Notes under the pieces: model-generated | Database searches by the model: none | Told to the model about the DNA's origin: nothing | The model's input: the letters and a program-made list of their open reading frames with translations, nothing else | In this document: one piece after another, positions 1 through 31,663 of the stretch | Position numbering within the stretch: position 1 is the first letter of the stretch | Layout: every line of letters begins with the position of its first letter | IMG/VR virus record: IMGVR_UViG_3300042731_003199 | Coordinates: 1 to 31,663 of that record | DNA from: a virus | Length of the DNA stretch: 31,663 nt | Direction: 5' to 3' (one strand) | Made by a program: the position numbers and the translations under genes

Positions 1-36
1 GTGGAAAAATGGACAAACGAGTCCGAGGACCCATGA
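1..36 (+). CDS. 3' end of an upstream reading frame (partial, uncertain)
   Basis: The first 36 bases form an open frame that ends in TGA at 34-36. It would be the C-terminal 11 codons of a gene lying mostly left of the window. The window also begins with GTG, but a complete 11-codon gene is unlikely. There is too little sequence to recognise a product. Confidence 0.25.
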   Translation: MEKWTNESEDP

Positions 37-85
37 TCACGATGTTTTGTCGGAGATCTCACATTCGCTGACGGTGTTGCGCGGT

Positions 86-106
86 TTTTCGCAGGATCTG
101 TGAAAA
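86..106. repeat. Short inverted repeat upstream of the first gene
   Basis: Nine-base arms, TTTTCGCAG and CTGTGAAAA, flank a 3-base centre and pair with one mismatch. The element lies between the end of the upstream frame (36) and the promoter at 132. It could be a weak terminator of the upstream gene or a protein-binding site; nothing in the sequence decides between them. The rest of 37-131 shows no gene. Confidence 0.35.
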
Positions 107-131
107 CCTGAGTTTGCGCAGGTCATACGGC

Positions 132-161
132 TTGACAAGTCATGGTTGTTTCGTCGACAAT
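132..161 (+). promoter_or_regulatory. Sigma70-like promoter, probably giving a leaderless mRNA
   Basis: A consensus -35, TTGACA (132-137), is followed by an 18-bp spacer and GACAAT (156-161). Seven bases after the -10 comes the in-frame ATG at 169, so transcription would start at or next to the start codon. The same geometry (TTGACAAG, 18 bp, -10, 7 bp, ATG) occurs at 31011-31048. No Shine-Dalgarno sequence precedes either ATG 142 or ATG 169. Confidence 0.55.
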
Positions 162-168
162 TCGTGTT

Positions 169-672
169 ATGTCGTATGAAGAGGATCCGATCCGAAATGC
201 GGTCATCGAGACGAGTCCGGCGGTTCCGCCGCCGTCCCCGCCGCCTGCCCCTCCGGGTGTTGACGGCGGTCCGGACGGGCCGCCCCGAGGGATTGTCGTG
301 AAGGTTGTGGTCATCTTGGCTGCGATGACGTTCGGGGCGATGGTTGCTACGGCGGTGAACGATTCGTCCGATGATGTGCAACCGACGGTCGCGCGAACGA
401 CCGTGACGCGCTCCGTGCCCGCCGTGGCGGTCCGGGGAGGCTCTGAGTTCAAGGAGATGTTCGGATCGGGGACGTGGCTAGTCGGCCGTGATATCGCCCC
501 TGGGACGTACACGACGGTTCGGGAGGTGTCCGGAACGTGTTATTGGGAGCGCCATACCGTGGGCGGCGGGATCATCGAGAACGGGGTGCCGGAGACGGGG
601 CGTCCGACGGTTATCGTAGAAAAGGGTGAGGAGTTCCGTAGCCGTGACTGTGGTGAGTGGAGAGTCGCATAG
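169..672 (+). CDS. Membrane-anchored exported protein, probable accessory (moron) gene
   Basis: The protein has 167 residues from ATG 169; an in-frame ATG at 142 would add nine. I chose 169 because it sits seven bases after a good promoter -10, and 142 lies inside the promoter. Order: acidic and proline-rich N-terminus (to about 40), one hydrophobic membrane segment (about 42-63), a short linker, then a C-terminal domain (about 88-167). That domain carries a GTWLVGRDIAPGTY motif and two cysteines (in TCYW and RDCGEW) that could form a disulfide outside the cell. This domain style is familiar from secreted or lipoprotein-like proteins of actinobacteria; its function is unknown. The gene stands alone between its own promoter and a strong hairpin (691-743), ahead of the terminase genes. 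That suggests independent expression and possibly a role at the host envelope, such as exclusion of other phages, but this is inference. Confidence 0.8.
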   Translation: MSYEEDPIRNAVIETSPAVPPPSPPPAPPGVDGGPDGPPRGIVVKVVVILAAMTFGAMVATAVNDSSDDVQPTVARTTVTRSVPAVAVRGGSEFKEMFGSGTWLVGRDIAPGTYTTVREVSGTCYWERHTVGGGIIENGVPETGRPTVIVEKGEEFRSRDCGEWRVA

Positions 673-690
673 GATGTGATCTCGGTACGA

Positions 691-743
691 TAGCGAGAGC
701 CCTCGGCGCGTACCTTGACCCCGTGCGCCGGGGGCTCTCGCTA
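691..743 (+). terminator. Strong hairpin terminator after the first gene
   Basis: Nineteen-base arms (691-709 and 725-743) pair with one mismatch around a 15-base loop. The stem is GC-rich and lacks a clear T-run, as is common for actinobacterial terminators. It separates the first gene from the terminase operon. The loop contains TTGACC, but no convincing -10 follows at the right distance. Confidence 0.75.
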
Positions 744-790
744 TGTGCGGATACTCTGGGGGGTGATGTCTAGTTGAGGAGGGGTCACCC

Positions 791-1324
791 GTGGTGCGTG
801 GTATTGGGACGAATGCTGCTAGGAGGAATGGTCCGCCTCCGGATCCGAATTCGTTGCGTTCTGCGAAGCGTGGTTCTGAGTGGACTCGGATTCCGAGTAA
901 TGCGCGTGATGGTAAGGAAGCTCCGGATTGGCCTGCTTTCATTACTGAACCGTCTATGGAGGAGTTCGAGTTTTGGACGGAGTTGTGGCGGAAGCCTCAG
1001 GCCGTGCTTTGGGAGCGGGATGGGACACTTCAGGCTGTAGCTATGTACGTTCGGACGTATATTTCTTCTATGCGTAAGGGCGGGATGGTTACGGAGAAGA
1101 CGTCCGCGCATAGGCAATCGGATGCGTTGCTTTTGACGACTCCGGCTCTTTTGGCTGCGAAGATTCTGATTGTTGATCCGGAAGGTGAGCCGGGTCAGGA
1201 TGTCCCTGCTTCTACAGGTCAGGTTAGGCGCAGTCAGGGTGTTCGGAGCAGATTTACGGTCGTGACTCCGGATCCTAGCGATTCTGCTTTGGATGAGAAT
1301 GAGTCCGTCTCCGGCGACGACTGA
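791..1324 (+). CDS. Terminase small subunit
   Basis: This 177-residue protein would recognise phage DNA and deliver it to the large subunit during packaging. It has a basic, proline-containing N-terminus, a central region rich in W and aromatic residues (about 45-100, with EFEFWTELW and MYVRTYI) and an acidic tail. These features and its place directly before the large terminase fit actinophage small terminases. It lacks an obvious classic helix-turn-helix. The GTG start at 791 follows GAGGAGG (777-783) at good spacing; a second GTG follows immediately. Its 3' end overlaps the large subunit by 32 bases, suggesting translational coupling. The assignment leans on position as much as on sequence. 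Confidence 0.75.
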   Translation: MVRGIGTNAARRNGPPPDPNSLRSAKRGSEWTRIPSNARDGKEAPDWPAFITEPSMEEFEFWTELWRKPQAVLWERDGTLQAVAMYVRTYISSMRKGGMVTEKTSAHRQSDALLLTTPALLAAKILIVDPEGEPGQDVPASTGQVRRSQGVRSRFTVVTPDPSDSALDENESVSGDD

Positions 1325-2966
1325 GAACGAATTCGTCGTCGATTTTCCTGTTATGTGGGTTGCTCTCGACTGGATCGAGCAGCATTGTGTAATTCCTGAT
1401 CGTCATGAGCGGGGGAAGCCGTATATCCTCGCGGATTGGCAGGCTTGGTATTTCGAGAACTTTTATCGGGTGAAGCGGAAGCCTCCGCTTCCGACGAAGG
1501 ATAGACCAGCGATCGGCGCTCCGGCGTTCTATTACCGTCGAGCGCAGGTTGTCATGCCGCAGAAGGCCGGTAAGGGCCCTATGACGGCTGCACACGTCTG
1601 TCTTGAAGCAGTTGGACCGGCTCTGTTCGCCGGGTGGGCTAGGAGCGGGGAACGCTACCGTTGTATTGATCACGGATGTTTCTGTGGGTGGATTTACGAG
1701 TATCAGGAAGGGGAAGCCATGGGCTCCCCCTGGACTACTCCGTTGATCCAAATCACTGCGTTTTCCGAAGAACAGACCGGAAATGTCTATGATGCGTTGC
1801 GTCCGATGATCGATGAAGGTCCTCTTACCGATGTTATCCCGAGAACCGGGGAGGAGTTCATTCGCCTCCCCGGCGGCGGGAGGATCGATACGGTGACGTC
1901 TTCGAATCAGTCTCGGCTAGGGCAACGTGTAACTTTCGTTCCGCAGGACGAGACGGGGATTTGGCTTAAGCAGAACAAGATGGACAAGGTTGCGGATACG
2001 CAGCGCCGTGGAGCGTCGGGTATGCAGGGGAGGACGGCAGAGACGACGAATGCGTGGGATCCGTCGGAGAATTCTGTCGCCCAGAAGACAGGCGATGCCG
2101 CGTTGGTCCGGAAGGACATTTTCCGTCTGCATAGGCGTGCTCCGTCGCACTTGAGGTTCACGAACAAGGAAGACCGCCGGAAGATCTTCCGTTACGTCTA
2201 TGCCGGGTGCTATTGGATCGATGTTGATTCGATCGAAGCAGAATGTGCTGAGATTATGCTTTCTGATCCGGCACAGGCGGAACGGTTCTACGGTAATCGG
2301 ATCGTGGCCGGTCTGGGCACATATCTGAGCGAGGACCTATGGGATGGAGCTGAGCAGGCGAAGATCGTCAATGATGGTGAGCCTATCACTATCGGGTTCG
2401 ACGGATCGGACTCCGACGACTGGACTGCGATTGTCTGCACAACTAAGGATGGGTTTTCGTTCATTCCGCAGTACGGGCCTGATCGACGGCCTACGTATTG
2501 GGATCCGAAGGTATGGGGCGGAGAGATCCCGCGTAGCGAAGTTAACGTCGCTATGGATGAGATGTTCGAAAAGTATGACGTTCGGCGCGTCTATGCCGAC
2601 CCTCACGACTGGGAATCGGAAATCGACGAATGGATCGTCAAACACGGGGACGAGATCGTTATTTCGTGGCCGACGTACCGGATTGTTCCGATGCACTCTG
2701 CTCTCGTTCGGTTTAAGAACGATTTGAAGACACGTCGGGCGACGCACGATCCAGACCCTGTTGCGAAAGCTCATGCCTTGCGGGCTAGGAAAGCTGCTAA
2801 GCCTCAGGATAGATATGTGCTGGTGAAGCCGCACCAGCACCAGAAGATCGACGTTCTGATGTCGACTATCCTTGCGTATGAAGCGGCAAGTGATTTGACC
2901 GTTGAAGACAAATGGACGAAGCCTTCCCGGCTTACAAGGGCAAAGGGTAAGGCTCGTTCTTACTGA
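1293..2966 (+). CDS. Terminase large subunit (ATPase and nuclease)
   Basis: This 557-residue protein powers DNA packaging through the portal and cuts the DNA. The N-terminal ATPase has a Walker A-like MPQKAGKGP (lysine 94) and a Walker B followed by a catalytic glutamate in VTFVPQDET (D219, E220). The C-terminal RNase H-like nuclease shows the expected acidic residues: D370 in IGFDGSDSDD, D436 in YADPHDW and D520 in HQKIDVLM. The length is normal for the family. The gene begins inside the end of the small subunit; ATG 1293 and ATG 1299 are both possible, with GGATGAG serving as ribosome site for the latter. The next gene, the portal, follows after 13 bases. Confidence 0.95.
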   Translation: MRMSPSPATTENEFVVDFPVMWVALDWIEQHCVIPDRHERGKPYILADWQAWYFENFYRVKRKPPLPTKDRPAIGAPAFYYRRAQVVMPQKAGKGPMTAAHVCLEAVGPALFAGWARSGERYRCIDHGCFCGWIYEYQEGEAMGSPWTTPLIQITAFSEEQTGNVYDALRPMIDEGPLTDVIPRTGEEFIRLPGGGRIDTVTSSNQSRLGQRVTFVPQDETGIWLKQNKMDKVADTQRRGASGMQGRTAETTNAWDPSENSVAQKTGDAALVRKDIFRLHRRAPSHLRFTNKEDRRKIFRYVYAGCYWIDVDSIEAECAEIMLSDPAQAERFYGNRIVAGLGTYLSEDLWDGAEQAKIVNDGEPITIGFDGSDSDDWTAIVCTTKDGFSFIPQYGPDRRPTYWDPKVWGGEIPRSEVNVAMDEMFEKYDVRRVYADPHDWESEIDEWIVKHGDEIVISWPTYRIVPMHSALVRFKNDLKTRRATHDPDPVAKAHALRARKAAKPQDRYVLVKPHQHQKIDVLMSTILAYEAASDLTVEDKWTKPSRLTRAKGKARSY

Positions 2967-2979
2967 AAGGAACTGAACC

Positions 2980-4548
2980 ATGGTGTCTCTGAGCGCACCT
3001 GAGCCGCTAACTCCGCTATGGTGGGTTCAGAGGCTTTTCCGACGGATGATTGCCAAGAGAGCGGAAATCGACTTCTATAGCAACTATTACATCGGTGAGT
3101 TCCCGCTCCCGTGGATCCACCCGGATGCGCAGGAGGAGTTCGCTCGCCTGCTTCGGATGTGTCGATCTAACTTCATGGGTCTAGTCATCGACGCTCAGGT
3201 CGAACGGATGAATATCGATGGATTCCGTCTGACGTCGACTACAGATGGTTCTGCCGATGAGGATCTGTGGAAGATCTGGCAATGGAATGATATGGATGCC
3301 GAGTATGACAAGGGTCTACTTGAAGCATCTATTGCCGGGGAAATGTACCTTCTCGTCGCTCCGAACAAGAACGATGAGAAGTTCCCGCTAATCTATGTCG
3401 AACATCCTAGGCAGTGCATTGTCGAGCACGTTCCAGGGACAAATAGGAGGGAGCGCGCGGCCGGATTGAAGGCGTGGGTGGATGATTGGACAGGGGAAGT
3501 CCATGCCACACTTTACCTTCCGAACGGTATCTATAAGTTCAAGACTCCGCCGGTTCAGCGGATCAGTGACGGTTTGACTGTTGTTGATGATTCTCGTGTT
3601 GATCTGGTCGTTCCGGAGTTCTTGATCCGTGAGGTTCGTGGTGAGACGTGGCCTGCGCCGAATCCGACAGGTGTCGTGCCGCTTTTTGAGTCTCCGAACA
3701 ATCCACGGTTGATCCTCGGCGGGCGGAGTGAGCTTGAGGACGTCACGGACGTGCAGGACCGTATTGTGAAGACCATCGCGGATCGTTTGATGACTCAGGA
3801 TTTCGGGGCATTCAGACAGAAGTGGATCACTGGTTGGCCCCAGGAGGACGAGAGCGGTAATCCTACGCCGAATATTGATATCGGCCGGGACCGCGTGATC
3901 ACTACAGATGTGGAGGAAGCTAAGTTCGGTCAATTCGATGCAGACGGAGTGAAAGAACTCCTAGAAGCTGTAATCGAGGATGTAAAGCACATTGCTTCAC
4001 GAACACGTACACCTGCCCAGTATTTGTTGGGTGACATGTCGAATGTCAACGGTGAGACGCTCGCTGCCTCCGAATCCGGCTTGGTGTCGAAGGTTCGTCA
4101 GAGAATGCGTGGGCATTCGAACGCGGTTGAAGGCGCGATGCGTCTGGCTCGTGAAATCGGTGGATACGGAAAACTTGAGCCGGGTGTCATTATGGAGACG
4201 GTATGGCACGACCCTGAGCACCGGACGAAGGGTGAGCTTACGGACGCCGCCGTGAAGGCCCGTCAGGGTCTAGATATGCCGATCCCGGCTACATGGGAGA
4301 TGATCGGTCTATCGCAGGCTGAGATCATGCGTCTACTCGAAATGCGGCAGAAGGAAAGGGACGAAGCCATGGCGCAGCAGAACGCGCTTATGGAGCTTAC
4401 GGACCGGTTCCGCAATGCGGGAGCTACAGGGAACGACGGTGATCCGAACGAGGACCCGAACGATAACCAAAACGAGGATCCGAACGACGGAAACGACGGG
4501 AAACAGAACAATCAGGACATCAACAAGCCTAACGGGGTGACGAAGTGA
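2980..4548 (+). CDS. Portal protein (SPP1 gp6-like)
   Basis: This 522-residue protein forms the ring at the capsid vertex through which DNA enters and to which the tail joins. The N-terminal pattern (paired W residues near 15, YYIGEFPLPW near 35-45, then a conserved NFMGLVIDAQVERM stretch) matches the SPP1 gp6-like portal family, and the length is typical. The C-terminus is very acidic, with N/D/P/E-rich repeats (from about residue 480). The start ATG 2980 follows AAAGGAA at 2966-2972. It is followed after 7 bases by the MuF-like gene, the usual partner of this portal class. Confidence 0.93.
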   Translation: MVSLSAPEPLTPLWWVQRLFRRMIAKRAEIDFYSNYYIGEFPLPWIHPDAQEEFARLLRMCRSNFMGLVIDAQVERMNIDGFRLTSTTDGSADEDLWKIWQWNDMDAEYDKGLLEASIAGEMYLLVAPNKNDEKFPLIYVEHPRQCIVEHVPGTNRRERAAGLKAWVDDWTGEVHATLYLPNGIYKFKTPPVQRISDGLTVVDDSRVDLVVPEFLIREVRGETWPAPNPTGVVPLFESPNNPRLILGGRSELEDVTDVQDRIVKTIADRLMTQDFGAFRQKWITGWPQEDESGNPTPNIDIGRDRVITTDVEEAKFGQFDADGVKELLEAVIEDVKHIASRTRTPAQYLLGDMSNVNGETLAASESGLVSKVRQRMRGHSNAVEGAMRLAREIGGYGKLEPGVIMETVWHDPEHRTKGELTDAAVKARQGLDMPIPATWEMIGLSQAEIMRLLEMRQKERDEAMAQQNALMELTDRFRNAGATGNDGDPNEDPNDNQNEDPNDGNDGKQNNQDINKPNGVTK

Positions 4549-4555
4549 GCATCGG

Positions 4556-5605
4556 ATGACCGTAACGACGCTTGATAGTAATGTCGATCCCCGCGCACGT
4601 GCGGCGTACGCGCTGTCGAGACAGCACCAGTTGACCCAAGCTCAGGTTCGGGCGCAGATCGTTGCCGGAGTTCTCGGCATATGGGCTACGGTAAATTCCG
4701 AACAACTGCTCGCATCGTGGACCAGCGGAGTTTTGGAGAGAATCTTCTCCCTGGTATCGCTCGGCCAGTATACCGTCGCGAGTCAGGCCAGATCCTTCGT
4801 CAAGGAGACGCTTTCCGTCCAAGGGGCAGAAGTCGACATTCCGGAGATCGATCCGTTTCGTTTTGCCGGTATTTCGTCCGATGGGCAGAGTCTTGACTCA
4901 CTTTTGACCGGGGCTGTCGCTCACACCTTCGAAAGGTTGGGTCGCGGTGATTCGTCGGCCGCCGCTCTTAAGGCGGGTGCAGATTTCCTCACCTTGGCTA
5001 CGTCAACGCAAATTAGTGACGCAGGTAGAGCGGCGGACCAAGTCGCAATCACTGCGGCTGAACCGACGTCACCTGATTTCGAAGCGGCAGGACCAGCCCC
5101 GACCGAACCGAAAAAGCTCAGGTATGGATGGGTGAGGATGCTTACTCCCCCGTCGTGTTCGCGGTGTGCGATTCTCGCCGGACAGTTCTATAAATGGAAC
5201 GACGGCTTCCTGCGTCACCCGATGTGCGACTGTCGACACATTCCGGCCATTGAGGCGGTCGCGTTGGACGTAGAAACCGATGCGGACGAATACTTCAACT
5301 CATTGACAAGAGAAGAGCAGAACAAGTATTTCGGAGTAGCGAATTCACGTGCGATCCGTGACGGCGCCGACATCTACCAGGTGGTGAACGCGACGACCCG
5401 TAAGGGTGCGATGTTCACCGCAGACCGTGGGCGTCGGTACACCACCGAAGGAACGACCCGTAGGGGGTTCGCGTACGTCCGGATGAGGGAGGCGAAGCGG
5501 AAGGGTAAGGTCTTGCGCCCCACGCCGTGGCAGCTTTACAAGGACGCCAAGGGTAATCGTGAAGACGCTATCGAGTTCCTCCGGAGGTTCGGTTACATCC
5601 TCTAA
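4556..5605 (+). CDS. MuF-like minor capsid protein
   Basis: This 349-residue protein is a head-morphogenesis protein of the kind encoded next to SPP1-type portals; relatives enter the head in a few copies and may carry a C-terminal cargo domain. The diagnostic feature is a possible metal-binding cluster, C201-x2-C204 followed by H221-P-x-C224-x-C226, in the context GWVRMLTPPSCSRC. The N-terminal 170 residues are mainly helical and alanine-rich. The C-terminal 80 residues are basic and rich in R, K and Y. No protease motif is visible, so I do not call it a capsid maturation protease. The ribosome site for ATG 4556 is weak, so translation is probably coupled to the portal stop at 4548. Confidence 0.85.
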   Translation: MTVTTLDSNVDPRARAAYALSRQHQLTQAQVRAQIVAGVLGIWATVNSEQLLASWTSGVLERIFSLVSLGQYTVASQARSFVKETLSVQGAEVDIPEIDPFRFAGISSDGQSLDSLLTGAVAHTFERLGRGDSSAAALKAGADFLTLATSTQISDAGRAADQVAITAAEPTSPDFEAAGPAPTEPKKLRYGWVRMLTPPSCSRCAILAGQFYKWNDGFLRHPMCDCRHIPAIEAVALDVETDADEYFNSLTREEQNKYFGVANSRAIRDGADIYQVVNATTRKGAMFTADRGRRYTTEGTTRRGFAYVRMREAKRKGKVLRPTPWQLYKDAKGNREDAIEFLRRFGYIL

Positions 5606-5641
5606 GCCCGCCCGTCGGGGTGATGTACCATCCCTCGGTAT

Positions 5642-5667
5642 AAGCCTCCGCCGCACGGGGGTGGCTT
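5642..5667 (+). terminator. Imperfect hairpin between MuF-like and scaffold genes
   Basis: AAGCC (5642-5646) and GGCTT (5663-5667) close a stem containing further C-G pairs with two mismatches. The bases TTTACAAAA follow, resembling a weak intrinsic terminator. It may lower read-through from the packaging genes before scaffold and capsid. Confidence 0.4.
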
Positions 5668-5678
5668 TACAAAAGCTC

Positions 5679-5698
5679 CGGGTCGACCCGCACGGGTC
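5679..5698. repeat. Overlapping palindromes before the scaffold gene
   Basis: CGGGTCGACCCG (5679-5690) is a perfect 12-bp palindrome. Its right half, GACCCG (5685-5690), also pairs with CGGGTC at 5693-5698. The two folds are mutually exclusive. They lie in the untranslated stretch 5606-5727, which otherwise shows no gene. Confidence 0.5.
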
Positions 5699-5727
5699 CT
5701 CGGACCGCCCGCATGGGAGGTATCGGT

Positions 5728-6312
5728 ATGTCAGAGGTAACGCCTGAGCCCGGCACGCAAGACCCGCAGGGACAGCAGGGCCAACAGGGCCAGCAGGGTC
5801 AACAGGCGCCCGCCGGGACACCACCTAGCCAAGGAACGCAGCAGCAGCCATCATCGGCCCAAGGACCTGACTATAAGGCCGAAGCCGAACGTCTACGCGA
5901 AGAGCTGAAAAAGCTCCGCCGCGTAGAAGAACAAGTGAAAGCGTTGCGTCCCAAGGCAGCGAAGTTCGATGAACTACAGCAAGCGGCGCTATCTGCCGAA
6001 GAGCGTTCTCAACTAGCGGTCGAAACTGCTACGAGGGAACGTGAGGCGGAAGCTAAGCGTGCTGCGGAAGCGGAACGTGAGCTAGCGAAGTATCGCGCGG
6101 CAACAAAACACAACATTTCAGGTGAGGATATTTCCTTCCTTGATGGTGTTTCGGTCGAAAACCTCGACCAGGCCGCCGAACGTCTAGCAAAGCGACTGAA
6201 AGCCGCTGACATCCCGAACTTCGATGGTGGGGGAAGAGTCGATCCTCCGGCTACCGACAATATGGGCGATTTCCTTCGCCAACAGCTTGACCGTGCTCGC
6301 GGTCGGCGGTAG
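5728..6312 (+). CDS. Scaffolding protein
   Basis: This 194-residue protein should guide capsid assembly and then leave the head. It has an N-terminal low-complexity region with QGQ/QQG repeats (about 10-45), then a long charged coiled coil (about 50-140, rich in E, K, R and A), then a D/G/P-containing tail ending in basic residues. This composition and the place immediately before the major capsid gene are typical of phage scaffolds. I chose ATG 5728 because GGAGGT (5716-5721) lies six bases before it; an in-frame ATG at 5713 would place the ribosome site inside the gene. Confidence 0.85.
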   Translation: MSEVTPEPGTQDPQGQQGQQGQQGQQAPAGTPPSQGTQQQPSSAQGPDYKAEAERLREELKKLRRVEEQVKALRPKAAKFDELQQAALSAEERSQLAVETATREREAEAKRAAEAERELAKYRAATKHNISGEDISFLDGVSVENLDQAAERLAKRLKAADIPNFDGGGRVDPPATDNMGDFLRQQLDRARGRR

Positions 6313-6323
6313 TCGGTAGTTCT

Positions 6324-6369
6324 AAGCCTTCTCAGGCCGGACTACCAAGTCTAGAGCCTGAGGAGGCTT
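6324..6369 (+). promoter_or_regulatory. Hairpin that buries the major capsid ribosome binding site
   Basis: AAGCCTTCTCAGGC (6324-6337) pairs with GCCTGAGGAGGCTT (6356-6369) with only one non-Watson-Crick pair (T/G). The capsid gene's Shine-Dalgarno, GAGGAGG (6360-6366), lies inside the right arm. A competing stem, GGTAGT (6315-6320) with ACTACC (6341-6346), spans the left arm. The element could act as a terminator, an mRNA processing or stability signal, or a translational switch. Confidence 0.7.
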
Positions 6370-6373
6370 TCTC

Positions 6374-7324
6374 GTGGTTTACAACAGTCTTACGTCGCGT
6401 TCCGACGTTGCCGCGCTCATTCCGGAAACGGTGTCGAACGCGATGCTCGGGAAGGCTGTCGAGTCATCAGCCGTCCTGCGGTACTTCGGTCGCATCCCTG
6501 TGCCGGGCGGGACACTTCGTTTCCCCGTTCTAAGCGCTCTGCCTATCGCTTACTGGGTCGACGGGGACACGGGTCTAAAGCAGACCACAGAAGTCGGATG
6601 GGGCAACAAGTACATGACCGTTGAGGAAATCGCGGTCATCCTCCCTATCCCTGACAACGTAGTCGCCGATGTTCAGGAACGTTCGCTTTGGGATGAGGCT
6701 ATGCCTCTGATGATCGAAGCGTTCGGGCGCGTGCTCGACTCCGCCGTTTTCTTCGGCACAAACGCTCCGTCGTCATTCCCTACGAACGTCGTTGCGGCTT
6801 CTACATCAGCCGGAAACACGGCAACTATCGGCACGAATGCCGCTGCTGCCGGAGGATTCCTCGGCGACATCGACGACATGTACGGGAAGGTTGAAGCCGA
6901 CGGTTTCGACGTTACCGGGTTCATTTCATCTATCGCGATGAAGCCGAACCTTCGGAAGGCTCGGGACACCACTGGTCAGAAGCTTGACGCCGGTCGGGTG
7001 TCCGGGGATCTCATGACTATCGACGGATACCCGATCGGGTACCCGATGAGGGGTCTGTGGCCTTCCGGGTCCGGTACTGCTCAGATGATCGGCGGAGCCT
7101 GGGATAACTTCCTGGTGGGTGTCCGGCAGGACATTTCCATGAAGGTTCTTACTGAGGCCGTGATTCAGGACAACACGGGCCAGATTATCTACAACCTGGC
7201 GCAACAGGACATGACCGCCGTCCGTCTGACTTTCCGGGTCGGTTGGGTCGTAAAGAACATCATCAACAACGATCAACCGGTGGAAGCCAACCGTTACCCT
7301 GCGGTAACGCTTCTCGCGGCCTGA
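6374..7324 (+). CDS. Major capsid protein (HK97-fold)
   Basis: This 316-residue protein should form the capsid shell. The N-terminal half has the pattern of HK97-type capsid proteins of this size class: SAVLRYFGRIPVPGGTLRFP, then AYWVDGDTGLKQTTEV and IPDNVVADV. The C-terminal half contains the loop-and-strand pattern around TIDGYPIGYPM, and ends in RLTFRVGWVVKN. It follows the scaffold gene directly. The GTG start at 6374 lies 7 bases after GAGGAGG. There is no long N-terminal delta region, so the separate scaffold presumably fills that role. The gene is bracketed by strong hairpins on both sides, fitting tight control of the most abundant virion protein. Confidence 0.93.
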   Translation: MVYNSLTSRSDVAALIPETVSNAMLGKAVESSAVLRYFGRIPVPGGTLRFPVLSALPIAYWVDGDTGLKQTTEVGWGNKYMTVEEIAVILPIPDNVVADVQERSLWDEAMPLMIEAFGRVLDSAVFFGTNAPSSFPTNVVAASTSAGNTATIGTNAAAAGGFLGDIDDMYGKVEADGFDVTGFISSIAMKPNLRKARDTTGQKLDAGRVSGDLMTIDGYPIGYPMRGLWPSGSGTAQMIGGAWDNFLVGVRQDISMKVLTEAVIQDNTGQIIYNLAQQDMTAVRLTFRVGWVVKNIINNDQPVEANRYPAVTLLAA

Positions 7325-7330
7325 TGAAGT

Positions 7331-7370
7331 CCGGATAGCCCGGGGAGCTACGGTTCCCCGGGCTATCCGG
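7331..7370 (+). terminator. Perfect hairpin after the major capsid gene
   Basis: Sixteen-base arms (7331-7346 and 7355-7370) pair perfectly around an 8-base loop, starting seven bases after the capsid stop codon. There is no T-run. It probably works as a partial terminator or as a 3' stabiliser, raising capsid mRNA over downstream genes. Confidence 0.75.
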
Positions 7371-7402
7371 CGAGACCTACAGACAAAGGGGAAAGAACAG
7401 AC

Positions 7403-7813
7403 ATGGCTACTACAAGTGGTGCTGCTCCACTGGTCACGAAGCTAGCGATCGAGGTTTCTGCCGTTGCAGCGGGGAACGACGCATCATTCGTCGCGAGAGC
7501 CCCGTACGCAGGGATCGTCACGGGCGTGACCTATGTTCCGGTGACAGCGATTACCGGGGCGGCGACGAACAATAGAACCCACTCCGTCGTAAACAAGGCT
7601 CAGGACGGGACCGGAACGACTTCCGTCGCGACGTTGAACTACGCATCCGGAACAGACGCGGTTGCGTTCGACGAGAACACCATCACCCTGTCATCTACTG
7701 CGGCTGACAAGGTGGTCGCGGCGGGGGACATTCTGTCGGTGAATTCAACCCACATCGGGACCGGTATCGCGGATCCTGGTGGGACTATGTTCATCGAGAT
7801 CTCGCGCGACTGA
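7403..7813 (+). CDS. Putative head decoration or fibre protein
   Basis: This 136-residue protein is rich in A, T, V and G and appears to be all beta. The pattern KLAIEVSAVAAGNDASFVARAP followed by strands ending in FIEISRD recalls small capsid decoration proteins. Its place directly after the major capsid gene supports this. The start ATG 7403 follows GGGGAAAG at 7388-7395. There are no cysteines, signal peptide or membrane segments. A head-tail joining role is possible but less likely from the composition. Confidence 0.6.
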   Translation: MATTSGAAPLVTKLAIEVSAVAAGNDASFVARAPYAGIVTGVTYVPVTAITGAATNNRTHSVVNKAQDGTGTTSVATLNYASGTDAVAFDENTITLSSTAADKVVAAGDILSVNSTHIGTGIADPGGTMFIEISRD

Positions 7814-7825
7814 TCGGGGAATCGC

Positions 7826-8029
7826 ATGGCCGCCAAGAAAGCAGTTCCGTTCAAGACGGCGCAGGAGACAGAACCTGTTGTCGACAGATCCGCAGAGTTC
7901 CACGGCGAGGCCACTTCCAAGGGGAAGATTGAAATTCGCTTCATGAGCGAAGATCACCCCGACAATCCGGTGCATCACGTCAAGGCGCTCAAGGATGCAA
8001 CCGAAGCCGGTGTTTTCGACTACCGGTGA
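7826..8029 (+). CDS. Small hypothetical protein of the head module
   Basis: The product is 67 residues, with a basic, alanine-rich start and an acidic, histidine-containing second half (EDHPDNPVHHVKAL). GGGGAA (7816-7821) precedes ATG 7826. It sits 12 bases after the decoration gene and 27 before the adaptor gene, so it is in the late operon. I do not recognise the family. Small proteins of this kind between capsid and connector genes are common in actinophages. Confidence 0.7.
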   Translation: MAAKKAVPFKTAQETEPVVDRSAEFHGEATSKGKIEIRFMSEDHPDNPVHHVKALKDATEAGVFDYR

Positions 8030-8056
8030 TCAAGTCACCGTCGAAAGGGGTCGTCA

Positions 8057-8479
8057 ATGGCCTACAGCGTAACTACCGCTGATATCGAGGACCGTTGGCG
8101 GCCCCTTACGACTGAGGAAGACGCGGTGGCTGCCGTTCTGCTCGCCGATGCGACGGTGAAGCTAGATACGGCGCGGCCTACGCTTGCCGCCGCCGTGGCG
8201 GCTTCTACGGTCGATGAGCGGTTGGTAATCATTCTGCTCTGCGACATGGTCATCAGGGTTGTGTCTAATCCTGATCTGAACAGAACAATCAATATCGGTG
8301 CTGATGGTGCTATCGGTATCACGTACGCTCTTGAAGTGTATCGTTCGCGTCTTGGGTTTGCTCCCGGGGATTTGGATCAGCTCGACAAGGCTATGTCCGA
8401 AGCAGGAGTGATTCCACCAAAGTTTATCGGTCGAAAGCTTAATTCGACCATGAACTATCGTACTTCGCTCGAACCGTAG
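8057..8479 (+). CDS. Head-to-tail adaptor (Gp19/Gp15/Gp42-like)
   Basis: This 140-residue, mostly helical protein should form the first connector ring beneath the portal. The N-terminus MAYSVTTADIEDRWRPLTTEE is the recognisable pattern of the phage Gp19/Gp15/Gp42 family, followed by helices with conserved hydrophobic spacing (VILLCDMVIRVVSNPD) and a C-terminal region of basic and aromatic residues. AAAGGGG lies upstream of ATG 8057. Its size and genomic place between capsid and stopper genes agree. Confidence 0.85.
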   Translation: MAYSVTTADIEDRWRPLTTEEDAVAAVLLADATVKLDTARPTLAAAVAASTVDERLVIILLCDMVIRVVSNPDLNRTINIGADGAIGITYALEVYRSRLGFAPGDLDQLDKAMSEAGVIPPKFIGRKLNSTMNYRTSLEP

Positions 8480-8505
8480 AGCGTTGCAGCTAGGAGAGAG
8501 ATCAT

Positions 8506-9222
8506 ATGTCGTTCATGGCCCCAAGGGGTAAGGTTCAGGTCAAGAAAGTGCCTCTTATTCAACGGCCGGTCGTTAGGTCGCTTGAGGATGCGATTAGGTT
8601 CGGGACTCCTGGTGGTGAAGCGCGGATCGGGTTTTGGTCTCGCGTAGCGGCGCGGCGGCGCGCCGAGTATCAGGCAAGGAATTACAACAACTTCCTTCGC
8701 TCGCTCGCCGATCAGGCTTTCGCCGATGCAGAAAACCTACCGAATCGACTTCAGGCAATCGGTCACCTATGGTTGGCGAAAGTCCGTCGGGACGGAGATC
8801 TTGAAGATCTCGGCCTTGTTTCGTGCAGGGTTGTTACCGACACCGGTGTCCAGTACATCGTTGACGCTTTCCAGGATCTCGTGGAACTTGAGAACATGAA
8901 GTACCACGCGGTAGGTGAAGGGGCGACCGCCGAGAACGCGACGCAAACTGCGCTTGTCAGTGAGTTGACGACAGAATACTCGTCCGCTAACACGCGCCCG
9001 ACCGGATCTCTCGGTGAGAAGTCCGCCGAAGCGTACACGTACGAAACGGGGGCTACGGTGACCGCGTCTGCGTCGGTAGCTCTGACCGAGCACGGGATCT
9101 TCTCAACCGCTACATCCGGTACCGGAGTGATGTTGGACCGGAGTGTTTTCTCTACAGTCAACCTAGAAATCGGAGAATCTCTACAGGCGACATATCAGCT
9201 AAGCTTCCCATCCGGTTCATGA
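8506..9222 (+). CDS. Virion structural protein of unknown role
   Basis: The product is 238 residues. The N-terminal third is basic (residues 45-60 rich in R) with a helix-rich stretch to about 85. The C-terminal part (about 105-238) is a beta domain with the pattern VVTDTGVQYIVDAFQD, MKYHAVGEG, ALTEHGIF, VMLDRSVFS and ATYQLSFPSG. I recall this pattern from uncharacterised actinophage virion proteins, but cannot name a tested function. AGGAGAGAG precedes ATG 8506. It lies between the adaptor and stopper genes and next to another beta-rich surface-type protein, so a head or neck appendage is plausible. Confidence 0.7.
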   Translation: MSFMAPRGKVQVKKVPLIQRPVVRSLEDAIRFGTPGGEARIGFWSRVAARRRAEYQARNYNNFLRSLADQAFADAENLPNRLQAIGHLWLAKVRRDGDLEDLGLVSCRVVTDTGVQYIVDAFQDLVELENMKYHAVGEGATAENATQTALVSELTTEYSSANTRPTGSLGEKSAEAYTYETGATVTASASVALTEHGIFSTATSGTGVMLDRSVFSTVNLEIGESLQATYQLSFPSGS

Positions 9223-9236
9223 TCGGGTGAGACGCA

Positions 9237-10283
9237 ATGACCACCTACTTTACTGATTCGTTTACCGGATCGAACGGTTCACCGTGGAACGCGAGCAATT
9301 GGACCACATCCGGTGTTTCTGCGCTGAATACGGCCGGTTCTGCGGTGGAGATTCAGTCTAACCGTGGGCGTCTGAATTCCGGGTCGGTCGGATCGTTCGG
9401 TGGTCATGCTGCTTCTCGTTACTCCGGGTCTAACCTTACCGATGCGGAAATGTCGGGAACGGTTATTTTCAACGATACCATTAACGGTTCGTTCGAATGT
9501 TGGATCCGCGCTAGCACATCACAGATCGACGGAACCGGATACGCCTTCGCGTGCTCCGTAGGAACGACCGACAACGTCGTTCTTGTCCTTGCCGACAACT
9601 ATGATTACACACCTCTCGCTTTCGTGAGCGTAACTATTACGCAAGGCGTCGAATACGGGTGGAAACACTACTGCGTAGGAAATACGCACAAGTGCAAGGT
9701 GTGGGCAACTAGCGGGTCGGAACCTGCTTACCAGATTGACGAGACAGATTCTACCGTCACGGGATCCGGATACATCTACGTTCACGCCAAGGGTGGAAGC
9801 ACTTCAGGTTTCGATGTAGATATCGATGATGTCACTCTCACGGACGGATCCGGAGGTACATCCGCGACGTACACCGGATCCGTCACCGGAACAGGTGCGT
9901 TTTCCCGCACGACTGTTACGAAGAATCCATTTACCGGATCCGTCACCCCGGTCGGGGCATGGTCGTACATCAAGGTAGTTCCGAGAGTTTTCACTTCATC
10001 GGTGACCACTATCGGAACATTTGCAAAGAATGTGACGAAGTCTTTCTCCGGATCCTCCACGGCGGTCGGAGTATCGCTGAGGGTTCCGGAGAAGTCGTTC
10101 GCCGGGACGGTAACGATTTCCGGAGCTTTCGAGAAAGTCCCGATTCGCGTCTTCACTGGTACAATCACCGCAGTCGGTGTATCGGTCATTACGTTTATCG
10201 GTAGGGTCTTCGGTCGGCCCGGTCGTGTAAAGACGGTCGTGTCCAAAGCCGGTGAGATTCGAATGAGGATCCGGAGGGGCTGA
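9237..10283 (+). CDS. Lectin-like (LamG/ConA-type) protein with six C-terminal repeats
   Basis: This 348-residue protein has an N-terminal domain (about 1-200) that looks like a concanavalin A/LamG-type beta sandwich: it opens with YFTDSFTGSNGSPWNASNW and closes with SGFDVDIDDVTLTD. From residue 212 to about 318 come six degenerate repeats of roughly 18-20 residues with core F-x-G-[ST]-[VI]-T-x-x-G-x-[FW]. The C-terminus is basic. Such repeats are seen in phage and host surface proteins. There is no signal peptide, so it is probably part of the virion. The gene lies among head-tail connector genes and overlaps the next start by one base (TGATG), suggesting a glycan-binding head or neck appendage. 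Confidence 0.7.
   Translation: MTTYFTDSFTGSNGSPWNASNWTTSGVSALNTAGSAVEIQSNRGRLNSGSVGSFGGHAASRYSGSNLTDAEMSGTVIFNDTINGSFECWIRASTSQIDGTGYAFACSVGTTDNVVLVLADNYDYTPLAFVSVTITQGVEYGWKHYCVGNTHKCKVWATSGSEPAYQIDETDSTVTGSGYIYVHAKGGSTSGFDVDIDDVTLTDGSGGTSATYTGSVTGTGAFSRTTVTKNPFTGSVTPVGAWSYIKVVPRVFTSSVTTIGTFAKNVTKSFSGSSTAVGVSLRVPEKSFAGTVTISGAFEKVPIRVFTGTITAVGVSVITFIGRVFGRPGRVKTVVSKAGEIRMRIRRG
9870..10190 (+). repeat. Degenerate tandem repeats encoding F-x-G-S-V-T units
   Basis: Six copies of a unit of about 54-60 bp, each beginning near ACCGGATCCGTCACC or a variant, encode the repeat region of the 9237 gene. The first two copies are closest in DNA sequence; later copies have diverged. Seven GGATCC sites lie in this gene, several at the repeat heads. 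Confidence 0.6.
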
Positions 10284-10573
10284 TGTCTTACAACACAATT
10301 TATAAAGGTCAGCGTGTTGTGGCAAGAATTGAATATCGCCTCAACGGGGTGCCTACCGATCCGACGATTGCTCAGGTGTCGATCAAAACGCCGACAGGAA
10401 GCACGGTAACTCTGACATATCCGGAGACAGACTTCGTTCGTACCGAACTCGGGGTGTTCGAAGTGTATTACACCCTAGACGAGTCAGGAACGTGGTGGTT
10501 CAGGTCGGAAGGCGCCGGAGTTGTCGACGGTGTTGACGAAATGTCAGTGAGTGTCGCGAATTCTGTGTTCTGA
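10283..10573 (+). CDS. Small beta-rich protein, possibly Ig-like, of the head-tail region
   Basis: This 96-residue protein appears to be a single beta-sandwich: GQRVVARIEYRLNGVPTDPT, strands with V and T, and a DESGTWWFRSEG turn. This pattern resembles small Ig-like domains that decorate virions or shape host-binding proteins. ATG 10283 overlaps the stop of the upstream gene (TGATG), so the two are probably translated together and may act together. The exact role is unknown. Confidence 0.65.
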   Translation: MSYNTIYKGQRVVARIEYRLNGVPTDPTIAQVSIKTPTGSTVTLTYPETDFVRTELGVFEVYYTLDESGTWWFRSEGAGVVDGVDEMSVSVANSVF

Positions 10574-10585
10574 GGAGTGAAAATC

Positions 10586-10726
10586 ATGACCAAGGCAGAG
10601 ATGAAGGCGGAGGCACCTAAGTCGCCGAGAAAGGCGACTCTAGTCCCGGTCCCCAAGGAAGTTGCATATCCGGTACGTAAAGAGCGTCCGTATGAGGAAG
10701 CTAGGAAGGACGGCAAAAAGACATGA
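10586..10726 (+). CDS. Small basic protein, 46 residues
   Basis: The reading frame runs from ATG 10586 to TGA 10724-10726. It has a good ribosome site (GAGGAG, 10572-10577) and an ATGA overlap with the following gene at 10723. The product is rich in K, R, E and P with no hydrophobic core, so it is probably disordered. The ribosome site and overlap argue it is translated. Function is unknown; a small adaptor peptide in the connector is one guess. Confidence 0.7.
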   Translation: MTKAEMKAEAPKSPRKATLVPVPKEVAYPVRKERPYEEARKDGKKT

Positions 10727-11085
10727 GCATTGAGTCTATTGTCGCTCAGGGGCGCCGCCTTGCCGCGACGTCCTTCCTCGACAGTGGGCTTATCTATGAC
10801 AGATCCTTCACAGATGATGAGCTAGGTGGAAGGACCGAGACGTGGACTCCGCGTGGTTCGGCTGTCCCATGTCGGGTAGTCCAGCCGAGAGACCCTGTTC
10901 TGGAGGGTCGGGACGGACTTCTCCAACAAGCGGGAGTAAGAGTCCTTCTGCTAACTGTAGGGACAGATATCGACGAAAACGACCACATCCAAGTCAACGG
11001 CACGAAGATGTACACCGTTGTTTCGGATATGGCTCCGTACTCGGAAACCGCAGTTGTTGACCGATACCTAATCCGGGAGTTGTGA
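10723..11085 (+). CDS. Head-tail stopper / closure protein (DUF6093-like)
   Basis: This 120-residue protein resembles the actinophage DUF6093-type connector protein. It has a helical N-terminus (SIVAQGRRLAATSFLDSGLIYDR), then a beta-barrel with PCRVVQPRD and GTDIDENDHIQVNGTKMYTVV, the strand pattern of head-closure proteins. It would plug the connector after packaging. It begins within the ATGA that ends the 46-residue gene. Its order (adaptor, stopper, neck, tail terminator) is the canonical siphovirus layout. Confidence 0.8.
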   Translation: MSIESIVAQGRRLAATSFLDSGLIYDRSFTDDELGGRTETWTPRGSAVPCRVVQPRDPVLEGRDGLLQQAGVRVLLLTVGTDIDENDHIQVNGTKMYTVVSDMAPYSETAVVDRYLIREL

Positions 11086-11089
11086 TCAC

Positions 11090-11443
11090 ATGCCGGTAAA
11101 GATTGTATTTTCTAATCTTCCGGCGATCGCGCGGGCCATCCCGGAAAAAGAAGAAGAAGCCGTAGACAATTTCTCCGAAGAATTGATGACAGCTATCCGG
11201 ACCAGGATCTGGCGTCGATACGGATACACTTCCGCTTCAGTCAAGGACCACAGTCTTGATCCGCTGTCGGCCGACATCCATATCGGCGAAAGAGGAGCCC
11301 TCGGGTTCTACTCCAGATTCCAGGAGGAAGGCACGGTAAATCAACCTCCACGTCCTGTCGTCCGGCCGGTCGCGCACCTATTCGAACCGCGTTTCGCAGT
11401 TATCGTCGCAGCTAAACTAAAAGAGGCGGTAAGGGCAAAATGA
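11090..11443 (+). CDS. HK97 gp10-like neck / tail-joining protein
   Basis: This 117-residue protein has an N-terminal helix (AIPEKEEEAVDNFSEELMTAIRTR) followed by Y/G-rich loops, an FYSRFQEEGT motif and PRPVVRPVAHLFEPRF. The F/Y-x-E-x-G-T...P-x-P-x-x-x-P pattern is a good match to the HK97 gp10 family of small tail-completion proteins. It starts four bases after the stopper and overlaps the next gene by four bases (ATGA at 11440). Confidence 0.8.
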   Translation: MPVKIVFSNLPAIARAIPEKEEEAVDNFSEELMTAIRTRIWRRYGYTSASVKDHSLDPLSADIHIGERGALGFYSRFQEEGTVNQPPRPVVRPVAHLFEPRFAVIVAAKLKEAVRAK

Positions 11444-11871
11444 GTGACGGATATGAGACTCTGGACGTTCTTGAGCCGTGGCTCGTTGCGTTGCTCACAG
11501 ATGTCACGATCGATTCGGCCGACCCGAACCTCGTTGATCATGTCGTAAATGCGCAGACGACCGAGTCAATTTCCCCTCCGTACCTTCTGTTGTGGCATAT
11601 CTCGTCGAGAGACATTCTTGGCGTGGGCGGTACCAGAGTCGATACGGATAACATTTACGGGGTCAAGGCGGTGCATCAGATTAACTCGTTCGTTCCGGGG
11701 CGAGCGGTCATGCGAGCCGTCGATGCGGCTCTACATAACATGAACGTTACGACATTGAACGGAAGTTTGACCTGCGTTCGCGAATCGACGTTCCATTATC
11801 CGGAAACTATTGACGGAGTGCAGTTCATGCACGTAGGTGCTCAATACCGGCTCCGGGCGACATCGGACTAG
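11440..11871 (+). CDS. Tail terminator protein
   Basis: This 143-residue protein probably caps the tail tube at its head-proximal end. It is an alpha/beta protein starting LDVLEPWLVALLTDVTI, with a central WHISSRDILGVGG region and a final beta strand FMHVGAQYRLRAT. Size, fold pattern and position (after the gp10-like gene, before tail tube genes) match tail terminators. It ends nine bases before the secreted glycosidase gene, an unusual neighbour for this slot. Confidence 0.75.
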   Translation: MSDGYETLDVLEPWLVALLTDVTIDSADPNLVDHVVNAQTTESISPPYLLLWHISSRDILGVGGTRVDTDNIYGVKAVHQINSFVPGRAVMRAVDAALHNMNVTTLNGSLTCVRESTFHYPETIDGVQFMHVGAQYRLRATSD

Positions 11872-11879
11872 GAGATAAT

Positions 11880-13592
11880 ATGCGTATCAGCAAGCTTGCT
11901 ATTTCAACGGTGATCGCGGCAGCAATCACCGTTGGTGGAGTTACGGTAGCTGCTGCCTCCGATCCTGTGTTTACCAGGGGTTCGTATGCACCGTCGAAGA
12001 CATGGTCGTGGGTCGACGACGAAAGTCTCGGGGACACGTCAACCGCCGCTCAATATGCACAAGCCGACGTTACCGGGCTGACGGATGCGGATCACAACGC
12101 CGGTTTCCGCCTGCGGTACGGAACCGGCAATATCCTGGTCGCAGTTTCCGGAACGGCATGGAAAATCGAACCGAGTCAAGGAGGAATCGTCGGCGGTCCG
12201 TTCACACACCCCGCGAACGGAACCGTGAAAGTAACCATCGACAGTTCCGGCGAAGTCAACGTGCTATGGAACGGAGCGACGGTAGCAACGAGAACCGTTC
12301 AAGGTTCGTATCCCGGCCGTGGAGTCGTTCCGTCGGTATGGCAGTCATCCAGCGGCGTCGTGATGACAAATATCGAAGCCGGAACGTTCGGAGTGACCGC
12401 AACTCCTACGCCGACTTCTACGTCGGCTTCACCGTCCGTGACTTCTACGCCGACTCCGACCGATTCCGTTACTTCTACGCCGACTCCGACGGTTACCGCC
12501 CCGACCGTCACCATCACTCCGACCGTCACCGCTCCGGCGGTCACCGTCACGCCCACGGTCACTGCTCCGGCGGTCACGGTGACTCCCACGGTCACCGTGA
12601 CGGGCTCCCCTTCTCCTAGTACCACCCCGACCGCGACGGAGCCCCCAGGCGGCGCACGATGGCTCTCCGGTGCGTCTTCGAAGTACGCGGTGAACGGGGA
12701 GTACGGGGACTGGCGGGGTGAACCCGTGAAGATCGTCGGGACGTGGAGCGACGGGGACGCTTCCGGTTCCGAAGCTTTGGTGTCCATGGGTCCCGGAACC
12801 GACATGGCCGGATTGAATTCGTCGTTCGCGTTGGACATCGCTATCGGAGCGATTTTCGATGGACAGTCGTGGTCGCAGGCCGCCGCCGGGGCGTACAACG
12901 ACAGGTGGGAGAGGACGCTACAAAACCTGAAGACCAAGACGGAAGCAGTTGGTGTTCTCCCGCAGAACGTGTACATCAGGTTCGCCCACGAGTACAACGG
13001 CAACTGGGTGGATTGGCGGGTCGCCAAGGGGCAGGAAGCCGACTTCCGTACCGCGATTTCTAGGTTTTCGGCTCTCCGCTACGAAGTGTTCGGTGAAAGC
13101 GACGCTCCCAAGGTTGTTCTCTGCGCTAATGAAGGAACGTCCGGCGGTATGGCAGATCCTCGCGACGAGTTCGTGAAGGTCGACGGTTCGGGTCGCAAGG
13201 TCGTGGATGTGTATTGCGTTGATAGTTACAACGCTTGGCCCCCACGGTCGGACGCGACGGATATTCGGAACTGGCTGAACAGAGTTAACGGCGGTCTTCC
13301 GGACAGCCCGGAAGAGCACCGTCTTTTCGCTGAATCGGTCGGGGTTCCGTTCTCCGTCGGTGAGTGGAGCAACTGTGGACCGGCATGCGACGGCGGTGGC
13401 GAATCGCCGAACTACATGATCGAGATCAACAATTGGTTCCGGCAGCATGCAGGGGATCTCGATGATCCGCAACCCGGGCAACTGATCTATGATGTTCAGT
13501 TCAATTTGTGGGATCAGTACGCAATCTACGGATCTCAAGCACATCAGCCGGTAACCGCATCTAAGTATGCGGAATTGGTGTGGGGCGAGTAA
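11880..13592 (+). CDS. Secreted multidomain glycoside hydrolase, GH26-like
   Basis: This 570-residue protein should be exported and cut a surface polysaccharide. Order: a Sec signal peptide (basic MRISK, hydrophobic 6-24, likely cleavage near AAAS/DP about 27); a ConA/LamG-like beta domain (about 30-168); a P/T-rich linker (about 171-257); and a catalytic (beta/alpha)8-type domain (about 258-570). The last has IRFAHEYNGNW (E371, candidate acid/base) and FSVGEWSN (E495, candidate nucleophile), the paired glutamates expected of beta-mannanase-type GH26 enzymes. Cysteines C445, C498 and C502 suit an exported protein. GGAGAT precedes ATG 11880 eight bases after the previous gene, so it is part of the late operon. 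A true substrate cannot be read from the sequence. Real enzyme: fairly sure; GH26 rather than a related clan A family: moderately sure. Confidence 0.8.
   Translation: MRISKLAISTVIAAAITVGGVTVAAASDPVFTRGSYAPSKTWSWVDDESLGDTSTAAQYAQADVTGLTDADHNAGFRLRYGTGNILVAVSGTAWKIEPSQGGIVGGPFTHPANGTVKVTIDSSGEVNVLWNGATVATRTVQGSYPGRGVVPSVWQSSSGVVMTNIEAGTFGVTATPTPTSTSASPSVTSTPTPTDSVTSTPTPTVTAPTVTITPTVTAPAVTVTPTVTAPAVTVTPTVTVTGSPSPSTTPTATEPPGGARWLSGASSKYAVNGEYGDWRGEPVKIVGTWSDGDASGSEALVSMGPGTDMAGLNSSFALDIAIGAIFDGQSWSQAAAGAYNDRWERTLQNLKTKTEAVGVLPQNVYIRFAHEYNGNWVDWRVAKGQEADFRTAISRFSALRYEVFGESDAPKVVLCANEGTSGGMADPRDEFVKVDGSGRKVVDVYCVDSYNAWPPRSDATDIRNWLNRVNGGLPDSPEEHRLFAESVGVPFSVGEWSNCGPACDGGGESPNYMIEINNWFRQHAGDLDDPQPGQLIYDVQFNLWDQYAIYGSQAHQPVTASKYAELVWGE
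12394..12650 (+). repeat. P/T-rich linker with short DNA repeats
   Basis: This stretch encodes TPT, SPS and TVTAPAVT units. Two DNA repeat families are visible: copies of CTTCTACGCCGACT and copies of GTCACCGCTCCGGCGGTCACC. It links the lectin-like and catalytic domains of the exported glycosidase. Such repeats can expand or contract by slippage, and the linker is typical of secreted multidomain actinobacterial enzymes. Confidence 0.75.
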
Positions 13593-13604
13593 TTAAGAGG
13601 TGCT

Positions 13605-13632
13605 CCGGGGGGCTGGCAGAATGGTCCCCCGG
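13605..13632 (+). terminator. Hairpin between glycosidase and tail tube genes
   Basis: CCGGGGG (13605-13611) pairs with CCCCCGG (13626-13632) around a 14-base loop in the 69-base gap after the glycosidase. There is no T-run. It may partly end the upstream transcript or protect its 3' end. Confidence 0.5.
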
Positions 13633-13661
13633 GGTCGTTACGACACGAGAGGAACTCCGAC

Positions 13662-14666
13662 ATGGCGGAGCGTAGTACAATCTCGCAGGCGGTTCAGATC
13701 GGAGTCGAATCGACCCCGGGGACAGCCGTTGCGGCAGATATGCGGCTCGGATCTATCGGAATTAACCTCGCGCCTAAGGTCGAGGTTAATTCACAGCGCC
13801 CGACAGGGCAGAAGTATTCCAACCTTGAAGTTCTAGGGAAGGAATGGTCCGAAGCTCAACTAGAAGGCTCTCCGGTGTACACGGAGTTGCCTTACCTGTT
13901 CTCTTCCGTGATGAGTGCAGGGTCGGTCGCCGTAATCATGGACGACGTCACGGACACTACTGGGCGTACATGGACATTCAATTCCAGCGTTTTCGATGCG
14001 GACACTCCGACTACATATACGGTGGAGCAGGGGTCCTCGGTCCGCGCGCATCGCGCAACGAACATCATCGTTTCTGATGCAACGCTGAATTTCTCACGTG
14101 GTGAAGTCACGGTCGAAGGTACAGCCTTGGGAAGGCTGATCGAGGACAACATCACCCTGACCGCTTCTCCGACCACACTTTCCCAGATCCCGGTCCGCCC
14201 GAGTGAAGTCACGTTCTATCTCGACGACACTGCGGCCGGACTGGGCGGAACCAAGCTCACGAGGGCACTGTCCGGATCGTTCGAACTGACCGGAAGATTC
14301 GGTCCTCTATGGATCGTCGATGCGGCAGAGACGTCATTCGCGACGACCGTCGAGACAGAACCTTCCTGCATGTTCAAGATCATGCAGGAAGCCGACGCTC
14401 AGGGCATGGAAAGCCTGACAGCGATGCGGAACGGTGCAACAAAGTTCCTCCGTATCGAAGCGGTCGGCCCGACGATCTATGACGTGAACCCGGTCCTCGT
14501 CCAGCACAGATTGCGTATCGATGTCGCCGGACAGGTCCGTGAAGTCGGTGAATTCTCGGACGAAGACGGAGTCTACGCCATTGAGTGGACATTCGGATCC
14601 GTTGCGGACCCGACGTGGGGGAAGGCGTTCACGGCCGAGGTCGTGACCACTACGACTGCTCTCTGA
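13662..14666 (+). CDS. Major tail (tube) protein
   Basis: This 334-residue protein likely forms the stacked rings of the tail tube. The N-terminus SISQAVQIGVESTPGTAVAAD-type pattern (seen as QAVQIGVESTPGTAVAADMR) is common in phage tail tube proteins. Later features are beta strands with WTFNSSVFDAD, SGSFELTGRFGP and a C-terminal YAIEWTFGSV. GAGAGGAA precedes ATG 13662. It is followed by a strong hairpin, in keeping with high expression. A C-terminal Ig-like extension is possible given the length but is not clear. Confidence 0.85.
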   Translation: MAERSTISQAVQIGVESTPGTAVAADMRLGSIGINLAPKVEVNSQRPTGQKYSNLEVLGKEWSEAQLEGSPVYTELPYLFSSVMSAGSVAVIMDDVTDTTGRTWTFNSSVFDADTPTTYTVEQGSSVRAHRATNIIVSDATLNFSRGEVTVEGTALGRLIEDNITLTASPTTLSQIPVRPSEVTFYLDDTAAGLGGTKLTRALSGSFELTGRFGPLWIVDAAETSFATTVETEPSCMFKIMQEADAQGMESLTAMRNGATKFLRIEAVGPTIYDVNPVLVQHRLRIDVAGQVREVGEFSDEDGVYAIEWTFGSVADPTWGKAFTAEVVTTTTAL

Positions 14667-14672
14667 TAGACC

Positions 14673-14717
14673 CCGGAACCCCTCGGTCCTTTCCCCCATG
14701 GGATCGAGGGGTTCCGG
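14673..14717 (+). terminator. Hairpin terminator after the tail tube gene
   Basis: CCGGAACCCCTCG (14673-14685) and CGAGGGGTTCCGG (14705-14717) pair perfectly, with a 19-base loop. It begins six bases after the tail tube stop codon and ends immediately before the repeated CTTGTC element of the SLOG gene promoter. Confidence 0.75.
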
Positions 14718-14741
14718 CTTGTCAAGGACTTGTTGTACAAT
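14718..14741 (+). promoter_or_regulatory. Direct-repeat operator and -10 of the SLOG gene promoter
   Basis: CTTGTCAAGGACTTGTT (14718-14734) carries two CTTGTY half-sites 11 bp apart, and is 15/17 identical to the reverse complement of 31013-31029. It is followed by TACAAT (14736-14741), a good -10 that ends five bases before the ATG at 14747. No good -35 is present at 17-18 bp spacing. A factor bound to the repeats would lie just where RNA polymerase binds, either blocking or replacing the -35 contact. Confidence 0.55.
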
Positions 14742-14746
14742 GAAGT

Positions 14747-15190
14747 ATGAGAAATGTAGGTTTTACTGGGTCACGGGTTCTCGGGAGGACCAGAGAACCG
14801 ATGGTGGAACATGTCTTGTGCACGATCACCGGGGACATGGTCGTCACCGGTGCATGCGTCGGGGTAGACATGTTCGTGGCGGAATGGTTCGCGGAGAATC
14901 GTCCTGCCGTCGCACAGAAGATCATTGTTCCGAGTGATCGGAGTAGGGTGGATCCTAAGTTCATCAGGGCAATGGGTGACCTGGCGAACGTAGAGATCAT
15001 CCATATGCCGGTAGGATCAACGTATCTCGCCAGGAACATGGAGATCATCAATAACTGTGCGGTACTGGTGGGTTTCCCGATGTACCGTGAGTCCCATGGA
15101 AAGTCCGCTCGTTCGGGGACCTGGCAGACCATCCGGAAGGCAAGAATCGCCGGGAGGAAGGTAGTCGTCCACACCCTTACCAGCGTCTGA
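14747..15190 (+). CDS. SLOG-family nucleotide-binding protein (YspA/DprA-like), accessory gene
   Basis: This 147-residue protein has a Rossmann-like SLOG fold: GFTGSR (5-10) as the first loop, VTGACVGVD (about 34-42) as the second glycine-containing motif, then RNMEIINNCAVLVGFP and SGTWQTIRKARIAGRKV near the C-terminus. This order matches the single-domain YspA/DUF2493 type of SLOG proteins, which bind nucleotides or nucleotide-derived ligands; the biochemical role of most is unknown. It has no Shine-Dalgarno but a -10 five bases before its ATG, and hairpins on both sides (14673-14717 and 15203-15227). It interrupts the tail operon between tail tube and chaperone genes, so it looks like an independently expressed cargo gene. 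A role in nucleotide signalling or counter-defence is only inference. Confidence 0.8.
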   Translation: MRNVGFTGSRVLGRTREPMVEHVLCTITGDMVVTGACVGVDMFVAEWFAENRPAVAQKIIVPSDRSRVDPKFIRAMGDLANVEIIHMPVGSTYLARNMEIINNCAVLVGFPMYRESHGKSARSGTWQTIRKARIAGRKVVVHTLTSV

Positions 15191-15202
15191 CGAAGGCTCC
15201 GT

Positions 15203-15227
15203 GGCCCCGGCGTGTATCGTCGGGGCC
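15203..15227 (+). terminator. Hairpin between SLOG and tail assembly chaperone genes
   Basis: GGCCCCG (15203-15209) pairs with CGGGGCC (15221-15227). It ends directly against ATG 15228. It could terminate the short SLOG transcript, or modulate translation of the chaperone gene. There is no T-run. Confidence 0.5.
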
Positions 15228-15566
15228 ATGCGTCTATCTGAAGCCCTGAGCCCGTCCGTATGGATCGAAGTTCCCTTCGCTGAGGGGGCTGTTCTGCGGG
15301 TCAAGTACCGGCCGTCGAAGGCCACGCTAGCCGACATGCAGGAACTGTCGAGTAAAACCGGCACAGATCAGGTCGGCTCTATCGTGAATACATTCCTCGA
15401 AATGATCGAGGAATGGGACATGTTCGAGGATGACAACGAAACAGTAGTTCCCCTGGAATACGACCGCCTCATGAACATTCCGGCGAGCATCTTCCGGAGA
15501 GTCCTCGAAGTAGTGACGGAGAGGCAATCATCGGGGGAAGCGGCAAGCTCCTCGCGCGATGGCTGA
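15228..15566 (+). CDS. Tail assembly chaperone, short form (lambda gpG analogue)
   Basis: The 112-residue product begins MRLSEALSPSVWIEVPF and contains a helical, acidic second half. Size and its place between tail tube and tape measure genes are those of the lambda G-type chaperone, which coats the tape measure during tail assembly. The start is unsure: ATG 15228 abuts a hairpin, whereas GTG 15201 (nine residues longer) has GAAGG upstream at fair spacing. The frame ends at TGA 15564-15566, just after a slippery run that lets some ribosomes continue in the -1 frame. Confidence 0.75.
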   Translation: MRLSEALSPSVWIEVPFAEGAVLRVKYRPSKATLADMQELSSKTGTDQVGSIVNTFLEMIEEWDMFEDDNETVVPLEYDRLMNIPASIFRRVLEVVTERQSSGEAASSSRDG

Positions 15567-15757
15567 CAACCGAGGGGCGAATGGGCGAGCAGCCTGATTG
15601 GTACGCCCTTCTGCGTGCAGCGCGGTATCTTCGCGTTCCTCCGTGGGAATTGGCGCACAAGCCTATCTTTTGGACTGAGGTAGCATTGGCGGCAATGGAG
15701 GCGGAAGGCCGCGCTAAAGCGCATGCGGAGCGTCGGAGGTCCTCCCCGCGTAAATAA
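15228..15757 (+). CDS. Tail assembly chaperone, -1 frameshifted long form (gpGT analogue)
   Basis: A -1 shift at the five-G run (15533-15539, GGGGGAA; zero frame reads G GGG GAA) joins the first 103 codons of the short chaperone to 73 codons ending at TAA 15755-15757, giving about 176 residues. The added segment is rich in W, R and A (GEQPDWYALLRAARYLRVPPWE...), as in the T part of many phages, and lacks a strong independent start; ATG 15578 is the only candidate inside it. Such fusions, made at low frequency, are needed for tail assembly in lambda-like phages. The slip pairs Gly tRNA perfectly (GGG to GGG) but Glu (GAA to GGA) imperfectly. Confidence 0.75.
15533..15539 (+). promoter_or_regulatory. 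Slippery site for programmed -1 frameshift
   Basis: GGGGGAA lies in the overlap between the two chaperone frames, with the zero frame reading tcG GGG GAA. The frame in front ends 27 bases later, and the -1 frame stays open to 15754. It is the best candidate in the overlap for the slip. Confidence 0.65.
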
Positions 15758-15775
15758 CGAGGAGGTACGAAAAGA

Positions 15776-18700
15776 GTGCCGACAGTCGCGGAAATGAGCA
15801 TCGATGTAAAGCTGAAGGACAAAGGCGCTCAAGCCGACATCCTCAAGCTTCAACAGATGCTGCAACGCCTAGCCATGGAAGATCCTGACATTGCCGTCAG
15901 GGTTAGTGCTGCTGCTGCAAAGCGGGAGTTCAAGGATCTCTCCGAACGCATTACAGTTCTCGACGCCCAGAGCGTGGTCATCGAGACGGAGGCCGAAGCC
16001 AAGGTTGCGCTTGCGCAGTTGGAAGAACTTCAACGTGCCGTGCGTAACCTTGACCGGTCAACCGCGAACGTCGATGTCGATATCGACACACAAGGTGCTC
16101 TAGCTCACCTGGCAGCCATGAAGGTTGCTATCGAAGCTATTCAGAAAGAAAAGATCGATCTCGATCCGGAACGGAAAAATACTAAGACTCTGAACCAAAT
16201 CTCTGCTGCGGCGCAGAGAGCGTCGGGGACGATTCGTGGTCTCACGACCGCCATCATTGCGCTCGGTCCCGGTCTAGTTCCGATTACCGGTGTCTTGTTG
16301 ACGGGGATCCTCGGTCTTGCCGCCGGGCTTGCCGCCGCCGGGGCGGGGGCAACGCTTTTCGGTGTTGTCGCGGTAAATGCGTTTACGCCGATCGTCGATG
16401 TCATCAAGAAGATGAACACGGCGCAGGACCAATATAACCAAGCTGTCACGGATAAACAGAAAGAGACTGCTCTAAAGAAGCTGAAGGCTTTGTACGAAAG
16501 CCTAGATCCGTCTCAGCGCGCCGTTGTTGATGGTTACTTCAAGATGCGTGACGCTTGGGGTAAGTTCGTAGATCAGTTCCGGCCTCAGATTTTCCAGATG
16601 GCCGCCGAGGCTATGCAAGCCTTCACCAGGTTGATTCCTCACCTGGCTCCGTTGATGCAGAACGCAACAAATGCAATCCATCAGCTTCAGACGGAATCGA
16701 TCAGCACATTTCAGAACCCTGTTTGGACGAAGTTCTTTCAGAACCTTACTACAGGTGCCGAACCTGCCATCCTCAGTCTGGGTAGGTCGATCCTGAACCT
16801 GGCTACAGGATTCGCAGGTGTTCTGAATGCGTTTTTCCCGTTCTCGAACACTTTGACCGGCGGACTTGAAAATCTGACGAAAAGGTTCGCAGATTGGGGT
16901 GCAGGTCTAGAGAACAACCCTGGATTCAAGAACTTTATTGCATATGTTCAGGAAAACACTCCACTCGTCCTGGGCTTGCTCGGTAGCCTGGTCAAGTTCA
17001 TTGCCGATCTGTCTATTGCCGCTGCTCCGATCGGAACTCAGGTCGTCGGGGCTATCGATGCATTGTTCCGTGGGTTCTCGAAGCTGACGGATCTTAATCC
17101 GATCCTCGGAACTATCGTTCTTGCGGTGTTGGCTTTTAGCGCCGTCTTCGTCAACATGATCGGACCTATCCTTGCCGTCGTGAACATTGTGAATCTTTTG
17201 ATTCCGTTGTTCGCCGGTATCGGTGAGGCTATCAGCGTTGCGTGGGTCGGAATCCAATTGTTCGCTCTTGCGTGGGGGGCGACGATTGCGGTTATCGCTG
17301 CTGTCATCGCAGCGCTTGTCCTTGCCTACACCCATTTTGACACCTTCCGTTCAAAAGTAGACGCACTGTGGCAAAAGTTGGTCGAGGTCGGAAACGCCAT
17401 CCTCACCGCAGTCACACCTGCCCTTCAAGAGGTTATCAGCTTCTTTCAAGATGAGTGGGGTAAGTTCCTAGCTTGGTGGAACGACAATTCAGAAACGTTC
17501 AGTAAAGCATGGGAAAACATTCAAACTGCGGCGGAAACCGCCCTAAGCTGGCTAGTGGATCGCATTTCCGGAGCGCTTGATTCGATCACTTCCGTTTGGT
17601 CCGCAGTGTGGCCGGGACTGTCCACAGTTCTCGTTGGAGTATGGACAGTTATCAGCGGAGTAATCTCCGGCGCGCTTCAGGTAATCCGTGGAATCTTTAT
17701 GATTTTCACGTCCGCTATCGCCGGAGACTGGTCCGGGGTGTGGGACGGTCTCGGAGATATCGTCTTCGGCGCATTCGGAATCGTTTCAAGCATTATCATG
17801 GGTGGAATTCAGATCATCCTAGGAGTTCTACAAATCCTATGGGTCGGAATTCAAGCCGCTTTCGGAGCAGCATTCGACGGAGTGGTCGCAGGACTAACGA
17901 CATCGGTTGAGCTGGTAAAAGCAGTTTTCACAGGAATCTGGGACTTCCTAGTATTCCTGTTCGAATCGATCATCACTTCCGGGCAAGGTTTCGTCGACGC
18001 TATTATCGGCGCATTCCAATGGCTCTACGATGTGCTTATCGGAAACTCGATCATCCCTGACCTGGTAAACGGCGTCATCCAGTGGTTCACCGCTCTCGGC
18101 TCGTTCCTTATGGCAGTGATGGGGCCGGTCATCGACGTTATCGTTGCCGGATGGGAACTTATCTGGTCGGTAGTATCCACGGTCGCCGTAGCGATCTGGA
18201 ATGTAGTTTCTGCGCAATGGAATGCAATTTCGCAGATTACGTCGGCTATTTGGAATGCGCTAGTAACTCTAGTCGGAGCGCAGATTAAAGCAGTATACAC
18301 GGTAGTTTCTAGCGTTCTTTCCGCGCTAGGTTCTACATGGTCTTCAATCTGGAACGCTATCGGCAGCGTCGCGCAAGTTGTTTGGAATCTGATTAAAGCT
18401 CTTGTTCAGGCCGGAATTGTTGCGGTGAAGGCGGTAGTTACCGCAACAATGCAGATCCTTCAAGGTGACTGGTCCGGGGCATGGAATACCATTAAAGCTG
18501 CGGCATCTACGATCTGGGGTCTGATTAAGTCGGCGGTCCAGACAGCTATTAAAGCCGTGTGGTCGGTAATCGTTTCAACGCTTACGACGATTAAAACTGC
18601 ATGGTCGAACGCATGGGATAACGTTCTCTCCGCGTTGGGAAGATTCGCTTCACAAATCCTTACCGCCGCAACCGACCTAGTGTCCGACATCCTCAACGCA

Positions 18701-19198
18701 TTCACCGGACTCGCATCAGATCTGTACAATGCGGGTGTCGATATGCTTGTCGGGTTGAAGGACGGAATCCTCTCCGCCGGAGGAATGGCGGTCGACGCCG
18801 TAGAAGGAATCATCAGCAAGATTGCCGGTCTACTCCCCGGATCCCCGGCCGACTGGGGTCCTCTGAGCGGACACGGTTACATCAAGCTCCGTGGTGAACG
18901 ATTCATGGAAGACCTGACATCTGCGCTGCGGAAGACATCCGGTCTTGAAATGTCGATGCGGGACGTCGCGGATATCATGACTCTGCGCATGGACTCGTCC
19001 GCCGCGTTCGACAGAATCGCGAACTCCACGGCGGGGGCATTCAACCCGCAACCCGGAGCGTCTAACATCAACGTCGAAGCAGGGGCCGTCGTCGTCTCCG
19101 TAGGGGACGGCGTCGATCCTGAGGCTGCACGGAAGGCGTTCGACGATTCTGCCGATACACTTGGTGAAGCGTTGCTTTCTGCGATTAAGAAGCGGTAG
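15776..19198 (+). CDS. Tail tape measure protein
   Basis: At 1140 residues this is the largest gene and is set directly after the chaperones. It determines tail length; with the usual 1.5 angstroms per residue it predicts a tail of roughly 170 nm. Order: a charged helical N-terminus (1-150), hydrophobic segments at about 155-200 and 425-520 that could form membrane-crossing channels, then a long W/A/I/V-rich part (about 580-970) with degenerate repeats such as GDWSGVWDGLGDIV and GDWSGAWNTIKAA. The C-terminus contains the motif LLPGSPADWGPLSGHGY, typical of tape measure proteins. I see no peptidase or lysozyme motif. GTG 15776 follows GGAGGT (15761-15766). Confidence 0.95.
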   Translation: MPTVAEMSIDVKLKDKGAQADILKLQQMLQRLAMEDPDIAVRVSAAAAKREFKDLSERITVLDAQSVVIETEAEAKVALAQLEELQRAVRNLDRSTANVDVDIDTQGALAHLAAMKVAIEAIQKEKIDLDPERKNTKTLNQISAAAQRASGTIRGLTTAIIALGPGLVPITGVLLTGILGLAAGLAAAGAGATLFGVVAVNAFTPIVDVIKKMNTAQDQYNQAVTDKQKETALKKLKALYESLDPSQRAVVDGYFKMRDAWGKFVDQFRPQIFQMAAEAMQAFTRLIPHLAPLMQNATNAIHQLQTESISTFQNPVWTKFFQNLTTGAEPAILSLGRSILNLATGFAGVLNAFFPFSNTLTGGLENLTKRFADWGAGLENNPGFKNFIAYVQENTPLVLGLLGSLVKFIADLSIAAAPIGTQVVGAIDALFRGFSKLTDLNPILGTIVLAVLAFSAVFVNMIGPILAVVNIVNLLIPLFAGIGEAISVAWVGIQLFALAWGATIAVIAAVIAALVLAYTHFDTFRSKVDALWQKLVEVGNAILTAVTPALQEVISFFQDEWGKFLAWWNDNSETFSKAWENIQTAAETALSWLVDRISGALDSITSVWSAVWPGLSTVLVGVWTVISGVISGALQVIRGIFMIFTSAIAGDWSGVWDGLGDIVFGAFGIVSSIIMGGIQIILGVLQILWVGIQAAFGAAFDGVVAGLTTSVELVKAVFTGIWDFLVFLFESIITSGQGFVDAIIGAFQWLYDVLIGNSIIPDLVNGVIQWFTALGSFLMAVMGPVIDVIVAGWELIWSVVSTVAVAIWNVVSAQWNAISQITSAIWNALVTLVGAQIKAVYTVVSSVLSALGSTWSSIWNAIGSVAQVVWNLIKALVQAGIVAVKAVVTATMQILQGDWSGAWNTIKAAASTIWGLIKSAVQTAIKAVWSVIVSTLTTIKTAWSNAWDNVLSALGRFASQILTAATDLVSDILNAFTGLASDLYNAGVDMLVGLKDGILSAGGMAVDAVEGIISKIAGLLPGSPADWGPLSGHGYIKLRGERFMEDLTSALRKTSGLEMSMRDVADIMTLRMDSSAAFDRIANSTAGAFNPQPGASNINVEAGAVVVSVGDGVDPEAARKAFDDSADTLGEALLSAIKKR

Positions 19199-19206
19199 GA
19201 GGACCG

Positions 19207-22200
19207 GTGGCAACCACCATTACCACTGCAACACACGGTGACTCGCTGTCCGGATCCGCCGAAAAGCGTCTTGACGTCGATCCCAGCGGAAATATCTGGG
19301 CAGCGATCGTAGACACCGGACGTGTAAAATTCTTCTCATCCGGCGACGGAGGGAACACGTGGGCTTCTGCGGCCGGTTCAGACCTGAGCCTTGGACAGAA
19401 CACGGCCGTTCCGTCGTTCTTCATCGACGCTGACGGATACGCGCATATCGCGTTCGTTCAATGGGATAAAAGCCCGCAGGTCATCATCTATGGTCGTGGA
19501 ACCCCCCGGACGGGCGGCGGTTGGTCGTGGTCGACGAAGACGATCGCCGCATCGGGCGGACGCATCGGAGTTGACTCCGACATCATCGCTTTCCGCAACG
19601 GAACCGGATGGGTCGTATGGGTTGCATGGACGTACGACGACGGAGCGACCGGAGCGCGGGTATCGAAGCTTTCGGTGAGCGCAAGCGGATCCATCACCGT
19701 AGATTCCGTAGCACACGGACCTGCATCAGGTTTCGCTGCGTACCAGGTGAAATCGTTGGAGTTCGACCACACGGGAGACGGAAAGACTCCTAGCACCAAT
19801 CCGGACATCTATCTCTTCGTATCGTCTGCGGTAGGTGGATCCACCTACGTCCACAAGGCGGCTTATTCGTCAGGCAACTGGACCTGGGGAACACCGGTAA
19901 CTATCGAAGGCGGTGTTTCGATTTACCAATCCGTGTGTTGCACGGTCCATGACGGAACATACGACTTCATGGTGTGGAACACGACCGGAACGTCGCTGAA
20001 GGCGGCTGAATGGGATGGGTCCGCCGGTTCTGTGACTTCGAGGAACCCTCCGGCCATGCCTGGTGGAACTGGGAACGTCCCGGGAATTTCCCTGGCCTGC
20101 GATCCGAGCACCAGCGATATCTACCTAGCAGCGTACGGGACAACGAACGGCGACATTATCTACTGCAAGTTCGATCGTGGAACCACATCGTGGGGTTCAT
20201 GGACGACAGCAGTTACCCGCCCGGCGAGCAGCGGAGACGGTGATGTTCAGCTAGTCCGTCACCCACCCCGCGATTCTATCGACATGGTGTTTTCCCAGGG
20301 CTCTGGTCCGTACACCATCAAGTATGCTCAGTTGCTCGCGCTCTCCCGCCCGCCGGGGACGCCGACGTTGATCTCCCCGGCGGGCGGGGCCCAAGTTGAC
20401 CTAGCGGCCGGATATACGTTCAAGTGGCAATACAATTCGGTTTCTCCGGGCGATTCGCAGCAGTCGTGGGCGTTCCGTCGCCAATATGGAGGGGGGCCGA
20501 CGACAGAGTATTGGAATGAGTCGATCCAATCATGGCAGGGCTCCGAAGTGTTCAACGCGACGGATTCTGCTACGCCGTATCAGGTTTCCTTCCCGGCGGG
20601 TGAATGGTCGACGGGGACGACATATTCTTGGTCCGTCAAAACAAAGTCGAGCACCGGGGTTGACTCTTCGTATGCGTCTGACCGTACGGTCACCGCTAGC
20701 CTGTCTCCGACCGTCGTCGTTACCTCTCCGTCCGGTATTTCGTACGGATCGTCCACTCCGCTGGTGACGTGGACATACACGTCGGTTACTCCTCAACGTG
20801 ACTATGAAGTGCGTATCGTCGAGACGCTGGGTGGTTCGATCGACCCGAACGACCCGGGGCCGTCCGTGTGGACGTCCGATGTCGTGACGTCGTCGATCGG
20901 ACGTAACGTCCGGGTCGGGACCAGCCTTGACGACGGCACCGCGTACCGGGCCTACGTGCGTTCTACGGACACGGACGGGGTTCCCTCGGCGTGGGAGTAC
21001 TCCGACTTCACGTTGAGCGTCCAGCCGCCGTCAGGCCCCCTCGCCGAGGCGGTAGACGTCCTGTCGTGGGATACGAGCGTTCCACGTGTCGCTTTGAAAA
21101 TCCAGGCTAGGTCGAACTACCTGAGCGTTGATCAGGCGATCGGGCAGGACGGATGGGAGGCCGACGCGAATGTTACGGTGTCCGCTCAGGCCGACGATCC
21201 GTCGAATCAGTTGCTTGCCGGGTTGAAGATGGTTTCTACCTCCGCAGGGGACATGTCGGCAAGAACGGAGGAAGGGACTCCTCCTCTCGCTCCTCTCGGC
21301 GAACCTGCGCTCACCCGACCGTTGTCTTTCCCTGTTATCGCGGGTTCTGAGTATACGGGGGTTGCTTCGTTCAAGGTTGAGAGCGGCGGGACGGTAAGAG
21401 CAGCGCGGGTAAAAATCCGCTGGTATGACGACGATGACGGGACAGGGTCTCTAATTTCCACGTCTACCGGGAATCAGGTTGTCACCGGAACGACTTCATA
21501 TGAGCAAGCTTATGTGACCGATGAAGCGCCGACCGGTGCTGTTCTCGCACGTATGGTTGTCGAAGTTCTCGGCGCCGTCGCGGGGAGCGAAACGTTCTAT
21601 GCGTCGATGCTGACGTTCCATCCCGGCCGTGACACGGCATGGCAGAGCGGTGGATACGCTTATACCCAGGTGGTGAACGTCGAACGAAGCGACGATGAGG
21701 GAACCACTTGGGTCGCGCTTGAGGATAGCGTTAAGCCTGATTTCTATCAGCAAGCGACCATCGAAGACCGTTCGATGCCGTACGGTATTCCGGTTCAGTA
21801 TCGGGCGGTGACGAACGCAGATGTCGGTGGCACGGAGGTTCTGACGTCCGATTTCTCTCCGGTCTCTGAATTGCAGATCGATTCGAATTACTGGGGAATC
21901 CGGGACCTTACTGATGATACGGCGGAGTTCAACGCTTTTGTCGTCGGGATTACCGAAACTGATTCGGATGGATCGACGGTGTTCTACCCCGCCGGTCGTA
22001 GCTCACCTGTTGTCGACACGGAAGTTCTCATGAACCCTTCCGGGAACTTGAGTGTCTACGTTCGGCGCCAGGATCTTGAAAGCGTAAGGGATGTGGTGAC
22101 CCGTACGGTTCCGTTGATCCTTCAGCGCCCCACGGGGAGAGTTCAGACGGTTCGGTTCCCATCCCGCGAATACGCGGTCGAAGCGTTGACTAACAGGATC

Positions 22201-22230
22201 ATCACCATTCCGTATGTTGAGGTTTCCTGA
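19207..22230 (+). CDS. Large tail tip protein with sialidase-like propeller and Ig/FnIII domains
   Basis: This 1007-residue protein occupies the distal-tail slot. The N-terminal part (about 5-375) looks like a beta propeller: it includes an Asp-box (S45-G-D47-G-G49-N-T51-W52) and repeated aromatic blade-like strands. Two FnIII/Ig-like domains follow (about 378-490 with PPGTPTLISPAGG, and about 495-615 with PTVVVTSPSG), then a jelly-roll or carbohydrate-binding-like domain (about 630-800) and a C-terminal part that may contact the hub. The catalytic residues of true sialidases are not evident, so it may bind rather than cleave glycans. GTG 19207 follows GTAGGAGGA after the tape measure stop; the next gene overlaps by one base. 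It probably takes part in host recognition. Confidence 0.8.
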   Translation: MATTITTATHGDSLSGSAEKRLDVDPSGNIWAAIVDTGRVKFFSSGDGGNTWASAAGSDLSLGQNTAVPSFFIDADGYAHIAFVQWDKSPQVIIYGRGTPRTGGGWSWSTKTIAASGGRIGVDSDIIAFRNGTGWVVWVAWTYDDGATGARVSKLSVSASGSITVDSVAHGPASGFAAYQVKSLEFDHTGDGKTPSTNPDIYLFVSSAVGGSTYVHKAAYSSGNWTWGTPVTIEGGVSIYQSVCCTVHDGTYDFMVWNTTGTSLKAAEWDGSAGSVTSRNPPAMPGGTGNVPGISLACDPSTSDIYLAAYGTTNGDIIYCKFDRGTTSWGSWTTAVTRPASSGDGDVQLVRHPPRDSIDMVFSQGSGPYTIKYAQLLALSRPPGTPTLISPAGGAQVDLAAGYTFKWQYNSVSPGDSQQSWAFRRQYGGGPTTEYWNESIQSWQGSEVFNATDSATPYQVSFPAGEWSTGTTYSWSVKTKSSTGVDSSYASDRTVTASLSPTVVVTSPSGISYGSSTPLVTWTYTSVTPQRDYEVRIVETLGGSIDPNDPGPSVWTSDVVTSSIGRNVRVGTSLDDGTAYRAYVRSTDTDGVPSAWEYSDFTLSVQPPSGPLAEAVDVLSWDTSVPRVALKIQARSNYLSVDQAIGQDGWEADANVTVSAQADDPSNQLLAGLKMVSTSAGDMSARTEEGTPPLAPLGEPALTRPLSFPVIAGSEYTGVASFKVESGGTVRAARVKIRWYDDDDGTGSLISTSTGNQVVTGTTSYEQAYVTDEAPTGAVLARMVVEVLGAVAGSETFYASMLTFHPGRDTAWQSGGYAYTQVVNVERSDDEGTTWVALEDSVKPDFYQQATIEDRSMPYGIPVQYRAVTNADVGGTEVLTSDFSPVSELQIDSNYWGIRDLTDDTAEFNAFVVGITETDSDGSTVFYPAGRSSPVVDTEVLMNPSGNLSVYVRRQDLESVRDVVTRTVPLILQRPTGRVQTVRFPSREYAVEALTNRIITIPYVEVS

Positions 22231-23318
22231 TGTGGCCGACAACGACACGATTCAACGAGGTACTTTACGAACCGGCGCGACGATGGGCCTCGAAGGTCGA
22301 AGTTCTGTACGGGAATGAACTAGTCACCACACTTGACGTCGTTCTCGACGGCAGTATCGAATTCGATGATGTCGCGGTGAGACGGTCGTGTAATCTCCGG
22401 ATGATCGACCCTGACGGGATTCTCACTCCAGCTTCGGCCGCTGATCTTCTCGCGCCGAAGGGAACAGAACTTCGTCTATATCGTGGATTGATGGTTGACG
22501 GGGAATATGAATACGTTCCGCTCGGTGTATTCGGAATCGTCGAACCCGAGGTCACGGCGCACGGTTCCGGCACGCAGATTAAGGTGAAGGGCTGGGACCG
22601 TGTCGATGCGATCAGAACTAGACGCTTCGACGAAGCGTATCCGATCGCTAGCGGAACCGCGACGTGGCAGGCTATTTCGGATATCGTCACGTCACGGCTC
22701 GACGTCCCTGTCAGGATCACACAGACCGGTAACACGACACCGGAAGTCGTCTACGACGCACTTTCCGACCCTTGGGATGCGGTGAGGAAACTTGCGGCGG
22801 CGGATTCCCTGTCGGCGTACTTCGATCCGCTGGGGACTCTAGTCGTCGAGCCGTATACGGAAACGGCTACCGGAATCGTTTACGAACCCGGGACGACATC
22901 CCTACTCGTCGAAACTAGCAGGATTATCAAGTCTGATACGACGTATTCCGGTGTGATCGTGAAAGGGGAGCATCCGGAGACGGGTGCTATCCGTTCCGTT
23001 CTTTGGGATACGGACGTGACATCTCCGACCTACTACCTAGGACCGTTCGGTAAACGACCGTACGGCTATTCTTCTCCGCTTATCGACAGCCAATCGAAAG
23101 CGGACGCTGCTGCCGCGTCGATCCTGCCGAGAGTCACGAAGATGAAACAGGAGATCACTATCCGCACGATCGGGCACCCGGGGCATGACATCGGAGACGT
23201 AGCAACGGTCATCGACAGCAAGTCGCGAACCAACGGGGTGTATGTCGTTTCCGGAGGGTCCATTCCGCTCCGGCCGAACGGGACGATCCGTCTGAAACTC
23301 GTGGAGTCTTCCTCATGA
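22230..23318 (+). CDS. Tail hub / minor tail protein
   Basis: This 362-residue protein has a beta-rich N-terminus that sets out an SIEFDDVAVRRSCNLRMIDPDG strand-turn pattern, then GVFGIVEPEV, a central DALSDPWDAVRKLAAADSLSAYFD helix and a C-terminal GDVATVIDSK barrel segment. This layout resembles siphovirus hub proteins related to T4 gp27 (also called phage protein D or ReqiPepy6 Gp37-like). It would close the tail tube and connect to the fibre. It starts in the TGATG overlap and ends in an ATGA overlap. Confidence 0.75.
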   Translation: MWPTTTRFNEVLYEPARRWASKVEVLYGNELVTTLDVVLDGSIEFDDVAVRRSCNLRMIDPDGILTPASAADLLAPKGTELRLYRGLMVDGEYEYVPLGVFGIVEPEVTAHGSGTQIKVKGWDRVDAIRTRRFDEAYPIASGTATWQAISDIVTSRLDVPVRITQTGNTTPEVVYDALSDPWDAVRKLAAADSLSAYFDPLGTLVVEPYTETATGIVYEPGTTSLLVETSRIIKSDTTYSGVIVKGEHPETGAIRSVLWDTDVTSPTYYLGPFGKRPYGYSSPLIDSQSKADAAAASILPRVTKMKQEITIRTIGHPGHDIGDVATVIDSKSRTNGVYVVSGGSIPLRPNGTIRLKLVESSS

Positions 23319-24160
23319 CAATGCCACGTTCAAGCGATGTCTCCGAAGTTGTTGCCGATATCGCTGAAACGATCAGGCCGGAGAAGCCTCAGGGTGAAGT
23401 GGCCGTGCGGGTCGGGGTTGTCTCCGCCGTGGAGGGTTCATCTCCGTACAGGGTGAGACTGGATATCACCGGGACAACATGGCTTTCCAGAACATCCGAC
23501 GCTTCGATCGAAGTAGGGGACAAGGTTTGGGCGGTTCAGCAGGGTGAAGTCGTTATCGTCGCAGGGCGTCTGAACTCCGTTGATTCGCTCGTTCCTGTCG
23601 GTTCCGTCACCACGTACGCCGGATCCACGGCTCCGGATGGATGGCTCGAAGCTGACGGTTCAGCGGTGAGTCGCACCACGTACGCGCGGCTGTATGCCGT
23701 CTGCGGGACCACCTACGGCCCCGGGGACGGCTCGACGACGTTCAACCTACCGAACCTCCGGAACAACGTGGTGGTCGGCTCCGGGGGCTCCTATGCGCGT
23801 GGTGGGACGGGTGGAGCGGCGACCGTCACGTTGACGACGTCGCAGATTCCGGCCCACGACCACGGAGAATCGGCAAGCCACACTCACACGGGGAGCGGAA
23901 CTGCTACCTCGGCGGGGAGCCACTCGCATACGTATACGGACTCTTCGACGACGAGAACTGACCTTCTCGCGGGTGGTGGGACGACCGCGAATAATGGTTC
24001 CGCTTCTGCGTCTACCGGGACGGATGGGGCGCATACGCACCCGGTGACGCTTTCTATCAATTCTGGTGGTGCTCACACACACAGTTCCGTCGGTAGTGGT
24101 GGTTCGCATGAAAACATGCCTCCGTATGTGGCTATGATGATGATTATCCGCGCTGTGTAA
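23315..24160 (+). CDS. Tail fibre / collar-domain protein with HxH metal-binding motifs
   Basis: The protein has 281 residues. The N-terminal part (about 28-88) resembles an OB fold (VAVRVGVVSAVEGSSPYRVRL...VGDKVWAV). A phage tail collar domain follows (about 93-155: GSTAPDGWLEADGSAVSRTTY, then TFNLPNLR). The rest is G/S/T-rich and carries five H-x-H motifs, as in T4-type fibre tips that coordinate iron or zinc, and ends in the typical SHENMPPYVAMMMIIRAV. It probably forms a trimeric fibre for receptor binding. The start ATG 23315 overlaps the stop of the hub gene; a second ATG lies at 23321. Confidence 0.85.
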   Translation: MTMPRSSDVSEVVADIAETIRPEKPQGEVAVRVGVVSAVEGSSPYRVRLDITGTTWLSRTSDASIEVGDKVWAVQQGEVVIVAGRLNSVDSLVPVGSVTTYAGSTAPDGWLEADGSAVSRTTYARLYAVCGTTYGPGDGSTTFNLPNLRNNVVVGSGGSYARGGTGGAATVTLTTSQIPAHDHGESASHTHTGSGTATSAGSHSHTYTDSSTTRTDLLAGGGTTANNGSASASTGTDGAHTHPVTLSINSGGAHTHSSVGSGGSHENMPPYVAMMMIIRAV

Positions 24161-24185
24161 ATAATCGACTGCGGTTGCCCGACGG

Positions 24186-24241
24186 TACAATGGGGTATTC
24201 GGAGGTGAGCCCCTATGACCTACATTGCTCGTGTCGCATGA
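24186..24241 (+). promoter_or_regulatory. Possible -10, strong ribosome site and 8-codon leader ORF
   Basis: TACAAT (24186-24191) could be a -10, though no -35 is clear. GGAGGT (24201-24206) stands eight bases before ATG 24215, which opens an 8-codon frame, MTYIARVA, ending in TGA at 24239-24241. That stop overlaps ATG 24238 of the next gene (ATGA). The strong ribosome site therefore loads ribosomes on the mini-ORF, and the real gene is probably reached by coupling. Confidence 0.5.
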
Positions 24242-24678
24242 ATGACACGCATGTGATGATTGCAGCCGGAGTGCTCACGGCCGTGGGCGGTGGGTTGTTG
24301 GCGTCGATCGTCAACGGAATCTTTGCGCGGTCACGTAATGTCGCCGAAGCGGAGTCGACTCGGGCGACCGCAGTTCAGATCGCGACGGATACGACTCTTT
24401 CTGTGATCACTGATCTTCGTGACGAAATCGTTCGGTTGAAGCGGAGACTTGACGTCACCGAAGTGGAAAACGAAGAGGCCAGGCGTAGAGTCGACGATGC
24501 GGAGGCACACGCGGGTAAGGCGGAGTACGATTTGAAGGTGCTGCGGTGCGGCGTAACCGCGTACCAACATCGCGTAGAATACCTAACTAGACTGCTCGAA
24601 GAGTCTGGTGTCAATATGACGACATGGGTCCCGCCGGACGATAAGGACGAACATGGTAGGGAAAGTGGAATCGATTGA
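24238..24678 (+). CDS. Membrane protein with coiled coil, lysis cassette
   Basis: The product is 146 residues from ATG 24238. It has a short N-terminus, one hydrophobic segment (about 8-28, MIAAGVLTAVGGGLLASIV), then a long coiled coil (about 55-125; LRDEIVRLKRRLDVTEVENEEARRR) and a polar tail. Similar proteins in actinophage lysis cassettes are annotated only as membrane proteins; it may help the holin or regulate lysis. The 3' end overlaps the following lysin by 26 bases. An upstream extension to 24175 is possible but has no ribosome site and no better start. Confidence 0.7.
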   Translation: MNDTHVMIAAGVLTAVGGGLLASIVNGIFARSRNVAEAESTRATAVQIATDTTLSVITDLRDEIVRLKRRLDVTEVENEEARRRVDDAEAHAGKAEYDLKVLRCGVTAYQHRVEYLTRLLEESGVNMTTWVPPDDKDEHGRESGID

Positions 24679-25408
24679 ACCGGACATCCCCGGTAGGGGT
24701 ATGTGGACGTTGAAAGGCGGACTTCTCCCGGAAAAGTCCGGCGGCAAGGGGCCAGGTGTCTATCGCGTAGCGGTTGACGACGAACAGAAAATCGGGTCCC
24801 ATTATGTTCTAGGTGACGTCTCGGCGACAACTAGGACTGTCAATCTTGCGGTGAAAGCTTTTCAGTCTCTCTGCGGGATGCCGTTCTTCATGAGGGACGG
24901 AATTCTCGGGGCGGAGACCGGGAAAGAGGGTGTCCGCCTTCAGAAGACGCTAGACATCACAAGTGACGGCATCTTCGGACCTGAAACGATGAAGGCCGCA
25001 CTTCGAGGTTTGATCAGGTCGAAGTCGGATATGTACGCGCTCAATCGGCATGTTCTGTTCGGACTGATCGAAAGTGTGTCACGGTTCGATTTGGCGGCGG
25101 TCGGGAAAAGTGGATGGACCTACGGGCTGTGCCAAATCAACATTCACCCTAAGGAAGGAAGCGGGGGGTCCATCGGTATCGAAAGTGCGCTTACTCCTGA
25201 TATCGCGTTGGACTGGACTGCGAGGAATATCGGAAGAGTGTTCGCCCAGACGTACATGTTTACGCGCGGCATCTCTAGAGATGCCGCATTCAACGTAGCG
25301 GTTCTGAATCATCGCAGTCCGAAGGAAGCAACTGCACTTCGGGACACCGGGGACTATCCGAACGAGCAGGCGAAGGCATTCGTCGAGAGTGTGAGGAGTT
25401 TCGAGTGA
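24653..25408 (+). CDS. Endolysin: peptidoglycan-binding and transglycosylase/lysozyme-like domains
   Basis: This 251-residue protein should cut host peptidoglycan glycan strands. The middle region (about 90-118) shows a peptidoglycan-binding-1 motif (VRLQKTLDITSDGIFGPETMKAAL). The C-terminal half has a transglycosylase SLT-like pattern: a candidate catalytic glutamate E140 in GLIESVSRFD and the GLCQIN motif (158-163), followed by HPKEGS and an alpha-helical tail. There is no signal peptide, so it depends on a holin. AAGGACGAA precedes ATG 24653 within the upstream gene. It ends in a GTGA overlap with the 49-residue gene. A second lysin of different chemistry follows. Confidence 0.8.
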   Translation: MVGKVESIEPDIPGRGMWTLKGGLLPEKSGGKGPGVYRVAVDDEQKIGSHYVLGDVSATTRTVNLAVKAFQSLCGMPFFMRDGILGAETGKEGVRLQKTLDITSDGIFGPETMKAALRGLIRSKSDMYALNRHVLFGLIESVSRFDLAAVGKSGWTYGLCQINIHPKEGSGGSIGIESALTPDIALDWTARNIGRVFAQTYMFTRGISRDAAFNVAVLNHRSPKEATALRDTGDYPNEQAKAFVESVRSFE

Positions 25409-25554
25409 ACGAGACCGAGAGAATTGAACTCGACCCGAATGGTCCTCCGGACGTGGCTCCGACGGATCAGGACGTTGTTTACGAAGAGTCGGAGGTGGTA
25501 GATGAACCCAACGCGGAAACGGCTACCGAAGCTCTTCAAGATGATCGGCCATGA
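25405..25554 (+). CDS. Small acidic protein, 49 residues
   Basis: GTG 25405 overlaps the stop of the lysin (GTGA) and the frame runs to TGA 25552-25554. The product is strongly acidic (MNETERIELDPNG..., many E and D) with no membrane segment or recognised motif. Its last 18 codons overlap a different frame (25502) that has a strong ribosome site. Support for translation is the coupled start only, so I am moderately confident. Confidence 0.5.
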   Translation: MNETERIELDPNGPPDVAPTDQDVVYEESEVVDEPNAETATEALQDDRP

Positions 25555-25570
25555 AATGGAGTTCATCTGA
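25502..25570 (+). CDS. Tiny basic peptide, 22 residues, overlapping frame
   Basis: ATG 25502 follows a near-ideal ribosome site, GGAGGT (25491-25496), and the frame ends in TGA 25568-25570, which overlaps ATG 25570 of the next lysin (TGATG). The peptide (MNPTRKRLPKLFKMIGHEME...) is basic and could be amphipathic. It could be a real small peptide in the lysis cassette, or only a device that loads ribosomes for the next gene. Confidence 0.4.
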   Translation: MNPTRKRLPKLFKMIGHEMEFI

Positions 25571-26379
25571 TGGCTACAGCAACCCAACTGCTTAACGTAG
25601 CGAGATCTCAGATCGGGTACCGAGAAGGCCGGGGAAACAACAACAAGTACGGCATCTGGTACACGAAGGCTCTAGCTGACGGTAATAACTGGAACCATCA
25701 GCCGTATTGCGCCATGGGACTAACATGGTGCGCAGCGCAAGTCAACGGTGGGCTTTCAGCTTTCGGCGGTCTGTGGGCGTACTGCCCGTACTGGGCTAAA
25801 TGGTTCCGGGATCGCGGGAGATTCCACCGCAGTTCCCCCCGCCGTGGAGACATTGCGTTTTTCGACTGGACCGGCAGGCGCCGCCTTGGTCATGAGATGC
25901 ATGTCGGGATTGTCGAGAAAGTCAGCAGCAACTACATCACCACAATCGAATTCAACACGACCGGAGGGGGGTCCGGGAATCAATCCGATGGCGGTGGCTG
26001 CTATCGCCGTACACGACACATGTCTCTGGTGGTCGGCTACGGTCGACCGAAGTACGCCAGCGAAACCAACGTTACATCGGTGAACCACGCTTCATCGGAT
26101 TACAAGAACCGAACCGATAAGATCCCGCTCGTTGTCGACGGAATTTGGGGCCCGAACACTTCACGGAGACTTCAGCAGGTTCTCCGTGTGAAAGTTGACG
26201 GCGCCTTCGGTCCTATTTCGTTTAGGGCTCTTTCCGTGTGGCTTGGGCAAGGAATCCACGCCGGGTGGACTATCGGCATGAAAACTGCGCTCCAGCATCG
26301 TGTTGGTGTGCAGGCGGACGGAATTATCGGCCCGATCACGGTTAGGGCTCTGCAACGGTACCTTAACCGGATGAACTAG
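25570..26379 (+). CDS. Endolysin: CHAP/NlpC-like peptidase or amidase with peptidoglycan-binding repeats
   Basis: This 269-residue protein has an N-terminal catalytic domain (1-165) with the cysteine-histidine pattern of CHAP enzymes: QPYCAMGLTWC (C47 as candidate nucleophile, C54 nearby), and GHEMHVGIV (H111 as candidate base) followed by TIEFNTTGGG. Its C-terminus (about 190-269) contains peptidoglycan-binding-1 units with DGIWGPNTSRRLQ, DGAFGPISFRAL and DGIIGPITVRALQ. It would cut peptide or amide bonds, complementing the preceding lysin. No signal peptide is present. The ATG is reached by TGATG coupling; a GGAG also lies eight bases upstream. The holin gene follows after nine bases. Confidence 0.85.
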   Translation: MATATQLLNVARSQIGYREGRGNNNKYGIWYTKALADGNNWNHQPYCAMGLTWCAAQVNGGLSAFGGLWAYCPYWAKWFRDRGRFHRSSPRRGDIAFFDWTGRRRLGHEMHVGIVEKVSSNYITTIEFNTTGGGSGNQSDGGGCYRRTRHMSLVVGYGRPKYASETNVTSVNHASSDYKNRTDKIPLVVDGIWGPNTSRRLQQVLRVKVDGAFGPISFRALSVWLGQGIHAGWTIGMKTALQHRVGVQADGIIGPITVRALQRYLNRMN

Positions 26380-26388
26380 GAGGAGAAC

Positions 26389-26802
26389 ATGTCCGACCTC
26401 GTGGAGTATTCATTCGCTCGGGACTTGTTCGAGCGTGTGATCCGTCAGGTTCTGCAAGTTATCGGTCCGGTCCTCGCGGTAGTCGCATCGACCGGTGAGG
26501 GATTCGAAATCGTTCCCGTAGCTCTGGCGGTGGCCTTGGCCGTGCTGGTGACGGTCGCTAAGGCCCTGGTGGACATGAAGGCACCCGAGGGGGCCCCGGT
26601 ATGGCGGGTGTTGCTCGACAGGGCAGGGTCGGCCGCTGCTGGGACACTTATCGGTCTACTCCCGGTCGATGCGTTCGGTTTGCTTGCTGTGGATTGGCAG
26701 AAGGTTGCCGTCGCGGTAGCCGCGTCGGCCGCCCTGGCCGTGGTCTCGTACTACGGGGCGCCGCCGTCGAAGGGCCGATCGATTTACGATCTCGCTGCCT
26801 GA
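26389..26802 (+). CDS. Holin-like membrane protein
   Basis: This 137-residue protein has a short charged N-terminus and about three hydrophobic segments (about 18-32, 41-58 and 105-121), plus a further A/G-rich stretch at 78-95, and a polar tail. Composition and the place directly after two endolysins are typical of actinophage holins (r1t-like class). It would form the pores that release the lysins. AGGAGGAGA (26379-26387) precedes ATG 26389. Confidence 0.8.
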   Translation: MSDLVEYSFARDLFERVIRQVLQVIGPVLAVVASTGEGFEIVPVALAVALAVLVTVAKALVDMKAPEGAPVWRVLLDRAGSAAAGTLIGLLPVDAFGLLAVDWQKVAVAVAASAALAVVSYYGAPPSKGRSIYDLAA

Positions 26803-26812
26803 CCGGACCGAA

Positions 26813-26852
26813 GTAAAGCAGCCCCCGGCATCTCTGCCGGGGGTTGCTTTAC
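26813..26852. terminator. Bidirectional terminator between lysis cassette and leftward genes
   Basis: Eighteen-base arms (26813-26830 and 26835-26852) pair with only one G-T wobble around a four-base loop. The stem ends in TTTAC on the right and, on the other strand, also in TTTAC, so it can stop transcription from both directions. It overlaps the stop codon of the leftward gene (26849-26851). Confidence 0.85.
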
Positions 26853-27487
26853 GTGCCATCGTAAATATACCAACAACCTGATCCGGTCGTGACCGCTCTG
26901 GATTGCTCATCGAACGACTGAAAGACTTCCTCGCCTTCCTGGGGAACAATCATGCGATTGAACGCTTCTTCAACTCTTCTGACTAGGTAGGCGTATTTCT
27001 GACCGACGTATTCGTAGGTTTGGCGTGCGATATCGATCGTGTCATAGATGTCGAGTTTCCATGAGACTGCGTTCTGGTAGCGCGAAGGTTGTCTCATGTA
27101 TATGATTCCGCATACGACGTCGGAACGTGAGCTGGTATACCGAACTAGTCGGTGGTAAACCATCTGGGATTTGAACTGTTCCGACATGGTTTCGGCGATT
27201 CTGCCGAACGTGAGCAGATGAGCTGATGAAAATTCACATGAAACGAAATTCCAGGTGTTAGGTCGAAAGTCGAAGTCGTTCAGTTCTCCGTACAAAGCCC
27301 CGGTGTGGTCGTATAGATTTCCACGGCGAGGGATAACATCGCCGAAGAGAACGTCTACAACTTCGGTAACGTCCTCTGGGACTTTCTCAAGACCATTCTC
27401 CCTAGCCCTCTCCCTGATCATTTCGTCGGAGAGCCCGTCGGATTCGTTGACGACTTCGTCAATCCTGCTTAGGATGTCCCCGTTCAC
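26849..27487 (-). CDS. Hypothetical protein, leftward pair, downstream gene
   Basis: The product is 212 residues starting from GTG 27487, chosen because it overlaps the stop of the upstream gene (GTGA). A TTG at 27547 would add 20 residues but lies far inside the upstream gene. The N-terminus is acidic and helical (ILSRIDEVVNESDGLSDEM), the middle contains a beta-rich section with several aromatics (DFDFRPNTWNFVSCEF), and the C-terminus is helical with many Y and R. I recognise no domain, and no membrane segment is seen. It is cotranscribed with the 147-residue gene from the control region at 27937-27986. Confidence 0.65.
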   Translation of the reverse strand: MNGDILSRIDEVVNESDGLSDEMIRERARENGLEKVPEDVTEVVDVLFGDVIPRRGNLYDHTGALYGELNDFDFRPNTWNFVSCEFSSAHLLTFGRIAETMSEQFKSQMVYHRLVRYTSSRSDVVCGIIYMRQPSRYQNAVSWKLDIYDTIDIARQTYEYVGQKYAYLVRRVEEAFNRMIVPQEGEEVFQSFDEQSRAVTTGSGCWYIYDGT

Positions 27488-27927
27488 CTGTTCCGCCAGT
27501 CTTTGGTGTGGATGTGAGGAGTAGCTATATCGTTCGCTTCGTGCCAAGCATTATGCTCAGCCATCATATCAGGAAGCGGAGATTCTTTCAACCTTTTCCC
27601 GTGAAGGACAAAAGAGTGGGCTTGGATCACCCCCGCATCCGGATAGGCATTGGGACACACCCACAGCCCATTTTCCTTGTCCTGCCGCATGATCTCGACC
27701 GATCCTGGCATTATCGTCCTGACGGTCACCTCGGCGAGCGCGGAAATCTCCTCCCCGGTCGCAATGACATCAACTTCGCCGAACGGCACGAAAGTGTACC
27801 CTCGACCCTTCGAGTTTTGGATCTTCGTAGTCCCGTCGTCGGATTTCTCCACGACTTCCCACGCCTGGCGATCACGCGCGCCGAGGACGACATCTCCGAC
27901 CTGAACCTGGGACCAATTCCGCTTCAT
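27484..27927 (-). CDS. Hypothetical protein, leftward pair, upstream gene
   Basis: The product is 147 residues. The N-terminal 60 residues resemble a small beta-barrel (VQVGDVVLGARDRQAWEVVE...GRGYTFVPFGEVDVI), the kind of fold seen in many small SH3-like domains. The rest is mixed, with a histidine-rich end (MMAEHNAWHEANDIATPHIH). Function is unknown. The ribosome site AAGGAG (27939-27934) is six bases before ATG 27927 and coincides with the outermost CTTGTC half-site. This gene is divergent from the RHH-like gene. Confidence 0.7.
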   Translation of the reverse strand: MKRNWSQVQVGDVVLGARDRQAWEVVEKSDDGTTKIQNSKGRGYTFVPFGEVDVIATGEEISALAEVTVRTIMPGSVEIMRQDKENGLWVCPNAYPDAGVIQAHSFVLHGKRLKESPLPDMMAEHNAWHEANDIATPHIHTKDWRNR

Positions 27928-27936
27928 GCTAGGCTC

Positions 27937-27986
27937 CTTGTCAACCGCTTGTCGACAAGGCTAGTCGGCGGCATGTAGACTGGCAA
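27937..27986. promoter_or_regulatory. Divergent control region with overlapping promoters and CTTGTC operator
   Basis: Rightward promoter: TCGACA (27952-27957), 18-bp spacer, TAGACT (27976-27981). Leftward promoter: TTGCCA (27986-27981), 17-bp spacer, TAGCCT (27963-27958). They occupy the same DNA, so only one polymerase can bind at a time. CTTGTC half-sites lie at 27937-27942 and 27948-27953 (11 bp apart), the second continuing into the perfect palindrome CTTGTCGACAAG (27948-27959), which covers the rightward -35 and the leftward start region. This is the structure of a genetic switch; which protein binds is unknown. Confidence 0.65.
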
Positions 27987-28024
27987 CTCGCCTGCATCAC
28001 CGCAGGTGGGATGGGAGGTAGGCC

Positions 28025-28228
28025 GTGGGTGAGACGTTCATCGCAGCGACGTTGACAGAACAGTTCCCGTTCGTGGGAACCGTTCTGCAACGCGAGAAAA
28101 TCGAAAGAGAGGCCCGAGAACGCGGAGTTTCTCGCGCCCGTGTCATTCGGGACGCGCTAGATCACTATTTCACGTGTGAAGGTAGCGGATCCGTCGAGAC
28201 TATGATGGGAGTTGAGCTTGCGGGATAA
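28025..28228 (+). CDS. Ribbon-helix-helix-like DNA-binding protein
   Basis: This 67-residue protein has a possible strand (about 13-20) followed by two helices separated by GVS: LQREKIEREARERGVSRARVIRDALDHYF (split near residues 21-33 and 36-49). This is the pattern of small CopG/Arc-like regulators, which bind repeated half-sites as dimers. GTG 28025 follows GGGAGGT (28014-28020). It is transcribed from the rightward promoter of the switch-like region and is followed by a terminator, so it can be made alone. It is the natural candidate to bind the CTTGTC elements; this link is inference. Confidence 0.6.
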   Translation: MGETFIAATLTEQFPFVGTVLQREKIEREARERGVSRARVIRDALDHYFTCEGSGSVETMMGVELAG

Positions 28229-28278
28229 GATCAATTACTACCGTAGGTAACTATTAGGTTCCTACACAGATACGGGTG

Positions 28279-28308
28279 AGCCCCCCGCCGTGGCATCGGC
28301 AGGGGGCT
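28279..28308 (+). terminator. Terminator between RHH-like gene and prim-pol/helicase
   Basis: AGCCCCCCGCCG (28279-28290) pairs with CGGCAGGGGGCT (28297-28308) with one internal mismatch and a six-base loop, followed by TTT. The 107-base gap from 28229 otherwise holds the ribosome site of the next gene and no promoter I can support, so the hairpin may act as an attenuator controlling read-through into the replication gene. Confidence 0.65.
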
Positions 28309-28335
28309 TTGCAACCCATGGAGAGAGGTTGTTCT

Positions 28336-31008
28336 ATGACCCAATATAGCGCCGCAGGCTCAGTTCCTCAAATCCCCGATACGTATGACGTATTGGGAGC
28401 GGCGTTGCTCCTGGTCAAGCACGGTTTCTACGTGTTGCCGGTTGAGCCGGACACCAAGCGCCCGGCCCGCTTCCTAAGGAAAGACTGGCCCGCGAAAACT
28501 TCGAACGATCCGGAACAGGTCAAGGAGTGGTTTTCGGGGGGTGAATATGCGCTTGCCATCCACGTAGGACGCTCCGGCCTTATCGCATTCGATGTAGATC
28601 ATTTTGAAAATTTGCCCGACCAGCTACTCAACGAGTTCAAAAACAACCCTGGCCCTTGGCAGAGCACACGGGGGGAAGGGCTACGCGGCCACCGAGTCTA
28701 CGCCATCCCTCCCGGGTACATCTTCGGGAACAGTCTCGGATCACTCAAGACCGATCCGGAGTGGGGCGAAGTCCGTGGATCTAACGGGATCATCGTCGTG
28801 GAACCGTCAAACCACACGAAGCCCGGCGGACGGTATAAGTGGATGGCTCCCGGACCAATTCCGACGCTTAGCTGCGGAACGGCTGATTGCCTTCCGAAGC
28901 TAAGCCAAGACGAAGCAGACGCACGTGCAGCGACAGACGTCGAAGTTAAAGCGTTCCTAGACGCACACACATCGAATGACCGACCACAATTCCTTCCCCC
29001 GATCATCGAAAAGTTCGGAGTAGAAGCAAATTCAGGCTCTCGGCATGAAGCCATGGTCCGCAACCTATGTTGGGCCATGCGAGAAGCCGCGATGGGGTTC
29101 TTTCCGGCCCGTGACGCTGCGTTGCAGATCCGGGAAATCTTCCTATTGATGTTCAACCCAGAGCTTGACAAGGGACGTTTCCCCAAACCTGAGTTCTGGG
29201 GCGGCCTTGCATTTGCTGTATCCCAAGCCAAGCTCATTGACGTCGAAGAACGCAAAGCTAAGCTCAACGAGCGTCTTTCGGAACGGGACAAGCAAACCGG
29301 GTGGGACAAGCGGAGCACCCCCTCCACGGCGGAGGCAACACCCGACCAGGCAGCAGAACCAGAGAGGGGCGAAGGGTTCTACACCGGTGCGAAAAACGGT
29401 GAAGGAAAGACAAGGATCAACGTCGGAGACACAGCGAGAGTTATGCCGTGGCTTCGTGAAGAAATGGGCCGTGGGGCTCTGTCCGGGCTCTTCCTCCGGG
29501 ACATGAACCTTGTCTACACCCCCCTTGTCGGAGAAGACGGGTACGTTAAGCCGAAGAAAGACGGAGAGGACGACGGACCGGCTCAGGTTCGTGTTTTGTC
29601 GGAGAGCGGACTCGTTTCGATGTTCGAAACGAGGTACGACATCGGCAAGGTAGAAATCGACAAGAAAACTGAGGAGCACAAGTGGCGTAACGCGTTGTTC
29701 CCGGCTTCCCTGTCTAAGCGTTGTCTTGGTAGTGCAGAAGTCGGTGATGCACCGAATTTGCGCGTCCTTCACGGGGTTACGCACACTCCTGTGATGCGCT
29801 CGGACGGAAGCATTGTCGACACCCCCGGATACGACACAGTTACGGGGATGCTGTACCTTCCGGACGGAACGATGGGACAAGTAGTTGTCCCGGAGAATCC
29901 GAGCGCAAGACAGGTCCGCGAAGCCCGCGACACGGTCATGTATCCGGTGGGAGAGTTCCCGTTCGTTTCGAATGATGATCTCGCGAATTGGGTCGGTGCT
30001 GCCTTCACTCCATTGCTCAGGCCGCTAGTTCCTCCGCCGTACCAGTTCCTTGTGATCGAGGCACCCTCACCAGGGTCCGGGAAGGGGTACCTACTCGGCG
30101 TGCTCCGTGAGGCCCACGGTGTCGCACTCCGCCCCGGGATGCCCGGTAAGGACGAAGAGTGGTCGAAAGTCGTGATGACCATGCTCGCCGGGACGACTGC
30201 TCCTATCGTTGCGTTCGATAACGTCCGTGGGACGATTCGATCCGCAGTTCTCGAAGGTCTGCTAACGACGAAGACGGTCTCCGACAGAATGCTCGGGAAG
30301 AACACCGAGTACATGCAGTTCTCGAACGACCGTCTATGGGCCATGACGGGGAACAACGCTCAACTTGGCGGAGACCTTGCCCGAAGGACTCTTCGTGTCA
30401 CAATCGATCCCAGGGTTCCGAACCCTGAGGCGAGGGACGGTTTCCGGTGCCACCCGGTCCTATGGACGAGATCTCACCGTGCCGAGTATATTTCTGCGCT
30501 TCTCACGATTGCTCGCGGGTGGGTTGTCGCCGGTCGTCCGACACCTAACGTGAAGCGTTCCGACGATTATGCGTCGTGGGTGAGGACTATCCGTGGGATC
30601 ATGACGTTCGCCGGGTTCGTGGGTACTTTCTCGAATTCCGAGCGGCGGCAGGAACGCGCCGTGGAGGATGAGGATTGGGAGGCTTTCCTCACCGCCGTGG
30701 TGGATTCTTTCGGGGTGAAGACCGAGTTCACTGCTCGGGAGTTGTATGCGCAGATCGAGGGGAATAGGTATGGGAAGCCTGACGGGATTCCGATCGATCC
30801 TCAGTTGCTTCCCGGAGATTTGCCGGACAAGTTCGGCAAGTGGAGTGATGAGGGTAGGTTTCTGAAGAGTCTCGGGTTTTGGTTGAAGAACCGCGTCGGT
30901 CGATATGCCGGAGACTTGAAGGTGGTGGACCGGGGGAAAGGTAAAGGGGAGCGCAAGAATATTCAAATCTACTGGATCGAACGGGCTGGCAGCGATAGAA
31001 TCCTCTGA
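28336..31008 (+). CDS. DNA primase-polymerase / helicase fusion
   Basis: This 890-residue replication protein combines an N-terminal bifunctional primase-polymerase domain (about 20-195) with a C-terminal helicase-like ATPase. In the first domain, HGFYVLPVEP, the metal-binding FDVDH (D86 and D88), and GGRYKW are visible. The C-terminal half has Walker A PSPGSGKG (K583), Walker B IVAFDN (D628), then LWAMTGNNAQLGGDLARR as sensor and arginine finger region. Between them lies an acidic linker (about 320-375). It would prime and unwind phage DNA; a helicase or SF3-like ATPase assignment is from motif order. I chose ATG 28336, which follows GAGAGAGG, over an upstream GTG 28276 that lies in the terminator hairpin. 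Confidence 0.9.
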   Translation: MTQYSAAGSVPQIPDTYDVLGAALLLVKHGFYVLPVEPDTKRPARFLRKDWPAKTSNDPEQVKEWFSGGEYALAIHVGRSGLIAFDVDHFENLPDQLLNEFKNNPGPWQSTRGEGLRGHRVYAIPPGYIFGNSLGSLKTDPEWGEVRGSNGIIVVEPSNHTKPGGRYKWMAPGPIPTLSCGTADCLPKLSQDEADARAATDVEVKAFLDAHTSNDRPQFLPPIIEKFGVEANSGSRHEAMVRNLCWAMREAAMGFFPARDAALQIREIFLLMFNPELDKGRFPKPEFWGGLAFAVSQAKLIDVEERKAKLNERLSERDKQTGWDKRSTPSTAEATPDQAAEPERGEGFYTGAKNGEGKTRINVGDTARVMPWLREEMGRGALSGLFLRDMNLVYTPLVGEDGYVKPKKDGEDDGPAQVRVLSESGLVSMFETRYDIGKVEIDKKTEEHKWRNALFPASLSKRCLGSAEVGDAPNLRVLHGVTHTPVMRSDGSIVDTPGYDTVTGMLYLPDGTMGQVVVPENPSARQVREARDTVMYPVGEFPFVSNDDLANWVGAAFTPLLRPLVPPPYQFLVIEAPSPGSGKGYLLGVLREAHGVALRPGMPGKDEEWSKVVMTMLAGTTAPIVAFDNVRGTIRSAVLEGLLTTKTVSDRMLGKNTEYMQFSNDRLWAMTGNNAQLGGDLARRTLRVTIDPRVPNPEARDGFRCHPVLWTRSHRAEYISALLTIARGWVVAGRPTPNVKRSDDYASWVRTIRGIMTFAGFVGTFSNSERRQERAVEDEDWEAFLTAVVDSFGVKTEFTARELYAQIEGNRYGKPDGIPIDPQLLPGDLPDKFGKWSDEGRFLKSLGFWLKNRVGRYAGDLKVVDRGKGKGERKNIQIYWIERAGSDRIL

Positions 31009-31010
31009 AC

Positions 31011-31040
31011 TTGACAAGTCCTTTACAAGAGAGGTATGGT
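31011..31040 (+). promoter_or_regulatory. Promoter and 17-bp direct-repeat operator, probably leaderless
   Basis: TTGACA (31011-31016), 18-bp spacer and TATGGT (31035-31040) form a good promoter. Seven bases later is ATG 31048, so the transcript would start at the start codon. The spacer region contains GACAAGTCCTTTACAAG (31013-31029), the reverse complement of CTTGTAAAGGACTTGTC, 15/17 identical to the element at 14718-14734. A bound regulator would cover the -35 and spacer. Confidence 0.65.
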
Positions 31041-31047
31041 TGGTTCC

Positions 31048-31663
31048 ATGGATATCGCGTACTGGGGACTGTTTTTCACCGGATCAACCATTGTCATGAC
31101 CGGATCGTACACTCTCGGCAGAATGGACGCGATTAATGCGATCAAGCGCAAGAGGCCGCTATGGGTTGCGGTGAGCGATCATGGGATGCTCGGATTGGAA
31201 CCGGCCGATTTTTTCAGGTCAAGGAAGCATGCGGAGTCGTACCGACGTAGACTGGCCGGAACTGAAAAGATTGAAGTAATGACGTACGATGAATGGCTGT
31301 CTTGCGTCGTTGAGCGCTTGAAGAGCGAAGAGTATTGGGACGGTATCGAACGACTAGAACGGTGGATCGAGCAGATCAATAATCGGATCCGCGTGGACAA
31401 CGAAGCGTACGAAGCTAGAAATAGCGTTGCAGAGACACAGCGACTCAACCTGGTCGAAACCGGGGTAGAGGACCTGTCGCAGCACGTTGACAGCACTGAT
31501 GGAGTGTTGACGGAGCTAGCGGCTCTGGTGGGAGAGGTTCAGGAGCATGCACGGCGGCATCGTGAAAACGAAGACGCTACGGACGATTCCGGCTACGCCG
31601 GGGCAACCATGGTTCGGTCACCACGTGGTCTCGTTGCAATCGGACGGGACGTGGAGACGGGTG
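31048..31663 (+). CDS. Membrane-anchored coiled-coil protein (partial, runs off window)
   Basis: The open frame begins at ATG 31048 and continues past the end of the window; 205 full codons are visible. The N-terminus is hydrophobic (MDIAYWGLFFTGSTIVMTG, about 1-20) and probably membrane-anchored. A basic segment (KRKRP) follows, then a soluble part with coiled-coil character (about 85-170). In-frame ATG 31036 lies inside the promoter -10 and is unlikely. No family is recognised. Its promoter shares the 17-bp element with the SLOG gene, so it belongs to the same putative regulon. Confidence 0.7.
   Translation, partial: MDIAYWGLFFTGSTIVMTGSYTLGRMDAINAIKRKRPLWVAVSDHGMLGLEPADFFRSRKHAESYRRRLAGTEKIEVMTYDEWLSCVVERLKSEEYWDGIERLERWIEQINNRIRVDNEAYEARNSVAETQRLNLVETGVEDLSQHVDSTDGVLTELAALVGEVQEHARRHRENEDATDDSGYAGATMVRSPRGLVAIGRDVETG

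Follow-up and report, generated by a model that had tools for sequence, protein, structure and literature searches.

A predicted GH26-type glycosidase with a signal peptide at a swappable site between tail terminator and tail tube genes in a phage clade

The locus and its cargo gene

We analysed a virus record of 31.7 kb (the window, meaning the whole stretch of DNA), in which 30 genes were called and scanned for hydropathy. The terminase shares about 50% identity with its counterparts in Arthrobacter, Streptomyces and Gordonia phages, which makes an actinobacterial host likely, and the source is probably an uncultured siphophage infecting actinobacteria. Between the genes for the tail terminator and the tail tube, the window holds an open reading frame of 570 aa on the plus strand, hereafter the cargo gene, which was confirmed to be present and to have its own ribosome-binding site. 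The order terminator, then tail tube is that of cultured relatives, and matching genes are found in uncultured ones. The features of the locus are:

11440..11871, + strand: tail terminator gene (143 aa open reading frame), the upstream flank, named from its position and size
11870..11874, + strand: AGGAG ribosome-binding site of the cargo gene, 5 nt 5' of the ATG and overlapping the terminator stop codon
11880..13592, + strand: cargo gene, encoding the predicted GH26-type glycosidase with signal peptide
11880..11957, + strand: predicted Sec signal peptide, aa 1-26 (MRISK, hydrophobic core, AAA↓S), from the hydropathy scan
11970..12404, + strand: N-terminal domain, aa 31-175, with 63% identity to L005 only
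12405..12644, + strand: Pro/Thr-rich linker, aa 176-255, read from the sequence
12645..13589, + strand: predicted GH26-type (clan GH-A) catalytic TIM barrel, aa 256-570, from profile, AlphaFold2 and VIA
12990..12992, + strand: E371, predicted acid/base, in R-x2-HE-x2-G-x-W, from alignment
13362..13364, + strand: E495, predicted nucleophile, in GEW, from alignment
13662..14666, + strand: tail tube gene, the downstream flank, which served to define the phage clade

The cargo gene starts 8 bases past the terminator stop codon, and its product opens with two positive charges followed by a hydrophobic core that ends in AAA↓S. With a Kyte-Doolittle value of 2.17 over 15 aa, its N-terminus is the most hydrophobic among the 30 window genes; a holin-like protein ranks next and contains additional membrane segments, so that the cargo protein alone combines a charged N-terminus, top hydrophobicity and no later membrane segment. 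Judged by our own hydropathy scan and by reading of the sequence, it shows all the features of Sec export considered (charged n-region, hydrophobic core, AxA site, no further membrane segment), and the other eight signal-peptide cargo proteins described below have a charged start, a hydrophobic core and an AxA-like end as well. The cargo protein is thus very probably exported from the infected cell by the Sec system. Both the signal peptide and the place in the late operon between terminator and tube, as proposed by an earlier sequence-only reading of this DNA, are borne out by these data. The label "lectin-like", which the same reading gave to aa 31-175, is not borne out, as this domain has a single close relative and no significant database match: searches of the databases returned no homologue besides L005. 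Common ancestry of the domain with the protein encoded at 9237-10283 found no support.

The linker accounts for the phrog_15511 match of the cargo protein, which covers a low-complexity stretch, and it is also the part most raised in G+C. A foreign base composition of the gene was considered and found unconvincing at a GC of 0.59 versus 0.56 for the window. A search for promoter-like sites of the cargo gene found 0 where 1.7 are expected by chance, and is powerless here. A G+C-rich hairpin (13593..13661, + strand; MFE -29.4 kcal/mol, z -2.0 in the window) lies between the cargo and tail tube genes and could, as a statistically weak feature, separate their translation; L005 has a counterpart at 5183-5252 that is partly conserved in sequence. 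With three relatives at chance level and this z value, a conserved RNA hairpin 3' of the cargo gene was rejected.

Downstream of the tail tube gene, and before the tail assembly genes, lies a 147-aa gene (14747-15190; MRNVGFTGSR..VTGACVGVDMFVAEW), whose product looks by eye like a SLOG/DprA-type nucleotide-binding protein; it gave a weak match to phrog_289 and none in Pfam. Among eight relatives checked, only L124 has a counterpart in the same place (6073-6528). Elsewhere, two lysin-like genes (24653-25408 and 25570-26379) lie 5' of the holin-like gene, one with weak transglycosylase and peptidoglycan-binding matches, the other with a CHAP domain and peptidoglycan-binding repeats.

Family and fold of the catalytic domain

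On its own, the window protein found no matches in Pfam, in NCBIfam or by tblastn including phages; a Kineococcus plasmid matched it at 25% identity. Relatives were obtained from a two-row alignment scan and from a search with the adjoining tail tube protein, and their alignment led to 80 cellular loci. Across all 24 aligned catalytic domains H370, E371, N373, W376, E495 and W496 are invariant (domain positions 115, 116, 118, 121, 240 and 241). Compared with the PDB, the catalytic-domain profile matched the lichenase CtLic26A with an E-value of 4.8e-14 and GH26 mannanases at 4e-8 and weaker. In this profile alignment E371 and E495 fall on E109 and E222 of CtLic26A, which we take to be its acid/base and nucleophile, respectively, and H370-E371 on H108-E109. 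Enzymes of clan GH-A share a retaining mechanism with two glutamates, and GH26 members conserve Arg, Gly, Trp, Asp and Tyr around subsites -1/+1 (PMC6556568); judged from the sequence, R367, G374, W376, D448 and Y450 of the cargo protein stand at matching motif spacing. The Pfam GH26 model PF02156 matches 20 of the 24 aligned relatives (best E-value 2.6e-9) and does not match the window sequence alone.

Structure prediction agrees with the profiles. AlphaFold2 supplied with the 24-sequence alignment returned the catalytic domain with a pLDDT of 92.1 and a pTM of 0.92, compared to a pLDDT of 35 for the single-sequence run. Among the matches listed, CtLic26A is the nearest fold (Foldseek E 8e-13; VIA Z 24.8, rmsd 2.8 over 259 residues), followed in VIA by GH26 xylanases (Z 21) and GH26 mannanases (Z 18-20); the VIA comparison covers the best 1000 Foldseek chains, and families outside that set could still resemble the cargo fold. 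The C-terminal domain is thereby confidently predicted to form a GH26-type TIM barrel in which E371 and E495 take the catalytic positions. The GH26-like domain and the paired glutamates named from the sequence alone are both upheld, the former by a confident barrel whose best folds are GH26 lichenases, the latter by invariance and alignment.

Contents of the terminator-tube interval

Phages of the same clade were found by a scan with six tail tube proteins, the tube identity being at least 52%. The whole stretch from terminator to tube is visible in 16 distinct contigs, the window included and L130 and L131 counted as one. In nine of them (the window, L124, L127, L128, L132, L133, L134, L135 and L137) the site is occupied by a protein that combines a signal peptide with a GH-A catalytic domain, and in all nine the signal peptide has an AxA-like end. 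L139 has a GH18-like gene there instead (3634-4857), whose product matches chitinases in a profile comparison with an E-value of 7e-13 and lacks a signal peptide, so export is no rule of the site; the end of a GH18-like gene is also found at the site in L129 (44-877) and L140 (6-680), two cut contigs outside the 16. These GH18-like genes carry SxGG and DGxDxDNE. The remaining six contigs (L125, L126, L130/L131, L136, L138 and L141) have an empty site; L126 and L130, in which the simple ORF finder left the terminator frame uncalled, were scored as empty, since stopper and tube lie too close together to hold another gene. In three cultured relatives the gene for the major tail protein follows the terminator, either directly or after a single 61-aa gene. 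At more distant tail tube loci the terminator mostly adjoins the tube, L022 and L030 showing another open reading frame near the tube by eye.

The GH-A enzymes at the site are of two types. In the catalytic-domain tree the proteins of the window, L124 and L132 form one clade (type A; 100/100) next to an actinobacterial family (93/89), and those of L127, L128, L133, L134, L135 and L137 form a second (type B; 100/99). Both types are homologous by profile comparison (probability 98.3) and keep both glutamates, and type B proteins often have an FnIII-like domain where the window protein has its N-terminal domain. Counting the two clades and the GH18 type, no fewer than two GH-A lineages and one GH18 lineage have come to occupy the site. 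Mapped onto the tail tube tree, the cargo states require at least five changes, and for the GH-A label three are forced by well-supported branches. The terminator-tube interval is a recurrent site with optional, swappable contents. In L128 (the same contig as L006) a gene for an HNH endonuclease with zinc-finger-like motifs (L006 5265-6023, - strand) lies between cargo and tube; from this one case, a homing-type endonuclease is a possible agent of cargo exchange.

Related glycosidases also occur away from the tail genes. The gene of L038 (6461-7870; 35% identity to type A) lies directly downstream of a holin-like gene, that of L214 (5422-6915; type B, 65%) downstream of an endolysin-like and two holin-like genes, and both products keep an N-terminal signal or anchor.

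Substrate, role and comparison with known systems

The closest cellular proteins are GH26-like proteins of Geodermatophilaceae, Quadrisphaera and Kineococcus (L041-L062), with 31-42% identity to the cargo protein over the whole catalytic domain. Like it, they begin with a signal or membrane anchor and frequently contain a low-complexity linker; unlike it, they are encoded by cellular genes outside phages, many beside exopolysaccharide-assembly genes. Of 395 genomes taken from a single class, 38 encode such GH26-like proteins, often in several copies; some genomes, mostly large ones (G041, G059, G075, G280, G288 and others), hold at least six. In L045, L046 and L047 the GH26-like domain is joined to long N-terminal regions resembling cell-wall-binding repeats by appearance, which suggests that these enzymes are surface-attached. 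The tail tube gene was found in none of 395 genomes scanned from the class to which the genome of L041 belongs, a result that is uninformative for want of a positive control.

Glycosyltransferases, acyltransferases, nucleotidyltransferases and a sugar transferase surround the close cellular relatives (58 neighbours at 15 loci). In a control set, the neighbours of far GH26 relatives (57 proteins) also include GT2 and cellulose-synthase genes, so the polysaccharide-assembly neighbourhood is not specific to the subgroup of the cargo protein; it may be a general trait of actinobacterial GH26-like proteins, and the far relatives are no neutral background. In Actinoplanes, an exopolysaccharide cluster of the Wzx/Wzy type is reported to include a GH26 gene, and the authors of that work are aware of no characterised cluster like it (PMC13390465). 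GH26 mannanases conserve a Phe at subsite -1 (F207 of BoMan26B; PMC6556568); at equal spacing the cargo protein has Val (HEYNGNWV), and CtLic26A and most cellular relatives have Tyr. Given a fold nearest to the lichenase and xylanase branches, the missing Phe and the genes next to the cellular relatives, we place exopolysaccharide of the host or its neighbours before mannan, the substrate proposed by the sequence-only reading, and give it about an even chance.

Taken together, we consider it fairly probable that the cargo is an interchangeable accessory enzyme, exported by Sec, which hydrolyses exopolysaccharide of the host or its neighbours and so opens the matrix for progeny. The cargo gene would be read together with the late structural genes, and its product would be exported by the host Sec system, with signal peptidase removing aa 1-26. 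Once across the membrane, the GH26-type barrel with its Pro/Thr linker would hydrolyse beta-linked exopolysaccharide by a retaining mechanism, with E371 as acid/base and E495 as nucleophile, and the opened matrix would let progeny spread and reach their receptors. Release at the end of infection and clearing of debris, as proposed earlier, are possible; a Sec substrate can also leave the cell before lysis.

The position of the gene between two tail genes would also suit an enzyme carried on the tail that works in the manner of a depolymerase while the phage adsorbs, and the GH18-like protein of L139 at the same site, having no signal peptide, could be a virion part. We regard this reading of the cargo protein as decidedly unlikely, since a signal peptide with an AxA-like end is present in all nine GH-A cargo proteins, since six of the 16 contigs and the three cultured relatives have the usual tail genes and no cargo gene, and since the same superfamily follows the lysis genes in L038 and L214. 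It is the location in the tail operon or after the lysis genes, the absence from many relatives and the signal peptide that make a tail part unlikely, and the earlier view that this is not an ordinary tail protein holds on the same grounds. An exported enzyme might instead strip the infected cell or its neighbours of glycans that serve as receptors or belong to the matrix, preventing superinfection and the loss of progeny on debris. This fits the benefit suggested earlier and shares the signal peptide and late gene position with the opening of the matrix, from which sequence data cannot separate it; with no known receptor to act on, we find it quite unlikely.

An auxiliary metabolic role, in which the enzyme would break down polysaccharide of plants or soil (mannan, mixed-linkage glucan) to feed the infected host, has precedents, known GH26 enzymes being mostly mannanases with some lichenases and xylanases. 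A soil-virus GH5 endomannanase was shown to be active (PMC6786970), and two further reports read in this metabolic sense the GH26 "mannanase" of mangrove soil viruses, whose predicted hosts are Actinobacteria (PMC6460857), and the GH26 of tundra soil viruses (PMC10127799). Yet a late structural operon is poorly placed for feeding the host, the Phe typical of mannanases is absent, and exopolysaccharide clusters house the nearest cellular relatives, all of which makes this role unlikely. Our preferred reading thus remains an exported enzyme that opens the matrix. Beyond it there is a real possibility, short of probable, that the terminator-tube junction serves in this clade as a dedicated bay for diffusible glycan hydrolases, most of them Sec-exported, whose lineages (two GH26/GH-A clades, a GH18 type, or no enzyme at all) would be swapped to match the exopolysaccharide of current hosts, adaptation then running through a secreted public good and not through tailspikes only. 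If true, a fixed swappable site in the late operon means that some phages release an enzyme as a shared tool. It would also give a rule for finding enzymes against actinobacterial matrix polysaccharides, namely to inspect the terminator-tube interval and the region downstream of the holin.

Among characterised enzymes, CtLic26A of Clostridium thermocellum (PDB 2bvd, 2vi0, 2cit) shares with the phage protein the TIM barrel, the HE-x2-G-x-W motif and both glutamates, and differs in being bacterial, in its 17% identity and in having neither the N-terminal domain nor the linker. Tailspikes and virion-associated depolymerases likewise degrade polysaccharide of the cell surface or matrix to the benefit of the phage. 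Most descriptions of phage polysaccharide depolymerases treat them as part of the virion, whereas the cargo enzyme has a signal peptide and is optional. Searches of the open-licence literature turned up no description of a glycosidase with a signal peptide between terminator and tube, which is weak evidence of absence. Among virus-encoded polysaccharide hydrolases from soil, the structure of a chitosanase has been solved (PMC9485262), and the GH5 and GH26 enzymes cited above resemble the cargo most, as they include GH26 and actinobacterial hosts. As far as the available parts of those reports go, they mention no export signal, fixed genomic site or swapping, and take environmental carbon as the substrate. 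The "distinctive phage strategy" of the sequence-only reading applies to the cargo site rather than to the enzyme for the most part, since GH26 genes in viruses, including some assigned to actinobacterial hosts, were known before; what is added here is the site, the export signal and the swapping of enzymes.
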